From assembly GCA_010672825.2 (NCBI GenBank), contig JAAHFU020000002.1:186001-250000 (forward strand): DNA of 64,000 nucleotides, read 5' to 3'. Made by a program: the position numbers and the translations under genes. Source of the stretch: Leptolyngbya sp. SIO1E4 (GTDB lineage Bacteria > Cyanobacteriota > Cyanobacteriia > Phormidesmidales > Phormidesmidaceae). Numbering within the stretch: position 1 is the first letter of the stretch; each line of letters begins with the position of its first letter. The notes under the pieces were generated by a model. The model worked only from the letters and a program-made list of their open reading frames with translations, searched no databases and had not been told where the DNA came from. Shown here piece after piece: positions 1 through 64,000 of the stretch.

Positions 1-364
1 GCACGGTCCACTCAAGGGAGGATATCAACAGGGGAAAAAAAATCTGCAAGAAAAATGCACACCTAGAGGCCTAAGTGTGCTGCCAAACTGAGCTCTTGCA
101 GTTTATTTGACCCCGCTTTTACGAGAAGGTTCCCCGCGATTTGGGCGAATTGATGACAGACTCAGCAGATGACCTCTGGGAACCTTCTGACCAACCCGCC
201 ACGTCAACGGTTACCGTAGCAGCACCCTGGCAAAACTGCCTCAGCCCAGCCTAGGCCAGGAGAAGTTTTGGAGGGGGTACGCTACTATGTGCGCAACCTC
301 GTTGTGCTGTTTTAGAGAATGAGATGCACTCATTAACGCCGTTTGACCTTAAGCGTGAGCCCCT
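1..364. other. Leading gene-free stretch with an 11-bp inverted repeat
   Basis: No convincing gene is seen. The arms AGAAGGTTCCC (124-134) and GGGAACCTTCT (178-188) are perfect complements separated by 43 bases and could form a stem-loop in RNA or mark a regulatory or terminator-like structure. A 33-codon ATG frame at 153 lies across the right arm and has no family resemblance that I recognise, so I do not call it. The last part is the 5' flank of the lysozyme-like gene, which has no strong ribosome binding site. Confidence 0.5.
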
Positions 365-1075
365 GTGACTTCTCTCCCCTCCCAAGATCGTTCTGCCAAA
401 GACTTGCCCCAGTCCTCTAAAACCGATCACGGGCCAATTTTGATAACGGCACTCATGTTTTTAGGAGTGGCCTGGCTTATTTCGAGTGAACATCCATTGA
501 TTATGGGGCGATCGCGACGCTTGCAGCAGGCTAACCCAGCTGTCGAAACGTTGCCCCTGGCAATGAACGGCGGCGATCCCCATGTGCGTGCGTTAATGCG
601 TACCATTTCAGCGGCTGAGTCTAACACGGCGCAACCCTATCACACCCTCTATGGGGGGCAGCTCATCCATGACCTCAGCCAGCATCCAGACGTGTGCATT
701 GATATTGTCGTGGGGCCAAACGTTGGAGATTGCACGACTGCCGCTGGGCGCTATCAGTTTTTGACTACAACCTGGCTTGATAAGGCTGAAAATTACCATT
801 CTCGCCCGCCCACGTGGTATGCCTGGTGGGTAGACTACAGTTTTGAACCCGTTTTCCAAGATGAGGTGGTGTATCGCTGGCTCACCGATCACGGTGCTTG
901 GGGGGTCGATATTTCTGAACTTCTCCGTCAAGGGCGTCTGGAAGAGGTGCTACAGATGCTGTCAGGAACCTGGACAAGCCTAGGATACGGGATTGAAGAT
1001 AATAGTGTGACGCCTTATTTAGGGCGAATTTATCAAGAGATTTTAGAAGACGAACTCCGCCAAGCACAACGGTAG
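365..1075 (+). CDS. Membrane-anchored lambda-lysozyme-like (GH104) muramidase
   Basis: The protein resembles the phage lambda endolysin R family (GH104), lytic transglycosylases that cut the MurNAc-GlcNAc bond of peptidoglycan. The segment from about residue 75 to 150 carries the family pattern: Glu85 in ISAAESN matches the catalytic Glu of lambda lysozyme (AWSEGT), followed by YGG-LIHDLSQHP and TAAGRYQF. A hydrophobic helix at about residues 25-41 suggests a membrane anchor with the enzyme outside the cytoplasm. The start is GTG with no clear ribosome binding site, so it is uncertain. No holin or phage genes lie nearby, so a cellular role in wall remodelling is more likely than a prophage lysis gene (inference). 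A TPR-CHAT gene follows on the same strand. Confidence 0.8.
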   Translation: MTSLPSQDRSAKDLPQSSKTDHGPILITALMFLGVAWLISSEHPLIMGRSRRLQQANPAVETLPLAMNGGDPHVRALMRTISAAESNTAQPYHTLYGGQLIHDLSQHPDVCIDIVVGPNVGDCTTAAGRYQFLTTTWLDKAENYHSRPPTWYAWWVDYSFEPVFQDEVVYRWLTDHGAWGVDISELLRQGRLEEVLQMLSGTWTSLGYGIEDNSVTPYLGRIYQEILEDELRQAQR

Positions 1076-1195
1076 ATCGGGGCGTACTCTTCTTTGTCAT
1101 TGCGTTTTCTTAAAAAAAAACGTTAACGGAAACCTTTTCTACGGAATCAACCAATTCTTGTGGGAAGACTGGGGCAGTTCTGTTGGAGTCCCCCC

Positions 1196-3202
1196 ATGGG
1201 TCGCTGTCGTCGTTGGCTTCGGTTGTTAGGGATTGCGATCGCCATCGCAATGATTTTACCGAGCTTGACTCAGTCAGTTGCGGTGGCCATGAGGCCTGTG
1301 TCTGCTGCGCCCGCATTTGCTTCTATAGACGTGGCTCAAACAGCTGTTGAGAGCCTGATTCAGCAGGCAGATGAGCAGTTTTATAACCGTGATTACACCA
1401 GTGCCGAGCGAAATTATCAGAGTGCCTTAGAGCAACTCCAGCAGACCCACCCTGATGCGGCTGATATTCCTCTCATTACCCATAACCTGGCCCGCACTTA
1501 CCTGCTGACAGCGCAATATACCCGAGCCCTGCCCCTGCTAGAAGCGTTAGATCGGGCTGGGCAAGCGACCACCAACGGGCTCAATAATCTGGCCTTGGCT
1601 CATTTTTACCTCGGCAATTACGCTGCAGCAGAGACGGTCTTGACGCGGGTGCTGACGGCATGGGATGCCATCCGCTCTAGGGATGATCTCGATGATTTGG
1701 ACAAAGTCACCCTGTTTGAACAGCAGGCCCACAGCTATGAACTCATGCAGCGGACGTTGGTGGCTCAAGGAAAAACCGATGCAGCCCTGGCCATGTCTGA
1801 GCGGGCCAGAGCGCGCGCGTTGGTTGAACGCTTAGTGCAGCAGCAGAGTGGAGATCCCCTTCCACCCCCGCTAACGGTGCCCCAAATTCAGGAGATCGCT
1901 CATCAGCAGAACACAACCTTAGTCATTTATTCGGTTTTAGGGAACGGATACCGCATTTTAGGAAACGAGGTAGAAACCGAAACGGATTTATTGACCTGGA
2001 TCGTTCCTCCCCAGGGGCCAATTTACTTCCAGACAACCCCCCTCAGTCCCTTTTGGGGCGGTACTGCCCCTCTCCGTGCGCTTTCCCCTTTGGAAAGCCT
2101 TCTGCAGCAAACACAAGTGGCTCTCGGGGTTGCAAGTCGGGGGGTGGGCGTGGTGGCGAATGAGCGCCGCGTGACGGATGGTTTGCCCCCGGCCAGTCCG
2201 CTGCCGATGCGATCGCTCTATGAAATCTTGATTGCGCCCATTGCGCCTCAACTACCGGCAGCGCCCGAGGCGCTGGTGACCTTTATTCCCCAAGGGCCAT
2301 TGTTTCTGGTGCCCTTTGCTGCATTGCCTAGCCCAGAGGGCACCTATCTAATTGATCACCATGCGATCTCAATTGCCCCTTCAGTGCAGGCCCTGGCCTT
2401 GGCGGCTCAAGCTGACGGGGGCGCGACTGGTCGTTTGGTCGTGGGCAACCCAGTGACGATGCCGAGACTGCCCGCAGACATGGATACTCTGCCCCAACAC
2501 CTGCCTCCTTTACCCGGTGCAGAACAAGAAGCCCAGGCGATCGCAACCCTGTTGAATACCGTACCCCTGGTGCGCGAACAAGCCACCGAAACCGCTGTGG
2601 TACAGCAGATGCCCCAGCAGGAGATCATTCACCTGGCTACCCACGGCCTCTTAAATCTAGACTCTCGGCTGAATGAGTTTGGCTTACCGACGGATCCTAA
2701 TGCCCAGACCGCCACCGATGCGCAGGTGTACGTCAACCCAGGGGCCGTGATTGTCGGGGATAACGTTTCCGTGGGTGGGGTGGATACCCGTGTGTCTTTG
2801 GCACGCGAGCGAGTGGTGCGGGTGAGCGCTCCAGGGGTATTAGCGCTGGCTCCCTCTAGCACTGATGATGGTTGGCTAACGGCGGAAGAAATTGCGAGTC
2901 TTGATTTACAGGCCGATCTTGTCATCTTGAGTGCTTGCGATACCGGACGTGGCCGCATCACGGGAGATGGGGTTGTGGGGCTAACGCGGGCCTTTTTAGC
3001 AGCCGGTGCAGACACCGTTGTGGTTTCCCTATGGCAAGTGCCAGATATCCCTACCGCAGCGCTAATGGTGGCTTTTTATGAGCAGCTAGCGCAAGTGCAA
3101 AATAAAGCCCAGGCGCTACAGCAGGCGATGCAGATCACGAAGCAGCAATTTCCAGATCCGCTGAATTGGTCGGCGTTTGTGCTGGTTGGTGAGACGAGTT
3201 AG
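1196..3202 (+). CDS. Exported TPR-CHAT domain protein
   Basis: CHAT domains are caspase-like cysteine peptidases, common in cyanobacteria, and usually joined to TPR repeats that bind partners. Here TPR-like repeats cover about residues 45-210 and the CHAT domain about 335-665. The catalytic dyad is visible: His483 in HLATHG and Cys581 in LSACDTG. I place the start at an ATG preceded by GGAG 7 bases upstream; the frame can be extended to a GTG 36 bases earlier without a ribosome site. From the chosen start, the first ~30 residues form a basic then hydrophobic segment that looks like a signal peptide or membrane anchor, so the peptidase may act in the periplasm or at the membrane. The region before the catalytic Cys has an insertion rich in polar residues. 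Substrate unknown. Confidence 0.85.
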   Translation: MGRCRRWLRLLGIAIAIAMILPSLTQSVAVAMRPVSAAPAFASIDVAQTAVESLIQQADEQFYNRDYTSAERNYQSALEQLQQTHPDAADIPLITHNLARTYLLTAQYTRALPLLEALDRAGQATTNGLNNLALAHFYLGNYAAAETVLTRVLTAWDAIRSRDDLDDLDKVTLFEQQAHSYELMQRTLVAQGKTDAALAMSERARARALVERLVQQQSGDPLPPPLTVPQIQEIAHQQNTTLVIYSVLGNGYRILGNEVETETDLLTWIVPPQGPIYFQTTPLSPFWGGTAPLRALSPLESLLQQTQVALGVASRGVGVVANERRVTDGLPPASPLPMRSLYEILIAPIAPQLPAAPEALVTFIPQGPLFLVPFAALPSPEGTYLIDHHAISIAPSVQALALAAQADGGATGRLVVGNPVTMPRLPADMDTLPQHLPPLPGAEQEAQAIATLLNTVPLVREQATETAVVQQMPQQEIIHLATHGLLNLDSRLNEFGLPTDPNAQTATDAQVYVNPGAVIVGDNVSVGGVDTRVSLARERVVRVSAPGVLALAPSSTDDGWLTAEEIASLDLQADLVILSACDTGRGRITGDGVVGLTRAFLAAGADTVVVSLWQVPDIPTAALMVAFYEQLAQVQNKAQALQQAMQITKQQFPDPLNWSAFVLVGETS

Positions 3203-3293
3203 GGCAATCTCATAAATCTAAAATGAGAGAAAAATAGCAATTCTGTAACGAGTTTGTTACATTAGTAATGAACCCTTAAGAAGGTGCTTTACG

Positions 3294-3467
3294 ATGCGTT
3301 ACTCCTCACGCCATTACAATCTTCGTTCTGAGCAGACTCAGGCCAAGGTTGCGGTCTATTCAGAAAGAATGGTTGCTGGACAGACCTTTCAGCAGCAGCT
3401 TCAAGAACTTTTGCTGCTAGTGGCTGCGATCGCATCCGTGATGTCAGCGTTTTGGATTCTGCATTAA
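3294..3467 (+). CDS. Small single-helix membrane protein, 57 residues
   Basis: I do not recognise a family. The frame opens with a basic, polar N-terminal part and ends in one hydrophobic helix of about 18 residues (LLLLVAAIASVMSAFWIL), typical of small membrane-bound subunits or regulators. An AAGAAGG sequence about 8 bases before the ATG is a plausible ribosome site. It is followed within 15 bases by a strong intrinsic terminator, which supports a real, independently ended transcript. It lies 91 bases after the CHAT gene on the same strand and could be co-transcribed with it. Confidence 0.5.
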   Translation: MRYSSRHYNLRSEQTQAKVAVYSERMVAGQTFQQQLQELLLLVAAIASVMSAFWILH

Positions 3468-3479
3468 TTTCCGAACGGT

Positions 3480-3515
3480 AAAGTGGGTGCCCCCGTCTGG
3501 AAGCACCCACTTTTT
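3480..3515 (+). terminator. Intrinsic terminator after the 57-residue gene
   Basis: The arms AAAGTGGGTGC and GCACCCACTTT are perfect 11-bp complements around a 12-base loop, and the right arm runs into five T residues. This is a classic Rho-independent structure ending the CHAT/small protein transcript. Confidence 0.85.
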
Positions 3516-3535
3516 GAAAACAAAACTTTTTGCTG

Positions 3536-3601
3536 GCTGAGTCCCTGTTTTAGAGAATCCTGTATCAACAGGTTTTTCAGAAGTAGGAACTCAGCTTTTT
3601 G
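3536..3601 (+). terminator. Second, two-tier hairpin with T-tract
   Basis: An outer stem (GCTGAGT with ACTCAGC) encloses an inner hairpin (CCTGTT with AACAGG) and ends in six T residues. It sits 20 bases after the first terminator. It could be a back-up terminator, or the end of a short RNA starting between the two. A direct protein-coding role is unlikely because the region is so structured. Confidence 0.5.
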
Positions 3602-3617
3602 CGTGTTGGGATATTTT

Positions 3618-3710
3618 ATGGCGGTGTGCATTCCGATAAAGCACACCCCGATCCCTAAATCCTACCCCTGTCTTGACCCAGATTTGCTGGACTCAACTGA
3701 ACAGGGCTAT
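3618..3710 (-). repeat. Dispersed ~95-bp repeat, copy 1 (reverse)
   Basis: This copy reads, on the minus strand, ATAGCCCTGTTCAGTTGAGT at one end and ATGCACACCGCCAT at the other, with a C/T-rich middle containing CCCTGTCTTGACCCAGAT on the plus strand. Five related copies lie elsewhere in the window at 9301, 9970, 23813, 48480 and 60281. It is intergenic, between a terminator and the 3' end of the DUF4079 gene. Confidence 0.8.
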
Positions 3711-3729
3711 CGGAAGCGTTGCCTTCAGG

Positions 3730-4212
3730 TTAAATAGACAAGCCTAATTTGACCCCTAAGGCTGCGTGGAGGAAGAGCAAAATCATGGCAATACTGCCGA
3801 TGTAGGCATGGGTGGTTCTTAAGGAGAGTTGGCCGCCACCAAACTTAGTGCCAGAGAGGACGCCATTGAGCCCCAGCAGCCCAACTGCAGCTGACCCCGT
3901 CCAGAAGTGAGAGCTTTCTAGGATGGGGTGGTTTTGCATCACCAGGGACAGGATGCCCCCGGTGTATCCCAGTGCGATGAAAAGGAACATCAGCGGTGCC
4001 AGCTTACGGTGATCTGCTCTAGCTTTCAGCGCGACGTCAGTTTCTTGGGCGGTGCGCCCTCGCCAACCAGCCCAAGCCACATAAATCCCCAACACAAAAA
4101 TGACGATGCCCATCATGGCAGGATGCCCCCAATGGATGATGGGTTCAGGGAAATTAAAGCTCGCAAACCAGTCTGCGATCGGTTTCAAAAAGGCGGTGAG
4201 TTGAGAAGCCAA
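3730..4212 (-). CDS. DUF4079 family membrane protein
   Basis: This is a cyanobacterial and plastid-type integral membrane protein with four predicted helices and conserved His residues (HWGHPAMMG near the start, TTHAYIGS and FLHAALG near the end). The layout recalls small b-type-cytochrome-like four-helix proteins, but haem binding is only inference. I choose a TTG start because AGGAGA lies 7-8 bases before it in the transcript; the frame can be extended nine codons to another TTG that has no ribosome site. The gene is transcribed downstream of glyQ, 77 bases away, and may share its message. Function in the cell is not known. Confidence 0.8.
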   Translation of the reverse strand: MASQLTAFLKPIADWFASFNFPEPIIHWGHPAMMGIVIFVLGIYVAWAGWRGRTAQETDVALKARADHRKLAPLMFLFIALGYTGGILSLVMQNHPILESSHFWTGSAAVGLLGLNGVLSGTKFGGGQLSLRTTHAYIGSIAMILLFLHAALGVKLGLSI

Positions 4213-4289
4213 AGCGAAATCTCCTGACTGCGTGATCAATGCTTAATATGTCTTAACATGCCATATTTGGTTAGATCCCGCAGCCTGGA

Positions 4290-5177
4290 TTATGCAGCGG
4301 TTTCTTGAGCTTCCTTTAAAAGAGGAAAGCCCAAGGCTTCTCGCTGCTCTAAATAAAGTTGGGCAACCCGTCGGGCTAAACCTCGCACTTGCCGAATGTA
4401 ACGGGTGCGCTCGGTCACCGAAATCACCCCCCGTGCATCTAGCAGGTTAAAGGTATGGGAGCACTTCAGCACATAGTCATAGCTCGGTAACACCAATCCT
4501 TTATCCATCAGCTGCTCGGCCTCTTTTTGATAAAGGGTAAACAGCGTGAATAGCAGTTCTGGATCTGACTCATCAAAGTTGTACTTAGAGTGCTCAATTT
4601 CCCCCTGCATATGGATGTCTCCATAGGTGAGGTGGTCATTCCACTGGATCTTGGCTATGGCGTCTACTTCTTGCAGGTACATGGTCAAGCGCTCTAGCCC
4701 ATAGGTCAGTTCGATAGAAACCGGATGGCAATCGATGCCTCCGCATTGTTGGAAATAGGTGAACTGGGTAATTTCCATGCCGTCTAGCCAAACTTCCCAG
4801 CCAACGCCCCAGGCTCCCACTGCGGCGTCTTCCCAGTTGTCTTCCACAAAGCGGATGTCGTGATCTTCGGGTTTAATGCCGAGGGCCCGTAAGGACGCTA
4901 GATAAACGTCTTGAATGTTGCTGGGTGAGGGCTTGATCAACACCTGGTATTGATAGTAATGCTGATAGCGATTGGGGTTTTCGCCGTAGCGCCCATCTGC
5001 CGGACGCCGACAGGGTTCTACATAGGCTACTGACCAGGGTTCTGGCCCGATCGCCCGCAAAAACGTATGGGGGCTTTTAGTACCTGCGCCCTTTTCGGTA
5101 TCGTAGGGCTGCACAATTAAGCAGCCTTGATCACTCCAGAACGAATGTAGTGTGGCAATCACAGACTGAAAATTCAC
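4290..5177 (-). CDS. glyQ: Glycine-tRNA ligase alpha subunit
   Basis: GlyQ is the catalytic alpha chain of the bacterial alpha2-beta2 glycyl-tRNA synthetase, which charges tRNA-Gly with glycine. The 295-residue length fits the family. Typical blocks are seen: the start [17 protein letters not shown], the [20 protein letters not shown] segment and the [19 protein letters not shown] region. The start codon is GTG, supported by AAGGGGAG seven bases upstream. The beta subunit gene glyS is not in the window, so the two chains are encoded at separate sites, as is usual in cyanobacteria. Confidence 0.97.
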
Positions 5178-5289
5178 GCCAACTCCCCTTGCTGCTCATC
5201 TCGTCTCAACATTTCTGACTCTACGTTAAAAGGTCTGTTTCTGTCTGAACCCGGTCAGACTCTTTCCGCTAAGGCTCTATCGAGACCCC

Positions 5290-5340
5290 AAATTTTTGCC
5301 TCTGCAAAATTTTTGCCTCTGCAAAATTTTTGCCTCTGAA
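5290..5340. repeat. Three tandem copies of a 17-bp unit
   Basis: The unit AAATTTTTGCCTCTGCA occurs three times in a row; the third copy differs at one base. It lies between the carboxypeptidase 3' end and the glyQ start, about 110 bases upstream of glyQ. It is too short and close-set to be a CRISPR array and is probably a slippage-type repeat. Confidence 0.9.
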
Positions 5341-5347
5341 AAGCTAT

Positions 5348-6673
5348 TCAAAATGGGAGGTTGCGGTCGGGGTCACCTAATTGATAAGGACTCTGCCCCA
5401 TGATGACTTTGGGTTGCAATGTGTCGGGGGCAGGGGCTTGCCCCCAGTGTTGAGCTAGCGTCTCTAGCAACGCGTCTTGCTGAGCCCTTAAAAGGTCAAG
5501 ATTGCCCCCTCGATTTTGAATAGAGAACCAAACCGGCCCGCGATCGCGGGTTGGAAACACCCCTGCCAGCGAACTGACGACAGCCAGGGTGCCAGTCTTA
5601 AGGGCTGCCTGGTTGGGCAGCTCACGATAGATCAGGGTGCCTTGATCTTGCCCCGCCACCGGCATCACGTCTGAAATAGACAGACCATGGGGCCGCAGGT
5701 GCCGCTGAATCGCCAATAGCATCGAGACAACAGCCCGAGGCGAGAGTTTATTTTCTTCCCCTAGCCCTGAGCCGTTAATGAGGCGGATTTCTGATAGGGA
5801 AATGTCGGTTTCCTCAACAACTTTGGCCGCAACGGTGTTAATGCCCCCAGCCGCTCGGGCTAGCTCCTCTGCCATGGCATTGTTGCTATAAATGTTCATC
5901 GCTTTGAGCAATGCCACTAACTGGAGCGACTGATGACGAATCAGCCATTGAGATATCTCAGGGGTCGATGCTGCTGGTTGAACGATGACTTCTCCACTAA
6001 TGGCTAGGGAGGGTTGAGGCGTGTCAGGGGGCATGGTGTCATAGATCCACCAGACCTCCTCAGACCAGCGATTGACGTCGATCGCTTCCACAAAAAGTTC
6101 GCCAGATCGATAGGCATCGACCTCAAAATTCATGGCGAAATTGCCCAAAATGATCAGGTTGCCTGAGACCTGTTGAATCCCCTTTTGCTGTAGCGTATTG
6201 GCCAACGCGATCGCCTCTTCCCAAACGAAGTACGGATCGCCATCCCAGCGAATGACTAAATCCCCCTGGAGTACGCCGTTCTCAATGACGCCAGTGTGGC
6301 CTACCAGCGTTTCAAAGCGGTGGTTTACTTTCCAGGTATTTAAGGCTGCCAGGGTGGTTGCTATTTTGGTCAAGGATGCGGCAGAGAGCGCTTGATTACC
6401 TTGGTGGGTGGCGATCGCTGTGGCCCCGGTTTGTACCCAAATCCCCTGTTCCTTTGCTGGGTACCCCTGCTCAGTTAAGTTAGTGAGATAACTGCGCACC
6501 AGGGTCGCTGCCTGGGGGTCAGGGGCATTCATAGCCAGTATCCAAGGTGACTGCCAGCTAATTACAGTCTCCATTGATGGCCATTCGATGGGATGGAAAG
6601 GGGCTACAGTTTCTGGCTGATTTCCAATGAGCGATGATAGGAAACCGAGTGACAATAATGCCTTATGCAGCAT
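5348..6673 (-). CDS. dacB: D-Ala-D-Ala carboxypeptidase/endopeptidase (S13, PBP4-like)
   Basis: Peptidase family S13 trims or opens peptide cross-links in peptidoglycan in the periplasm. All three penicillin-binding-protein motifs are present: SLTK with Ser100 as nucleophile, SNN near residue 262, and KTGT near residue 355. The N-terminus is a hydrophobic signal-like segment after MLHK. The 441-residue length fits the cyanobacterial members. It starts with ATG and is divergent from the DUF362 gene across an 88-bp gap, which must hold both promoters. Confidence 0.9.
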   Translation of the reverse strand: MLHKALLSLGFLSSLIGNQPETVAPFHPIEWPSMETVISWQSPWILAMNAPDPQAATLVRSYLTNLTEQGYPAKEQGIWVQTGATAIATHQGNQALSAASLTKIATTLAALNTWKVNHRFETLVGHTGVIENGVLQGDLVIRWDGDPYFVWEEAIALANTLQQKGIQQVSGNLIILGNFAMNFEVDAYRSGELFVEAIDVNRWSEEVWWIYDTMPPDTPQPSLAISGEVIVQPAASTPEISQWLIRHQSLQLVALLKAMNIYSNNAMAEELARAAGGINTVAAKVVEETDISLSEIRLINGSGLGEENKLSPRAVVSMLLAIQRHLRPHGLSISDVMPVAGQDQGTLIYRELPNQAALKTGTLAVVSSLAGVFPTRDRGPVWFSIQNRGGNLDLLRAQQDALLETLAQHWGQAPAPDTLQPKVIMGQSPYQLGDPDRNLPF

Positions 6674-6761
6674 TTACAGGACACTCCAAACATCGGCAAT
6701 TATCCTAACGGACTCACGGTAATTTAAATACCATTCAAAGTGCCATATTAATCTTTTAGCG

Positions 6762-7556
6762 ATGCCTGCTATTACAAACTCAACGGCGCGGGTGGCTGAA
6801 ACTGCATCCTTTTGCTACCAACCCCCCCTAACGGCGTGCAACGCCCGCAAAATTTTGGTGAAGCCGAACCTGGGCTACCCAGTTGGCCCCCCGGCTACCG
6901 TTAGCATGGCCGTCCTACAGCAGGTTTTAACCGGTCTGCGCCAGGTCAGCCCTGAGGCCGAGATTTTAATTGTGGAGGGTGTCTGTTCAAAGGTCTCTTT
7001 TGCAGACATTATGGGCCAGTTGGGGCTGTATCTTTTGCTGGATGAGGGGATGCAGATCCTGGATGCTGATACCCTAGCGCTAGCGGAATATCCCAACCTT
7101 GCTCCTTCCCCTGTCCGGTTTCATAGCTTGTGGGCGCCTCGCTTGCTGCAAACCGTTGATTGCCGGATTTCTGTCGGGGCCTTTAAACGGACGACCTTGA
7201 AGGGGCGATCGCTCATTTCTGCGGCGTTGAAAAATTTGTACGGTCTGTTTCCCCGCGCTCACTACAGAGCCCGCAGCGCCAGCTCTCGGGGCCAGTTGCA
7301 TCGTCCATCGGTGCCTCAAGTGCTACAGGATGTGTATTTCACCATCGGGCACCTATTTGAAGGCGCCGTTGTTGATTGTGATCAAAAATTTGTAAGCCGT
7401 GACTGGCGGCCCGATCGCGGAGATGCCGTTGCCATCGGGCATGTCATTTGGGGAGACGATATCCTGGCAGTGGATAGCCTGGCCTGTGAAATCGGTGGCG
7501 AACCCATACCTGCCTATCTCAAAACGATTCGGCAGCAGCGAGATTCATCGCCCTAG
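6762..7556 (+). CDS. DUF362 domain protein
   Basis: The protein matches the DUF362 family: an early ILVKPNLGYP block, a middle region of nucleotide-fold-like segments, and a late conserved GDAVAIGHVIWGDDILAVDSLAC block. Some DUF362 proteins are fused to ferredoxin domains; this 264-residue version has none and no CxxC clusters. Function is not established. The stop codon shares the four bases CTAG with the stop of the convergent CHAD gene, so the two messages overlap at their 3' ends. Confidence 0.75.
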   Translation: MPAITNSTARVAETASFCYQPPLTACNARKILVKPNLGYPVGPPATVSMAVLQQVLTGLRQVSPEAEILIVEGVCSKVSFADIMGQLGLYLLLDEGMQILDADTLALAEYPNLAPSPVRFHSLWAPRLLQTVDCRISVGAFKRTTLKGRSLISAALKNLYGLFPRAHYRARSASSRGQLHRPSVPQVLQDVYFTIGHLFEGAVVDCDQKFVSRDWRPDRGDAVAIGHVIWGDDILAVDSLACEIGGEPIPAYLKTIRQQRDSSP

Positions 7557-8689
7557 GCATCCGCAGTCTTATCAGTATCCGAATCAGTATCCGAATCAGT
7601 CTCTGAGGTCGGGGGAGATTCCTGGACGGTGGGCTTTTTTGCCTCAGATGCCTTAGCACTGGGCTTTTCGGCTAGAGGTTGATGGGCTTTTGGGGGAGCT
7701 TTTTTGCTGTTGGTCTCTGGCAGAAAATCGTCAGCACCAGGGTGCATCAAAAGTTGCCGAAGCGTTTCCCGATGCTTAGGCGTCAGGTAGTGTTGCTGGA
7801 GAGTTTGCCACTGTTGCCAAGCTCGGTGGCGGCTGTCCTTCAGTAGCGCTTTGAGAGTCGGGAGTTTCGTTTCCCACTTGGGCATTGCCTGGTGCAAGAA
7901 ATCTTTCATGACCAAGGTGTCTTGCAGCGTCCCGAGCGTATCTTGTAAGTCTGAGAGGTTGGCCAAATCCTCCTTGAGGCGATCGCCATAAAACGCTGAC
8001 ACCACCCGCAGCTGGTAACGGACTCGTTTGACCTGCTTTCTTAGGCTATGCAGGGTGTCACTATGGGTTACGACCGCAATATCGACCTCATCGGCACTTA
8101 AGTGAGTATCTGGCTTGAGTTTGCCGGTCATACTTTTGACCTCAACTAACCAACCCGGATGGAGCCAGAGATGACTCACGAGGGGTAGGGTCAGGTCAGG
8201 CAGGACAGTGTCGATTTCTAACCGGGCGGTTTGATTACAGTCAGGATTGAGAACCCATTGATACAAGCTGGTTTTGAACGCTTTATAGCGATTACTCTTC
8301 AGCGTCGATTTCGTTTGCTTGTAAGCCTTTTTACGTTTTTTCTTGAGATAGTTAAAAACGATTGACAGAATATCTCGTTCGATGTGAGGCAAATCCGGTA
8401 AATATTGTTCTTGCAATACAGCAGCAATAACGTCCAAATCTCGCAGCTTCCCTAAGTGTCTTGAGATCGCCGAGACCTGAGACTCACTGCCTGCTTTGGG
8501 TAAGAAAATTCCGGGCGCAAAGACTTGCATCACTGTCCGCAGTCTTCGGAGGCTTATCCTCATCTGATGCAAATTCTCAGGATCCCGATCTTTGATAACT
8601 GGCTTTTCGTAGCTTTCCGCTTTTTGAAGGTAGGTCTCGATCGCTTGGGTAGCCAGAGCACCAACTGTTTTTTGAACGGTGGTTGCCAT
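7553..8689 (-). CDS. CHAD domain protein
   Basis: CHAD domains are all-helical, His- and Arg-rich modules that bind inorganic polyphosphate. Two repeats are visible: LHQMRISLRRLR at about residue 41 and LHSLRKQVKRVRYQLR at about residue 215, each with the conserved His and basic helix. The last ~55 residues are a low-complexity Lys/Pro/Ala tail ending in a short TDSD repeat that comes from a 12-bp tandem repeat in the DNA. There is no CYTH partner domain in the protein. A link to polyphosphate granules is inference from the family. The gene ends inside the convergent DUF362 stop codon. Confidence 0.85.
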   Translation of the reverse strand: MATTVQKTVGALATQAIETYLQKAESYEKPVIKDRDPENLHQMRISLRRLRTVMQVFAPGIFLPKAGSESQVSAISRHLGKLRDLDVIAAVLQEQYLPDLPHIERDILSIVFNYLKKKRKKAYKQTKSTLKSNRYKAFKTSLYQWVLNPDCNQTARLEIDTVLPDLTLPLVSHLWLHPGWLVEVKSMTGKLKPDTHLSADEVDIAVVTHSDTLHSLRKQVKRVRYQLRVVSAFYGDRLKEDLANLSDLQDTLGTLQDTLVMKDFLHQAMPKWETKLPTLKALLKDSRHRAWQQWQTLQQHYLTPKHRETLRQLLMHPGADDFLPETNSKKAPPKAHQPLAEKPSAKASEAKKPTVQESPPTSETDSDTDSDTDKTADA

Positions 8690-8969
8690 GTAACGCGGGG
8701 GGACTCCACACTAACGACAGAACAAGCGTGCTATCAGGGCCTAATCTGAGATAGCGAGAAGCTAGTTTAACTCGTTCTTAATTTGATGCCAACTCTCAAA
8801 ATGTCGCATCTACTCGCGATTAGATTGAGTTCTTTAAAGAATGCTTCCTTAGGGAAGAATTAAGAGAAAGTCGCTTTTTGTCATAACTTGCAAATAACCG
8901 TTGCAATGTTTAATTACAACTGCAAGATAGGTTCATTACGAATACTCCATGCTTACGCAAGTTACCCCA

Positions 8970-9042
8970 TAGAATATAAATAGAGGCTAAACTTACACTC
9001 CTTTTCCCCCCAAGCTCACCTGAGGTTGGGGGTTTGCTTTCG
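8970..9042 (+). ncRNA. Candidate short RNA ending in a C/G-rich terminator
   Basis: A -10-like TAGAAT lies at 8970-8975 and the strong hairpin at 9007-9032 follows about 30 bases after the expected start, so a transcript of about 55-60 bases would result. The segment before the hairpin is unpaired and pyrimidine rich (ACACTCCTTTTCC), a composition found in sRNAs that pair with ribosome sites. Size and layout recall cyanobacterial Yfr1, but its ACUCCUCACAC core is not seen, so I do not assign it. No protein gene reads into this terminator on the plus strand. Confidence 0.3.
9007..9036 (+). terminator. Strong intrinsic hairpin
   Basis: CCCCCAA (9007-9013) pairs with TTGGGGG (9026-9032) and an inner CTCA/TGAG stem closes the loop, followed by a short T-rich tail (TTTGCTTT). 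It may end the candidate short RNA just upstream. Confidence 0.6.
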
Positions 9043-9300
9043 CAACAATTCCCACGTCTTCTTTGTTGTCAGTACAAGGTTACTATAGTGCGAAGTAGAT
9101 AAGTTAGGTGATGGCTGAGACTGTAGAGAACTGCCAGGGGATGTTTGAGGTTATGACAGAGATGACTCCCTAGTGGCTATCCCCGTTCCCCATTCCCTGA
9201 TAGCCGACTGGCGCTGACTTAAATCGGTATGAATGGCTGAAAGTCTTGATGTTCGGTTGGCTGGGCACTGTCTATTGCCCTTAAGTGAGGGCGATGCCTG

Positions 9301-9396
9301 ATAGCCTTGTTCGGTTGAGTCCGGTGCATCTGGGGCAAGACAGAGGCGAGAGTTTGGGGTTTAGGATGGGTTTTGTTCGAATGCAAATCGTTATAT
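9301..9396 (+). repeat. Dispersed ~95-bp repeat, copy 2 (forward)
   Basis: The copy begins ATAGCCTTGTTCGGTTGAGT, continues through CATCTGGGGCAAGACAG and a G-rich middle, and ends near ATGCAAATCGTTATA. It lies 55 bases before the 162-residue gene and is in inverted orientation to copy 3 on the gene's other side, so the ATAGCC ends face outward. The rest of the 760-bp gap before it holds only the terminator-like hairpin at 9007. Confidence 0.8.
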
Positions 9397-9450
9397 TTAG
9401 CGGATACCTGACTTAACTGACTCTGCGAGTGCTTTTGAAACACGAAGGTT

Positions 9451-9939
9451 ATGCCTCATTCCACCCCCCGATTATCTGAAACAGAACTAAGCCATCGCAT
9501 CCTGGATATGGCTAAAACGGGTGTCTACCGAGAATCGATTTTTGAAGCGTTCCAGTCTCTCGCCACGAAGCGACAGATTCGAAGTGCGATCGCCCATACC
9601 AAGCAGTTGGGGGTGTACTCAATTCGGCATCTGAGAGACCCTGAGTTAGGGACTTATTATCAAGTTGATATCGCCAAGTATCAGTCTTTTCAGGCTGCCC
9701 TCAAAGCTGCCGTACCCCTGGAAGCGGGAGACGATTTGGCCGCCCGAATCTTAGCGAGTACCCAGGCAATTCGGGCAATGCTGGCAATCTCAGGGAGTTG
9801 TGCGATCGGCTTTTTGGTGCTGGGCGGCATTTGCTTGGTGACAGGACACCTCCAAAGCGGACGTTTGGCATGGGTGAGTGCAGCAAGCATTGGTGGTATC
9901 TGGATGCTGCAACAAACGTGGGTGCGGTCCCTGCTATAG
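9451..9939 (+). CDS. Unknown protein with two C-terminal membrane helices
   Basis: I do not recognise a family. The first ~90 residues are soluble and helical, with a pattern (SHRILDMAKTGVYRESIFEAF, then KRQIRSAIAHTKQLGV) that looks like a winged-helix or other small binding fold, but this is only an impression. Two hydrophobic helices follow at about 108-130 and 138-156, joined by a short loop. The gene is framed by two inverted copies of the dispersed repeat and has no partner gene within 750 bases on either side. The ATG is preceded by GAAGG at very close spacing. Confidence 0.6.
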   Translation: MPHSTPRLSETELSHRILDMAKTGVYRESIFEAFQSLATKRQIRSAIAHTKQLGVYSIRHLRDPELGTYYQVDIAKYQSFQAALKAAVPLEAGDDLAARILASTQAIRAMLAISGSCAIGFLVLGGICLVTGHLQSGRLAWVSAASIGGIWMLQQTWVRSLL

Positions 9940-9969
9940 GTGACTCATCTGCCCGTGACTTCATCTACC

Positions 9970-10064
9970 TATCGCGATTTACATTTAGATAAAGTACACC
10001 CCAAACCCCAAACCCTAGCCCCTGTCTTGGCCCAGATGTCCTAAACTCAACTGAACAAGGCGAT
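9970..10064 (-). repeat. Dispersed ~95-bp repeat, copy 3 (reverse)
   Basis: Read on the minus strand it begins ATCGCCTTGTTCAGTTGAGT and ends near AAATCGCGATA, closely matching copy 2 in opposite orientation. It starts 30 bases after the stop of the 162-residue gene. Together copies 2 and 3 form long inverted repeats around a single gene. Confidence 0.8.
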
Positions 10065-10754
10065 AACTTACCTGTGGGGTGGTTTTCTGTGTTCCTGCGA
10101 CACGCCACAAAGGGTAGAGAACTTTATTGAGATCAGTTTGTACACACCGATATCAGCTGGTATACGACCCCACTCTCAAGTCAAATATCTTGAAACCCAG
10201 ATCAGAGGCTATCAGTCAATAGTTAAAAATACTGAAACCTGGTCGATTTTTTCATAAGAAGATAGTAAAAGTGATTTGGTTTTATCGGAGCATTATCTTA
10301 TCTAAACGTTAATTTCACATATTAAGTGGGCATGTTCTTTTCAGGCACTGATTGTAGGAAGCTGCAAGGTGCTAAATCTTAGATGAGATTGATCTGGGAT
10401 CATTGAGCAGATCGCCAGGAGTGAATTCGCTGCAAGCCTCTTCATTATGGGGCTTGTGAATTCATGCCGACACTCAGTGACAAGCTATTTCGCAAAGCAA
10501 AGATTTAAATATGGTTCAAAACTAAAATTTGAATTCTTGACTCATTGACGGACTGAAAGACTTCCCTTCTGAGTTAAGCTTTCTCCCGTGCTTTGGTGTC
10601 TAACTCATAATATTTGAAGATGAAATCTTGTGAGTCTGCTTGGTTTCGGGAAACGGCATAAATTTCAACGGTATAGTTTCCTGGAAATCTGAAAAGGAGA
10701 ACCTTGATCAGATTTTATGGCGTGGTTTTGCATTGAGAATTGAAGGAACCTTTG
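10065..10754. other. Gene-free stretch upstream of the V4R gene
   Basis: No gene is seen in any frame. An imperfect inverted repeat (GTGAATTC...CAAGCC with GGCTTGTGAATTC) lies at about 10421-10464. The stretch is AT-rich compared with its neighbours and probably holds the promoter and leader of the signalling cluster that follows, but I cannot point to a convincing -35/-10 pair. Confidence 0.5.
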
Positions 10755-11243
10755 ATGACAGTATCCATTTCGGTTGATAATAAGCTGCGTCCGGAACTCT
10801 GTGATTTCAGCAGCATTGTCTGTTTTAAGGCGATCGTAACGGGTATTGAAGAAGCCCTCGGCGAAAAAGCTGCTTTAATTGCTTTGATCTCTGCTGGACG
10901 GCAAAGAGGTAAGCAGCTGGCCGATTCTCTCGGCTTAGTCGATGGCAATTACTCTTTGGAAGAGGCGACACAGCTGATGCAAAAAGTCTTGGGGAAAAAT
11001 GGCACCCGTCTTTGCTTGATAGATTCTATTGAAAAGCTCGAAAACGGGTTTCGGGTAGCCTGTCGCGAAACGATTTGTTCTGCTGGTGAAGCCCCTGGTT
11101 CCCCTGTGAACTTATCCTACACCTTGGGAGCGATCCAAGGTGCCCTCGAGACTATGTTTGGGGTTCGCTTACGAGGTAAGCAAGTGGAGTCTGTATTGCG
11201 AGGGGGCAACCAAGATGTGATCGAGTTCAACACGCTTGGTTAG
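10755..11243 (+). CDS. V4R-like (hydrocarbon-binding) domain protein
   Basis: The 162-residue protein has the layout of the V4R/4VR small-molecule-binding domain: a helical first half (GRQRGKQLADSLGL) and a second half with a Cys pair region (VACRETICSAG) and a GAIQGALETMFG helix. V4R domains bind hydrophobic ligands and serve as sensors or assembly factors. I start it at an ATG preceded by AAGGAA 8 bases upstream; a TTG 15 bases earlier is also in frame. It is the first gene of a same-strand run with a roadblock protein, a GTPase and a DUF4388 protein, which suggests it feeds a ligand signal into that module (inference). Confidence 0.6.
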   Translation: MTVSISVDNKLRPELCDFSSIVCFKAIVTGIEEALGEKAALIALISAGRQRGKQLADSLGLVDGNYSLEEATQLMQKVLGKNGTRLCLIDSIEKLENGFRVACRETICSAGEAPGSPVNLSYTLGAIQGALETMFGVRLRGKQVESVLRGGNQDVIEFNTLG

Positions 11244-11299
11244 TTGATGATTGTTGAACACTTTATACCTTTCTCGTAGCACAAGGAGATTCAAAAAAC

Positions 11300-11671
11300 A
11301 TGTCCATTAACAGTGCCAAATTAGAGAGCGTTCTGCAGAATTTTGTATCGGGTACGAGTGATGTGCAGGGGGCTGCATTGGTTACTCCAGATGGCCTGCC
11401 GTTGGCCACCAGCCTACCCAGTTCGATGGATGATGAGCGAGTGTCTGCCATGTCTGCAGCTTTGCTTTCTTTGGGAGAGCGTATTAGCCAGGAGTTGGCC
11501 CGAGGCACGGTTGAACGCATTTTTATCGAAGGGGATCAAGGCTACGGCATTTTGATGAGCTGTGGTGAAGATGCTGTGTTTTTGGTAATGGCCAGTCAAG
11601 CAGCTAAGCAGGGCCTGCTGATGCTAGAAATCAAGCGCGCTGTCGAAGAGCTGAAGATGCTGTTGCTTTAA
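11300..11671 (+). CDS. Roadblock/LC7 (MglB-like) protein
   Basis: Roadblock/LC7 proteins are small alpha-beta dimers that act as activators or anchors of Ras-like GTPases; MglB of Myxococcus is the best known. The 123 residues show the family pattern: an N-terminal helix, VQGAALVTPDGLPLATSLP, a long helix (RVSAMSAALLSLGERI), then two strands (GYGILMS, AVFLVMAS) and a last helix. A clean AAGGAG ribosome site lies upstream. The GTPase gene follows within 90 bases, the usual arrangement for such pairs. Confidence 0.85.
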   Translation: MSINSAKLESVLQNFVSGTSDVQGAALVTPDGLPLATSLPSSMDDERVSAMSAALLSLGERISQELARGTVERIFIEGDQGYGILMSCGEDAVFLVMASQAAKQGLLMLEIKRAVEELKMLLL

Positions 11672-11758
11672 ATCCTCTGGAGGTTGGCTGATTCCTTTAA
11701 GCTGCTGACCTCCAGCACAATAGATACTCCAATTATGTTGTTGAAGAAGGCAATGGTA

Positions 11759-12307
11759 ATGGAAGTGATGCGATTGGTCGTCACTGGCCCAGTAGGAGCT
11801 GGTAAATCAACCTTTATCCGAAACATCAGTGAAATTGAAATGGTTGATACCGATCGCCGTGCCACCGATGGAACTGCCCAATTAAAGCGAGGCACTACTG
11901 TTGCCCTCGACTTTGGACGGCTGCAGTTTAACTCTCAGATGGTGCTTCATCTCTATGGCACCCCTGGGCAGTCGCGCTTTGACTTTATGTGGGACATGCT
12001 GATCCGTAAAGCGCATGCCTACATTTTGCTAGTGCCTTCACATCGCCCAGCTGAGTTCCGTCAGGCTAAGCTAATTTTGAATTTTATGCAGCAGCGCACG
12101 AGTGCACCTGTGATTATTGGGCTGACTCACGAAGACTGTGAAGGAGCCTGGAGCGCTGAGAGTATTGCCGTTGCCTTAGGTTTCTCTAATCTTCAAATGC
12201 CTCCTACGATGGTAAAAGTAAACGCAAATGATAAGGGATCCGTAGCTAACGCAGTCGTAGCGCTCCTGAAAAAGTTTGCACAGCAGAGTAATCGACGCAG
12301 CGTGTAA
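11759..12307 (+). CDS. MglA/COG2229-type small GTPase
   Basis: This Ras-like GTPase resembles the COG2229 group found with roadblock proteins, including those of the actinobacterial conservons. The P-loop GPVGAGKS is at residues 10-17. The switch-2 motif is YGTPGQ near residue 66-71, where classical GTPases have DxxG. The base-recognition motif is THED instead of NKxD. I start it at ATG 11759 because GAAGAAGG lies 8 bases before it and MEVMRLVVTG is a natural first strand; the frame can reach a TTG 75 bases earlier that sits on top of its own GGAGG. The partner activator is most likely the roadblock protein just upstream. Confidence 0.85.
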   Translation: MEVMRLVVTGPVGAGKSTFIRNISEIEMVDTDRRATDGTAQLKRGTTVALDFGRLQFNSQMVLHLYGTPGQSRFDFMWDMLIRKAHAYILLVPSHRPAEFRQAKLILNFMQQRTSAPVIIGLTHEDCEGAWSAESIAVALGFSNLQMPPTMVKVNANDKGSVANAVVALLKKFAQQSNRRSV

Positions 12308-12358
12308 AAATGACGGCCCTTACAGACGAGCGATTACAGCATCTTAGTGGTTGAGATC

Positions 12359-13210
12359 ATGACTGCAACAGGCTACTTATCTGAATATTCTCTGCCAGAA
12401 CTCTTGCACCTGTTAGAAGTCGGCAACCGCACAGGGCAGTTGAAATTATGCTCCCAAGATAGGGCTGGTACATCTCAAACCCAGCATTATTTCATTTGGT
12501 TTAGGCAGGGGCGTATTGTCAGTGCTTTCAATGATTTGCGAGGCCGTAATTTGGTGCAGTTAATGCATCAGCGACAACTCCTTAATTTAGAAACTGCGAC
12601 GACTTTACTGCGGCGATCTCCAGTAGATTTACCCTTTGGACTATTTCTTAAAAGCAAGCGGGTCTTAAACGCAGACCAGTTACAGCTTCTGTTTTCAATC
12701 CAAGTGGTGCGTCAGATTCGGGCTCTGTTCACTTTAGAAGATGCCTGGTTCAAGTTTCGAGATGATGCTGAGTTGCCCTACAGCGAGATGACGGGGATTA
12801 GCATTAAAGCAACGGAAGTCATTTTGCCTGGGCTGAGGGCACTCAGAAACTGGAAAACGCTGGAAAGCCGGTTACCCCATGTCGAATCAGGCCTATCACG
12901 CTGTGTCTCTCAGCCAACGGTGCGCCTTAAAGCTGCCGAGCAGCAAGTATGGGCCTTGGCCGATGGCGAAAGTTCTCTGCAGGCGATCGCCAACCGGTTG
13001 GATCAGGCCTTACCTGAACTGCAGCGCATCGCTTTCTGTCTCATTAACGCAGGCTTAGTCGAAGAAGTGCCACTCGCAACCTTGGCGCCGACGACCGATC
13101 TCATGTCCTCCCTATCAGAGTTAGAGCCCGCTGCCTCTGCATCTTCTACAGCAGGGGTCAGCCACGCCTTTCTCGAAAGCTTAGAACAATACCTTAAGAG
13201 CCACGCCTAA
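12359..13210 (+). CDS. DUF4388 domain protein
   Basis: The first ~150 residues match DUF4388, the domain at the N-terminus of PatA-type regulators: LSEYSLPELLHLLEVGNRTGQL, then YFIWFRQGRIVSA and a long helical part. The rest includes a helical region (AEQQVWALADGESSLQAIANRL) that looks like a winged-helix fold. The tail is Ser/Ala rich. The chosen ATG is 51 bases after the GTPase stop; a GTG 12 bases earlier is in frame. As last gene of the cluster it is a candidate effector or scaffold of the GTPase module (inference). Confidence 0.7.
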   Translation: MTATGYLSEYSLPELLHLLEVGNRTGQLKLCSQDRAGTSQTQHYFIWFRQGRIVSAFNDLRGRNLVQLMHQRQLLNLETATTLLRRSPVDLPFGLFLKSKRVLNADQLQLLFSIQVVRQIRALFTLEDAWFKFRDDAELPYSEMTGISIKATEVILPGLRALRNWKTLESRLPHVESGLSRCVSQPTVRLKAAEQQVWALADGESSLQAIANRLDQALPELQRIAFCLINAGLVEEVPLATLAPTTDLMSSLSELEPAASASSTAGVSHAFLESLEQYLKSHA

Positions 13211-13517
13211 CTGTTTTTGGAGAGTTCTAGAGGATCAAGGCGCCCGCCGCGACTACAGATGTTGGCGTTGGCGATGGGAGTGAAAAATGGGCGCTTTTGG
13301 CTTCTGGGTACAGTTGGCGGGAACCTTTCATGGCTCTTTTATGCGAAATAAAAGACGTTAGAAAGCCTTTTATTTTGGGCTGTTCTACTCAAGTTCTTTA
13401 CAGAGAATGGCTTGCTCAGTGAAGATTCGGTGAATAACTGGGGTGAGGATTTCCGTAACTGGGGGTTGGCCAATAGGCTGTTATTAACCCAGAAGTTACC
13501 AAGGAGCCTGTATTCCT
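13211..13517. other. Gene-free gap before the sugar transferase
   Basis: No gene is seen. AAATAAAAG and CTTTTATTT at about 13347-13376 form a 9-bp AT-only hairpin that is too weak to be called a terminator. The gap probably carries the promoter of the sugar transferase. Confidence 0.5.
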
Positions 13518-14237
13518 GTGGTCAGCATGCCAAGTAAGCTTACAACTGCATCTGCATTCTCTGTTCAACCAGAGATGTCGCAGTATGCAACCTGTTCAAC
13601 TACGTACACTTTGCCGCAGCAAGATTTAAACCATGCGTCGGTGGACAATTCTATTAAGCGATTGATTGATATTTTAGGGGCCGTATTTGGACTCGCTATC
13701 ACCGTAATTTTATTTATTCCTATCGCGATCGCAATTCAACTCGATAATCCTGGCCCAGTTCTTTATAGTCAATTGCGCTGCGGTCATCGAGGACGAATAT
13801 TCCGTATTTGGAAGTTCCGATCGATGGTTATTAATGCTGATACGCTTCAACATTTGGTAAAAAATAAAACTGAAGGAAATATGTTTAAAGGTAAAAACGA
13901 TCCGCGAATTACTCGCGTCGGTCGCTTTTTACGCAAGACTAGCCTGGATGAATTTCCTCAGTTTTGGAATGTGCTCATGGGAGACATGAGCCTGGTTGGC
14001 ACGAGGCCCCCTACCGTTGATGAAGTTGCGAAATACAAGCCGCGTCACTGGCAGCGCCTTGAAGTCAAGCCTGGTATTACTGGAGAATGGCAAGCTGGAG
14101 GACGGTCTGAAATCGATAACTTTGAAACCGTTGTCGATATGGATTTACGGTATCAGGAGCGGTGGTCAATCCTCTATGATATTCAGCTCATTCTAAAGAC
14201 GGTAATGGTTGTTCTAAAGCAGGAAGGGGCTCAGTAG
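13518..14237 (+). CDS. Undecaprenyl-phosphate sugar phosphotransferase (WcaJ/RfbP type)
   Basis: These enzymes move a sugar-1-phosphate from a nucleotide sugar to undecaprenyl phosphate at the inner face of the plasma membrane, the first step of exopolysaccharide or O-antigen repeat synthesis. One N-terminal membrane helix (about residues 52-75) precedes the catalytic domain with its marker blocks NPGPVLYSQLRCG, FRIWKFRSM, TSLDEFPQFWNV and MSLVGTRPP. It is a minimal form without the extra N-terminal helices of WbaP. The start is GTG 12 bases after AAGGAG; an ATG nine bases later is possible. A close paralogue lies at 29099. It follows the GTPase cluster, so a link between signalling and extracellular polysaccharide is possible. 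Confidence 0.9.
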   Translation: MVSMPSKLTTASAFSVQPEMSQYATCSTTYTLPQQDLNHASVDNSIKRLIDILGAVFGLAITVILFIPIAIAIQLDNPGPVLYSQLRCGHRGRIFRIWKFRSMVINADTLQHLVKNKTEGNMFKGKNDPRITRVGRFLRKTSLDEFPQFWNVLMGDMSLVGTRPPTVDEVAKYKPRHWQRLEVKPGITGEWQAGGRSEIDNFETVVDMDLRYQERWSILYDIQLILKTVMVVLKQEGAQ

Positions 14238-14276
14238 GGTAGGGTTACCTCACTTCCTTTAAAACTTGCAGCGATT

Positions 14277-14310
14277 AAGGAGATCTACAGGCGGGTCTCC
14301 TTATTTTTTT
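14277..14310 (+). terminator. Intrinsic terminator after the sugar transferase
   Basis: AAGGAGA and TCTCCTT are perfect 7-bp arms around a 12-base loop and run into a tail with seven T residues, 40 bases after the stop codon. Confidence 0.85.
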
Positions 14311-14417
14311 GCCTGACTCCGAGCAAGCAAAGGGCAAACGAGTGTTAACTGCACAAGGCCATAGATGATCAGCCACCTAAGAGCGATCGCGATAGAATAC
14401 ATGCGTTCTAGGCTCCT

Positions 14418-15599
14418 ATGGGATTTGTGATGCCAGTCAGCCCAGCTCAGATTCGCGCCGTTTTAGACGAGAAACGAGACGCACTCACGCAATTTAACCA
14501 GACAATGGCGTTTGATTTAGAGCGCTATCGAGCCGTTTGGTGTCATCTCACGCAGCAACCAATGGCTGCAGCGGCTGCCCAGCTATCCAAAACTGACAAG
14601 ATGGGCGCGCGCCTACTGGAACCGTTTGGCGCGGTAAAAAAAGGCGTGATCGCAGGGAAGCGGGATTGGGTTAACCGTCAGGAAAGCTTGGCCTGGGTTC
14701 GCTCTCAGCTTACGGGGGTCACTACCTTTGCGGTTGACGGGTCGCAGATTTTTCCCAGTAAAGATATCTCACTTCCTGTTGCCTTAGTGCAGATTGGTTG
14801 GTTTGAAAATCATCATACCGATGATGGGCAATACCAGAAAGATATTGCCTTGGATGTCTTAACCCCCGAAGATCTCAAAGTTGAGCGCCAGGGAGAACCT
14901 GTTGATCGTCGAGTCAACATTCGCCGCTTTGAAATGGAAACTCAGCGACTGGTCAGCTATATGCAGGCTTGTCAATGCCCTGAGAAAACCCTGGTTTTCT
15001 TCGACGGTTCTTTGGTGGTGACGTTTGCTGATGCGTTTGACCCGGAGAGTCAACGCGCTTATGTGAATGCCATTGTCAGCCTATTGTCAGCTAGCCAGCA
15101 ATATCGTGTCCCCTTAGTCGGGTATGTCGATACATCCTATGCCCGTGATTTAACGACATTGCTGCGGCATGTTGACCCTCAACTCAACCCTGTGGATGCC
15201 ATTCATGATGCTCAAGTGTTGCGGCGATTAATGAGCTGGGGCGATCGCACGCCGCTATTACGATGCGACCGTGAAGGCATTCTGGATCTGTATGGTGATC
15301 AGCGGGATCAAGTGATCTTTACGGCACTTCAAACGACCCGCGATCGCCCCCCGGCCCGTCTGGAAATGCCCTATTGGATTTGGGAGGCTGGGCTGTCAGA
15401 GTCTGTAATCAATTGGGTGAAAGCAGAAGTCATCATTGGAGGGGGCTATCCTTACGCGATTGAAACAGCGGATCAAACGGCTGTCTTGCAGTCTCAAGAT
15501 CGCCAGCTGTTCTATCGAATTTTGCAGGAGTGGGCTGATCGAGAATCCTTGAATGTGCAGTTTTCTAGAAAGCTGATCAGTAAGATGCGTCGCCGCTAG
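14418..15599 (+). CDS. nurA: NurA-type DNA repair nuclease
   Basis: NurA is an RNase H-like 5'-3' nuclease that resects DNA ends, acting in archaea with HerA helicase. The metal-binding aspartates are visible in FAVDGSQIFPSKD at about residue 108, in LVFFDGSLV near residue 193 and in VGYVDTS near residue 235. The length of 393 residues fits. No HerA gene is nearby. Cyanobacteria commonly carry this NurA-domain protein. The stop shares the bases CTAG with the stop of the convergent DUF4864 gene. Confidence 0.85.
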   Translation: MGFVMPVSPAQIRAVLDEKRDALTQFNQTMAFDLERYRAVWCHLTQQPMAAAAAQLSKTDKMGARLLEPFGAVKKGVIAGKRDWVNRQESLAWVRSQLTGVTTFAVDGSQIFPSKDISLPVALVQIGWFENHHTDDGQYQKDIALDVLTPEDLKVERQGEPVDRRVNIRRFEMETQRLVSYMQACQCPEKTLVFFDGSLVVTFADAFDPESQRAYVNAIVSLLSASQQYRVPLVGYVDTSYARDLTTLLRHVDPQLNPVDAIHDAQVLRRLMSWGDRTPLLRCDREGILDLYGDQRDQVIFTALQTTRDRPPARLEMPYWIWEAGLSESVINWVKAEVIIGGGYPYAIETADQTAVLQSQDRQLFYRILQEWADRESLNVQFSRKLISKMRRR

Positions 15600-16123
15600 A
15601 TGGTCTCCCCCGGTAGCGGAATCAGGATACAGCCAGCAATGCGCCAGGTGTCATCTGCCTGGCGTTCCATCTGATAAAACGCCGTGACCCATTGACCTGC
15701 AGGACCCAATAACGTGACGGCTTGAACAGGGCTACCTTGAACAATTTCTACGGCTTCGAAGTTGACGGACTGTGGTCTATAAACAGAGGGGTATTCTGAC
15801 CGTACCATGTCCATAAATTGATCAGCCGTCTGGAAGCGTGCTTGAATCTCAGGACTGGCAAAGCTAAAGGCCATAGCGGCCTCATCGGCTTGAAAAGCGG
15901 TAATTTGCTGTGTAATGACGGTTTGAATGGCTGCGAGATCTGCAGCACTCAACGATCGCTCTGCGGATTGTGCTGAATTAGGGACTAGGGCAGGCTCGGA
16001 CAGGAAGTGCTCACCCATAGCCGATTGAACCTGTCGTTGGGCATCGTGTCTACCCACCAGGGTGATAGGCAGCGCGATCGCAAACAAGATCCCAAATAAG
16101 ACTAAAACTTTGTGACGCTCCAC
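15596..16123 (-). CDS. DUF4864 protein, membrane-anchored
   Basis: The C-terminal ~115 residues match DUF4864, an NTF2-like cone fold seen in cyanobacteria and proteobacteria: AIQTVITQQITAFQADEAAMAFSFASPEIQARF and a final QADDTWRIAGC strand pair. One N-terminal helix (VLVLFGILFAIALPITLV) would hold it in the membrane or act as an uncleaved signal. The start is GTG with weak ribosome site. It lies 42 bases downstream of no other minus-strand gene product except sqdX, which ends upstream of it, so it could be the last gene of the sqdB-sqdX message. Function unknown. Confidence 0.75.
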   Translation of the reverse strand: MERHKVLVLFGILFAIALPITLVGRHDAQRQVQSAMGEHFLSEPALVPNSAQSAERSLSAADLAAIQTVITQQITAFQADEAAMAFSFASPEIQARFQTADQFMDMVRSEYPSVYRPQSVNFEAVEIVQGSPVQAVTLLGPAGQWVTAFYQMERQADDTWRIAGCILIPLPGETI

Positions 16124-16165
16124 TCAAAATAGCCAACGCGTTTCATTCAGCGTAGCGATTTTTGA

Positions 16166-17299
16166 CTAAGCCGCAAAGGGCATAGACGTGGTGGTTAAAA
16201 CATCCTGATAAAACTGCTGGAGCTGTCGGGTTGCTGCGTTCCAACCCCATTTTTCAGCTTCGATGCGGGCATTTCGGCTCATGAGTTCCCGTTCTGCCCC
16301 CCGTTCAAAGATGCGCTGGGTGGCAGTGATTGCCCCCTGGTCATCTTGTGGCTCAAAAAGGAATCCATTTTCCCCGTTGGCCACGATGTCAGGGATGCCG
16401 CCAGAATTGGCAGCGACTACTGGGCAGCCAGCTGCCATGGCCTCTAGGAGTACCAGCCCCAGTGTTTCTGTACGAGACGGAAACACAAAGGCGTCTGCCG
16501 AGGCATAGGCTGAGGCCAGTTCTTCACCAGCCAGGTAGCCGACAAAATGAGTTGGCGTGTCTGAAAAATGATTTTCCAGCTCTTCTCGATGGGGGCCATC
16601 TCCGACCAGGGCCAGGCGAGCATTGGGGATCGCTTGCAGCACGGGTTTGATCCGATCAACTTCTTTCTCGGCAGATAGGCGACCAATGTAGAGCAGGAGC
16701 GGGGCCTCTGGGTGTCCTTGGGAGAGGCGATCGCGCATTTCCTGGCAGGCTCGTTCTGGTCGAAAAAGCTCCGTATCGACCCCGCGTTGCCACACCTTGG
16801 CCCGCTCAACACCGTGCTCCGTGAGCTCCTGCTGCATTGCAGTAGAGGTAACCAGGTTGATGCGCGCCTGATTATGGACGGCCTTGATAAGCTCCCACAT
16901 CAATCCTTCAAGCATCCCTAACCCATAATGCTCAAGGTATTTTGGCAGGTGCGTGTGGTAAGAGGCGATTAAGGGAATGTTCAAGGTCTTGGCATAAAAC
17001 AACCCTGCCAACCCCAACACCGCCGGATTCACAATATGAACTAAATCGGGCTGGAAGGTTTCTAAGGCTTCGCCAATGGAAGGACGCGGCAGGGCTAATT
17101 TGAGTTCAGGATAGAGCGGAAACGCCAGCCCAGAAACCCCGTGAATGCGTGCCCCCTTGTACTCTGTCAGCCCACCATCTGGAGAAAACACTAGGACGTC
17201 ATCTCCTAACCGTTGCAGGTGTTCAACGGTGTGCTTGAGGCGTGTAACGATGCCGTCAACTTTAGGTAAAAACGTTTCAGTAAAGAGAGCAATGCGCAT
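16166..17299 (-). CDS. sqdX: Sulfoquinovosyltransferase (sulfolipid synthase)
   Basis: SqdX moves sulfoquinovose from UDP-sulfoquinovose to diacylglycerol, making the thylakoid sulfolipid SQDG. It is a GT4-type GT-B glycosyltransferase. The start MRIALFTETFLPKVDGIV, the SYHTHLPKYLEHYG block, the RGVDTELFRP donor site, and the late FPSRTETLGLVLLEAMAAG motif with the acidic EX7E-like pair are all visible. The 377-residue length is typical. It follows sqdB on the same strand with a 166-bp gap, so the two steps of the pathway are encoded together. Confidence 0.95.
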   Translation of the reverse strand: MRIALFTETFLPKVDGIVTRLKHTVEHLQRLGDDVLVFSPDGGLTEYKGARIHGVSGLAFPLYPELKLALPRPSIGEALETFQPDLVHIVNPAVLGLAGLFYAKTLNIPLIASYHTHLPKYLEHYGLGMLEGLMWELIKAVHNQARINLVTSTAMQQELTEHGVERAKVWQRGVDTELFRPERACQEMRDRLSQGHPEAPLLLYIGRLSAEKEVDRIKPVLQAIPNARLALVGDGPHREELENHFSDTPTHFVGYLAGEELASAYASADAFVFPSRTETLGLVLLEAMAAGCPVVAANSGGIPDIVANGENGFLFEPQDDQGAITATQRIFERGAERELMSRNARIEAEKWGWNAATRQLQQFYQDVLTTTSMPFAA

Positions 17300-17465
17300 T
17301 GGAAAGTTAGAGAAGGCTGCAAGGCGAACAGTCTGTGAACCTAAAAGAGAGCATGAGGCTGATCAGCTCGTACTCAGCTATGAGAACACGAACGTTTGCG
17401 CTGTATCCCGTCCATGACGGCAGCCGGCCCAAAAGCCTCACGCTCCAGAAACGACCGATAGCTCC

Positions 17466-18626
<1,161 letters not shown>

Positions 18627-18850
18627 TCAAACACTTTGCTGATACTCGCTCAATGTATCAGGTTAGTGGCCCCATTACACAATTTCTCGAAAAAGTGGCT
18701 GCGTAGAAATACGTTTCCGCATTCCCTTTGGGAAAAGGATTTCGGGGCAGGAGGTCAGACGCTTATGCTCATAATCAGAAAAACACGAAATTTTTCAGAC
18801 CTTGGCCCGCATTGCTGCAGAGAGCCTGGAAAAACTCTGACGTTAGGACA

Positions 18851-20044
18851 CTACGCGAGCGTCAGGCGAAATAGCCAAATCTGAGTGGTTTGTTCCTCTG
18901 AAAAGTTGTTATCGCTGATGAGCCAGAGACTGGCTGAGCCATCTGGAAGGGGGGCACCCAAGGTCATCCCCTCCAAATTGTCGATCGCCTCAACCGGGGG
19001 TTCAAGGGTGGCAAAATCTAAAACCAGCTGTTTCTGAATTGGGGTGATGGTTTCTAAAGGGGGCAAGGGATTGAGCGTTGACGTGTCGGTGGCACCGCCC
19101 GTTGCCATCTGAAAAAGTTTAATTTCAAATCCCCGGATCCCATAGACCCGTTCTAGGGCCAGGAAATGACCCCCTGGATCGAGGGCTAAAAGCTCGGTCA
19201 GGCCATTACTGACGGCTCCCATCGGTTCTAGACTCAGGGGATAGGCATGTTCTGACAGCAATGTGGATTGATCGGGGCCAATCAGGTAATGCAAAAAGCG
19301 GCTGGTTAAGGGGGTCGCCGGATCTTCTTCAAAATCCTGGGCTAGGGCAGATTCTGTCGCGACAAAGATCCGAAATGGCTCAAAGGCACCGTTACTGGCT
19401 GTGGGGTTTAGGGTTAACGCTTCAAGGCCTTGATTATCTCGAACCCCTTGGGGCAGCTCCGAATCTTCTGGCGTTTCACCTGGCAAATAGCGAGCTGGTA
19501 AACGAAATTCTGTTTTCAGCATGCCGCTCTGCAAATCGTATTCGTTGAGGGCTGGGGGGCTATTGGTGGCAGCGACGCCTTCGCTAGAGATAAAGAGAGA
19601 CTGTCTAGGAGAGAGCACCATCCCTTCAGGGTCGAGGCGATCGCGCTGATAGGGGTTTCCTCCGGCATCTTGCAAGAATGTGACATCGGTAACCTGAACA
19701 GAGCCGATGGTGGGGGCGCTTGGGGAGGTGGTATCGGTAGCGATGTCGAGGGTATAAAAACGCGGCGGTGCCAGGCGACCCCGATCATCCGAAAGCGCGT
19801 AAAAAACGCCCCGAGTAGAATCGTAGGTCAGTGCTGATAGCCCACCCACAGGGGTCTCTTCAAAGGTTTGTGAAGGCAGCGTGGTAACGGCTAATAACTC
19901 GACATTTACCTTCAGAAAAATGCGCTCTTCAGCACTCACCCGAGGCAACGTGCAACCCGTTAAAGTCACGACTAACAGAAGCGCTGTGATGATCAGACTG
20001 CCGCTCGATCTGAGGCTTCTGATGCGGGGGCGAAGGGGTGCCAT
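18851..20044 (-). CDS. Phytase-like (esterase-like) lipoprotein
   Basis: The mature part matches the esterase-like activity of phytase family (PF13449), a beta-propeller-like fold of secreted proteins: GGLSALTYD, FYALSDDRG, DPEGMVLSP, NQGLEALTL and NLEGMTLG are evenly spaced blocks. I place the start at an ATG that gives a basic N-terminus, a hydrophobic core and the lipobox LTGC, so the protein should be lipid-anchored outside the plasma membrane. The frame extends 68 codons further upstream to an ATG, but this would bury the signal peptide. Substrate unknown. The next gene upstream on the same strand is a membrane FAD oxidoreductase. Confidence 0.75.
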   Translation of the reverse strand: MAPLRPRIRSLRSSGSLIITALLLVVTLTGCTLPRVSAEERIFLKVNVELLAVTTLPSQTFEETPVGGLSALTYDSTRGVFYALSDDRGRLAPPRFYTLDIATDTTSPSAPTIGSVQVTDVTFLQDAGGNPYQRDRLDPEGMVLSPRQSLFISSEGVAATNSPPALNEYDLQSGMLKTEFRLPARYLPGETPEDSELPQGVRDNQGLEALTLNPTASNGAFEPFRIFVATESALAQDFEEDPATPLTSRFLHYLIGPDQSTLLSEHAYPLSLEPMGAVSNGLTELLALDPGGHFLALERVYGIRGFEIKLFQMATGGATDTSTLNPLPPLETITPIQKQLVLDFATLEPPVEAIDNLEGMTLGAPLPDGSASLWLISDNNFSEEQTTQIWLFRLTLA

Positions 20045-20354
20045 ATTGTGATGACCTGATGTCTTTGTGACCGTTGCTTCTGCAGTGGCCTTGATAGTGG
20101 TCTCTGTGGGCACGCTTGTGATCGGTTTATGCCAGGGGCTGAAGCGGGTAAGCCAATGAAACATTGCCTGCCACCGTTGCCTAATGAGCGTTTGCCAGAT
20201 TTGGGCTAACCCTTTTCCCACGGTGTACCTCTGATAGTGCATCCCCATGATTACCGTACAGCTGAGACCGGGTATGCCGTATCCCTGCTGTGTCTTTATA
20301 AATCGCGTCTTTTACATTGTCTCGGATAGGATGATCATTCTTCAGACTTTTGCA

Positions 20355-22349
20355 TCACCAACTAAATCGAAGATCCTGCTCTAATAAATAGGCTTGTAGA
20401 TCAGAGATCTGATCAGTAACCAAAATCTGGGCTGGGGTCAGGTCTTCAGGGTTGGCCTCTAAAAGTAACCAGCCAGCCGTTGCGCCAGCGGCGGCCCCTA
20501 CACTCCATTCGCCATAGTGAACTCGGGTCATGGCATTGACAATATGGGAGGCAGCAATGCTTTTGCCGCCGATGAGCAGATTGTCTACACCTGCAGGGAC
20601 GATCGCCTCTAATGGCACCTGTAGGGGCCGGACTAATCGTTCATTGACGCTGGCGCGTGTCGCTTCATAGGACGGTGCCCAGTTGCGATAGCGACAGCCG
20701 TGGATATCAATGTCATAGTGGGTGAGCGCGATCGCGGTGTTCGCAAAATTACGTCCGCCACTCATATCAACCCGTAAATCTGCTTCCCGCAGCATAAATT
20801 CTTCCTGTTGGTAAGCCGGGCGACCAATGATACGTCGACCTTCTCGAATATAGGGCATCATACTGAGCCCTGAGTGAGTGGCTAAAGGAGACTGGGGGCC
20901 TGACAAAAACATGAGGGGTAACTCAGGAGTGGCCTGGGTTTCCATCAGCCATTCAGCAAAAAATAAAGCATGGGTTTCAGCATTTCTGAGGGCTTGCAGA
21001 GAGAGGCCTCCCATCCAGTTTTGATGCTGGCCCGACTGTTCCAGATCCGCTGGATTCATGATTAACGGATCATCCATGATGTTCCAGTCATTGCCCCGGT
21101 TCCAGTTCACGAGGGTCATTTCACCGGGGGTAGACCGACTCACTGCCGCTGCCCCTGGGGCTCGACTAACAATACGACGATAGTTAAACAGGCCGCGATT
21201 GTGAAACATGGGAAACCCTTCCATGTCAAACGCTCGTCGATGCTCGGCTTTGGGGATGCCGGTTTCTATGTGCTTGAGAGCCTCCAGACTGCTACCCCGA
21301 TCGTTGGCAATGGCCATCACAAACGGGAAGGTAAACGCTTGGGTACAGGCTAAGTTGCTTTTGACAGGGGCACTGCTTTCCCCCAGCACCGTCTTAGCAT
21401 CTGACCCCAAACGATGGGGAATTTTAGCCCAGGCTATGAGTTCTCCAGTGTCGGTGGCATCAATGACGAGTAAGGATTTTCCCGGGGGGGCCTGCAGCCG
21501 AATGGGGATCTTTTCAAACACCTCGTTGCTGGACCAGGCATACCAGGATGACAGCTCTTGGGATAGCCTGCCCTCAGGCGCATATTGGGGCAGCTTGGGC
21601 ACTCGCTTGACCGCATAAACAGCGGTGATGTTGCGACCTGAAGGGTCAAATGCTGCCCCCTTAAAGGCTGTCTCGGTTGCCCAACGGCTGCCAGGTGCGA
21701 GTTTCTCGGCGGTTTGTAGCCAGGTTTGTGCAGCCTTGGCTCCAGCTTCGGGGAGAAAGCAGAGACTGCCGACCCAACAGCTATTGGTCTCGTATACCCA
21801 TTGGCGATCGCCCATGCCCGTCCAGTCAGGCAAGGTCATGGCCTGGCTGCGAATCAGTCGTTTGAAACTGCGCCAGCTACCGGAGAAGTTTTGTTGCAAA
21901 CGCATGGCCCGCGATTCATCGATCGCAGAGACCCCTTGAGAACTAATTTGTCCGCCCAGCCATGGGGTGAGCTCAATTAAACAGGTTTGTACCCCCGCTT
22001 TCATGGCGTGAGAGGCTGCTGCTACGCCTCCTAAGGAGCCGCCAACCACAACGACCTCACACTCCCACACCTCTTGTGCTGACGGCAGGGGAGAAATTTG
22101 AGGCCTGCCATTGGCGGCTTGTAACTCCTGAAGCCCGGTGGTAATAGCACTGTTACTCAACTCCTGGCCTAGGGGGGGAGTCTGCAGCGCAACGGGCACC
22201 TCTAGATAGCTGCTGGCGGTCTGAAACGCCTCTAACAGGAAGGCCCCTATGAATAACCCCAACAAAGTGGCCAAAGATACGCCAGTCACCCGCCGTTTAC
22301 GTCGCTTTCGCTTTAAGGCCAGTTTGCGGTATCGACGGCGCATTGTCAT
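20355..22349 (-). CDS. Membrane-anchored FAD-dependent oxidoreductase
   Basis: The protein belongs to the FAD-dependent oxidoreductase group PF12831. After a very basic N-terminus and one helix (about residues 27-45), the dinucleotide-binding site VVVVGGSLGGVAAASHA is followed by GGQISSQGVSA, typical of this family. A late GVDNLLIGGKSIAASHI block is also characteristic. Of several in-frame starts (TTG 21 bases upstream, ATG here and ATG six bases later), I use the first ATG. The basic residues before the helix suggest the catalytic part is on the outer side of the membrane. Substrate unknown; distant annotation as xanthan lyase is common in this family but unproven. Confidence 0.75.
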   Translation of the reverse strand: MTMRRRYRKLALKRKRRKRRVTGVSLATLLGLFIGAFLLEAFQTASSYLEVPVALQTPPLGQELSNSAITTGLQELQAANGRPQISPLPSAQEVWECEVVVVGGSLGGVAAASHAMKAGVQTCLIELTPWLGGQISSQGVSAIDESRAMRLQQNFSGSWRSFKRLIRSQAMTLPDWTGMGDRQWVYETNSCWVGSLCFLPEAGAKAAQTWLQTAEKLAPGSRWATETAFKGAAFDPSGRNITAVYAVKRVPKLPQYAPEGRLSQELSSWYAWSSNEVFEKIPIRLQAPPGKSLLVIDATDTGELIAWAKIPHRLGSDAKTVLGESSAPVKSNLACTQAFTFPFVMAIANDRGSSLEALKHIETGIPKAEHRRAFDMEGFPMFHNRGLFNYRRIVSRAPGAAAVSRSTPGEMTLVNWNRGNDWNIMDDPLIMNPADLEQSGQHQNWMGGLSLQALRNAETHALFFAEWLMETQATPELPLMFLSGPQSPLATHSGLSMMPYIREGRRIIGRPAYQQEEFMLREADLRVDMSGGRNFANTAIALTHYDIDIHGCRYRNWAPSYEATRASVNERLVRPLQVPLEAIVPAGVDNLLIGGKSIAASHIVNAMTRVHYGEWSVGAAAGATAGWLLLEANPEDLTPAQILVTDQISDLQAYLLEQDLRFSW

Positions 22350-22590
22350 AGGGGAAATTAGACGTATCAAGACGCTACAGAGTGTAGCAATAGACTACTG
22401 AAATGGATGCGCTTTTACCGGGAAAATAAGGATGTTTGCTGATGGACTCTACATTCTGTTAACGATTGCACCGACTGCTTGACAAGGTTCAACGAGTCCG
22501 CATAGCTTAGACCATGCATATTCGGTCACAATTTCTGGCTTATAAGGCCACTTTATTGAAGGGTATTGCGTTTCTTTAGTCCCCAAGTTT

Positions 22591-22758
22591 ATGAGCATCG
22601 CGTTGATTGAGAGGCTCCTCAGTGGCATCTCGATCCCAAGGGACTGGAGCGGGTCTACGGTTACAGTTAGTGTCAGCATTCTGCTGTTAGTGTCAGCATT
22701 CTGCTGTCTGGGTGCATTCCTCTACAACGCTGCTGATTCAGCACAACCGCAAAACTGA
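22591..22758 (+). CDS. Possible 55-residue membrane protein before ftsX
   Basis: The ATG frame encodes a short polar start and then one hydrophobic helix (VSVSILLLVSAFCCLGAFLY), ending 21 bases before the ftsX ATG. A perfect 20-bp tandem duplication lies inside the helix-coding part; because 20 is not a multiple of three, the two copies are read in different frames, and both still give hydrophobic residues. No ribosome site is obvious and no family is recognised, so this may be a chance frame in the ftsX leader. The flanking 22350-22590 stretch holds no gene. Confidence 0.3.
   Translation: MSIALIERLLSGISIPRDWSGSTVTVSVSILLLVSAFCCLGAFLYNAADSAQPQN
22666..22705. repeat. Perfect 20-bp tandem duplication
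   Basis: GTTAGTGTCAGCATTCTGCT occurs twice with no spacer, 75-115 bases upstream of ftsX. It looks like a recent slippage duplication. Confidence 0.95.
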
Positions 22759-22779
22759 TGTATTCCCTGCTAAAACCCC

Positions 22780-23682
22780 ATGTTGAAAGCATTTACTAAG
22801 GCCGATTATTTACTCCGGGAAACTTTGTTGGGCCTACAACGGGGAGGCTGGATGAATTGGGCTGCTATCAGCACCATGACAGTTCTTCTGTTTTTGTTTG
22901 GAGTCAGCCTGCAAGCCACCTGGCAATTAGAGGGGTTGCTCAATCAATTTGGCAGCCAGTTAGAGGTTTCAGCCTATCTCGACAGTGGGGTTCAGGCTGA
23001 TTCACTGCGGGCTACCGTCGAGGCGATTCCAGAGGTGACGGCGGTGGAGGCAATTTCTAAAGATGTGGCTTGGCAGGAGCTGGTCACAGAATTAGGGATC
23101 GCTGATATTGAGGGTGCAACTGAACAATTGAAGGGGAATCCCCTGGTGGATGCCCTGCGGGTAAAAGCCCGTAGTTCTGACGTTGTGCCGACGTTGGCGT
23201 CGCAGCTGGCCGGTATTCAAGGGGTCGCTGAGGTGCTGTATGTCGATGAAGCGGTGCAGCGGTTACAGCAGTTGAACGAGGGGTTACGCTGGGCCAGCTT
23301 CTTTGTTATTGGCATTCTCAGTTTGACGGCGATCGCCGTTATTACCACCACGATTCGCTTGATTGTGATGGCTCGCCGCCGTGAAATTGAAGTGATGCAG
23401 CTGGTTGGCGCTACCAGTGTTTGGATTTATCTTCCGTTTATTTTGCAAGGGGCCTTTTTTGGCTTGATTGGAGCAGGGATTTCCTGGGGGTTGCTGACCG
23501 GGCTCCATCGCTTTTTTCATGAACTTGCCAACCAGCAGCCTGATTTCATCCAATTTCTCGTGAACGGGCTCCAGCTTTCATCTCAACAAGCCCTGTTATT
23601 GCCGACTGCCCTGCTGGGGCTCGGCAGCATGATCGGGCTGATGGGAAGCCTCGTGGCCGTGCGGCGGTTTGCCCTCCGTTAA
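22780..23682 (+). CDS. ftsX: Cell division ABC transporter permease FtsX
   Basis: FtsX is the membrane half of FtsEX, which couples septum formation to peptidoglycan hydrolase activation. The 300-residue protein has the expected layout: an N-terminal helix (AAISTMTVLLFLFGV), a periplasmic domain of about 110 residues (from LEVSAYLD to YVDEAV), and three C-terminal helices including the FtsX-like permease segment with RRREIEVMQLVGA. The partner ATPase gene ftsE is not adjacent. Confidence 0.95.
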   Translation: MLKAFTKADYLLRETLLGLQRGGWMNWAAISTMTVLLFLFGVSLQATWQLEGLLNQFGSQLEVSAYLDSGVQADSLRATVEAIPEVTAVEAISKDVAWQELVTELGIADIEGATEQLKGNPLVDALRVKARSSDVVPTLASQLAGIQGVAEVLYVDEAVQRLQQLNEGLRWASFFVIGILSLTAIAVITTTIRLIVMARRREIEVMQLVGATSVWIYLPFILQGAFFGLIGAGISWGLLTGLHRFFHELANQQPDFIQFLVNGLQLSSQQALLLPTALLGLGSMIGLMGSLVAVRRFALR

Positions 23683-23812
23683 TGACCAAACCGACAGGAG
23701 CTAGAGCAGGTCATTAAATCTGCCCCATCAACCTTTACTTGCGCGAGAATCCACTTCCGCAAGATCCAGGATCGCGAACTGGATCGGCGGGATCTGAGGG
23801 TAGCTGAGAAAT

Positions 23813-23908
23813 ATAGCCTTGTTCAGTTGAGTCCAGTACATCTGGGTCAAGACAGGGTCTAGGGTTTGGGGTCTAGGGTGTGCTTGATTAGCCTGCATAC
23901 CGCGATAT
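23813..23908 (+). repeat. Dispersed ~95-bp repeat, copy 4 (forward)
   Basis: It begins ATAGCCTTGTTCAGTTGAGT, continues with CCAGTACATCTGGGTCAAGA, a doubled GGTCTAGGGT around GTTTGGGG, and ends near GCATACCGCGATAT. This copy is the most complete and serves as the model for the others. It lies between ftsX and tatA. Confidence 0.85.
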
Positions 23909-23946
23909 CTCCAAGCGCGGCAATGCCTATCGCCCGACGCACCTAA

Positions 23947-23972
23947 TAGGGACAGCAAATTTGCTGTCCCTA
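23947..23972. repeat. Perfect 26-bp palindrome downstream of tatA
   Basis: The half-site TAGGGACAGCAAA is followed directly by its exact complement, so RNA from either strand folds into a 13-bp stem without loop. It lies 22 bases after the tatA stop and may act as its transcript end. A 28-bp near-perfect version lies at 36150 at the 3' end of recJ. Confidence 0.9.
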
Positions 23973-23993
23973 CAGATGGATTAGATGGATGAC

Positions 23994-24185
23994 TTAAACA
24001 TCCGCTTCGTGGTCTTCCTCCGGCAGAGACGCTTCACGGTCACTGTCTTGGGCATTCATTTCTTCTTTAAAGCCTCGCAGGGTGCGACCTAGTGCACTCC
24101 CCAATTCAGGAATTTTCTTGGGGCCAAAAATAATCAGGGCAACCCCAAGCACAAGAATGACCTCTGTCCAGCCGATGTTAAACAT
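23994..24185 (-). CDS. tatA: Twin-arginine translocase subunit TatA/E
   Basis: TatA forms the pore-like oligomer that moves folded proteins across thylakoid and plasma membranes. The 63 residues are typical: a short membrane helix ([15 protein letters not shown]), the [10 protein letters not shown] hinge with its FGP motif, an amphipathic helix ([13 protein letters not shown]) and an acidic tail. A GGAGAG/AAGGGA sequence lies just before the ATG. No tatC gene is in the window. Confidence 0.95.
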
Positions 24186-24267
24186 TTCCCTTGCTCTCCA
24201 TGATTGAAAGTCGTAGGTGGTGAGTCGTAAATTGGGGCAGTGAGAGATTAGGCGTCATGGGCCAATT

Positions 24268-24295
24268 GTGAGTAGCGGGGTGTGAGTAGCGGGGT
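24268..24295. repeat. 14-bp tandem duplication
   Basis: GTGAGTAGCGGGGT occurs twice in a row in the gap between tatA and the aminotransferase 3' end. Confidence 0.9.
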
Positions 24296-24343
24296 GCAAG
24301 CTGACCGCTTACGGGCATCTCTCATCTACCTACCCTACATTGC

Positions 24344-25546
24344 TCATACACTTGCTGCTACAGGAGCATAGCGAATGTTGGCTTGGCGGAGGCGATTCAT
24401 TGCTTCTGCAAGACGATCGCGCTCTGCAATCAGGCTAATCCGGATATATCCTTCGCCCCCTCGTCCAAACGCATTGCCAGGGGTCATCACAATGCCCGTT
24501 CGCTCTAGGACTGACAGAGCAAAATCCGTAGAAGAGATACCAGGTGGACACGGTACCCAAAGATACATCGTGGCGCGGGGTTTGGGTACTTGCCACCCCA
24601 AAGACGCAAACTCCTCAATGAGAAAATCGCGACGGCTACGATAGCGAGCCTGCACGGTTTTCAAATATTCGTCGGGCAGTTGAAGGGCGGTTTCAGCGGC
24701 CTTTTGCAGGGCTGCAAAGATGCCGTAGTCCAGGTTGGTTTTGAGTGTTCGTAGCCCTTGAATGATGTGACGGTTGCCGACAACAAAGCCAACGCGCCAC
24801 CCTGCCATGTTGTAGGTTTTCGAGAGCGTGTGGAATTCGACGCTGATGTCCTTCGCCCCTGGAATCTCGAGTAGACTCGTGGGCTGGTAATGATCAAAAG
24901 CGAGTTCTGCATAACAGAGATCATGGACGAGCATAATCTCATAGTGACGAGCAAAGGCAACGATTTCTTCAAAAAATTCGCGAGGGGCTGTGGCTGCTGT
25001 GGGATTATTCGGATAGTTAAAAAATAAGACCTTAGCCTGGTGGGCGATCGCATCGGGGATCGCTGTCAGATCAATTAACCAATCTTTTTCAGCGGTAAGT
25101 GGCAGATCAATGATTTTTCCCCCTGCGATCGCCGGCCCCCGAAAGTGGGCTGGATACGCAGGCGTCGGTACCAAGACCGTGTCCCCCGGATTAATAAATG
25201 CCATTGCCAGGTGCGTCAGCCCCTCCTTTGACCCCAAGAGCGGCAACGCCTCACCATTTGGATCAAGGCTAACCCCATATCGGCGGTGATACCAGGTCGT
25301 GATGGCTTCGCGAAAACTTGCCGTTCCCTCAAAGGGGGGATATCCATGGTTGGCGGTATCTTGAAGGGCCTTGGTTGCCGCCTCAATGACCGGTTGTGGG
25401 GTGGGGCCACCAGGGTTTCCCATGCCCAGGTCAATCAGATCAAGCCCTTGCTCTCTCGCTCGGGCTTTAAGCTCATCTAAGCGGGCAAACACATAGGGAG
25501 GCAGGCGACGAACCCGCTCTGCCGGTTGAAGCCAATCCAGGGTCAT
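24344..25546 (-). CDS. PLP-dependent class I/II aminotransferase (aspartate/LL-DAP aminotransferase-like)
   Basis: This is a fold-type I PLP enzyme of about 400 residues. LDLIDLGMGNPGGPTP is the usual N-terminal substrate loop, FNYPNNPT and HDLCYAELAFD are cofactor-contact blocks, and SKTYNMAGWRVGF carries the Lys that binds PLP, with a late GEGYIRISL Arg site. Sequence features fit the cyanobacterial enzymes annotated as aspartate or LL-diaminopimelate aminotransferase; I cannot choose the substrate from sequence alone. The ATG has a strong AGGAGG ribosome site. Confidence 0.88.
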   Translation of the reverse strand: MTLDWLQPAERVRRLPPYVFARLDELKARAREQGLDLIDLGMGNPGGPTPQPVIEAATKALQDTANHGYPPFEGTASFREAITTWYHRRYGVSLDPNGEALPLLGSKEGLTHLAMAFINPGDTVLVPTPAYPAHFRGPAIAGGKIIDLPLTAEKDWLIDLTAIPDAIAHQAKVLFFNYPNNPTAATAPREFFEEIVAFARHYEIMLVHDLCYAELAFDHYQPTSLLEIPGAKDISVEFHTLSKTYNMAGWRVGFVVGNRHIIQGLRTLKTNLDYGIFAALQKAAETALQLPDEYLKTVQARYRSRRDFLIEEFASLGWQVPKPRATMYLWVPCPPGISSTDFALSVLERTGIVMTPGNAFGRGGEGYIRISLIAERDRLAEAMNRLRQANIRYAPVAASV

Positions 25547-25661
25547 GGCTGCTCCTCCTCTCGTAAACTCCAGTCCAAACCTCTTCCCCCATGGATGTCA
25601 CACGCTTCCCAGACATCCTGCTCTCTGTATTGGCGCAATGCCCAGTCAGTCTAGTCCCCGT

Positions 25662-26822
25662 TTAATGCCTGTGAGTACTCTCCTGGTTGGTCAGCATAGC
25701 CGCTTCAGGCGTTTGGAGGTTGCGGATCCGCATTTCTGGAGCGGTGGTTGACACCAGGGCACTCATCAGGGCCTCAGGGGTGACTGTAAAGGGCAGGTGG
25801 TGAATGTCTGAATGGGCGCGACAGGCAATGTCGGCAGCGTGTTGGAGATCGCGCAGGCTCATATCAGCCATCCCCAAATCAGCGAGGGTTTTAGGCAACC
25901 CCGTCGCATCATAAAACTGGATTAGCTGTTGGCGAGCGGTGTAAGCCAGCGGAGATTGGGGGCTGAGTTCTTCTAATCGCAATTGCACCAGGATGCCGTA
26001 GGCAACTTTTTCGCCATGGAGGGTGCCGTGACTAGTGGTGAGGTGAGTTAGCCCATTGTGAACTGCATGGGCCGCCACGGTTCGGCATTGGGCTCCTCCC
26101 AATCCCCCAATTACCCCGGCTAACAGCACACAGGCATCGACAACTTCTCGCCAGGGGGCTTCCCCCGGCTCAGCCAAGGCCGCAGCGGTTTTCTGAAAGA
26201 GTAAATCTCGGAGCACCCTCGCCTGCTGTACCGCTGCAATAATCAGCGTCTGCTCAGCGGCTCCGCTGCTGACAGAAGCTTCGTACCATTTTGCCAAGGC
26301 ATCCCCAATGCCAGCAACCAGCGTGCGCTGGGGGGCGGTGGCTACCAGGTCATAATCTAAAATCAGCAGGTCTGGGCAGCGACTGAGGGAAACATCATAC
26401 AGAAAGGCCCCAGCCTCAGAATAGACGTTGGATAGAGCTGTCCAGGCCGCGCAGGTTGCGGCAGAGGTTGGCACTGTGACCACGGGAAGCTGCACCTGAT
26501 GGGCTAACAGCTTAGCGGTGTCTAACGCTTTGCCCCCCCCGACACCAATCACCATATCCGCCTGATGCTGAGCGATCGCCCCCTTTAACCTTGTCAAGGT
26601 AGCTTCGCTGCAATCGCTGCCATAGGGAGCCTGAGTCGCAACTAACTCGGCTAAAGCAGGGGTCAGAAACGGCTCTGCGATCGCGAGGCTGCGCTCACCG
26701 CCGACAACCAGAGGGCGCTGACCCAGACGGGCAATTTGATTGCCCAGTGAAGGCAAAATACCGGCTCCTCGCATGACTTGGGCAGGAGCAATCATTAAAG
26801 GCGGCAAAGTCAGTTGTGTCAT
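25662..26822 (-). CDS. Iron-type alcohol/glycerol dehydrogenase family protein
   Basis: The 386-residue protein belongs to the group III (Fe/Zn) dehydrogenases near glycerol dehydrogenase. The NAD site GVGGGKALDTAK is at about residue 92, the PTSAATCAAWT loop follows, and metal ligands are expected in GIGDALAKWYEA and in the His-rich AVHNGLTHL and HGTLHGEKVAYG segments. It probably oxidises a polyol or reduces a carbonyl; the true substrate is unknown. It lies 16 bases downstream of ycf51 on the same strand and so likely shares its message. Confidence 0.85.
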   Translation of the reverse strand: MTQLTLPPLMIAPAQVMRGAGILPSLGNQIARLGQRPLVVGGERSLAIAEPFLTPALAELVATQAPYGSDCSEATLTRLKGAIAQHQADMVIGVGGGKALDTAKLLAHQVQLPVVTVPTSAATCAAWTALSNVYSEAGAFLYDVSLSRCPDLLILDYDLVATAPQRTLVAGIGDALAKWYEASVSSGAAEQTLIIAAVQQARVLRDLLFQKTAAALAEPGEAPWREVVDACVLLAGVIGGLGGAQCRTVAAHAVHNGLTHLTTSHGTLHGEKVAYGILVQLRLEELSPQSPLAYTARQQLIQFYDATGLPKTLADLGMADMSLRDLQHAADIACRAHSDIHHLPFTVTPEALMSALVSTTAPEMRIRNLQTPEAAMLTNQESTHRH

Positions 26823-26838
26823 ACGGTCAGAGAGGAAG

Positions 26839-27366
26839 TCACACGTCGTCTTTAGAGGTAACGGGTAAATCTGTAAAGGCGTCAGGATACAGCGTGATCT
26901 TTAAAGATTCATCTGATTCTGGATTAGTAACAGGCTGTACCTGTCCTAAATAGAGGAGTTTTGAGAGCCCGTTGTCCTGATGCAAAATAGTTCGGGCTCG
27001 AATGGCTGGGGTCTGCCCTGGAATCCCAAGTCGGCTTGGTTTTAATAGGTTGCTGGCAGCTTGTTCCAAAGTTGCTTCTAGCTCAGGTTCAGTAATCGTA
27101 TCAGGAACTCTAATCACAATCTGCGCTGCCCCCGAGTCATAGACCGTCTCATAGGGAATAGCGCCTGGGATGACTGTGCGGGTAAAGGGTTCAAAACTGA
27201 GCCCAAACATGCCTCCGGTTAAAACACCCATGAAGCTGGCAATCCCGACGAGGCGGAAGCGAATCCCCCATCCGAGCACAAAGGCCAGTAGGGCGATCGC
27301 AGCCATACTCAATGTGGCAATGCCAAACCATTTAGTTGCTTCAAGAAAATCTTCCGGCGTGGGCAT
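26839..27366 (-). CDS. ycf51: Ycf51 family protein (DUF2518)
   Basis: Ycf51 is a small membrane protein conserved in cyanobacteria and some red-algal plastids; its function is not known. The protein has two N-terminal hydrophobic helices (ATLSMAAIALLAFVLGW and LVGIASFMGVLTGGMFGL) and a soluble C-terminal domain of about 110 residues. The length of 175 residues is as expected. It is the first gene of a likely two-gene message with the dehydrogenase. Confidence 0.8.
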   Translation of the reverse strand: MPTPEDFLEATKWFGIATLSMAAIALLAFVLGWGIRFRLVGIASFMGVLTGGMFGLSFEPFTRTVIPGAIPYETVYDSGAAQIVIRVPDTITEPELEATLEQAASNLLKPSRLGIPGQTPAIRARTILHQDNGLSKLLYLGQVQPVTNPESDESLKITLYPDAFTDLPVTSKDDV

Positions 27367-27728
27367 AAAACCTCAAACTCTATTTTCAAGGAAGGACTAT
27401 TAAATGACTAAAGATACAACGACTGAAGAGAGCCGTGATCTAAAGCTGTAGGTCTTTTCTCTATGATCCTATCAGCTAGCCTTGCGCTTTCTCTGGGAGT
27501 ATAAGGACACCTTAAGGGAGATACCCCGCTGAAGGCGCAGTACATATATCTTGGATTTTTCTCCTCAGAAACGCCTCTCCGGAATGGTCCTATCGTTGAA
27601 CTTACAGAGTCTTCATGGAGCCCAGATGTAGGCTTAGGTTAAAAAAGGGCATTCTTCAGCGTGGAGAAGTATCATGTCTCAAGTCATGTGTATTGGGCAT
27701 GGACGCATCTTTAGCAAGGAGAGATTTC
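27367..27728. other. Divergent intergenic region between ycf51 and a lipoprotein gene
   Basis: No gene is seen. The gap must carry the promoters of two divergent genes. A reading frame runs through the right part in phase with the lipoprotein, but the signal peptide and ribosome site place the true start at 27729. Confidence 0.5.
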
Positions 27729-28343
27729 ATGCTGACATTTCGCCGCCGTTCTTGGGTGGTTATCACCGGAGCTGCGATTTCCTTACTGGTCGCTGGCTGT
27801 GGTGAGTCTAAGGTGTCTCAGTGCAATCGTTTAGCTGAGGTTGTGAATAAAGCTCAGGGGTTTATGCCTGGATTCGAGAGCGATATTCAGACTTTCAGTA
27901 CAAATGCAGCTCAGGTTAAAAGCCTGGAAGATATTAAGGCCGCTGCTGATCAGTATGTGACCGCAGTCGATAATGTGGTTGGCAGTCTGGGAGAGTTGGC
28001 GACCGAACTAGAAGACGTACAGCTCAGCGATGAAGAACTCGCAACCTATCGCGATAACTACATTGAAATGGTTGCAGGGTTTAGCAGTGCGCTCACTCAG
28101 GCCAGTGATGCCATGAGCATTGTTCAAGATGTGGAAGCTGAAGCTGACTTGCCAGCTAAGATTGAAGAGTCTCAACAGCAGACGGTGCAGGCTGTTCAGC
28201 TTATTCAAGATCTATCGGTGCAAGAATCCTCCATTATTAGTGAGGTGAATGCTTATTGTGGAGCTACGCAAGAAGAGGGTGCCTCTGAAGAACCGGCCTC
28301 TGAAGAACCGGCTGCTGAGGAACCGGCCTCTGAAGGTGAATAA
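27729..28343 (+). CDS. Lipoprotein of unknown function
   Basis: The start is fixed by AAGGAGA six bases before the ATG and by a textbook lipoprotein signal: MLTFRRRSW, a hydrophobic core and the lipobox VAGC. The mature part is mostly helical, with Cys-containing segments (VSQCNRLAEVVNKAQ near the start and VNAYCGA near the end) and a long coiled-coil-like middle. The last 20 residues are a Glu/Pro/Ala/Ser repeat, from a 15-bp tandem repeat in the DNA. I do not recognise a named family, though similar lipoproteins with paired Cys at both ends occur in cyanobacteria. Confidence 0.75.
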   Translation: MLTFRRRSWVVITGAAISLLVAGCGESKVSQCNRLAEVVNKAQGFMPGFESDIQTFSTNAAQVKSLEDIKAAADQYVTAVDNVVGSLGELATELEDVQLSDEELATYRDNYIEMVAGFSSALTQASDAMSIVQDVEAEADLPAKIEESQQQTVQAVQLIQDLSVQESSIISEVNAYCGATQEEGASEEPASEEPAAEEPASEGE

Positions 28344-28519
28344 TTAGGGTGGTTGCTGAGAAAGAAAATACCGCTCTCGTTGGGGCAACTGTGGCCAAAG
28401 GCCAGCGTTCATTACCGAGAAGTGCGTCCAACCCCTGCCCGTACCGGTAATTGGTTTGCAAGAAATGCCCTAAACCCTCTTGATGAGGAAAGTGTTGCAC
28501 CTACCAAATACATCGCTGT

Positions 28520-28590
28520 CCGGTCGGGGCAGAACTTGCCAGAATCAGAGGTTCACGTCAGTGAATATCGGCAAGTTTTGCCCCGACCGG
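28520..28590. repeat. Long 21-bp inverted repeat (large hairpin)
   Basis: The left arm begins CCGGTCGGGGCAGAACTTGC (28520-28540) and is complementary to 28570-28590 with a single mismatch. The 29-base loop itself holds TTCAC and GTGAA, so the hairpin has a second tier. It lies 177 bases after the lipoprotein stop with no gene over it. The rest of 28344-29046 contains only a terminator-like hairpin at 28831 and no gene. Confidence 0.9.
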
Positions 28591-28830
28591 CTTTGTATAG
28601 CGAAAGGCATCAGGCAGAAAGAACCTCCCCTGCTTTCTAATCAAGCGTTTCGATTCAATCCTTCTGTCTTATGCCTTCATCCTTTTGCGCTACCCGTTGC
28701 CTCAAGGGCTACGGTTTGTACTGAGTGCTAATTGTGCTAAAAGTTACTTCTCCTGTTGATGAGCTGCGTGTAAAGCGCTGATGTGAGTGCAGGTAGCCGT
28801 CGTCTAGCCTGAATGATGATCTGAGTGAAT

Positions 28831-28869
28831 TCCCCAAACCCTTGTATGAAGAGATGTTGGGGGATTTTT
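28831..28869 (+). terminator. Terminator-like hairpin
   Basis: TCCCCAA pairs with TTGGGGGA (one bulged G) across a 19-base loop and is followed by TTTTT. It is 490 bases after the nearest upstream gene, so it may end a long 3' region or a small RNA starting in the gap. Confidence 0.5.
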
Positions 28870-29046
28870 GAGGCGTTCCTTAATGCGAACAGAAGCCCCC
28901 AAAACTTTATGGGAACTTCATGAAAACGCTCAAAAACTATCCTGTAGACAAATTTTCTGCAAATCTTGCGGAAGTGTTTTAGGGAAAATTACTGGGATCG
29001 CCTAACCTCTACCTATAAGGCTTGAGTGCAAATACGTAACTTTTAA

Positions 29047-29086
29047 TTGCTCAGCTACGTCATCTAACTTGCTCAGCTACGTCATC
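29047..29086. repeat. 18-bp direct repeat upstream of the second sugar transferase
   Basis: TTGCTCAGCTACGTCATC occurs twice with a 22-base period, immediately before the sugar transferase start. Paired direct repeats at this place could be a regulator site, or a slippage product. Confidence 0.9.
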
Positions 29087-29098
29087 GGCTTAAATACT

Positions 29099-29770
29099 AT
29101 GACTTTGGCAGCATCTACCTCGTTTTTAGTTTCTCCTGAGAGCGCTAATGTATTTACGTGTCCTCACCCTTCTGCGTCTTGCGTGATCAAGCGCAGCATC
29201 GATATTGTGGGGAGCTTGATAGGATTATTGATTTTGGCGCTCATTGCTGTGCCTGTTGCGATCGCAATCACGATAGATAGCCCTGGCCCCATCTTCTACT
29301 CTCAAGAACGATATGGTCTTCATGGGCGACCTTTTCGAATTTGGAAGTTTCGCTCGATGGTGCATAATGCAGACGCCTTAAAGAATTTGGTTGTTAATGA
29401 AGCCCAAGGTCAGCTCTTCAAAAACGCTAAAGATCCTCGCATTACTCAGATAGGGCGTTTTCTAAGACGCACCAGCTTAGATGAGTTCCCTCAGTTTTGG
29501 AACGTGCTTAAAGGGGATATGAGCCTGGTCGGTACCCGACCTCCCACCCTGGATGAGGTCACGAAATATTCTGAACACCACTGGCAGCGCCTGAACGTTA
29601 AGCCTGGTTTGACAGGCCAATGGCAGGTGAGTGGGCGATCCGCCATCAAAGACTTTGAAGAGGTGGTGCAGTTAGATCTGTATTATCAGCAGGTATGGAC
29701 ACCATTTTATGACTTGCGGCTGATTTTCAAAACCGTTCAGCATCTCTTGTCTCGGTCTAATGCTTACTGA
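29099..29770 (+). CDS. Undecaprenyl-phosphate sugar phosphotransferase, second copy
   Basis: This is a close paralogue of the enzyme at 13518 and carries the same blocks: one membrane helix (about residues 32-55), SPGPIFYSQERYG, FRIWKFRSM, TSLDEFPQFWNV and MSLVGTRPP. It should start an extracellular polysaccharide repeat by loading a sugar phosphate on undecaprenyl phosphate. I start it at ATG rather than at a TTG 30 bases upstream, since the latter lies in the 18-bp direct repeat. No glycosyltransferase genes are next to it, so it stands alone like its paralogue. Confidence 0.9.
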   Translation: MTLAASTSFLVSPESANVFTCPHPSASCVIKRSIDIVGSLIGLLILALIAVPVAIAITIDSPGPIFYSQERYGLHGRPFRIWKFRSMVHNADALKNLVVNEAQGQLFKNAKDPRITQIGRFLRRTSLDEFPQFWNVLKGDMSLVGTRPPTLDEVTKYSEHHWQRLNVKPGLTGQWQVSGRSAIKDFEEVVQLDLYYQQVWTPFYDLRLIFKTVQHLLSRSNAY

Positions 29771-30019
29771 TGGGTTTCGGTTGCTTGTCAGCAACTTTGC
29801 CCCTATAGCTGACCCCGTTAGGAACTGGGTTGGTTAAAGTTGCCTGTTCCGACTGACTTCCCAACTGATTTTGAATGCGTCATTACAGCCTGTCTGAGTC
29901 AGGTGCAATCTGCCCTGGCTGAAACGCAGATTAATAGGATTAAGCGCTAAGGCTTCTCTCGGCAAGATGAGAGACGCCATTGATATAGAGAGTTTTACTA
30001 TGCTCTATAAAAGACTGGC

Positions 30020-30421
30020 TTACGGTGCGCTGATAGGGTTCACGTGAAAGCTTTTGTCGCATCGAGATATGCCAGTGCTATCTGCCCAGCAAGCACTTTG
30101 AATTTCAGCCTGCTTGCTTACCGAGGTTTCGGAAATTTCAACTGTGGCGTGGGTCCAGGTATAGCGGCGATCAGGAACCTTGACCTCTGCTAAGAAGTTA
30201 CCGAGTTCATCGGTATAAGCCCTGATTGTGCGCTGAGTCGTGTACTCATGAATACCCACTTCATGCCCATGAAAGGTCACGGTTATCCGAGCATCACCAA
30301 CCGGAGCCTGAGAGGTCGATAGCTCGACGCGCCCGGCCAGGGAAAGCTTGGCGGCGTGGGCTGCTAACGAATGCGTTAATACCAGCCCGACTGCTCCTAA
30401 TAGAACACTAAGCTTTTTCAC
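30020..30421 (-). CDS. Secreted protein of unknown function
   Basis: The N-terminus is a signal peptide (basic MKKL, hydrophobic core, cut near AHAA). The mature ~110 residues form a beta-rich domain with a pattern (GRVELSTSQAPVGDARITVTF ... RAYTDELGNFLAEVKVP) like carboxypeptidase-regulatory or Ig-like adhesive folds. Two Cys near the end may form a disulfide. The start is GTG with AGGTGA about five bases before it. No family is recognised. Confidence 0.6.
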   Translation of the reverse strand: MKKLSVLLGAVGLVLTHSLAAHAAKLSLAGRVELSTSQAPVGDARITVTFHGHEVGIHEYTTQRTIRAYTDELGNFLAEVKVPDRRYTWTHATVEISETSVSKQAEIQSACWADSTGISRCDKSFHVNPISAP

Positions 30422-30858
30422 GGAATCACCTGTGAAAACTGAACACGGTTATCAACCATCTCAAGGGATGTCCCAAATCGTCAGTCGCTTAGGACACAGT
30501 TCGATGAATCTTGTCTGAAAATTTTCTGCGGAAACGTGCCGCTGCTATGGCCATGATGTCAGGGCAATGTGTTGAGAAAATCTCTGGTTAACAAAATACC
30601 GATACGGGCAGGGAGGACTGATATCTAGCGGGTGTGGGCATTGGGTTTTGGCTAAACCTGCCCCAACGAGTGCGATTCCCAACGATGATTCGGGGCTTGC
30701 TTTCTCAGGAATTGCTTTGAAGCGTCAAGATACGATGATTTGAACGTCAGTGAATCCACGAGTAATAGACACTATCTGCATGATCTAATCCCGGGGGCAG
30801 GGGACTAGAATGGTTCTTGTTGATACGAGTTTTTGTTGTTTACCGAATGTGAATCGCG
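30422..30858. other. Gene-free divergent region upstream of leuA
   Basis: No gene or clear terminator is seen. The gap separates a minus-strand secreted protein from leuA and must hold both promoters. I see no leader peptide rich in Leu, so attenuation of the classical kind is not supported. Confidence 0.5.
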
Positions 30859-32490
30859 ATGAATAACCCGTCTAATCCAGGCCGCATCTTGATCTTTGAC
30901 ACCACCCTCCGGGATGGAGAGCAATCTCCTGGGGCCACTCTGAATGTGGATGAAAAGCTCACGATCGCGCGGCAACTGGCACGACTGGGTGTCGACATCA
31001 TCGAAGCGGGGTTTCCCTTTGCCAGCCCTGGAGATTTTGAAGCTGTCCAGAAAATTGCCGAACAGGTCGGCACTGCTGATGGGCCGACGATTTGCGGTTT
31101 GGCTCGGGCTGCGAAGGCGGATATTGAAGCTGCGGGTCGGGCGATTGCGCCAGCGGCAAAAGGACGCATTCACACCTTCATCGCGACTTCAGACATTCAC
31201 ATGAAGTACAAGCTGCGTAAAACGCGGGAAGAGGTGCTGGCCATTACGGCAGAAATGGTGGCCTACGCCAAGACATTTACCGATGATGTGGAGTTCTCTC
31301 CAGAGGATGCTGGGCGCTCAGAGCCAGCATTTATGTACAAAGTTTTGGAAACCGCGATCGCAGCCGGGGCGACCACCATCAACATCCCTGACACCGTAGG
31401 CTATCTGACCCCCAGTGAGTTTGGGGACATGATTCGCGGTATCAAAGAGAATGTCCCCAATATTGAACAGGCCATCATCTCAGTCCACGGTCACAACGAT
31501 TTGGGGTTAGCCGTCGCGAACTTTTTAGAAGCCGTGAAGAACGGCGCGCGACAGCTGGAATGTACCATCAACGGCATTGGTGAACGGGCTGGCAATGCGG
31601 CCCTAGAAGAACTGGTCATGGCGCTACATGTCCGACGCAATCACTACAACCCTTTCTTGGGGCGTCCAGCTGATTCAGAAGCGCCCCTGACGCAGATCAA
31701 CACTGAAGAGATTTATCAAACCTCGCGTCTGGTTTCGAACTTGACGGGGATGCTAGTGCAGCCGAACAAGGCGATCGTTGGGGCTAATGCCTTTGCCCAC
31801 GAATCCGGCATTCATCAGGATGGTGTGCTGAAAAACAAACTCACCTACGAGATTATGGACGCTGAGTCCATTGGGTTGAACAAGAACCAAATCGTATTGG
31901 GTAAGCACTCTGGGCGTAATGCTTTTCGCACTCGTCTCAAAGAACTGGGCCGCGAGTTAAATGACCAAGACCTTAACCGTGCTTTCTTGCGCTTCAAGGA
32001 ACTGGCAGACAAAAAGAAAATCGTCACTGATTGGGATATCTTGGCCCTGGTCAACGATGAGACCCAACAAGCTCCGGAGCATTTTCATCTGGAATTGGTG
32101 CAGGTATCTTGTGGCGACCATGCTCGTCCGACTGCCACTGTTACCCTACGCACCCCTGATGGTCAGGAACTCACGGATGCAGCCATTGGCACCGGTCCTG
32201 TCGATGCGGTGTATAAAGCCGTCAATCGCGTGGTGAACATTCCCAACGAGCTGATTGAGTTCTCGGTGCAATCAGTTACAGCCGGGATTGATGCGATCGG
32301 GGAAGTTACTATCCGAGTCCGTCATGAAGACCAAGTCTTCTCAGGGCATGCGGCTAATACGGATATTGTTGTAGCCTCTACCCAGGCCTATTTGAATGGC
32401 TTGAACCGTCTGTACGCGTCTCTGCAAGAGGGAAAAGCTATTCATCCCCAAAAGGATGCAATGGAAAAGGCCGCCACGGCCAGGGTGTAG
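30859..32490 (+). CDS. leuA: 2-isopropylmalate synthase
   Basis: LeuA joins acetyl-CoA and 2-oxoisovalerate in the first step of leucine synthesis. The catalytic TIM barrel starts with [18 protein letters not shown]; metal ligands lie in this Asp and in the [12 protein letters not shown] block. The C-terminal ~130 residues form the LeuA dimer regulatory domain that binds leucine for feedback inhibition, seen from about residue 410 ([18 protein letters not shown]). The length of 543 residues is typical of type I LeuA. No other leu gene is adjacent. Confidence 0.97.
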
Positions 32491-32689
32491 ATTCCAAGTA
32501 GATTGAAGCAGCCGGAGGGGGTTCACTGCCTATCTTCCCTCCGGTGATGGTCATGAAGATGATTGAAAGGTGCTCATCAGCAAAGGCTGGCTGAGCCCTA
32601 TTGGGCTATCTGCGCAACTGGCATAGGCGCAGAATCGTTATGGAGCGAAAAATTTACCTTAAATGCATGCCCCATAATTTAAGTCGGTC

Positions 32690-33313
32690 ATGATTTCTCC
32701 AAAGAATTCAGTTCTGCTCATTCACGGTATCGATGACACGGCGCAAGTCTTTAACAAGATGATGGCGTACTTACGCGATCGCGGCTGGGAAGATATTCAC
32801 GCTTTAGACCTGGTTCCTAATAACGGAGATGTTGGGCTAGACCAGCTGGCCCGCCAGGTTCAAGCCTATGTGGACGCCCACATGACCCACGCAGACACCT
32901 TTGATTTGGTCGGATTCAGCATGGGGGGGATTGTGAGCCGCTACTATGTTCAGCGACTGGGGGGAGCGCAGCGAGTACGGCGCTTCATGACCCTTTCATC
33001 CCCCCACAATGGCACCTGGACCGCCTATTTACGGCAAAATCCAGGGGTGCGCCAGATGCGTCCAAACAGTTCATTCCTGCAGGATCTTAATGCCTCGGTT
33101 CATGAGCTTGAGCCAGTAGAATTTACCTCAGTATGGACCCCCAATGATTTGATGATTGTGCCAGCCAAGAGTTCTCAACTGCCTGTGGGTCAAACTATAC
33201 AGCTACCGATACTGCTCCATCCCTGGATGCTGACCGATGAGCGTTCCCTCGCTACGGTGGCCCAAGTTTTAGGAGAAGTGCCTGTTCAAGCCGAGCGCTT
33301 GACTGTTCTCTAA
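32690..33313 (+). CDS. Alpha/beta-hydrolase lipase
   Basis: The small 207-residue hydrolase resembles LipA-type triacylglycerol lipases. HGIDD forms the oxyanion region, Ser77 in GFSMGG is the nucleophile, and candidate acid and His residues lie in VWTPNDLMIVPA and LLHPWMLTDE. TLSSPHNGTW after the nucleophile is also typical of lipases. No signal peptide is seen, so it probably acts in the cytoplasm on lipids or esters. It is transcribed on its own, 199 bases after leuA. Confidence 0.8.
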   Translation: MISPKNSVLLIHGIDDTAQVFNKMMAYLRDRGWEDIHALDLVPNNGDVGLDQLARQVQAYVDAHMTHADTFDLVGFSMGGIVSRYYVQRLGGAQRVRRFMTLSSPHNGTWTAYLRQNPGVRQMRPNSSFLQDLNASVHELEPVEFTSVWTPNDLMIVPAKSSQLPVGQTIQLPILLHPWMLTDERSLATVAQVLGEVPVQAERLTVL

Positions 33314-33469
33314 AGAGGCGGCAGGTGGCGTCTCTGCCCGTATGGCAAAAGCGTGACGATATTGCGTGTCTACAGGATTTTGATTGCTTGGCGCAGCGTT
33401 CGCGACCATCCCCCTTGCGCACGACTCTTGAGAAAATTTGAGCTTTCGTAGCTGCTTTATCCTTCAGTG

Positions 33470-33489
33470 TTACCGTGACGTAACGGTAA
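33470..33489. promoter_or_regulatory. Inverted repeat upstream of frmA, possible operator
   Basis: TTACCGT and ACGGTAA are perfect 7-bp arms around GACGTA, ending 17 bases before the frmA start. The position fits a repressor or activator site on the formaldehyde detoxification genes. The regulator is not in the window. Confidence 0.4.
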
Positions 33490-33497
33490 TCTGTTGA

Positions 33498-34619
<1,122 letters not shown>

Positions 34620-34640
34620 GGGCGCTTGATAGAACTCACC

Positions 34641-35489
34641 ATGACCTCTAATGCCATAACCCTGACCGCCCACCAGCGTAGCTTTGGCGGCTGGCAAAAT
34701 GTTTATCGTCACCGCTCCACTGTGTTGGGGTGTGACATGAACTTTGCGGTTTTTCTGCCCCCACAGGCTGAGACGCAGTCCTGTCCTGTGGTGTATTGGC
34801 TCAGTGGCCTTACCTGTACTGAGCAGAACTTTATTACTAAAGCCGGGGCCCAGCAGTATGCGGCGCACCATGGCATTATCATTGTCGCACCTGACACGAG
34901 CCCACGGGGGTGTGATCTCCCTGGCGAAGACGACAGTTGGGACTTTGGCACCGGAGCCGGATTTTATGTAAATGCCACTCAAATGCCCTGGGCTAAGCAC
35001 TATCACATGTATGACTATGTGGTGGATGAGCTGCCAGCGGCGATCGCGGCCAACTTCCCTATTCAGGCCACCCACCAAGGCATCATGGGTCACTCGATGG
35101 GGGGCTATGGTGCCCTGATGATTGCATTACGCAATCCTGGTCGCTTCAAGAGCGTGTCGGCCTTTGCTCCGATTGTGGCCCCATCTCAGGTGCCGTGGGG
35201 GCAAAAGGCCTTTAGCCATTATTTGGGTGACTCTATGGAAGATTGGCTGGCCTATGACCCCACCCATTTAGTCAAAGAGGCTGCAGAACGGCTGCCCCTT
35301 TTAATCGATCAAGGTCAGGCAGACTCATTTTTGATGGAGCAACTACAGCCAGAAAAATTTGCGGAGGCCTGCCAAGCAGTGAATTATCCCCTGACCCTTA
35401 GAATGCAGTCTGGATACGATCATAGTTATTATTTCATCGCGTCTTTCATGGGTGATCATATGGCGCATCATGCAGCGGCTCTGTCGTAG
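34641..35489 (+). CDS. fghA: S-formylglutathione hydrolase
   Basis: FghA (FrmB) splits S-formylglutathione to formate and glutathione, the second step of formaldehyde detoxification. It is an esterase-D type alpha/beta hydrolase: YWLSGLTCTEQNFITKAG near the start, the nucleophile Ser in GHSMGGYGAL, and the late GYDHSYYFI with the catalytic His. I start it at the ATG; a TTG 15 bases upstream is in frame and closer to the frmA stop. It is co-transcribed with frmA. Confidence 0.95.
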   Translation: MTSNAITLTAHQRSFGGWQNVYRHRSTVLGCDMNFAVFLPPQAETQSCPVVYWLSGLTCTEQNFITKAGAQQYAAHHGIIIVAPDTSPRGCDLPGEDDSWDFGTGAGFYVNATQMPWAKHYHMYDYVVDELPAAIAANFPIQATHQGIMGHSMGGYGALMIALRNPGRFKSVSAFAPIVAPSQVPWGQKAFSHYLGDSMEDWLAYDPTHLVKEAAERLPLLIDQGQADSFLMEQLQPEKFAEACQAVNYPLTLRMQSGYDHSYYFIASFMGDHMAHHAAALS

Positions 35490-35517
35490 CGCTGAGAGAT
35501 GCTACTGAAAACAGCGG

Positions 35518-35541
35518 CTAGAAGCCTAGAAGCCTAGAAAC
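35518..35541. repeat. Three 8-bp tandem units
   Basis: CTAGAAGC is repeated three times (third unit CTAGAAAC) just after the fghA stop. It is a short slippage repeat without a clear role. Confidence 0.85.
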
Positions 35542-35626
35542 AAGCTGCAGTCTTGCTTGAAGATGCCTTTGTCCTCTCAAGGGGGCTGCAGGGGTAGGGA
35601 TGATTCTCTAGCAAAAGGAAATTGTA

Positions 35627-35653
35627 TTGACACCGCTTAGAGAGATAGATAAC
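35627..35653 (+). promoter_or_regulatory. Candidate promoter of a structured RNA
   Basis: A perfect consensus -35 TTGACA (35627-35632) is followed after 15 bases by GATAAC (35648-35653), a fair -10. A transcript would begin near 35660, just before a chain of hairpins with no open reading frame of note. Confidence 0.45.
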
Positions 35654-35659
35654 GGCTTC

Positions 35660-35806
35660 GGTAGGGCGGTAAGACGGCGATTCTGGTGACGCGTTGTGAG
35701 GGTGACTGGGGGTATTTCACTACCCCCAGACCCCGTCAACCAGGTTCGCCGTCCTGGACCTCGCGGAAAGGAGGAGGCCGTGAGGTGGATGGAACGGTGG
35801 GTTCCA
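35660..35806 (+). ncRNA. Candidate structured RNA, unassigned
   Basis: Nested complementary arms are seen. GACGGCGA (35673-35680) pairs with TCGCCGTC (35746-35753); inside it CTGGTGACG pairs with CGTCAACCAG with one bulged A; inside that CTGGGGGTA (35706-35714) pairs with TACCCCCAG (35721-35729) around TTTCAC. Two more hairpins follow: CCTCGCGG with CCGTGAGG (one G-U pair) and GGAAC with GTTCC. It has no match that I can recognise to RNase P RNA, tmRNA, SRP RNA or 6S RNA. The 3' end is not defined; a T-rich run at 35873 is the first candidate. Confidence 0.45.
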
Positions 35807-35936
35807 GCTGACGATTGGTTGAGTCATGGGAAGTTTGGCAGAGGTTAGTCATCTCAGCAGATATTGAGGGTATTTTTCTCTGTTGAATGAATCAGCCCTA
35901 CAGCCTAGCTTTTTGCATAAGCCCTCGCCAGGGGGG

Positions 35937-35965
35937 TTACCTTACAGACAGTCGGAGGCTATAAT
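35937..35965 (+). promoter_or_regulatory. tRNA-Ser promoter
   Basis: TTACCT and a perfect TATAAT are separated by 17 bases and end 24 bases before the tRNA 5' end, as expected for a sigma-70-type promoter. Confidence 0.7.
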
Positions 35966-35989
35966 GGCCAAGCTAGTAAACCTCGTTAA

Positions 35990-36079
35990 GGAAGCGTGGC
36001 TGAGAGGTTGAAAGCGCCTCCCTGCTAAGGAGGTAGGGGAGTAATCCTTCCCTCGAGGGTTCGAATCCCTCCGCTTCCG
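35990..36079 (+). tRNA. tRNA-Ser (anticodon GCU)
   Basis: The acceptor stem GGAAGCG pairs with CGCTTCC (36072-36078) and the discriminator is G. The anticodon arm is CTCCCTGCTAAGGAG with anticodon GCT, reading AGC/AGU codons. A long variable arm (GGGGAGTAATCCTTCCC) marks it as class II, and GGTTCGAATCC is the T arm. The CCA end is not encoded. Confidence 0.97.
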
Positions 36080-36149
36080 TTTCTGATTTGACCTGAGTTC
36101 CTTCGTATCGGTAGGGGCACAGAATTTGTATCGAATATCTGTAATGTCT

Positions 36150-36177
36150 GTAGGGGCAGCAAATTTGCTGTCCCTAC
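36150..36177. repeat. 28-bp near-perfect palindrome at the recJ 3' end
   Basis: The half GTAGGGGCAGCAAA is followed by TTTGCTGTCCCTAC, its complement but for one base pair. It shares its core with the palindrome at 23947 and overlaps the first base of the recJ stop codon. It lies between convergent tRNA-Ser and recJ transcripts and may end both. A degenerate half copy lies at about 36108. Confidence 0.9.
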
Positions 36178-39100
36178 TAGCCAGTCCCATAAATATGTTG
36201 AAACAGCCCCCGCTGGTGTTCACTGCCTACCACCTGTTCTCGCATGAGGTCGAATGTCCATACGTAGAGCGGTGAAGTGGCGTGGGCAGAAAGATTGCGG
36301 AACTTGCTGATTTGATCAAGCGTGCTGGCGACTGCTTCAGGATGGTTGCTGAACCATTGCCCCATGGGGTGTTCCCATTGCTCAAAAAATTCTTCAAGGA
36401 GGGCGCGATCGCCCAAACTCAGAGGTTGTTTTGCCCGTGCGGTAAAGTAGATTTCCTGATCGCCAGGGTAGGTGGTGGACTTTAAAGCCTGCGATCGCAC
36501 TGACTGCCACTGGTCAGCAATCAACGGGGCGGCCATCCCCAGGGTGTATTGGCGACCTGGGTCAAATTGGATGCCTCCTAATTCTGGGCCGCCATTGTGG
36601 ATTAAGAAGCTGTAAAGATCCTCAAATAGGGGCTGTATGACCTCCCGTTCTGTGACAAACCCGAGCCGCAACCCGGCTTCTGAATAATCTGCAAATCGGG
36701 CATCTGTGCCTTGGGTTGTGCTCAACGCCGCGTGTTTATAGGCCGCATACAGATCCTTTTGGCTCTGGGTTTGCAGGCAAAACCAAACCGTATCGCCCAC
36801 GGCAGCCCGCACCTGTTGCTTAATGGCTTTGGGGTCAAGGGTCGGTGCAGGTTGGCTCATCTGCTCCTGAAGGGTGGCAATATGAGCTTCCTGGCTCTGA
36901 ATTGCGGTTTCTTGTACCTTCACCTCCGCTTGCAGCACTTGAAATTGCTTTTGCTGCGCTGAGGATAGCTGCCCTAGCTTGGCCTCCAGCAGCCTTACCT
37001 GCTGGGTAAGGGTGGCGATATGCTGATCTTTTTCCGATAACAGCTCGTCTTTCTCTATCAGCAGGTGGCTCTTCTGCCGGAGTTCTAATGCGCCTAACCC
37101 TGCCCGGATCAGGTTGAAGTAGTAGGCCTCGCTGACATCAACTGGACGAGCTGCTTCGCCGGGAATGCACAAATAGCCCTGCCGTTCGGGCAGCAGCACC
37201 ACCAATATCTGCCCTTCTGGGTTGTGGATCTGTAACTCGCGAGAGTTGCCCTTGGTGAAAATCCTGGCTAAGTAGCGGCGACGGCTATAGAAGAAGTCTG
37301 CTTGGGTCAGGGGAGCAGGCAGAAGGGAGGCGTCTGGAGCCGGAATTGGAGCCGTCGTGTAAGCGGCGTCTGCTTCGGATGAAGCGGGAGGTGCCGGAAG
37401 CTGAGGCTCTGATGAAGCTTCAGACTCAGGACTCTGGGAGGGCTCCGGGAGAGGGGGGGCGCTCTGTGGCTGCGAGGTAGGGGGTGGGGATGTTTCGAAG
37501 GGAAGTTTGAGGGTGGAGGCGATCGCAGTACGGGCCGGTGCCGTGCGAACCTGCGATCGCGGCGGGGTTACTTGAGTAGAGGGGCGCACCCCGACCAGCT
37601 CTAGCTGCACGGTAGTGTTTCCTTGCCATTCGTTCAATTTGAGTTTGTAAGCAATATCCAGGTGATTGGGGAGCGGGCAATAGGCCCCCCAGCGCCAGGC
37701 GATCGCCTCAACTGGGGAGCCTTCCTCTTCGCTGACCGCCAACTTTAAATGGGCTTTGGTTTTGCCAATGGACCGCTGCTCCACCACTCGCACATTCGGC
37801 GTCCAAAAAATAGGGTCAGGGTTGTCAATACCGCAGGGGTGCAAGGCATCAATTTGATCGTGTAAGTCGTAGGTGAGATCCGCCAAAGATGCTCGCACAT
37901 CCACTGTAACCAAAGGCTTCAGGTGTTCGGGCTGCAGGGTAAGGTTGGCAAAATTCACCAACCTCGACTTGACCTGGCGCAAATGCTTCGCAGGAAACGA
38001 AAACCCCCCTGCAGCCTTGTGACCGCCAAATTTAGGCAGCAGGTCATGGCAGCTTTGCAGGGCATCAAAGACGTTGAATTCAGGGATGCCCCGTGCCGAT
38101 CCGCGAATTTCTTTTTGTGCGTCGTCTTCATAGGTGGCGATGAAGACAGGGACTCCATAGCGCTCGACCAGGCGTGAGGCAACAATGCCAATGACGCCGT
38201 GGTGCCAATCGGGCTGCACAATCAACAGCACTCGATCGCGCTGTAAATCTACCCCCCCGGTTTGCTGCTGCGCCTCACACCAGGCGATCGCCTCAGCCTC
38301 GATGCGATCGCACATTTCCCGCCGGGTTTGATTTGCCTGTTCACACTGCATGGCTCGCTCCAGGGCAATCCCGACGTCATCGGTGGTGAGCATTTCAATC
38401 ACAATTTGCGGATCGCTAATACGCCCCACCGCGTTGATCCGTGGCCCTAGCCGAAAACCAATGTCCTCTGGTTTCAACGCCTTGTCTTGCTCCCCCAACC
38501 CCGCCACTTGAATCAAGGCTTGCACGCCAATGATGCGGGATTTGGGGAGCAACTTCAGCCCCCGACGCACCCAACGCCGGTTGACCCCTGTGAGGGGGGC
38601 CAGATCGGCAATAGTGCCCAGGGTAAATAGTTCCAGCAGAGGGGCCGTGAGGTCTTGTGTCTGCCCCAGAGCCTGGGCCAGGCAAATTGCGAGGATGTAA
38701 GCCACACCGACCCCAGCCACGCCGCAATAGGGAGATTCTTCTGCGATTAATTTAGGATTGAGAATGGCATGGGCGGGCGGAATCTCGGGGGGGATGTCGT
38801 GGTGATCGGTCACAATTACCGTGAGCCCTAGCTCGCGGGCATAGGCGATCGGCTCTACCGCTGCAATGCCGTTATCTACCGTGAGGATCAGGCTAACCCC
38901 TTCTGCATAAAATTCCTCTACGATGCGGTTATTAATGCCATAGCCTTCCTGCATGCGGCTGGGAATGGCATAGTCTACATTTGCGCCTAAAAACCGCAGT
39001 GCCCGCATCAACAGGGCGGTGCTGGTCATGCCATCGGCATCGTAATCGCCACAGATAGCAATCTTTTCTTGCAGCTCGATCGCCTGAACTAGCAGCTCAA

Positions 39101-39392
39101 CGCTCTGGGCCAAGTCTGGAAACTCATCCAGCGGCGAGGGCAATAGCAGCGTTTCAGGATCCAAGAATTCTAGTGCTGCCGCAGGCGTTTGAATCTCTCG
39201 ATTGAGTAAAACCTGAGCGAGTAACGGGGACAACCCAATGTTTTGGGCCAACCACTGGGCTTCCCCTTTTAGGGCAGGGTGAATGAACCACCGCTGATCT
39301 GGCATGGAAAGCGAGGTGTCTGAGCGGTTCTTCGTTGCTGGAACCTGCTTGGGCTTGCTTTGTGCCGGGTCACTCGCCAACGGCCTTACCAC
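36177..39392 (-). CDS. recJ: RecJ single-strand exonuclease with a ~470-residue C-terminal extension
   Basis: RecJ degrades single-stranded DNA 5' to 3' in recombination and mismatch repair. The DHH phosphoesterase core is intact: DYDADG at 116-121, VDNGIAA, DHH at 196-198, and the late GGHKAAGGFSF of the DHHA1 part. Standard RecJ ends near residue 600. Here a Pro/Ser-rich linker (about 605-700) follows, then a domain with YLCIPGEAARPVDVSEAYYF, a Gln/Glu-rich coiled coil (about 800-880) and a helical C-terminal domain with R1032-NLSA-H1037, an Rx4H pattern like HEPN domains. The start is GTG; an ATG 87 bases inside (MPDQRWFIHP) is equally possible. It is convergent with tRNA-Ser. Confidence 0.92.
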   Translation of the reverse strand: MVRPLASDPAQSKPKQVPATKNRSDTSLSMPDQRWFIHPALKGEAQWLAQNIGLSPLLAQVLLNREIQTPAAALEFLDPETLLLPSPLDEFPDLAQSVELLVQAIELQEKIAICGDYDADGMTSTALLMRALRFLGANVDYAIPSRMQEGYGINNRIVEEFYAEGVSLILTVDNGIAAVEPIAYARELGLTVIVTDHHDIPPEIPPAHAILNPKLIAEESPYCGVAGVGVAYILAICLAQALGQTQDLTAPLLELFTLGTIADLAPLTGVNRRWVRRGLKLLPKSRIIGVQALIQVAGLGEQDKALKPEDIGFRLGPRINAVGRISDPQIVIEMLTTDDVGIALERAMQCEQANQTRREMCDRIEAEAIAWCEAQQQTGGVDLQRDRVLLIVQPDWHHGVIGIVASRLVERYGVPVFIATYEDDAQKEIRGSARGIPEFNVFDALQSCHDLLPKFGGHKAAGGFSFPAKHLRQVKSRLVNFANLTLQPEHLKPLVTVDVRASLADLTYDLHDQIDALHPCGIDNPDPIFWTPNVRVVEQRSIGKTKAHLKLAVSEEEGSPVEAIAWRWGAYCPLPNHLDIAYKLKLNEWQGNTTVQLELVGVRPSTQVTPPRSQVRTAPARTAIASTLKLPFETSPPPTSQPQSAPPLPEPSQSPESEASSEPQLPAPPASSEADAAYTTAPIPAPDASLLPAPLTQADFFYSRRRYLARIFTKGNSRELQIHNPEGQILVVLLPERQGYLCIPGEAARPVDVSEAYYFNLIRAGLGALELRQKSHLLIEKDELLSEKDQHIATLTQQVRLLEAKLGQLSSAQQKQFQVLQAEVKVQETAIQSQEAHIATLQEQMSQPAPTLDPKAIKQQVRAAVGDTVWFCLQTQSQKDLYAAYKHAALSTTQGTDARFADYSEAGLRLGFVTEREVIQPLFEDLYSFLIHNGGPELGGIQFDPGRQYTLGMAAPLIADQWQSVRSQALKSTTYPGDQEIYFTARAKQPLSLGDRALLEEFFEQWEHPMGQWFSNHPEAVASTLDQISKFRNLSAHATSPLYVWTFDLMREQVVGSEHQRGLFQHIYGTG

Positions 39393-39509
39393 ATTCTTGC
39401 TAAACTAGATCGCTTGCACTACTATATCGTTTCTTCACAAAAGTGGATGGCTGGATTTATCCGGGGATTGGCCGCATCAATCAGGGGGCAATCATGGGGG
39501 CTGGGCTGC

Positions 39510-39851
39510 TTAAAAAGCGCCTTTTAGAGATTCACGCAGCGCAAAAGCATTCTCGTCATCAACGCTGGAAACCATGATCATGACAGTGGTGGTGTCAGCG
39601 TCTTCTAAGCAGACAAAAACGGCGGTGGCATTTTCAGTGGTTCCAGAAATGCTGTTACCCTCAACTTGAATGTTTTCTAATTCTTGGGTGTTTAAGGCGG
39701 TGGTTGCCCGATCAATACACCCGACTGTGTCGGTATTGATGGATCGCCAAGAATAATAAAGCCCAGGTGCTTGGGCCTCGGCGGGGCTGACCCCCACGAA
39801 AAGACTGGCACTCACCACAGCGGCTGACCAGAAACGAGACAAGGTGACCAT
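39510..39851 (-). CDS. Small secreted protein of unknown function
   Basis: The ATG chosen has AAGGAG seven bases upstream and gives a clear signal peptide (basic start, hydrophobic AAVVSASLFVGV, cut near AEAQA); the frame extends 16 codons more to another ATG. The mature ~90 residues hold two Cys (GCIDRATT and FVCLED), probably a disulfide. Similar small periplasmic proteins occur in cyanobacteria, but I know no function. Confidence 0.6.
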   Translation of the reverse strand: MVTLSRFWSAAVVSASLFVGVSPAEAQAPGLYYSWRSINTDTVGCIDRATTALNTQELENIQVEGNSISGTTENATAVFVCLEDADTTTVMIMVSSVDDENAFALRESLKGAF

Positions 39852-40139
39852 TCGTTGCTCCTTAGAAACTGCAGTAGATAGCAAGACAGTCCAGAACACT
39901 ATAGGGGTAATTCTCTGAGAATTCCTATTCTTACAGAGCGTTTCCCTGGTAAAGACGGTGGGTGTTTCTTGTATATGGATACTTGCTTGTATACGGATAC
40001 TTGCTCTATAGACGTTTATTTATGAAGGGGAGTTCTGCCGTTGCCTCGTCTTTGCGATAAAAAACAAAGTTAGAAGTAAAGTTCTCTAATAAAAGGGCAA
40101 GCTATGCTGAATAACGTCGAACGGAGGGGGTAGGGCATT

Positions 40140-40952
40140 ATGCAAAGACTCATGCAAAAGGTTTACTTAGGGGTGGCCCTAAGTTGCTTGGTGGCTGCGA
40201 TCGCGGCCTGTAACACGGCCTCGGAAACTGCTGAAGAGCCCGCTAACCCCGCTGATGGCACTGTAGAACAACCGGCTACCCCTTCGGAAACGACGGCTCA
40301 ACCTCAAACGACTGAACCTGGCGAGACCTCTGAACCCTCTGAGCCTTCTGAAACAACCCCTTCTACACCCACCTCAGACACCCCGACTGCCCAATCGACG
40401 ACGACGCCTGTCCCTCCGCTCCCAGCTGAGTGCTCTAACCCGCAGACTCAAACCGACATGAACCGCTGCACCCAAGCGGAATATGCGCAGGCTGATGCCA
40501 AGCTCAACAATGCTTATCAGGCTTTAAAGGGTGGGGTTGGCGGTCAACAGGAAGAGCAACTGATCTCGGCAGAACAAGCTTGGCTGACCTATCGAGATGC
40601 CTACTGCGACTTTGTGCAGTCACAGTATGCAGGGGGTTCAATTCAACCCACGGTGTATTACGGGTGTTTAACCCAACTGACCAGCGATCGCACTGCTGAG
40701 TTAGAGCAGACTAAGCAGGCTTCCATGAGTTATGAAGCAGCAGATCAGGCCCTAAATGCGGTGTACCAAGACCTGCAAGGCTACCTGTCTCCTGAAGAGC
40801 AAGAAATGCTGACAGATGCTCAACTCGCGTGGATTGATTATCGCGATTTACATTGTGCCTTTGAAGGGGGAGACACCAATACCTGCCTAGCCCAAGTGAC
40901 CGAAACCCGGGTTGGGCAACTGCAAGAACAACTCGATACGCGTTCCTTGTAG
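40140..40952 (+). CDS. Lipoprotein with two LprI-like (DUF1311) modules
   Basis: A signal peptide with lipobox AIAAC is followed by a ~75-residue Thr/Pro/Ser/Glu linker. Two LprI-like modules follow: the first has CSNPQTQTDMNRCTQAEY, AEQAWLTYRDAYCDF and a later Cys; the second has YQDLQGYLSPEEQ, AQLAWIDYRDLHCAF and CLAQVTETR. LprI-type proteins inhibit lysozymes in some bacteria. The window's own lysozyme-like gene is far away, so no pairing is claimed. It should be lipid-anchored in the periplasm. Confidence 0.8.
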   Translation: MQRLMQKVYLGVALSCLVAAIAACNTASETAEEPANPADGTVEQPATPSETTAQPQTTEPGETSEPSEPSETTPSTPTSDTPTAQSTTTPVPPLPAECSNPQTQTDMNRCTQAEYAQADAKLNNAYQALKGGVGGQQEEQLISAEQAWLTYRDAYCDFVQSQYAGGSIQPTVYYGCLTQLTSDRTAELEQTKQASMSYEAADQALNAVYQDLQGYLSPEEQEMLTDAQLAWIDYRDLHCAFEGGDTNTCLAQVTETRVGQLQEQLDTRSL

Positions 40953-41090
40953 GGCGGGGAGGGTGTTGTTAGTGTTAGGAGGGTCGAATCAAATGCAGGA
41001 TGAGAGGTCTAGCCTGCCTCTATCACTCTGATAAACAACTGCGAGCCCAGGACGTTAGCTTTGCCTTACACCCTTGCCTGGACTGTTGTC

Positions 41091-41861
41091 ATGAAAAGAC
41101 TGGTTACGGCGTCAATTTTTAGCATTTGTTTTTTGTCTGCCTGTCGCACTCCCCTATTAGAGCGGTTCACGCCAGAAGAACAGCCGCCAGCAGGCGTACA
41201 ACAATCTGCCATGGCGTTTCGAGTAGCGGTTAACAATGCGATGGCGGCCGCCGAGCAGGTGCAAACGGCAAACGCGGCTGATGAATGGCATCGTGTGGCA
41301 GAACTATGGCAATCCGCGATCGACCTGATGCAGGCAGTGGCTGACTCTAGCCCCCATTATGAAGTGGCGCAGCAGAAGATTATTGAATATGGTGAGTATG
41401 CCGAATATGCGCTATCTCAAGCTGAGCAAGCTGGCTTTATCGAGTTTGTAGCGCTGGTTAGAGCAGAAGCCACCAGCAAGGCCCGGAGATATCGAGAAAC
41501 TCACACAAGCTTATTTGGTGATTGCACCAATAATTGCGGTCTTCAAAACATTGAAGTGACTGATGATGCCATCCGCATATTTTTTCGTCCTGTGCCGAAT
41601 CACATCGCGACAATCGGGCCTGATAATCCAAAGTTAACGAAAGAAATTTTAGACTTTGCGAGCCCTTTCAGGGTGCTGATTGGGGCACCGCCTGATCCAG
41701 AAAATGCGCCTCAGAACTTACTGGCCTGTGCACTCGAGTTACCCCATAAGGACAAAGTGTCTATTTATGGCATCGACAATCAAAACAACGTTATTGCTGT
41801 TTGGCAACCTTGCCTGGGTAATCAATACGACAACACCCTAGTCGGCCTGGAATTCAACTAA
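41091..41861 (+). CDS. Lipoprotein of unknown function
   Basis: The chosen ATG gives a short signal with lipobox LSAC (MKRLVTASIFSICFLSAC); a TTG 30 bases earlier is in frame but spoils the signal. The first half of the mature part is helical (NAMAAAEQVQTANAADEW and HYEVAQQKIIEYGEYAEYAL), resembling a single TPR-like unit. The second half, after residue 130, is beta rich with two Cys (GDCTNNCGLQ) and ends in a NNVIAVWQPCLG strand. I do not recognise a family. It lies 138 bases after the LprI-like gene on the same strand. Confidence 0.65.
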   Translation: MKRLVTASIFSICFLSACRTPLLERFTPEEQPPAGVQQSAMAFRVAVNNAMAAAEQVQTANAADEWHRVAELWQSAIDLMQAVADSSPHYEVAQQKIIEYGEYAEYALSQAEQAGFIEFVALVRAEATSKARRYRETHTSLFGDCTNNCGLQNIEVTDDAIRIFFRPVPNHIATIGPDNPKLTKEILDFASPFRVLIGAPPDPENAPQNLLACALELPHKDKVSIYGIDNQNNVIAVWQPCLGNQYDNTLVGLEFN

Positions 41862-41965
41862 AGATGCTGTCCTGACATTTGTTGCAAAAGTGACCATCAG
41901 GATTCGGGATGAGCATTAATAGCAATCAAAATATCTTTTACCCCGATGTCATGCCGGTGCAATCG

Positions 41966-42136
41966 TTAATGGGAGACTGTATAGATCAGTTGGGCCATAA
42001 CCCCCTGTTTTGAGGTGAGTTGATACTCACTGTAATCTGCTAGATCATCCATTCCTATAGATGTCAGGATGACTTCTGCTGTAAGCCAAATAGCGGATTG
42101 TAAAAAAAGTCGCTTCCATCGAATGTTCACGTTCAT
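41966..42136 (-). CDS. Small conserved-looking cyanobacterial protein
   Basis: The 56 residues read as a basic start, a hydrophobic helix (LFLQSAIWLTAEVILTSIG) and a DDLADYSEYQL segment, a pattern I recall from short cyanobacterial proteins of unknown function. The start is uncertain: GGAGG lies only two bases before this ATG, and the frame opens further to a TTG placed four bases after the 2TM gene stop. It is likely co-transcribed with that gene. Confidence 0.5.
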   Translation of the reverse strand: MNVNIRWKRLFLQSAIWLTAEVILTSIGMDDLADYSEYQLTSKQGVMAQLIYTVSH

Positions 42137-42209
42137 CACCTCCACCGTAGGAGACGCATTGACGGTCTCTTTGAGCGTCGTACCTCTTCTGTAAAAGGCA
42201 TACAAGTCG

Positions 42210-42686
42210 TCAGGTGGGTTTCCGGATATTGATGTCTGACTTCAATTCTGATTTCAATTGAGTGGCTGTTTCCCTTTTAGACGAGGGATTGCACTGATCA
42301 AAACAAACCCCCAGTCCCCAGCCTATGACTGGAAAGACGGCCCATGTCACCGTGCCAGCTGTCGCGATGTTGATGCCGATCAGCAAAACGCTGCCAAACC
42401 CATATTGAAGCCACTGTTGACGCTGGTGACGCTTGCGTTTTTGTTGCTTCCGCGCCTGTTTTTCAAGGATTGCCTGGTGCGATCTCCAATCGTGTTCTGC
42501 GACTGCCAAAACCTGAGGGTCAATGTTGAGTTCTACCGCCATTTCTTGCAGCTGCTGTGGAGAGTAGGTTTCTGCAGACTGAAACTCTAGGGCACGGCTC
42601 AGGATAGCCTGCACTGCTTCAGGAGAATAGTGGTTGTTACCGGAAGCCAAATCGTTTTGAGACGTAGGAGGTGTGCGTTCAGCCAT
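42210..42686 (-). CDS. 2TM domain protein
   Basis: The C-terminal half has two hydrophobic segments (YGFGSVLLIGINIATAG and TVTWAVFPVIGWGLGVCF) flanked by basic residues, the 2TM domain layout. The N-terminal half is helical and holds a pattern (YSPEAVQAILSRALEFQ, then YSPQQLQEMAVELNI) seen in related cyanobacterial proteins. I choose the ATG with GAGGT seven bases before it over two earlier in-frame starts. Function unknown; perhaps a membrane-associated regulator. Confidence 0.7.
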   Translation of the reverse strand: MAERTPPTSQNDLASGNNHYSPEAVQAILSRALEFQSAETYSPQQLQEMAVELNIDPQVLAVAEHDWRSHQAILEKQARKQQKRKRHQRQQWLQYGFGSVLLIGINIATAGTVTWAVFPVIGWGLGVCFDQCNPSSKRETATQLKSELKSDINIRKPT

Positions 42687-42870
42687 GACAAGACCTCGAC
42701 CCATATTCAACTTGTTGTATATATTCTATAGTCTTCTATGAGAATATGCAACGATATGCATTTGAATTATAGCCATTCATTTCTGCCTTTGTGCTTAAGA
42801 ACGCTGAGGCTTGATAGGAACCGTTACTACAATGAGCCGTGAAACACTCAGCTACCGTGAGGCCAGCAAT

Positions 42871-44043
42871 ATGGCACAAAGTTTGTTAGAGCAACTGCGT
42901 GAAATGACCGTTGTGGTTGCCGACACGGGGGATTTGCAAGCGATCGAGCAATTCACGCCGCAAGATGCCACGACCAATCCTTCTCTGATTACTGCGGCAG
43001 CTCAGATGCCCCAGTATCACAGCATTGTGGATGAGACATTACTCAAGGCAAAACATGAGGCAGGCTCTGAGGTTTCAGATCAGGCTGTGGCGAACCTGGC
43101 CTTTAAACGATTGGCGGTGGCGTTTGGGCTCAAGATTTTAGAAATTGTGCCCGGTCGCGTTTCTACAGAAGTGGATGCCCGGCTTTCTTACGACACCGAG
43201 GCAACCATCGCAACCGCCCGCGACCTGATTGCCCAATATGAAGCGGCAGGCATGAGTCGCGATCGCGTCCTCATCAAAATTGCCTCCACTTGGGAAGGGA
43301 TCAAAGCCGCTGAAGTCCTTGAAAAAGAAGGGATTCACTGCAACCTGACCCTGCTATTTGGGTTACACCAGGCGATCGCCTGTGCTGAAGCTGGGGTCAC
43401 CCTCATCTCTCCTTTTGTAGGCCGCATTCTCGATTGGTACAAAAAAGAGACTGGCAAAGACTATCTCCCGGCTGAAGACCCCGGCGTGGAGTCTGTTACC
43501 ACGGTCTACAACTATTACAAAAAGTTCGGCTACACCACTGAAGTTATGGGTGCTAGCTTCCGCAACATTGGCGAAATCCGCGAACTTGCAGGCTCCGATT
43601 TGCTGACCATTTCTCCTAAGCTGCTGGCTCAACTTCAAGCATTGGAAGAACCCTTGGAGCGTAAACTCGACCCGTCTAAGGCTGCCACGATGGACATCGA
43701 AAAGATCACGATGGATAAGGCCACCTTCGATCGCATGCATCAAGAAAACCGCATGGCTTCTGAAAAGCTAGATGAAGGGATTAAGGGCTTCAGCAAGGCG
43801 CTTGAAACGCTAGAGCAGCTATTAGCCGAACGCCTGGCTAAGTTAAGCGCTGGCGAAGAGCTTGTAAATCATGCCGCTGAAGATCTCTTTAGCGCTTACG
43901 ATTTGGACGGCGATGGCTTCATCACCCGTGAAGAATGGCTCGGTACCGATGCTGTCTTTGATGCGCTGGATATTGACCACGACGGTAAGGTCACTGTAGA
44001 AGAGATGAACACCGGACTGGGCGGTGCTTACCAACTGGTTTAA
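42871..44043 (+). CDS. tal: Transaldolase with two C-terminal EF-hands
   Basis: Transaldolase moves a dihydroxyacetone unit between sugar phosphates in the pentose phosphate pathway. DATTNPSLI and [20 protein letters not shown] (with the Schiff-base Lys) are the family's markers. After about residue 325, the tail has two EF-hand loops, [12 protein letters not shown] and [12 protein letters not shown], with all Asp/Glu ligands in place, so calcium control is possible. Cyanobacterial transaldolases of ~390 residues with this tail are known. I start it at the ATG that gives the usual [18 protein letters not shown]; two earlier in-frame starts exist. Confidence 0.95.
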
Positions 44044-44193
44044 TGCCCTCAGCAGAAATCAGGTTTCTGATGCGGTGAGGCAAAAGGTTGGGATCTCCTG
44101 GGTCAAGAAACCTGGTTTCAGAAATACCATTCCCTCAATCAGTAGAGGAGCGGTGGTGTCCTGGATGGTCAGACGTTGAGGTATCCTATCCAG

Positions 44194-47100
44194 TTACATC
44201 ACAATGGGGGCAAGCGAAATGAACTCCTGGCAAATGGCTTTTTGGGCCTCAGTTGCATTGCCATAGCGCAGATAATCTTGCTGCCAGGTGCAAGCCTTAG
44301 CCATCAACGTTTCGAGGTCGTCCAAGTCATTTAAGTCAAAGTCCCATAGCTTGACGGTGCCATCATAGCTGGCAGAAGCCACGACATAGCTTGCCTCCTC
44401 GGCTGTCTGCACCGGCAAAAAAGTGATGCCTGAGACCAAACTCTTATGACCTCTGAGCGTTTGGCGTTCCTGGCCACTGTGGGTATCCCATAGCTTCACC
44501 GTGGCATCATAGCTGGCAGAGGCCAGGATAGCCCCATCCGGTGAGAAACTCACGCTACTGACCTCATTCTCATGACCTGTGAGGGTTTGACGTTCTTGGC
44601 CACTGTGGGTGTCCCATAGTTTCACGGTGCCATCGCTGCTAGCAGAGGCCAGGATAGCCCCATCGGGAGAAAAACTGACGCTGCGAACTAAGGTTGCGTG
44701 ACCTGCAAGGGTTTGACGTTCCTGGCCGCTGTGGGTGTCCCATAGTTTCACGGTGCCATCGCTGCTAGCAGAGGCCAGGATAGATCCATCGGGAGAAAAA
44801 CTGACGCCATTGACCGAATCTCCGTGACCTGCGAGGGTTTGGCGTTCTTGTCCACTATTGGCGTCCCATAGCTTCACGGTGCTGTCATTGCTGGCGGTGG
44901 CCAGGAGGGTGCTATCGGGAGAAAAACTCACGCTCCACACCGAATCTCCATGGCCTGTGAGGGTCTGGCGTGCTTGCCCATCGTCAGCGTTCCACAGTTT
45001 TACTGTGCCATTGTTACTGACGGAAGCCAGGGTGCTGCCATCAGGTGAAAAGCTGACGCTAGTGACCCAGTGTTTATGACCTTGGACGGTTTGACGTTCT
45101 TGCCCGCTGCGGGTATCCCATAGTTTCAGGGTGCCATCGCTGATGGCAGAAGCCAGGATAGATCCATCGGGAGAAAAACTGACGCTATTGACCAAGCCTC
45201 CATGACCTTCAAGGGTTTGGCGTTCTTGGCCGCTGTGGACATCCCACAGTTTGACGGTGCCATCATGGCTGGCGCTAGCCAGGGTCGTGCCATCACTTGA
45301 AAAACTTGCGCTCCAGACCCAATTTTCATGGCTCTTGAGGGTTTGGAGCCTTTGTCTACTGCTAACATCCCAAAGCTGCACTGTGCGATCGTCGCTGGTA
45401 GTTACCAGAGTGGTGCCATCGGGGGAAAAACTCACACTCCGAACCACATTCTCATGGCCTTCGAAGATATGGATCTGCTGCCCACTGCTAGCGTCCCATA
45501 GCTTGACAGTGCCGTCATGGCTGGCAGTGGCCAGGGTAGTGCCATTCGGTGAAAACCTGACACTATTCACAGAAACCCGATGACCTTCAAAGGCATGGAT
45601 CTGCTGGCCACTGCTAGTGTCCCATAGCTTGACGATGCCATCATTGCTGGCGGTGGCCAGAGCCATACCATCGGGGGAAAAACTGACACCCCAGACCGAG
45701 TCGTTGTGACCTTGCAGGGTTTTATGTTCTTGGCCAGTGTTGGCATCCCATAGCTTGACGGTGCCGTCACCGCTAGCGGTAGCCAGGATGGCGCCATCGG
45801 GGGAAAACTCCACTCTCGTGAACCAGTTGCCATGACCTTGAAGGGTTTGCAACTCCTGGCCACTGCTGACGTCCCATAGCTTTACCTGGTCATCACCACC
45901 AGCGGTGGCCAGGATAGACCCATCGGGAGAGAAACTGACGCCCGAGACCCAGTTGCCATGACCTTGAAGGGTTTGTAACTCCTGACCAGTGTTGGCATCC
46001 CATAGTTTCACCGTGCTATCGCGACTGGCAGTGGCAAGGGTGCTGCCATCGGGTGAGAAGCTTAAGCCATAGATCCAGTCCCCATGGCCTTTGAGGGTGT
46101 TGCGCACGACAAACCCCTCCAAATAATAAACTTCCTGCAAGACAGAGGTTGCTCGCAACTGAGTCACGGCGTCTAGGTGGTTATGTTCATCTTCAGGCAG
46201 GTGTCTGATCTTCTGTCCGAGTTCTAGAGCTTTCCAAAGCGCTTGGTTGTTCTGGTCTGAGGCCATCAGGTTTTCGACTGCAAGGGCCTGAGCCTGAATC
46301 TCAGCATTCAAGACTTGAGCTTGGGCTTGGGCAATTCTCTTTTGGGCAAACCAAGCAGCACCCCCAGCCGCGAGCCCTCCTATGACGATGGCCCCGGCTA
46401 CTAACCGTTTGGCCCGTACAACTGCTTTCTGGAGAATGTGGGTTGCCTGCCGATTAGCCTCTTCTACCGTGCGACTGGTGCTTACAAATTCTTGTTGCAG
46501 CTTAGTCGCTTGCGGCTCCTTTGCTTGACTCTGCTTCAGCCAGGTTTCGACTTGATCCAGCTCATCTCCCCGTAGTAGTAGGCTCTCTTTTCGACCACTG
46601 TGATCCCATTCGATCGCCCGCTGCAAATATCGCGTATGGGCCTGTAGATGCCCACGATCGGTATCCAGGGTGCTCAGCAGCCTTTGAAGGGGGGCTGTAA
46701 ACTCTCCCTCGTAGGCATGAAAGTCAATCCATTGAATCTTGGCTAACTCTGGGTGCTGGGCCAGGTCTGTCTGCTCCACAGGGTGATGCAGCACCGTGAC
46801 GATACGCTTATTCAAACTCGCCGCGTATCCCACTTCATCAGCACAGTATTGCGACTGAATAGAGGCTGGCGAAATGATAAATAGGAAATGATTGGCGGCT
46901 TCAATGCCCTTATAAATCTCTTGTTGAAAGTCAGCTCCAGAGGCAATGCTCTCTTGATCGAACCAGGTGCGTTTGCCTTGCCGTTGCAGTGCGTCATTGA
47001 GCTTGCGGGCAAATCCTGAGTTGCTTCGGGAGTAGGAGATGAAAACATCTCGCGCAATTCCAGGGGGTTGGCGATCGCTAGCGGTAATAAATTCGATTTG

Positions 47101-48372
47101 CAGGGGAGTTGGGCCATGGTTGGCATTACTCTGGGCAACTTTTAACCAATTCACGGCGTGATCTAACTCGTAACCCTGTAGCAGGATGCAAGGATTTTGG
47201 TTTTGCCGCTGCCATTTCAGGGCCTTTGTTAGCAGTACCTTGTGTTCGGTGTAATAGGCAGCCTCTTTATTCAGAACCCGCAGCAGGTCACTCTCGTCAT
47301 CTAAGTAATCGGCATCGATTTCATTATCTGTTAAATCAATGCGGTGCAAATTCTTCAGCGGATCAGGAATTTCAGCCTCATCCACAGCCCCAGCAAGCAT
47401 GACGATAATGCGTTTGTTGTACTCAAGGGCAAGGTCTATTTCCTGCTGGCACAGAGCTGACTTGAAGGCAGTGGGCGACATCAAAAAAAGGACATTATCG
47501 GCTTCTTCTACCCCTTGGGTCATTTCGACCTGGAAGTCACTGCCAAATTCAACGTCGCTATAGTGAATCCAGGTTGTGATGCCTGATCGCATGAGGCTAC
47601 GGCGAACCTGCTCAGCGATCGCCCGATCTGCCTCGGCATGGGCAATAAACACCTGGGTCATCATGTTGTGGGCATTTTTAATGCTTTCAGTGATGAACTC
47701 GTAGTGCAGATCTGTCGGGTTACAGGGTGCTTGTTGATCTAGGAAATGAATGCTTTGCCAGTCTTCTGCCTGCTGGCGCGCCTTCCCAATCAGTAAATGG
47801 TGTGATTGCTTCTGGTGGCGCTGCCAGGCCAAAGCTTGGCTGAGCAGAACGGTATGGTGATGGACATAGAGATTTTGCCGCTGCAAGATGTCGAGTAAGG
47901 CGGTAAATGCCTGCTCGTTGAAGATCTGCTCACCCCCTTTAAAGATCAACTGATTCCAGTTGATCTTTGCGATCTCAGGGTGCAAATGAGTGAAACAGGA
48001 ATGTTCTCCAGTCGCTACATATGCTTCCCAGGCTGCATCAGTGCCGCTAGGATTTCGCTGTTGCCAGGTCTGTCGGCTAATCTCCTCCACATGCATGATA
48101 GGGATTATGCGTTTGTTGAGGGAGAGTGCTAATTCAAGCTCTTTGCGACAGTAGGGAGAGGCCGTTGCGTGGGGAGAAATGATGAACAGAAAGTTATCCG
48201 ATTTCTCGATGGCGTCATCAATTTGTTTTTGATAGTCAACCCCGCCAGGAATATTTGTGAAGTCGAACCAAACGCCATAGCCCATCTGGCGCAGACGTTT
48301 CTGCAGATATGTGGCAAAGTCCAGGCTGTCTTTGCGTCCATAGGAAATGAAAACGTCTTTGAAGGGGTTCAT
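44194..48372 (-). CDS. Triple-TIR, single-TM, 14-WD40 protein
   Basis: The 1392 residues hold three TIR domains at about 5-130, 240-345 and 440-550. Each keeps the catalytic-type Glu of NAD-cleaving TIRs: E78 in YCRKEL, E311 in LCQQEI and E513 in YCADEV. The middle one has a changed first box (FIAHAEAD for FISYGRKD). Each TIR is followed by the same helical linker (ALAWQRHQ..LLIG, ALKWQRQN..LLQG, AIEWDHSG..LLRG; the last two then LQxEF). A membrane helix lies at about 657-676, and 14 WD40 repeats of 42 residues follow from 762. The tail LDDLETLMAKACTWQQDYL is shared with cyanobacterial WD40 NTPases, but no NTPase domain is present. It probably senses or signals at the membrane and may deplete NAD (inference). 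Confidence 0.92.
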   Translation of the reverse strand: MNPFKDVFISYGRKDSLDFATYLQKRLRQMGYGVWFDFTNIPGGVDYQKQIDDAIEKSDNFLFIISPHATASPYCRKELELALSLNKRIIPIMHVEEISRQTWQQRNPSGTDAAWEAYVATGEHSCFTHLHPEIAKINWNQLIFKGGEQIFNEQAFTALLDILQRQNLYVHHHTVLLSQALAWQRHQKQSHHLLIGKARQQAEDWQSIHFLDQQAPCNPTDLHYEFITESIKNAHNMMTQVFIAHAEADRAIAEQVRRSLMRSGITTWIHYSDVEFGSDFQVEMTQGVEEADNVLFLMSPTAFKSALCQQEIDLALEYNKRIIVMLAGAVDEAEIPDPLKNLHRIDLTDNEIDADYLDDESDLLRVLNKEAAYYTEHKVLLTKALKWQRQNQNPCILLQGYELDHAVNWLKVAQSNANHGPTPLQIEFITASDRQPPGIARDVFISYSRSNSGFARKLNDALQRQGKRTWFDQESIASGADFQQEIYKGIEAANHFLFIISPASIQSQYCADEVGYAASLNKRIVTVLHHPVEQTDLAQHPELAKIQWIDFHAYEGEFTAPLQRLLSTLDTDRGHLQAHTRYLQRAIEWDHSGRKESLLLRGDELDQVETWLKQSQAKEPQATKLQQEFVSTSRTVEEANRQATHILQKAVVRAKRLVAGAIVIGGLAAGGAAWFAQKRIAQAQAQVLNAEIQAQALAVENLMASDQNNQALWKALELGQKIRHLPEDEHNHLDAVTQLRATSVLQEVYYLEGFVVRNTLKGHGDWIYGLSFSPDGSTLATASRDSTVKLWDANTGQELQTLQGHGNWVSGVSFSPDGSILATAGGDDQVKLWDVSSGQELQTLQGHGNWFTRVEFSPDGAILATASGDGTVKLWDANTGQEHKTLQGHNDSVWGVSFSPDGMALATASNDGIVKLWDTSSGQQIHAFEGHRVSVNSVRFSPNGTTLATASHDGTVKLWDASSGQQIHIFEGHENVVRSVSFSPDGTTLVTTSDDRTVQLWDVSSRQRLQTLKSHENWVWSASFSSDGTTLASASHDGTVKLWDVHSGQERQTLEGHGGLVNSVSFSPDGSILASAISDGTLKLWDTRSGQERQTVQGHKHWVTSVSFSPDGSTLASVSNNGTVKLWNADDGQARQTLTGHGDSVWSVSFSPDSTLLATASNDSTVKLWDANSGQERQTLAGHGDSVNGVSFSPDGSILASASSDGTVKLWDTHSGQERQTLAGHATLVRSVSFSPDGAILASASSDGTVKLWDTHSGQERQTLTGHENEVSSVSFSPDGAILASASYDATVKLWDTHSGQERQTLRGHKSLVSGITFLPVQTAEEASYVVASASYDGTVKLWDFDLNDLDDLETLMAKACTWQQDYLRYGNATEAQKAICQEFISLAPIVM
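44330..46089 (-). repeat. Fourteen tandem 126-bp WD40-coding units
   Basis: Each unit encodes 42 residues starting GH and ending near KLWD-, for example GHGDSVNGVSFSPDGSILAS. Units 11, 12 and 13 (counted from the N-terminus) are nearly alike in DNA, which points to recent duplication; the last unit has an insertion. Fourteen blades would make two seven-bladed propellers. Confidence 0.95.
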
Positions 48373-48479
48373 AGAGACATACGTTGTATTGACTTCAAAC
48401 GTTCACTAAGGTGTTATTCACGGTGTCTGATGACGATTTCGTCCCAAGTTGATGGGATGCCCACAAACAGAGGCTGCTT

Positions 48480-48575
48480 ATAGCCCTATTCAGGTCAATC
48501 CAGTACGTTTTGGTGAAGGCAGGGTCTAGGGTTTGGGGTCTAGGGTGTGCTTGATCCAAATGCACACCGCCATAG
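48480..48575 (+). repeat. Dispersed ~95-bp repeat, copy 5 (forward)
   Basis: It begins ATAGCCCTATTCAGGTCAAT, contains the doubled GGTCTAGGGT around GTTTGGGG, and ends near CACACCGCCATAG. It lies in the gap upstream of the triple-TIR gene and just before the fibrillin-like gene. Confidence 0.8.
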
Positions 48576-48645
48576 ATGCCCCAAAGGCAAAAAAATTGAC
48601 GGTTTAACCCGTCATAATTTAAAAATTCCCTATCCCTTCGCTGCT

Positions 48646-49269
48646 ATGACTAATCATTCCGCCACAATTCCCCATGCAGACGCTAGGGCCATTGTTGACA
48701 CTGCGGTAAAAGCCTTTCGCTCTGAGTCGTCTCAACGTCCCAATGGCGTGGAGGTGACTGCATCGCTGCTAGCGCTTGAAAAAGCTGCTAAACGAAACCG
48801 CCGCGTTATTTCACCAGACTCGTTGCTGGGAACTTGGCGACTCTGTTTTAGTGCAGGCAAAAAGGCACACTATCAATCAGGGCAACCGATGGGGAACGGA
48901 TTTTATATTCCCAAGCTTGCGATCGCCCAAATCACCTTTACGCCTGACAAGACCACGCCCAACTCGTTGACCATCGCTAATGAGCTGCGCGTTGGGCCTT
49001 TGGGAATCCGCTTCACTGGCCCGGCTCGCTATCCTGGCCCTAAAAATCTGCTTGCGTTTGCCCTTCCCCACTTAGAAGTGCGCTGTTTCGGCTTATTGCT
49101 TTATCGGGGGGCTGTGGGCGCCGATAAACGAGCTGACAAGCCTTTTGAGGAAACTGCGATCGCCCAACTTCCCTTCTTTGCTCTTTTTGCGGTCACAGAG
49201 GACTATATTGCAGCCCGTGGTCGCGGTGGTGGTCTGGCAGTTTGGAGCCGTTCGCCCGTGCCAGATTAA
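48646..49269 (+). CDS. Possible plastid-lipid-associated (fibrillin-like) protein
   Basis: The core has the feel of the PAP/fibrillin fold: ASLLALEKAAKRN, SLLGTWRLCFSAG, then beta strands and GRGGGLAVWSR at the end. Fibrillins bind lipids or hydrophobic molecules at thylakoids. This is a pattern judgement only. The frame extends 33 codons upstream through copy 5 of the dispersed repeat, which is not protein-coding elsewhere, so I use the ATG at MTNHSATIPHADAR. It is divergent from the triple-TIR gene. Confidence 0.5.
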   Translation: MTNHSATIPHADARAIVDTAVKAFRSESSQRPNGVEVTASLLALEKAAKRNRRVISPDSLLGTWRLCFSAGKKAHYQSGQPMGNGFYIPKLAIAQITFTPDKTTPNSLTIANELRVGPLGIRFTGPARYPGPKNLLAFALPHLEVRCFGLLLYRGAVGADKRADKPFEETAIAQLPFFALFAVTEDYIAARGRGGGLAVWSRSPVPD

Positions 49270-49401
49270 GGTGTGAAGCAATCAGTGTTTACTCACCTCG
49301 TTACAGAGATGATAGCGAGCGCTCACTGACACCCTGCCAACCTGTACGGTTCTATTTGCCTGTATGACTGCCGATCAGAACCCGCCACCCCTTAGAATTA
49401 G

Positions 49402-49779
<378 letters not shown>

Positions 49780-49919
49780 GTTGCGAAATATTGCAGAGAT
49801 CGAAGATTCTTAAATGAGCTGTTCAAAAAGCAAATAAGAATCTTTACGCTAGCGTTAGGTGGGTAATCGTACTTAAACGGTGCCTCCCTGTTTGTCGTAA
49901 TTATCTGGCAATCATCACT

Positions 49920-50981
49920 ATGACTTCTACTCTTCAAACCCGCGAGAACGTGGGACTTTGGGAGCGGTATTGTCAGTGGGTGACCAGCACCGAAAATCGC
50001 CTGTATGTGGGCTGGTTCGGTACGCTGATGATCCCCACTCTGCTTGCCGCTACCGTGTGCTACGTCATTGCATTTGTCGCAGCACCTCCCGTCGATATCG
50101 ATGGCATCCGTGAGCCCGTTGCTGGCTCTCTGCTGTATGGCAACAACATCATCTCCGGTGCTGTTGTGCCGTCCTCCAACGCCATTGGTTTGCACTTCTA
50201 CCCCATCTGGGAAGCCGCTTCCCTCGATGAGTGGTTGTACAACGGTGGCCCTTATCAGTTCGTGATCTTCCACTTCCTGGTTGGCTGTTTTGCCTACTTG
50301 GGTCGTCAGTGGGAGTTGAGCTATCGCCTTGGCATGCGTCCTTGGATCTGCGTTGCCTACAGTGCGCCTTTGGCCTCTGCAACCGCCGTGTTCTTGATCT
50401 ATCCCTTGGGTCAGGGTTCCTTCTCTGACGGCATGCCGCTGGGCATCTCCGGCACCTTCAACTTCATGATCGTGTTCCAGGCAGAGCACAACATTCTGAT
50501 GCACCCCTTCCACATGTTGGGTGTGGCAGCAGTGTTCGGCGGTTCCTTGTTCTCCGCCATGCACGGTTCTTTGGTGACCTCCTCCTTGGTGCGTGAGACC
50601 ACCGAGAACGAATCTCAGAACTACGGCTACAAGTTTGGCCAAGAAGAAGAGACCTACAACATCGTGGCAGCTCACGGCTACTTCGGTCGCCTGATCTTCC
50701 AATATGCGTCCTTCAACAACAGCCGTTCCTTGCACTTCTTCTTGGGTGCATGGCCCGTTGTTGGTATCTGGTTCACCGCTCTGGGCATCAGCACCATGGC
50801 GTTCAACCTGAATGGGTTTAACTTCAACCAGTCCGTCCTGGATTCTCAGGGACGTGTGATTGGCACCTGGGCTGACGTGATCAACCGCGCCAACCTAGGG
50901 ATGGAAGTGATGCATGAGCGTAATGCTCACAACTTCCCGCTTGACCTGGCTGCTGTTAAAGCGCCTGAAATCGTAGGTTAA
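49920..50981 (+). CDS. psbA: Photosystem II D1 protein
   Basis: D1 binds the core pigments and most ligands of the Mn4CaO5 cluster in the thylakoid membrane. Key residues are in register: Tyr161, Asp170, Glu189, His190, His198, His215, Ser264, His272, His332, Glu333, His337, Asp342 and Ala344. Position 130 is Gln, the form seen in low-light D1 isoforms. The C-terminal extension cut by CtpA after Ala344 is only nine residues (AVKAPEIVG), giving 353 residues, like plant D1, and not the 16-residue tail usual in cyanobacteria. Codon use is strongly biased to C-ending codons, as in a highly expressed gene. No strong ribosome site precedes the ATG. Confidence 0.98.
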
Positions 50982-51044
50982 GCTGCAGAGCGCTTTTAGT
51001 GTGCTTTTGAACTAGTCCCTAAAGCGTTTGCAAGTTAAGACAGC

Positions 51045-51081
51045 AAAACCCCCCTGACCCATAAGGTCAGGGGGGTTTTGT
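51045..51081 (+). terminator. psbA terminator, 16-bp perfect stem
   Basis: CAAAACCCCCCTGACC is followed by CATAA and its exact complement. The T-rich right arm and following TTTATT make a strong intrinsic terminator; the A-rich left arm would also work on the other strand. Confidence 0.9.
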
Positions 51082-51131
51082 TTATTAGTGGATTTAAAGA
51101 CCAAGGTTCATCATCCTGGCGCTCTCTTTGG

Positions 51132-51269
51132 ATGATTAAGAGGTCGTCTCCGAATAACCGCCGACGTATGTTTGAGGCGGATCCGATTCCTGAACCCAGT
51201 GCTGCAGTGGATCTAGTGGTCTTTGGTGCGGTGGCTGCGCGTTTCAAGCGTCAACAACAAGCGGGCTGA
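51132..51269 (+). CDS. Orphan 45-residue frame with a PEP-CTERM-like tail
   Basis: The frame, from ATG, has a basic start and then DPIPEPSAAVDLVVFGAVAA and RFKR, close to the PEP-CTERM pattern (Pro-Glu-Pro, short hydrophobic stretch, Arg-rich end) used by exosortase. It lacks the signal peptide and body expected of a substrate. It sits alone between the psbA terminator and another terminator. It may be the remnant of a larger gene, or a chance frame. Confidence 0.35.
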   Translation: MIKRSSPNNRRRMFEADPIPEPSAAVDLVVFGAVAARFKRQQQAG

Positions 51270-51326
51270 TTCTCAAGACCGTTCTCCAGCAGGGTGTTCA
51301 TAGACGTTAGCATTGAGTCATAGAAG

Positions 51327-51353
51327 AGGAGGGGGGGCTCCCCTCCTTTTTTT
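51327..51353 (+). terminator. Intrinsic terminator before the MATE gene
   Basis: AGGAGGGG pairs with CCCCTCCT around a five-base loop, and seven T residues follow. It ends the short transcript downstream of psbA. Confidence 0.85.
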
Positions 51354-51380
51354 GTGTTCAGGAGAGGTATTGCTGATGAT

Positions 51381-52796
51381 ATGGCTCCTGGTCCATTGTG
51401 GGTTTCTCCTATTGACGCTTCACTGGCGAGCATGGCTAAACACTTGACGTTGCATCCATTTCTGAAGCCGTTTAGTCGGCTGGCGATCGCCAACATTATT
51501 TCTAATCTGATGGTGCCTCTAGCAGGCATCATAGACACTGCATTTTTAGGTCACCTGGCAGACATTCGATACCTGGCTGGGGTGGCGATTGCCAATGTCA
51601 TTTTTAACGTTGTGTATTGGAGCTTTGGGTTCCTCCGTATGGGGACGACGGGGCTGATTGCCCAGGCCCATGGCCGCAGAGATGCAAACGCTATGGTGCT
51701 GGTATTGCTGCGCAATGGGCTGCTGGCTTTGGGGTTAGGGCTGCTGTTGTTGGGGTTGCAAGTTCCCATCCGTCAGCTAGGATTTTGGTTGCTGAGTGCG
51801 ACAGCCGATGTTCGTGTCGCCGGGGAAGCCTTCTATAACGCCCGCATTTGGGGGGCTCCGGCGGTTTTGCTGAACTATGTGCTGTTAGGTCGATTTTTAG
51901 CGTGTGGTCAAGGCAAACGAGTAATTCTGCTGTCTCTAATCAGCAATGGGGGAAACATCCTGCTGGATTATTGGTTTATTCGACACTTGGGATGGGCGAG
52001 TGCTGGTGCCGGTGCCGCAACGGCGATGAGTCAGGGGTTGATGCTTCTGGCTGGGCTAGGGTTGGTATTGCGCGAGCATCCGCTGCAGACGCTCTGGCAG
52101 ATGCGATCAGCCCTTTGGGAGCACACCTCCCTCAGGACTATTTTTCGTTTAAATCGCGATATTCTCATTCGGACCTTTGCCCTAGTGATCAGCTTTGCGC
52201 TCTTTACCAATTGGAGTTCGACCTTTGGCACGGGCATCTTGGCGGCAAATACCTTGCTGTTGCAAGTGGTGACCTTGGCTGCCTACTTTATCGACGGCAT
52301 TGCTTTTGCGACAGAGAGTTTTGCAGGGCGGTTTTATGGTGTGGGTGATCGCGCCCAGCTCCGTGTGCTGCTCAAATACGGCATGGGCCTCAGTTTGTTG
52401 CTGGGGCTTGGGTTTGCGCTAATATTTGCCCTCTGGCCTGCAACCCTTTTCCAGCTCATGACGCAACATGAGTCGGTGCTGGTTGAGGTGGAAACCTATG
52501 TTTGGTGGTTAGTGCCAACGTTGGGGTGTGCAGCGATCGCGTATCTATTAGACGGTTATTTTTTGGGCTTAACCGCTGGTAAGGCATTGAGAACATCTAC
52601 CCTTGCCGCCACGCTATTCGGATTTTTACCCATGGGGCTGCTGGCGTACGCTACGAAAACGCCTCATCTTCTATGGTTGGCCATGACAGGTTTTATGGCT
52701 ATTCGGGCCGCAACGCTCGGTTGGATGTTGCCAAAAACCTTACGGACGCTCCCTATGCCGTCTCGGTCAGTTTTGCACTCAGGGACAGCGGATTGA
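51381..52796 (+). CDS. MATE family exporter (DinF-like)
   Basis: MATE proteins export drugs or metabolites in exchange for H+ or Na+. Twelve hydrophobic segments cover the protein and the DinF-group start RLAIANIISNLMVPLAGIIDTAFLGHL is present, with the second half repeating the pattern (from about residue 235). Several starts are in frame. I use an ATG after AGGAG, although the spacing of 16 is long; the next ATG at 51432 (MAKHLTLHP) would put the first helix at the usual distance. A TTG at 51354 overlaps the terminator and is rejected. Confidence 0.88.
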   Translation: MAPGPLWVSPIDASLASMAKHLTLHPFLKPFSRLAIANIISNLMVPLAGIIDTAFLGHLADIRYLAGVAIANVIFNVVYWSFGFLRMGTTGLIAQAHGRRDANAMVLVLLRNGLLALGLGLLLLGLQVPIRQLGFWLLSATADVRVAGEAFYNARIWGAPAVLLNYVLLGRFLACGQGKRVILLSLISNGGNILLDYWFIRHLGWASAGAGAATAMSQGLMLLAGLGLVLREHPLQTLWQMRSALWEHTSLRTIFRLNRDILIRTFALVISFALFTNWSSTFGTGILAANTLLLQVVTLAAYFIDGIAFATESFAGRFYGVGDRAQLRVLLKYGMGLSLLLGLGFALIFALWPATLFQLMTQHESVLVEVETYVWWLVPTLGCAAIAYLLDGYFLGLTAGKALRTSTLAATLFGFLPMGLLAYATKTPHLLWLAMTGFMAIRAATLGWMLPKTLRTLPMPSRSVLHSGTAD

Positions 52797-52867
52797 TAAC
52801 GCTAGTAGTGGGCGGATCCTTCCTTCGCTGACCCACCCAGTGATTGACGTTACCAGTACGGGGTCTC

Positions 52868-53305
52868 TCAAGCCTCGGCTTCTGAGAAATCAGAGGCTTT
52901 TTGCTGCATCATTTTGAAGATGTTGTAAAACCCATTGGCTCGAGAAGGCGTCAAGCTGACATCAAGCTGTGTTTCTTTAATAAAGTCTGGAGATAATTCT
53001 GTAATCTCTTGGGGCGTAAGGCCGTTCATGCCATTGATTAAAAAAGCGACTAACCCCTTTGTGATTTGGGCGTCAGAATCCCCTTGATAGTGAAGCTTTC
53101 CCTCATCTAAGGAGGCAATGACATAGACTTGGGAGACACACCCCTTCACCTTGTTATCCTCTATTTTGGCCTCCTCAGGAAAGCTCTCTAGTTTCTTGGC
53201 GAACCAGAGGAGCTGTTCATAGCGGCGCTTCGGATCAGCAACCTTTTGAAAACGCTTTACCAGTTTGTCGATAGAAGCTGGTCGGGCAGTAGATGAAGCA
53301 GACAT
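52868..53305 (-). CDS. sufE: SufE-type sulfur acceptor
   Basis: SufE takes sulfur from the cysteine desulfurase SufS and hands it to the iron-sulfur scaffold. The acceptor Cys56 is in the conserved KVKGCVSQVYV loop, and LTPSRANGFYNIFKMMQ is the usual C-terminal helix. The 145-residue length fits. An ATG is preferred to the GTG directly before it. The suf operon is not in the window. Confidence 0.93.
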   Translation of the reverse strand: MSASSTARPASIDKLVKRFQKVADPKRRYEQLLWFAKKLESFPEEAKIEDNKVKGCVSQVYVIASLDEGKLHYQGDSDAQITKGLVAFLINGMNGLTPQEITELSPDFIKETQLDVSLTPSRANGFYNIFKMMQQKASDFSEAEA

Positions 53306-53371
53306 CACAGGCGATCGCGGGACAACAGGAATGGCCCCAGAGGGACACCCCTATTGTAGAGAGCGATCGCC

Positions 53372-54280
53372 CTAGGCGCGTACTTTTAAGAAAGACTGCA
53401 TGCGTGCAAAGGGACAACGAGAGGCTGAGTTGCGGGGAGCTGCATCCTCTGGCCCTAGCTTTTCTAGTTCATAACCTTGGGGATAGGTAATGTTGGGGGC
53501 ATCCACAAGGAACTGGGAACGACGGCGGCGGGGCAACCACTTCAGACTTTTACGGATCCATCGGAAGCTTTGACGAACTCCCCACTTTACGAGGGAGGGG
53601 GGGCATGACCATCCCAATGCTTCTCGCATTGGAGTATCCATCATCGCTTTGACAATGGTGGGGACGATGGGGGCTGCGATCGCGGGTAGCCAGCTGCGCA
53701 TTAAGGCAACAACGGCATCCCCCACTACTTGATTATCGGGACTATAGCGAAAGTGTTCTGCCTCGTAGGCTTGATTAAACTGCTCAAATGCTTCATAGGT
53801 TTCAGGAATGTTGGTGATTTCCATGCGGTGCCCGACAACTCGCCAGAATTCGAAGAGGGCTTGTTTTTCTGCGGCGGTAAAAAGCCGCCAACCATAGCGC
53901 TGGTTCCAGCGTACGGGCTCATATATCAAGACTGACAAAACGTAGAGAAAATCCTCGTTGCAGATATCAAACCGCTGGTGAATGCGGTTCATACGAGCGA
54001 TCGCCGCCCGCCCTTGGGGGCTGTCATACCCCCACTTCATGATGTTGCCAAGAATCAATCCAGTGTCGTCGTACCGCTTTTGGGAACGATGTACAAATTC
54101 GCCCGTCTGCCGCAGTAACCGAGAAATTTGCGGAACACAAAATGTCCTAAAAATTGCCAGCTCAAGGGCTCGGTTTAATTCCCAAGGAAAATCATAGCCA
54201 GCAAGCCGATGACAAATTTCAACATGATCTTGGCAAGGTGATATCACCCTTGCGGATAAAGTAAACGAATGCCCATTCAT
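53372..54280 (-). CDS. Oxygenase MpaB family protein (DUF2236)
   Basis: The protein falls in the group of MpaB/rubber-oxygenase-like proteins, helical haem or metal enzymes. Blocks seen are NRALELAIFRTFCVPQIS, WGYDSPQGRAAIARMNRIHQRF (with the conserved His of the family) and a long helix FLYVLSVLIYEPVRWNQRYG. A Pro/Arg-rich C-terminal part follows. No signal peptide is seen. Its substrate is unknown; the name is from the family only. Confidence 0.75.
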   Translation of the reverse strand: MNGHSFTLSARVISPCQDHVEICHRLAGYDFPWELNRALELAIFRTFCVPQISRLLRQTGEFVHRSQKRYDDTGLILGNIMKWGYDSPQGRAAIARMNRIHQRFDICNEDFLYVLSVLIYEPVRWNQRYGWRLFTAAEKQALFEFWRVVGHRMEITNIPETYEAFEQFNQAYEAEHFRYSPDNQVVGDAVVALMRSWLPAIAAPIVPTIVKAMMDTPMREALGWSCPPSLVKWGVRQSFRWIRKSLKWLPRRRRSQFLVDAPNITYPQGYELEKLGPEDAAPRNSASRCPFARMQSFLKVRA

Positions 54281-54402
54281 AAACTAACTGCTACCAGGAC
54301 AAGAAAAACAGCAAGAGCTCTGGTTCTCTTTCCGGCAAAGTCATAGAGCACTCCGGATATCCATCAATCTTTCATGATTAGTTAATATCTGACGGCTTTT
54401 TA

Positions 54403-54663
54403 TTAAGCGTTTTGGGGTTCTTTGTTGGCCACAAAACGATGAGCCACTGTTTCAGGTTGGATAGCCGAGAGAATAATATGCCCTGAGTCGGTGATCATCA
54501 CAGCTCGGGTACGGCGACCATAGGTGGCATCAACCAGTTGCCCTCGATCTCGTGCATCTGAAATAATTCGCTTGATAGGCGCAGATTCTGGGCTGACAAT
54601 AGCAATCACCCGGTTGGCTGAGACAATGTTTCCAAAACCAATGTTAATAAGCTTGATGTCCAT
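54403..54663 (-). CDS. DUF370/RemA-like regulator
   Basis: The 86 residues match DUF370, the family of Bacillus RemA, a DNA-binding ring-forming activator of matrix and osmoprotection genes. [22 protein letters not shown] and [20 protein letters not shown] are the family's two ends. In cyanobacteria its targets are not known to me. It is on its own transcript. Confidence 0.85.
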
Positions 54664-54989
54664 ACTAGATCCTGTGGGAATACCCAGCGGAAAAACCGTG
54701 TGATGTCTACAGAAAGGTGTATCAGCACTACGATCTGGTGGTCATCTCAATCGCTGCGTTGGCAGCAGCTCTACGTATAAGGATGAATTCGGAGGAAAAC
54801 TTTAGTATTAGGGCCTAGCTTCATGTTAGCTAAAAAAAACTGACCGACAAGGCAAGAAAACGCCAGAATCTTGATTGGCCTTAAACCGGAGAATAGGCTG
54901 ATTCAATTTGTAACAATAGAGCAATCCGGCTGCCTTGATGCAAATGCAGGAAGGTCTGTCATGGCTTTAGCCGTTGAGGGAGAACGCGC
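54664..54989. other. Divergent intergenic region
   Basis: No gene is seen between the DUF370 and rqcH genes, which are divergent. A short ATG frame at 54961 runs into rqcH out of phase and is too short to call. Confidence 0.5.
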
Positions 54990-56765
54990 ATGCAACCTGT
55001 CGATTTCACAACGTTAATGGCAACCTATGCCGAACTTCGCAACGACTGGCTACCCGCTCGCTGTGAACAGGTCGTGCAGCGCGATCGCACCACTATCTGC
55101 ATGGCATTGAGGACCCTCCGGCAGCGGCGCTGGTTGACCATCTCCTGGCATCCTCAAGCGGCTCGCATTCATATGGGTGATCCGCCACCCCGGACACCAG
55201 ATACGTTTACCTTTAGCCAACAGCTCAAGCATCAATTAAATGGGTATGCCTTGGTCGAAATCAACCCCGTTGCTCCCTGGGAAAGAGTTTTAGATTTGCG
55301 GTTTGCCCGTCGTCCAGGAGATCCCATTCAATGGCATCTCTATGTGGAAGTGATGGGTCAATATAGCAATGTGATTTTGGTGAATGCCCAAAACCAAGTG
55401 GTGACGGCTGCTCACCAGGTGTCAGAAAATCAATCGAGTGTGCGCCCAGTTTTAACGGGCACTCCCTACGTGCTTCCCCCTGCGATCACAGGCCCCTTTC
55501 CAACGTTAGAAGAGTCGCAAGAGCGCTGGCAGGAGCGAGTTTCTTTAATCCCAACAACCCTTAAAAAAGCGTTATTCAAAGCGTACAGCGGGTTAAGTTC
55601 GGCCCTTATTCGTGACCTGGTGTGTGGCGCTAACCTAGACGCGAGCCAGGGTGTAGACACCCTGAGCCCAGACGATTGGTCTCGACTGTTTGAACAATGG
55701 CAGTTTTGGCTGCGAGGCTTAGAGGCAGAGTCGTTTCAGCCAGGGCTGCTAGACGGGGGGGGATATTCTGTTCTCATCGGCACCCAGGCGGCAACGACTG
55801 CTAGCGTTCAAGGGCTTTTGCGAGACTATTACACCGCTGAACTCAATTTCCAGGAATTTGGCCGTCTCAAACACCAACTGAGTCAGCGTCTCAAAACACT
55901 GCTGAAAAAACTACGCCAGAAAGAAGACTCCTTTCGCACTCGTCTAGAGCAGGCTGATCACGCTGATGTGTATCGCCAGCAGGCTGATTTATTGATGGCC
56001 TACAGTTACCAGTGGCGACCAGGACTCCTGAAAATGGTACTTGAGGACTTTGAAACGGGAGAACCGGTCGAAATTCCGTTAAAACCTGAGAAGACGGCGG
56101 TACAAACTGCCCAAGCTTATTACAAGCGACATCAAAAGTTGAAGCGATCGCGCCAAGCGATTGAGCCGTTACTCAGCGAGGTGTTATCAGAAGTCACTTA
56201 CTTAGAACAAGTAGATGCTGCTTTGAAACAGAGCGAGCAGTACGAAACCGAGGCAGATTTAGCGGCGATTATTGAGATTCGGGATGAACTGATCCAACAG
56301 CAGTATCTAGAAGACCCGACCTATCGACCTGGGCAGAACCGCCCACAAGATGAGCTAAATGTCCGAAAATTCTTGACCCCTAACAAGCTAGAGGTTTGGG
56401 TAGGGCGGAACAATCGTCAAAATGATCTGCTCATCTCACAGGTTGCCACCGACTATGACCTCTGGTTCCATACCCAAGAGATTCCGGGCAGTCATGTCCT
56501 CTTGAGGCTTCAGGCTGGGCAAGCAGCCGACGAAGCCGATTTACAGTTCACCGCAGACTTGGCCGCTTATTTTAGCCGAGCTCAACAGGCTGACCAAGTG
56601 CCTGTGGTGTATACCCAGCCCCGATACGTATTCAAACCCAAAGGCGCCCGCCCAGGCATGGTGGTGTACACTCATGAAGCGGTGCTGTGGGGGCAGCCAC
56701 AACATCTGCGCGAACTGCTCAGCGGAACACTGCCTTCTCCACAGCTAGTTGTCACCGCTTCATGA
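54990..56765 (+). CDS. rqcH: NFACT family protein, RqcH/Rqc2 homologue
   Basis: RqcH binds stalled 50S subunits and adds alanine tails to the nascent chain, marking it for proteolysis. The layout is complete: the NFACT-N domain (QPVDFTTLMATYAELRN to about residue 180), helix-hairpin-helix and coiled-coil regions (about 180-430), and the NFACT-R domain with EVWVGRNNRQNDLLISQVA and DLWFHTQEIPGSHVLLRL. The length of 591 residues is standard. A GGGAG site lies eight bases before the ATG. Older names call such proteins fibronectin-binding. Confidence 0.9.
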   Translation: MQPVDFTTLMATYAELRNDWLPARCEQVVQRDRTTICMALRTLRQRRWLTISWHPQAARIHMGDPPPRTPDTFTFSQQLKHQLNGYALVEINPVAPWERVLDLRFARRPGDPIQWHLYVEVMGQYSNVILVNAQNQVVTAAHQVSENQSSVRPVLTGTPYVLPPAITGPFPTLEESQERWQERVSLIPTTLKKALFKAYSGLSSALIRDLVCGANLDASQGVDTLSPDDWSRLFEQWQFWLRGLEAESFQPGLLDGGGYSVLIGTQAATTASVQGLLRDYYTAELNFQEFGRLKHQLSQRLKTLLKKLRQKEDSFRTRLEQADHADVYRQQADLLMAYSYQWRPGLLKMVLEDFETGEPVEIPLKPEKTAVQTAQAYYKRHQKLKRSRQAIEPLLSEVLSEVTYLEQVDAALKQSEQYETEADLAAIIEIRDELIQQQYLEDPTYRPGQNRPQDELNVRKFLTPNKLEVWVGRNNRQNDLLISQVATDYDLWFHTQEIPGSHVLLRLQAGQAADEADLQFTADLAAYFSRAQQADQVPVVYTQPRYVFKPKGARPGMVVYTHEAVLWGQPQHLRELLSGTLPSPQLVVTAS

Positions 56766-56813
56766 CCTTTTTGTCAGGCTTTCATAACTGCTTTTCAAGC
56801 CAAATAACGCTGC

Positions 56814-56960
56814 ATGCCTTTGGTTGAGAGGAATTCTAATAAAACCCAACCAGAAATTTTGAAGATTTATGACGAAAGTTCTGTGTGGCTTGATACAATG
56901 CGACTTGGAGAGAGGCAAGACGAAAGTTCTGGTGATTCGTCCACTCAGGATTTGACGTAG
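56814..56960 (+). CDS. Possible 48-residue acidic protein before polA
   Basis: A stop codon lies just upstream of the ATG, the frame runs 48 codons and a classic terminator follows 36 bases after the stop, which is the layout of a small separate gene. The protein is polar and acidic, with YDESSVWLDTMRLGERQDESS in the middle (shown in part); a 13-base direct repeat GACGAAAGTTCTG codes for both DESS segments. No ribosome site is evident and I recognise no family. The rest of 56766-57259 holds no other gene. Confidence 0.4.
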   Translation: MPLVERNSNKTQPEILKIYDESSVWLDTMRLGERQDESSGDSSTQDLT

Positions 56961-56995
56961 TTTCCTCCAACTTGAGAGAGCAACAAATTTTCTTC

Positions 56996-57023
56996 AGCCG
57001 ACTTCTGACGAGGTCGGCTTTTT
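56996..57023 (+). terminator. Intrinsic terminator upstream of polA
   Basis: AGCCGAC and GTCGGCT are perfect 7-bp arms around a ten-base loop, followed by four T residues. It ends the possible 48-residue gene and isolates polA from it. Confidence 0.85.
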
Positions 57024-57259
57024 GTATAACTGTGCTCCAAAAAATATGTCCAGGAATTCGGTTTCTCCCACACTCAAGCCGTGACCTGGTTAAGCTTTGC
57101 GGCAGCCAGATTCCGGCTGCAAGAGATTTTTATCTGAACTGCTCTAAGGATGACTGTTCAGCTTCTGCATGGTCTGAGTTTGGCCCCGCTTCACGTTATG
57201 ATCCTTTGCCCTTTTACAATGGCGAAAGCACTCTAAATTGCGATCGCACCTGAAAACTT

Positions 57260-60163
57260 GTGGCTGACCAAACTGCTCCCCTACTTGTACTGGTTGACGG
57301 GCACTCCCTGGCATTTCGTTCCTACTATGCCCATGCCAGGGGCGCTGAAGGCGGATTACGCACCTCAACTGGTATTCCCACGAGTGTCTGCTATGGCTTT
57401 CTGAAGTCCTTGTTAGACATGCTGGAATCAGAGAAGCCTCAATATGCTGCGGTTGCCTTCGATTTAGATCAGCCCACCTTTCGCCATGAGGCTGCCGAGA
57501 CCTATAAAGAAGGGCGTCCAGAAGCGCCAGAAGATTTTTTAGAAGATGTTCGTAACTTACAAGAACTGCTGACGGCGTTAGGTCTCTGCATTGTGACGGC
57601 GCCTGGCTATGAAGCGGATGACGTGATCGGGACCCTGGCCACCCAAGGTAAAACGGAGGGCTATCGCGTCAAAATTCTCAGTGGCGACCAAGATCTCTTT
57701 CAATTGATTGACGATGAGGGGGCGGTTTCAGTCCTGTACTTGAGTAGCATCTTCGCCAAAGGCACTGCCCGGTCTGGGTCGCGAGAATTTCAGTCGCAGC
57801 AGGTCAAAGAAAAGCTTGATATTCTGCCCTCTCAAGTGGTGGACTATAAAGCCTTGTGCGGTGACACGTCGGACAATATTCCAGGGGTGAAAGGGATTGG
57901 CGCCAAAACCGCTGCCAAGTTGCTGAACCAATACGAGACCCTCGATGCCATTTACGCGGATCTAGAGAATATTAAAGGGGCCACTCAGAAAAAGCTTCGA
58001 GAAGGTCGCGAGAATGCTTACCATTCTCAATTTATGGCTCGCATCGTCACGGATGTGTCGCTAGAAGCCCATTTAGAGGCCTGTCAGCTGCAGGGGTTTG
58101 CCCCTGATGAGGTGGTGCCGAGACTGAAGCAGCTAGAGTTTCAGCAGTTTATTAACCGTCTACCCTATATTCAGGAAGCGTTAGGCGGTGAGGCGGCCCC
58201 TGAAAAGACCGCCTCATCCTCGTCAACCCTGTCCTCTCAGGAAGAAGCGGATACGGCTTTTTTCTCGGCAGACGAGACGGATCAGGCGCAGGCAGTAAAG
58301 GCGGTGGCGATCGCCCCTCAAATCATTACCACTGAAGCCCAACTCTACGAACTGCTTGACATTCTGAGCCTACAAACCCATGCCACGAAACCGGTGGCAT
58401 GGGATACCGAAACGACCTCTCTAGAGCCCCGGGATGCCGTTCTAGTTGGCATTGGCTGTTGCTGGGGAGATGGAGAATCCGACCTTGCCTATATTCCCGT
58501 TGGGCATGAGTCTGGTGAGCAATTAGATTGCACCTGGGTGCTAGAAGTCTTACGCCCCATTTTAGAAAGTGCTGATTATCCAAAGGTGCTGCAAAACGCT
58601 AAGTACGATCGCCTGGTGCTGCGATCACAAGGAATTGCTCTGGCTGGGGTGGTGTATGACACGATGCTGGCGAGCTATGTGTTGAATCCTGAGGCCAGCC
58701 ATAACCTGACGGATTTATCCCTGCGCTATCTCAACTTGTCAGCCCAGAGCTACAGCGACTTAGTGCCCAAAGGCAAAACGATTGCAGATCTCCCCATTGC
58801 CGACGTAGCCCAGTATTGTGGCGGTGATGTGCATACCACCTATCGCCTTACCCCAATTCTCTGTGAGCAGTTAGCGCCGTTTCCAGAACTCCAGCGCCTT
58901 TTGCACGAGGTGGAAATCCCCCTAGAGCCAGTGTTAGCAGAAATGGAATATCAAGGGGTGCGCATTGACTCTGACTACCTTGCAAACTTTTCTAAACAGC
59001 TGGAAACTGATCTCAAACGGATTGAGGAAGAGGCCTACAAACTAGCGGGAAAAACCTTCAATTTGGGGTCACCTAAGCAATTAAGTGAACTCTTATTTGA
59101 CACCCTAGGACTGGACAAACGGAAGTCTCGCAAAAACAAATCAGGCAATTATTCCACCGACGCCACGACCCTAGAAAAGCTGCAAGGCGATCACCCTGTG
59201 GTGGATCTCATTATCGAGAACCGTACGTTGTCCAAGTTGAAGTCTACCTATGTCGATGCTTTGCCCGAACTGATTCGGCGAGATACCCATCGAGTGCACA
59301 CAGACTTTAATCAAGCCATCACTGCTACCGGTCGCCTCTCGTCTTCGAACCCTAACCTGCAAAATATTCCGATTCGCACTGCCTTCAGTCGGAAAATTCG
59401 TGCAGCCTTTATCCCAGAGCTAAACTGGAAGCTGATTTCGGCAGATTATTCCCAGATTGAGCTGCGGATTCTGGCGCACCTGAGCGAGGAGCCAGTCCTC
59501 ATTACGGCCTACAACAGCCAGGAAGATGTTCATGCATTAACTGCTCGTTTACTCTTCGAAAAAGATGACATCTCTCCTGAAGAACGACGATTGGGGAAAG
59601 TGATCAACTTTGGCGTGATTTATGGCATGGGGGCGGTTCGCTTTGCCCGCGAAGCGGATGTGAGTCGAACTGAGGCAAAGACCTTCATCGATCGCTACTA
59701 CGAGCGCTACCCCAACGTCTTTGCCTATCTACAACAGATGCAACGAGAGGCGATCGCCCAGGGCTATGTTGAAACCCTTATGGGGCGTCGCCGTTACTTT
59801 AACTTCACCAGCGGCAAGCTGCGATCGCTGAAAGGCAGTGATCCAACCACCCTTGACCTCGATAACCTCAAGCGCATTGGGGGGTATGATGCGGGGCTAT
59901 TGCGGGCTGCTGCCAACGCTCCCATTCAAGGCTCCAGTGCTGACATTATTAAAGTGGCCATGATCCAACTGCAAGAAGTCCTGAAAGATTATCAGGCCCG
60001 ACTTTTGCTGCAGGTTCATGACGAATTAGTCTTTGAGGTGCCCCCCAACGAGTGGACTGAATTGGAGCCCAAAATTACAGGCACCATGGAATCAGCGGTT
60101 TCTCTTAAAGTGCCACTCGTAGTGGAGGCTAATGCAGGGCCAAACTGGATGGACGCGAAATAG
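57260..60163 (+). CDS. polA: DNA polymerase I
   Basis: Pol I fills gaps and removes RNA primers. Three parts are seen. The 5'-3' exonuclease is at about 1-300 (LVDGHSLAFRSYYA, GYEADDVIGTLA, GDTSDNIPGVKGIGAKTA). The proofreading domain is at about 355-540 and has its first acidic motif intact (AWDTETTSLEP). The polymerase is at about 590-967 with DYSQIELRILAHLS (motif A), RRLGKVINFGVIYGM (motif B) and VHDELVFE (motif C). An acidic Ser-rich linker joins the first two. The start is GTG with a weak ribosome site. Confidence 0.97.
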   Translation: MADQTAPLLVLVDGHSLAFRSYYAHARGAEGGLRTSTGIPTSVCYGFLKSLLDMLESEKPQYAAVAFDLDQPTFRHEAAETYKEGRPEAPEDFLEDVRNLQELLTALGLCIVTAPGYEADDVIGTLATQGKTEGYRVKILSGDQDLFQLIDDEGAVSVLYLSSIFAKGTARSGSREFQSQQVKEKLDILPSQVVDYKALCGDTSDNIPGVKGIGAKTAAKLLNQYETLDAIYADLENIKGATQKKLREGRENAYHSQFMARIVTDVSLEAHLEACQLQGFAPDEVVPRLKQLEFQQFINRLPYIQEALGGEAAPEKTASSSSTLSSQEEADTAFFSADETDQAQAVKAVAIAPQIITTEAQLYELLDILSLQTHATKPVAWDTETTSLEPRDAVLVGIGCCWGDGESDLAYIPVGHESGEQLDCTWVLEVLRPILESADYPKVLQNAKYDRLVLRSQGIALAGVVYDTMLASYVLNPEASHNLTDLSLRYLNLSAQSYSDLVPKGKTIADLPIADVAQYCGGDVHTTYRLTPILCEQLAPFPELQRLLHEVEIPLEPVLAEMEYQGVRIDSDYLANFSKQLETDLKRIEEEAYKLAGKTFNLGSPKQLSELLFDTLGLDKRKSRKNKSGNYSTDATTLEKLQGDHPVVDLIIENRTLSKLKSTYVDALPELIRRDTHRVHTDFNQAITATGRLSSSNPNLQNIPIRTAFSRKIRAAFIPELNWKLISADYSQIELRILAHLSEEPVLITAYNSQEDVHALTARLLFEKDDISPEERRLGKVINFGVIYGMGAVRFAREADVSRTEAKTFIDRYYERYPNVFAYLQQMQREAIAQGYVETLMGRRRYFNFTSGKLRSLKGSDPTTLDLDNLKRIGGYDAGLLRAAANAPIQGSSADIIKVAMIQLQEVLKDYQARLLLQVHDELVFEVPPNEWTELEPKITGTMESAVSLKVPLVVEANAGPNWMDAK

Positions 60164-60280
60164 CTTTACCAATGGGTCAATCAGTTTTCCTTTTATACGT
60201 CCTAAGACAAGGCTATTTCATTCTGAAAACACGCTGTCGTGTGTCTACGTCAAATTTCAGAGACGTTCAACCTGAGCCAT

Positions 60281-60336
60281 ATAGCCCTATTCAGTTCAAT
60301 CCAGTACGTTTTGGTGAAGGCAGGGTCTAGGGTGTA
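60281..60336 (+). repeat. Dispersed repeat, copy 6 (forward, shortened)
   Basis: It begins ATAGCCCTATTCAGTTCAAT like copy 5, but stops after a single GGTCTAGGGT and lacks the 3' part. It marks the boundary between polA and an AT-rich patch. Confidence 0.75.
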
Positions 60337-60372
60337 GACGAAAATAAAAAAGAGGGATATCCATAATCTCGA

Positions 60373-61125
60373 CTAATCAGGCGCGAAACCCACAACCTGT
60401 TGAATCTGTATGACCTCATCGTCAGATAATTGCTTTTTCCATTTATCCAAGGATTCTATCTTTACATTAGGTATTGGAATCGGTTTATGTAGTCCAAGAA
60501 ATTGTTGTAATTCGTGAATTGTTTCTTCAGTATTATGTGCAAAAGATTCATAAGAAATGACTAAGAGATCATCGTTAAGGATATTTGAAAGCTCTTGTAT
60601 CCTCTTATGATGGGCAACCCATCGCATTGAACATTGAGCTGCCAATGGAATATTGTCATAAACATTGATTAGGTCTGATGTAATTCCAAGGAAACGATTC
60701 GGGATTGGAAATTCTCTCCAACGTCTATGCCAGGCTGCTACTCCCTCATGTTTCATCATGCTTGCAACGGTGGCATACGGATTACGTTCGATGCCGACAA
60801 AAAGTGCCTTTGGGAAAAACTTTTTGAGCTTTTCAGCAATCCAAATATTAGGATGACTTTTATCTAAATATAATCGAGGTGAAGATTTGATGAGTTGCCA
60901 TTTATAGGTTGCAATCAAACCTCCCAAAAAAATACTTTCAAGCCTTGGGTTAAGTGCCATCCTTCTTGAGAGATGAAACATTGGCTGTGCTTCAATAGTG
61001 GCACGTACTTCTGGATGATCTCCAAGAGAATAGCCGAGCCAATGGGTGCCTGATCGCCCGGTACCAATGACGAAAATCGGTCGAGTTTTTGAAAATCCAG
61101 CAAGGTATTTTAGATTGTCTATCAT
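60373..61125 (-). CDS. Sulfotransferase-family protein
   Basis: The fold transfers a sulfuryl group from PAPS to a hydroxyl or amine. FVIGTGRSGTHWLGYSL is the 5'-phosphosulfate loop and VGIERNPYATVASMMKHE holds the 3'-phosphate Arg/Ser. The 250-residue length is short but complete. The gene and its flank to 61870 are clearly more AT-rich than the surrounding housekeeping genes, and no other pathway genes are near, which suggests transfer from elsewhere. The target might be a surface polysaccharide or lipid; unknown. Confidence 0.85.
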   Translation of the reverse strand: MIDNLKYLAGFSKTRPIFVIGTGRSGTHWLGYSLGDHPEVRATIEAQPMFHLSRRMALNPRLESIFLGGLIATYKWQLIKSSPRLYLDKSHPNIWIAEKLKKFFPKALFVGIERNPYATVASMMKHEGVAAWHRRWREFPIPNRFLGITSDLINVYDNIPLAAQCSMRWVAHHKRIQELSNILNDDLLVISYESFAHNTEETIHELQQFLGLHKPIPIPNVKIESLDKWKKQLSDDEVIQIQQVVGFAPD

Positions 61126-61871
61126 CTTGCAATACTCCGGACAGTTTTTGACAACTAACCACGGAATGGAGATTGCAACCCTTTTGGGCCAGCAGACAGA
61201 AACGAAAAATCCAGGATTTTAGCAGTCTCCTCGGAGATTGCTCGGACTGTTGCTTGGCGAGTTCGCTTGAAATCTATTTTATTTATCTAGTTCTTTGCTG
61301 AAGATAGAGCACTCTAACTATTTTGATCTGAGAACTAAATAACAAAAATTACTGATGAGTACCCTTCGATTTCTCTATCCAAGGGTTTGGGCTTTGATCG
61401 ATATTTAGAGACCCGCACTTACTCATACGGTTACCGAGACCTTGCTTCAGGAAGTATTTTCCCAAGATGAAATATCTTTAAAGAAGCGAGTGAAATTAGC
61501 ACTGTCTCAACAATGTGAAAAAGCTCAATGTTGCAACAGCGCTATTTCATTCTCATGGAAACCATAAAGTGTTAAGGTCTCAAGCTATGGCCAATTCTGC
61601 CAGATTTGTATGAATCCATATTTCCAAGCCTCGTCTGACGCATCAAGATTCTCGACGCCTCTGTTAAGATCCCGGATGTCCGCAATCCCTCGGTAAGCGG
61701 TACCAAATGGTGATACGTTTAATTCTCTTTTCGGCAGCGGCGTTTGCAAAGCGGATCTGAGGTTGTTGGGGGGGAGAAAATAAGGTGCATTGCCTTCATG
61801 ATGTAGTTCAAGGAGAAGATGCCTCACAGTTTCATATGCACTAACTGACTAATTTCTTCGCGAACTGCTTT
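61126..61871. other. AT-rich gap without a supported gene
   Basis: No intact gene is supported. A minus-strand 80-codon frame ends at 61585 and a plus-strand frame fragment (ETLLQEVFSQDEISLKKRVK, stop near 61567) look like possible decayed coding DNA, but neither has a recognisable family or ribosome site. With the sulfotransferase it forms an island between polA and trmO. Confidence 0.4.
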
Positions 61872-62465
61872 TTGAATATAGTTGTGCCAAAACTACCCCC
61901 AAAAAACTATATCCAGTCTGTTGATTTTCCTAGCGAAATCACCCTTAACCCCATTGGTATTGTGCGATCGCCCTACACCGAGCGTCACGGCACCCCGCGA
62001 CAATCTCAGCTATCGACCGTGCCAGAAGATTATGAGCCTGCGATCGCCCGCATCGAACTTTTTCCTGACATCATTCCCTCGGAAGCCTTAAAAGACCTGG
62101 CGGGATTTGAGTACCTCTGGGTGATTGCTTGGTTACACCTGAATAAGCACTGGAATCCCACTGTGATTCCTCCCCGTGGCCCCAAAGTTCGTCGGGGCAC
62201 CCTGGCCACCCGCGCCCCCCATCGGCCCAACCCAATAGGGCTCAGTGCCACTCGTATCCTCAAAATTGAAGAACTGACTCTCCATGTTTCAGGGATTGAT
62301 CTGCTCGACCAAACCCCTGTATTAGACATTAAGCCCTACGTCCCTTACTGTGACGCTTTCCCCCATGCTCGAGGTGGCTATGTAGATGGGGCTGAGAAAA
62401 CCACTGCCTCTGAAGCTGACATTTTTGGTCAATCAGGCCATCCTGGAATTACGGAATCCTTATAG
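61872..62465 (+). CDS. trmO: tRNA m6t6A37 methyltransferase TrmO
   Basis: TrmO (TsaA, UPF0066) uses SAM to methylate threonylcarbamoyl-adenosine at position 37 of certain tRNAs. LNPIGIVRSPY starts the fold; GTLATRAPHRPNPIGLSATR is the highly conserved core, and DIKPYVPYCDAFP ends it. The protein is short because it lacks the C-terminal extension of the E. coli form. The start is uncertain: TTG here, or GTG 12 bases on, and no ATG is available. Confidence 0.92.
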   Translation: MNIVVPKLPPKNYIQSVDFPSEITLNPIGIVRSPYTERHGTPRQSQLSTVPEDYEPAIARIELFPDIIPSEALKDLAGFEYLWVIAWLHLNKHWNPTVIPPRGPKVRRGTLATRAPHRPNPIGLSATRILKIEELTLHVSGIDLLDQTPVLDIKPYVPYCDAFPHARGGYVDGAEKTTASEADIFGQSGHPGITESL

Positions 62466-62542
62466 AGGCACGGTGTATCAGCTTCCTGGATAACATCTAA
62501 ACTGAAACAAGACCCTGCAATCCCGAGCACGGGAGGTAAATT

Positions 62543-63085
62543 ATGGGGCTAACAGTGCAAGATTTGCAGAAACTCCAGGCAGCACACCCTGACTATCGCA
62601 TGGAGTTGATTGCTGGTCAGGTGCAGGTGATGAGTCCTTCTGGATATGAAGCGGATGAAGTCTCGATCGAGCTAGCTCGACAACTAGCCAATTGGGTACG
62701 CCCTCGTAGACTTGGGCGAGTAACCGGTTCCAGCGCAGGTTTTATTCTCCCCAATACAGATACGCGCGCACCAGATGTCTCTTTTGTTCGGGCAGAACGC
62801 CTGCGGCAGAGTCCTCGTAGCTTTGCTGAACTGACGCCTGATCTCATGGTGGAGGTAAAATCACCGACAGACAGCCTTAAAAAATTACGACAAAAGGTTC
62901 AAAGCTTTCTATCGCTAGGGACTCAGATCGGCATCGTTGTTAATCCCGAGGCTCATACTGTAGAAGTGTATCGCTCAGAAGAAGATACGCCGCAGGTGCT
63001 AAGCGATGGAGATCAATTGATGCTCCCAGAACTTTTGCCGGGGTGGAACTTAGCGATCGCAGATCTCTGGCCCCTAGTTTTCTAG
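62543..63085 (+). CDS. Uma2 family (DUF820) nuclease-fold protein
   Basis: Uma2 proteins have a PD-(D/E)XK restriction-endonuclease-like fold and are very abundant in cyanobacteria; their role is mostly unknown. RMELIAGQVQVMSPSG is the start block, APDVSFV gives the catalytic Asp and LMVEVKSPTDS the Glu-x-Lys. The length of 180 residues is typical. GGGAGGT seven bases before the ATG is a strong ribosome site. Confidence 0.9.
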   Translation: MGLTVQDLQKLQAAHPDYRMELIAGQVQVMSPSGYEADEVSIELARQLANWVRPRRLGRVTGSSAGFILPNTDTRAPDVSFVRAERLRQSPRSFAELTPDLMVEVKSPTDSLKKLRQKVQSFLSLGTQIGIVVNPEAHTVEVYRSEEDTPQVLSDGDQLMLPELLPGWNLAIADLWPLVF

Positions 63086-63225
63086 AAATTTTAGAGAGAC
63101 GCAATCAATACACCCTATCTACCCCTCCACTGCAGATAGTATCCCATCCACTCATCCACCCCTTTACTTCTCCACTCATCACAGTCTCCTACTGGGGCTA
63201 TATTTGTGCGCTAAGCCCCTAAACG

Positions 63226-64000
63226 CTAAGCGCTAATCAAAGGGCTACTGCGGGCCTTGAAGTCAGCCCGAGCCAGAGCACTGACTGCCGCCTCAGGATC
63301 CTTAACCCGAAATTGAGCCCCCAAGCGCACAATGCGTCGCTGCTCCGCTGACCCAATGACGACAATTACAGGAACCCGAGCATAAGCAGGATTATCCCCC
63401 TGGCTATTGCGAATGACATTGCGGAGTCGATGTTGCTGTTCAATGTCTGAGGCCATGCTTGGATCTAGATCCACCATCACCATCCGCACATCCTCGATGG
63501 GTTCTGCATCATCAACGATAAACTGCACCTGATCGTCACGGCGATCGCACTTGCCCCACACCATCAACCGCGCATCTTGCTGAATGTATTGACCAATGCG
63601 CTCAAAGGAGCGCGGAAAAACCACCCCCTCGACGCTGCCGGTCAAATCCTCGAGCAACACAATCGCCATGCGATCACCCTTCTTCGTCACTACCGGTTTG
63701 ACGTTAGCTAACATCGCGATCGCACTCAAGGTGACATTATCCGGCTGACTGTCTACCTCGCCTAAATTAATGGGGGCCAAAATCCGAGCCGAACTTTGCA
63801 CGGACTTCAGAGGATGATCAGAAATATAGAAACCCAGCAGCTCTTTTTCCTGCTTAAGTTTCTCCTGGGATTCGAAGTCTGCGACTGGAGGTGCTTTAGG
63901 TGCACTCTCAAAGCCCCCGGTGGGAGCTGCTTCATCAGATGTGCCACCCCCTAACATATCCAGCAGATTACCTTGGCCAATGGCGCGATCTTTCGCTCGG
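63226..64000 (-). CDS. dnaE: DNA polymerase III alpha subunit, C-terminal part (cut by window end)
   Basis: The frame runs off the right edge without a start; the 5' part lies outside. The visible ~258 residues fit the end of DnaE: RAKDRAIGQGNLLDMLGG, then EKLKQEKELLGFYISDHPL, and the OB-fold part from about VTLSAIAMLANVKPVVTKKG to VVFPRSFERIGQY, with a poorly conserved tail. In many cyanobacteria DnaE is made from two genes joined by a split intein; the junction would lie upstream of this part, so it cannot be seen here whether this gene is intact or the C-terminal half. Confidence 0.93.
   Translation of the reverse strand, partial: RAKDRAIGQGNLLDMLGGGTSDEAAPTGGFESAPKAPPVADFESQEKLKQEKELLGFYISDHPLKSVQSSARILAPINLGEVDSQPDNVTLSAIAMLANVKPVVTKKGDRMAIVLLEDLTGSVEGVVFPRSFERIGQYIQQDARLMVWGKCDRRDDQVQFIVDDAEPIEDVRMVMVDLDPSMASDIEQQHRLRNVIRNSQGDNPAYARVPVIVVIGSAEQRRIVRLGAQFRVKDPEAAVSALARADFKARSSPLISA

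Follow-up and report, generated by a model that had tools for sequence, protein, structure and literature searches.

In animal Toll-like receptors, a repeat-type sensor outside the cell is connected by one membrane helix to a cytoplasmic TIR domain. To our knowledge, the bacterial TIR proteins studied to date sense infection within the cell, and WD40 propellers are commonly regarded as intracellular. In the Thoeris proteins ThsB1 and ThsB2, non-equivalent TIRs cooperate, one as the catalytic domain and one as its partner; Sau-Thoeris depends on the catalytic residues of ThsB2 but not on those of the partner TIR ThsB1 (PMC11312562). In the TIR-STING filament NADase, a neighboring TIR completes the active site on assembly, in SfSTING through a residue from the opposite TIR (PMC9402430). 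Finally, a cyanobacterial array of 14 repetitive WD40 blades is known from the Npun WRAP double propeller (PDB 2ymu; STAND/TIR neighbor, PMC9218822), which is part of a STAND ATPase protein.

Here, we analyzed a window of 64,000 nucleotides of the cyanobacterium Leptolyngbya sp. SIO1E4, in which the ORF listing contains one complete reading frame for a protein of 1392 amino acids (Table 1). Its minus-strand placement was absent from the first-pass annotation of this DNA. Pfam returned three matches to TIR_2 (PF13676; E 3.3e-78) and 14 to WD40 (E 1.5e-173) and gave no further domain outside these regions; no NTPase was found among the best 25 of the 66 matched families. The interval between TIR3 and the WD40 repeats consists of a linker, a membrane helix and a stalk, and no STAND, NB-ARC or NACHT NTPase was found in it, either by Pfam among the families shown or by AlphaFold2. 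Pfam, hydropathy and AlphaFold2 thus agree with the architecture first read from the letters, namely three TIR-linker units, a membrane helix and 14 WD40 repeats without an NTPase. A helical linker recurs behind each of the three TIRs.

Table 1. Features of the triple-TIR gene and its product; nucleotide positions are those of the window.
Feature	Residues	Nucleotides	Strand	Basis
Complete ORF, ATG start, TIR1-TIR2-TIR3-TM-14xWD40	1392 aa	44194..48372	-	ORF listing, Pfam
TIR1; box 1 FISYGRKDS canonical, VWFD, SPYCRKE with E78 (48139-48141)	4-166	47875..48363	-	Pfam, PDB sequence matches, class conservation
Helical linker 1; helices 167-185, 196-206, 221-234	167-234	47671..47874	-	AlphaFold2; no Pfam match
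TIR2; box 1 degenerate, WxD absent, E311 (47440-47442) kept	238-370	47263..47661	-	AlphaFold2 and VIA-align, class degeneracy
Helical linker 2; helices 371-389, 400-413, 423-433	371-433	47074..47262	-	AlphaFold2
TIR3; canonical boxes, WFD, E513 (46834-46836)	439-572	46657..47058	-	AlphaFold2 and VIA-align
Helical linker 3; helices 573-591, 602-615	573-624	46501..46656	-	AlphaFold2
Membrane helix	657-676	46345..46404	-	Hydropathy, family charge asymmetry
Helical stalk, membrane to propeller 1	677-752	46117..46344	-	AlphaFold2
WD40 propeller 1, seven-bladed, Cys-free	753-1046	45235..46116	-	AlphaFold2 and VIA-align, Cys positions
WD40 propeller 2, seven-bladed, Cys-free	~1049-1346	44335..45228	-	VIA-align, Cys positions
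C-terminal helical cap; putative disulfide between the conserved C1361 and C1381		44197..44325	-	Family alignment

AlphaFold2 models were obtained for residues 1-720 (mean pLDDT 86.8, pTM 0.78) and 690-1392 (mean pLDDT 87.2) and compared with known structures using VIA-align. The segments at residues 240-345 and 440-550, which had been called TIRs from their sequence, are predicted to be TIR folds, contrary to the outcome named in advance as refuting the annotation: the TIR2 model matches the Hydra TRR-2 TIR with a Z of 20.1 and SARM1 with 19.3, and the TIR3 model matches the SPARTA TIR-APAZ with a Z of 18.4. TIR1 was identified as a TIR by Pfam and by PDB sequence matches, the best being a Paracoccus TIR protein, followed by Cat1, AbTir, TIR-APAZ and SARM1, while the top PDB sequence match of TIR2 is a Toll-related receptor TIR. 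As annotated, all three TIRs carry the catalytic-type Glu (E78, E311 and E513) and the first box of the middle TIR is degenerate (QVFIAHAEAD); TIR2 also lacks the WxD motif, with TWIHY in its place. The C-terminal model contains the two seven-bladed propellers that had been predicted, with Z values of about 46-48 for the structural matches of propeller 1 and of 51.3 between propeller 2 and v13WRAP-T (7big). Npun WRAP aligns over both propellers, but the array described here lies behind a membrane helix and in a protein without an NTPase.

The first-pass annotation had implied that triple TIRs are rare. Instead, the architecture is that of a recurrent family and not of a singular protein: the source genome encodes five triple-TIR proteins, the TIR+WD40 proteins examined there have three TIRs in four cases out of five, and there are many relatives elsewhere. 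A unique or misassembled fusion was accordingly rejected, as the five paralogues and the many relatives stand in the same register. The TIR triplet is spread across Cyanobacteria and also occurs in two further phyla, and in some members CHASE2 replaces WD40 directly behind the same membrane helix. Our literature search on bacterial multi-TIR or TIR-WD40 proteins found no paper describing it, and the TIR-triplet family is old, widespread and apparently unstudied. Among 94 pattern matches in viral contigs, there was no relative.

TIR1, TIR2 and TIR3 are separate, position-specific classes. As each position forms its own group in the tree, three interchangeable TIR copies were rejected. In the TIR1 class, the Glu is present in 49 of 49 members, all scored active-site residues are kept wherever aligned except for a few changes at Tyr74, and the WxD motif is kept in every member where aligned. 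The TIR2 class has lost Arg13 of the TIR1 pattern and mostly Asp37; with its Glu still kept in 44/49, TIR2 may have lost less function than its boxes imply. TIR3 is intact mainly in the WD40 form, its Glu being lost in seven of the ten CHASE2 forms and kept in 29 of the 32 WD40 forms. A symmetric cluster accounts less well than a composite or asymmetric enzyme for an invariant TIR1, a systematically degenerate TIR2 and a variable TIR3. Of the proposed pre-assembled TIR cluster, the membrane anchor, the three fused TIR-linker units, the propeller sensor and the NADase-type Glu in each TIR can be retained, but not the equality of the copies. A catalytic TIR working with a partner TIR would resemble ThsB1 and ThsB2, although these are soluble, separate proteins that need ThsA, whereas the TIRs described here are fused and membrane-bound and no ThsA was found beside the gene. 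Completion of an active site by a neighboring TIR, as in TIR-STING, is likewise proposed here; in that system, however, cyclic dinucleotide binding to STING drives assembly, while the present protein lacks a STING domain and has its TIRs fused as a triplet.

Hydropathy identified the membrane helix as the only strongly hydrophobic segment of the protein. Its flanks carry five K+R on the TIR side and two on the other (per 18 residues), and in TIR-TM-WD40 proteins the TIR flank averages 5.1 and the WD40 flank 3.0. In the same proteins, the Cys content falls from about 1.1% before the membrane helix to about 0.02% after it. None of the 14 WD40 arrays that lie behind a membrane helix in the source genome has a Cys, and 13 of these 14 proteins have exactly two tail Cys, whereas all 11 arrays without a membrane helix contain 3-16 Cys. 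In the wider locus set, at most one Cys was found in 62/64 helix-linked arrays compared with 2/41 without a helix (p = 1.6e-18, blade-amplified arrays not being fully independent), the arrays without a helix being Cys-rich in 39 of 41. What is new here is this contrast, WD40 arrays being nearly Cys-free and usually followed by a tail Cys pair behind a membrane helix, and Cys-rich where the helix is absent. The split holds for N-terminal parts as different as three TIRs, one TIR, AAA_35, caspase-nSTAND1, nSTAND1 and protein kinase, so that one inherited WD40 array is unlikely as an easy explanation. In the source genome, the nSTAND1-, AAA_35- and kinase-TM-WD40 proteins share the helix followed by a Cys-free array, mostly with the tail Cys pair, but have other modules where the TIR triplet stands here. 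C1361 and C1381 are invariant in the family alignment.

CHASE2 is an extracellular sensor domain (PMC8195603, PMC5587647). The Cys split, the charge asymmetry and the swapping of CHASE2 for WD40, the first of these being an indirect sign, strongly suggest an N-in/C-out topology with the propellers outside the cytoplasm. That a helix separates the TIRs from the propellers, as first noted, is correct in that a single helix lies between them, but the same three observations speak against both parts lying on the same side. The one helix of a Toll-like layout is present, and the outside position of the sensor is argued from Cys, charge and CHASE2 swapping.

The explanation to which we give slightly better than even odds is that the protein as a whole is an outside-sensing type II receptor, in which the three ordered TIRs together make up a composite NADase centered on TIR1. 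The three TIR-linker units would lie in the cytoplasm, and beyond the single membrane-spanning helix the stalk would hold both propellers in the periplasm, or in the thylakoid lumen if the protein is located there, with a C-terminal disulfide closing the propeller part. The propellers would detect an outside ligand or damage signal, and ligand binding or receptor clustering would rearrange the tethered triplet. TIR1, being invariant and of NADase type, would then gain a complete active site with its neighbors' help, TIR2 serving as a degenerate partner and TIR3 providing either a second site or a surface for dimerization. It would cut NAD+, and the resulting depletion or ADP-ribose signal would constitute a response of the immune or cell-death kind. 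We have moderate confidence in an NADase activity of the triplet, while anything said of the ligand and purpose of the receptor is a weak suggestion. A broader proposal, which we hold tentatively and put a little below an even chance, is that of a one-chain bacterial counterpart of a Toll-like receptor, with an outside WD40 double propeller, one helix, a composite TIR enzyme (TIR1 as sole or main catalyst, TIR2 as degenerate activator) and swappable WD40/CHASE2 sensors, the Cys-free, disulfide-capped outside propeller being a sensor module in general use among membrane proteins of the STAND, kinase and caspase types in cyanobacteria. Unlike in animals, the TIRs are N-terminal, a type II orientation on the proposed layout, are three and non-equivalent instead of one, and retain the NADase-type Glu; the sensors, propellers here and leucine-rich repeats there, are not homologous.

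The first-pass annotation had also suggested phage defense, but nothing was found in its support: the genes on either side have housekeeping or unrelated functions, and no defense system was detected at the locus by PADLOC. PADLOC and NCBIfam defense models matched the TIR parts only, those of NCBIfam below its cut-offs, and among nine flanking proteins PADLOC found no ThsA and matched only a HIT-family protein, weakly, to ThsC. Thoeris or another known defense system was rejected on the lack of ThsA and of a curated match and on the non-defense neighbors. No conserved operon partner was found for the WD40 form, recurrent neighbors mostly accompanying CHASE2 members or coming from genomes that are close relatives, and promoter and terminator scans gave results close to those for shuffled sequence.

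The lack of a surrounding defense island favors a receptor for environmental signals of a non-immune kind (acid, redox, cell-wall or light stress), through which NAD would be adjusted or an ADP-ribose second messenger made. This reading differs from the outside-sensing composite NADase in purpose, but not in topology or enzyme. Bacterial TIR domains of known role act mostly in immunity, which speaks against it, and the patchy family distribution, with paralogue expansion and some copies on plasmids adjoining transposases, also fits conflict genes. On the other hand, CHASE2 members adjoin DUF928 genes at several loci, and CHASE2/DUF928/WD40 gene groups have been tied to outside signals (PMC5587647). 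On balance, we regard a non-immune purpose as rather unlikely, though as the most serious of the alternatives.

Less probable still is a TIR scaffold without NAD cleavage, which, in the manner of animal receptor TIRs, would relay the signal by TIR-TIR contacts with the cell's other TIR proteins. The genome has 35 TIR_2 matches and with them many potential partners, a triplet of fixed order is suited to assembly, and the closest PDB sequence to TIR2 comes from a Toll-related receptor; however, a TIR1 whose catalytic-type Glu and WxD are invariant wherever aligned, and whose sequence matches include the NADases AbTir, Cat1, SARM1 and TIR-APAZ, argues for an enzyme. We consider it least likely that the protein is wholly cytoplasmic, its helix anchoring to or dipping into the membrane and its propellers acting, NLR-like, as a protein-binding scaffold or internal sensor. 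Such a placement would agree with the only moderate hydrophobicity of the helix (1.88) and with the soluble NB-ARC-WD40 proteins that the genome also encodes, which are cytoplasmic by architecture and have no membrane helix, but the near-perfect Cys split by helix presence, the tail Cys pair, the charge asymmetry and the CHASE2 replacement all point outside.

If the outside-sensing receptor is real, a membrane TIR receptor of Toll-like layout would exist in bacteria too, built differently. The cysteine rule would offer a simple sequence test for outward-facing bacterial WD40 arrays, and the ordered triplet a single-chain system for asking how TIRs activate one another. Three family members carry five TIRs in the order T1-T2-T1-T2-T3, with T1-T2 duplicated as a unit.

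The first-pass annotation had described the window protein as three TIR units, a single membrane helix and 14 WD40 repeats folding into two seven-bladed propellers, with no NTPase, and each of these parts was recovered. Among the Pfam families shown, TIR_2 matched three times, WD40 14 times and no NTPase was present; the sole strong hydrophobic segment by hydropathy lies at aa 657-676. The AlphaFold2 model of aa 1-720, built from an alignment with 18 relatives (mean pLDDT 86.8, pTM 0.78), places a helical linker after every TIR. Structural comparison identified TIR folds in the second and third units: aa 238-369 matched the TIR of Hydra TRR-2 (Z 20.1, rmsd 1.9, 124 residues) and SARM1 (Z 19.3), and aa 440-573 the SPARTA TIR (Z 18.4). 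The assignment of TIR1 rests on its Pfam match together with sequence similarity to Cat1, AbTir, TIR-APAZ and SARM1. The model of aa 690-1392 contains two seven-bladed propellers (top Z 51.3, the designed WRAP-T 7big), and the alignment with the Npun double propeller 2ymu spans both; since its pTM is 0.56 despite a mean pLDDT of 87.2, each propeller by itself is modelled well, but not how the two are placed relative to each other.

The triple-TIR architecture is that of a family, and the window protein is not singular. TIR_2 matches number 35 in the own genome (8.2 Mb, 12 contigs), where five proteins carry a triple TIR. With the first 704 residues as query, at least 21 of 59 related genomes gave matches below 1e-100, while an even draw across the phylum gave 10 of 292 genomes at E ≤ 1e-60, indicating a patchy distribution. 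Relatives occur, among others, in Cyanothece SIO2G6, Scytolyngbya, Baaleninema simplex PCC 7105, Nodosilinea, Dolichospermum and Nodularia. Non-cyanobacterial examples come from a Thiotrichales MAG, a second MAG that carries the label Dichelobacter nodosus, and a plasmid of Bernardetia (Bacteroidota). The plasmid gene (L181:5995-8499) adjoins several transposases and encodes a triple TIR and membrane helix with a coiled-coil-like tail replacing WD40 or CHASE2.

We compared 49 TIR1, 49 TIR2 and 44 TIR3 units. TIR1 retains box 1 (SYGRxDS), WxD and the Glu (49/49; one of the units is truncated at the start). In TIR2 the box-1 Arg is absent and the Asp of WxD mostly so; Ser72 and Cys75 are retained, as is the Glu in 44/49. 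TIR3 conservation varies with sensor type, the Glu being kept in 29/32 WD40 forms versus 3/10 CHASE2 forms. In the window protein the Glu is present in all three TIRs, as first proposed, and the six key positions read S, Y, R, D, W, D in TIR1 and A, H, E, D, W, H in TIR2, which bears out the degenerate first box of the middle TIR. A maximum-likelihood tree of 79 units has one group per position (support 97 for T1, 100 for T2, weak for T3), suggesting that the triplet was laid down once and its order then kept; a single origin would most simply account for this. The order T1-T2-T1-T2-T3 in three five-TIR proteins indicates that T1-T2 duplicates as a unit; of these proteins, L071 was scanned with Pfam and has CHASE2 at its end.

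Among 43 TIR-TM-WD40 proteins, of which 42 have three TIRs and one a single TIR, Cys makes up ~1.1% of residues before the membrane helix versus ~0.02% after it, with a mean of 1.9 Cys in the last 60 residues; mean K+R is 5.1 before the helix versus 3.0 after. As a control, 25 recovered own-genome proteins with at least five WD40 repeats were sorted by the presence of a helix before the array. All 14 helix-linked arrays, including that of L109 (helix score 1.59), lack Cys and 13 carry two tail Cys, whereas all 11 others contain 3-16 Cys. Across loci of many genomes, at most one Cys was found in 62/64 arrays with a helix versus 2/41 without (Mann-Whitney, p = 1.6e-18, which assumes independent proteins, and these are not entirely so). 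Of the two Cys-poor arrays in the group without a helix, L164 has part of the tail motif and may have a helix that escaped detection, and in L166 there is a weakly hydrophobic stretch close to the N-terminus. The rule spans TIR triplets, AAA_35, nSTAND1, caspase-nSTAND1 and protein kinase N-terminal parts, and is possibly general for outward-facing WD40 arrays. CHASE2 is an outside sensor domain (PMC8195603, PMC5587647). The Cys split, the K+R asymmetry and the replacement of WD40 by CHASE2 thus support a putative N-in/C-out topology. At own-genome loci L112, L108, L099, L102, L107, L103, L109 and L114, for example, the membrane helix is followed by a WD40 array free of Cys, in most cases with the tail Cys pair, and the N-terminal part is AAA_35, nSTAND1, caspase-nSTAND1 or kinase.

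The open literature searched yielded no description of multi-TIR bacterial membrane receptors or of an outside location of bacterial WD40 arrays; the parts are already known, and the combination and topology evidence appear new. The working order most likely runs from an outside signal through the propellers and TIR triplet to NAD+ cleavage. A signal reaching the propellers would alter clustering or stalk position, as a consequence of which the triplet would rearrange and complete the TIR1 active site, which would then cleave NAD+. SfSTING (PMC9402430) and ThsB1/ThsB2 (PMC11312562) are precedents for a neighbouring TIR completing or activating a site.

The window gene stands alone, between a convergent EF-hand transaldolase and a divergent ORF with no Pfam match. 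Further along lie a HIT-family protein gene and genes that we take, from reading their translations, to be psbA-like and transporter-like. The only PADLOC result in these surroundings was a weak match of the HIT protein to ThsC. Neighbour comparison across loci gave no conserved partner gene for the WD40 form; CHASE2 forms recur with DUF928 and, at some loci, also with ShlB/FhaC-type and CHAT/TPR genes.

Coordinates and loci of the window gene, its neighbour and related genes
Feature	Location	Strand	Source
ORF, 1392 aa, ATG start	window 44194-48372	minus	ORF listing
Transaldolase fused to two C-terminal EF-hands	window 42811-44043	plus	
Five-TIR protein, T1-T2-T1-T2-T3	L071:7224-11786		
Five-TIR protein, T1-T2-T1-T2-T3	L074:3-4358		
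Five-TIR protein, T1-T2-T1-T2-T3	L078:7434-11963		
CHASE2-type triple-TIR next to DUF928	L042, L074, L075, L077, L087, L098, Kovacikia plasmid L180		

Two of the own genome's five triple-TIR genes (L039:3809-7435 and L040:14906-18502) adjoin an NB-ARC-WD40-type gene, and a similar neighbour occurs at a third locus, L090 of Nodosilinea.
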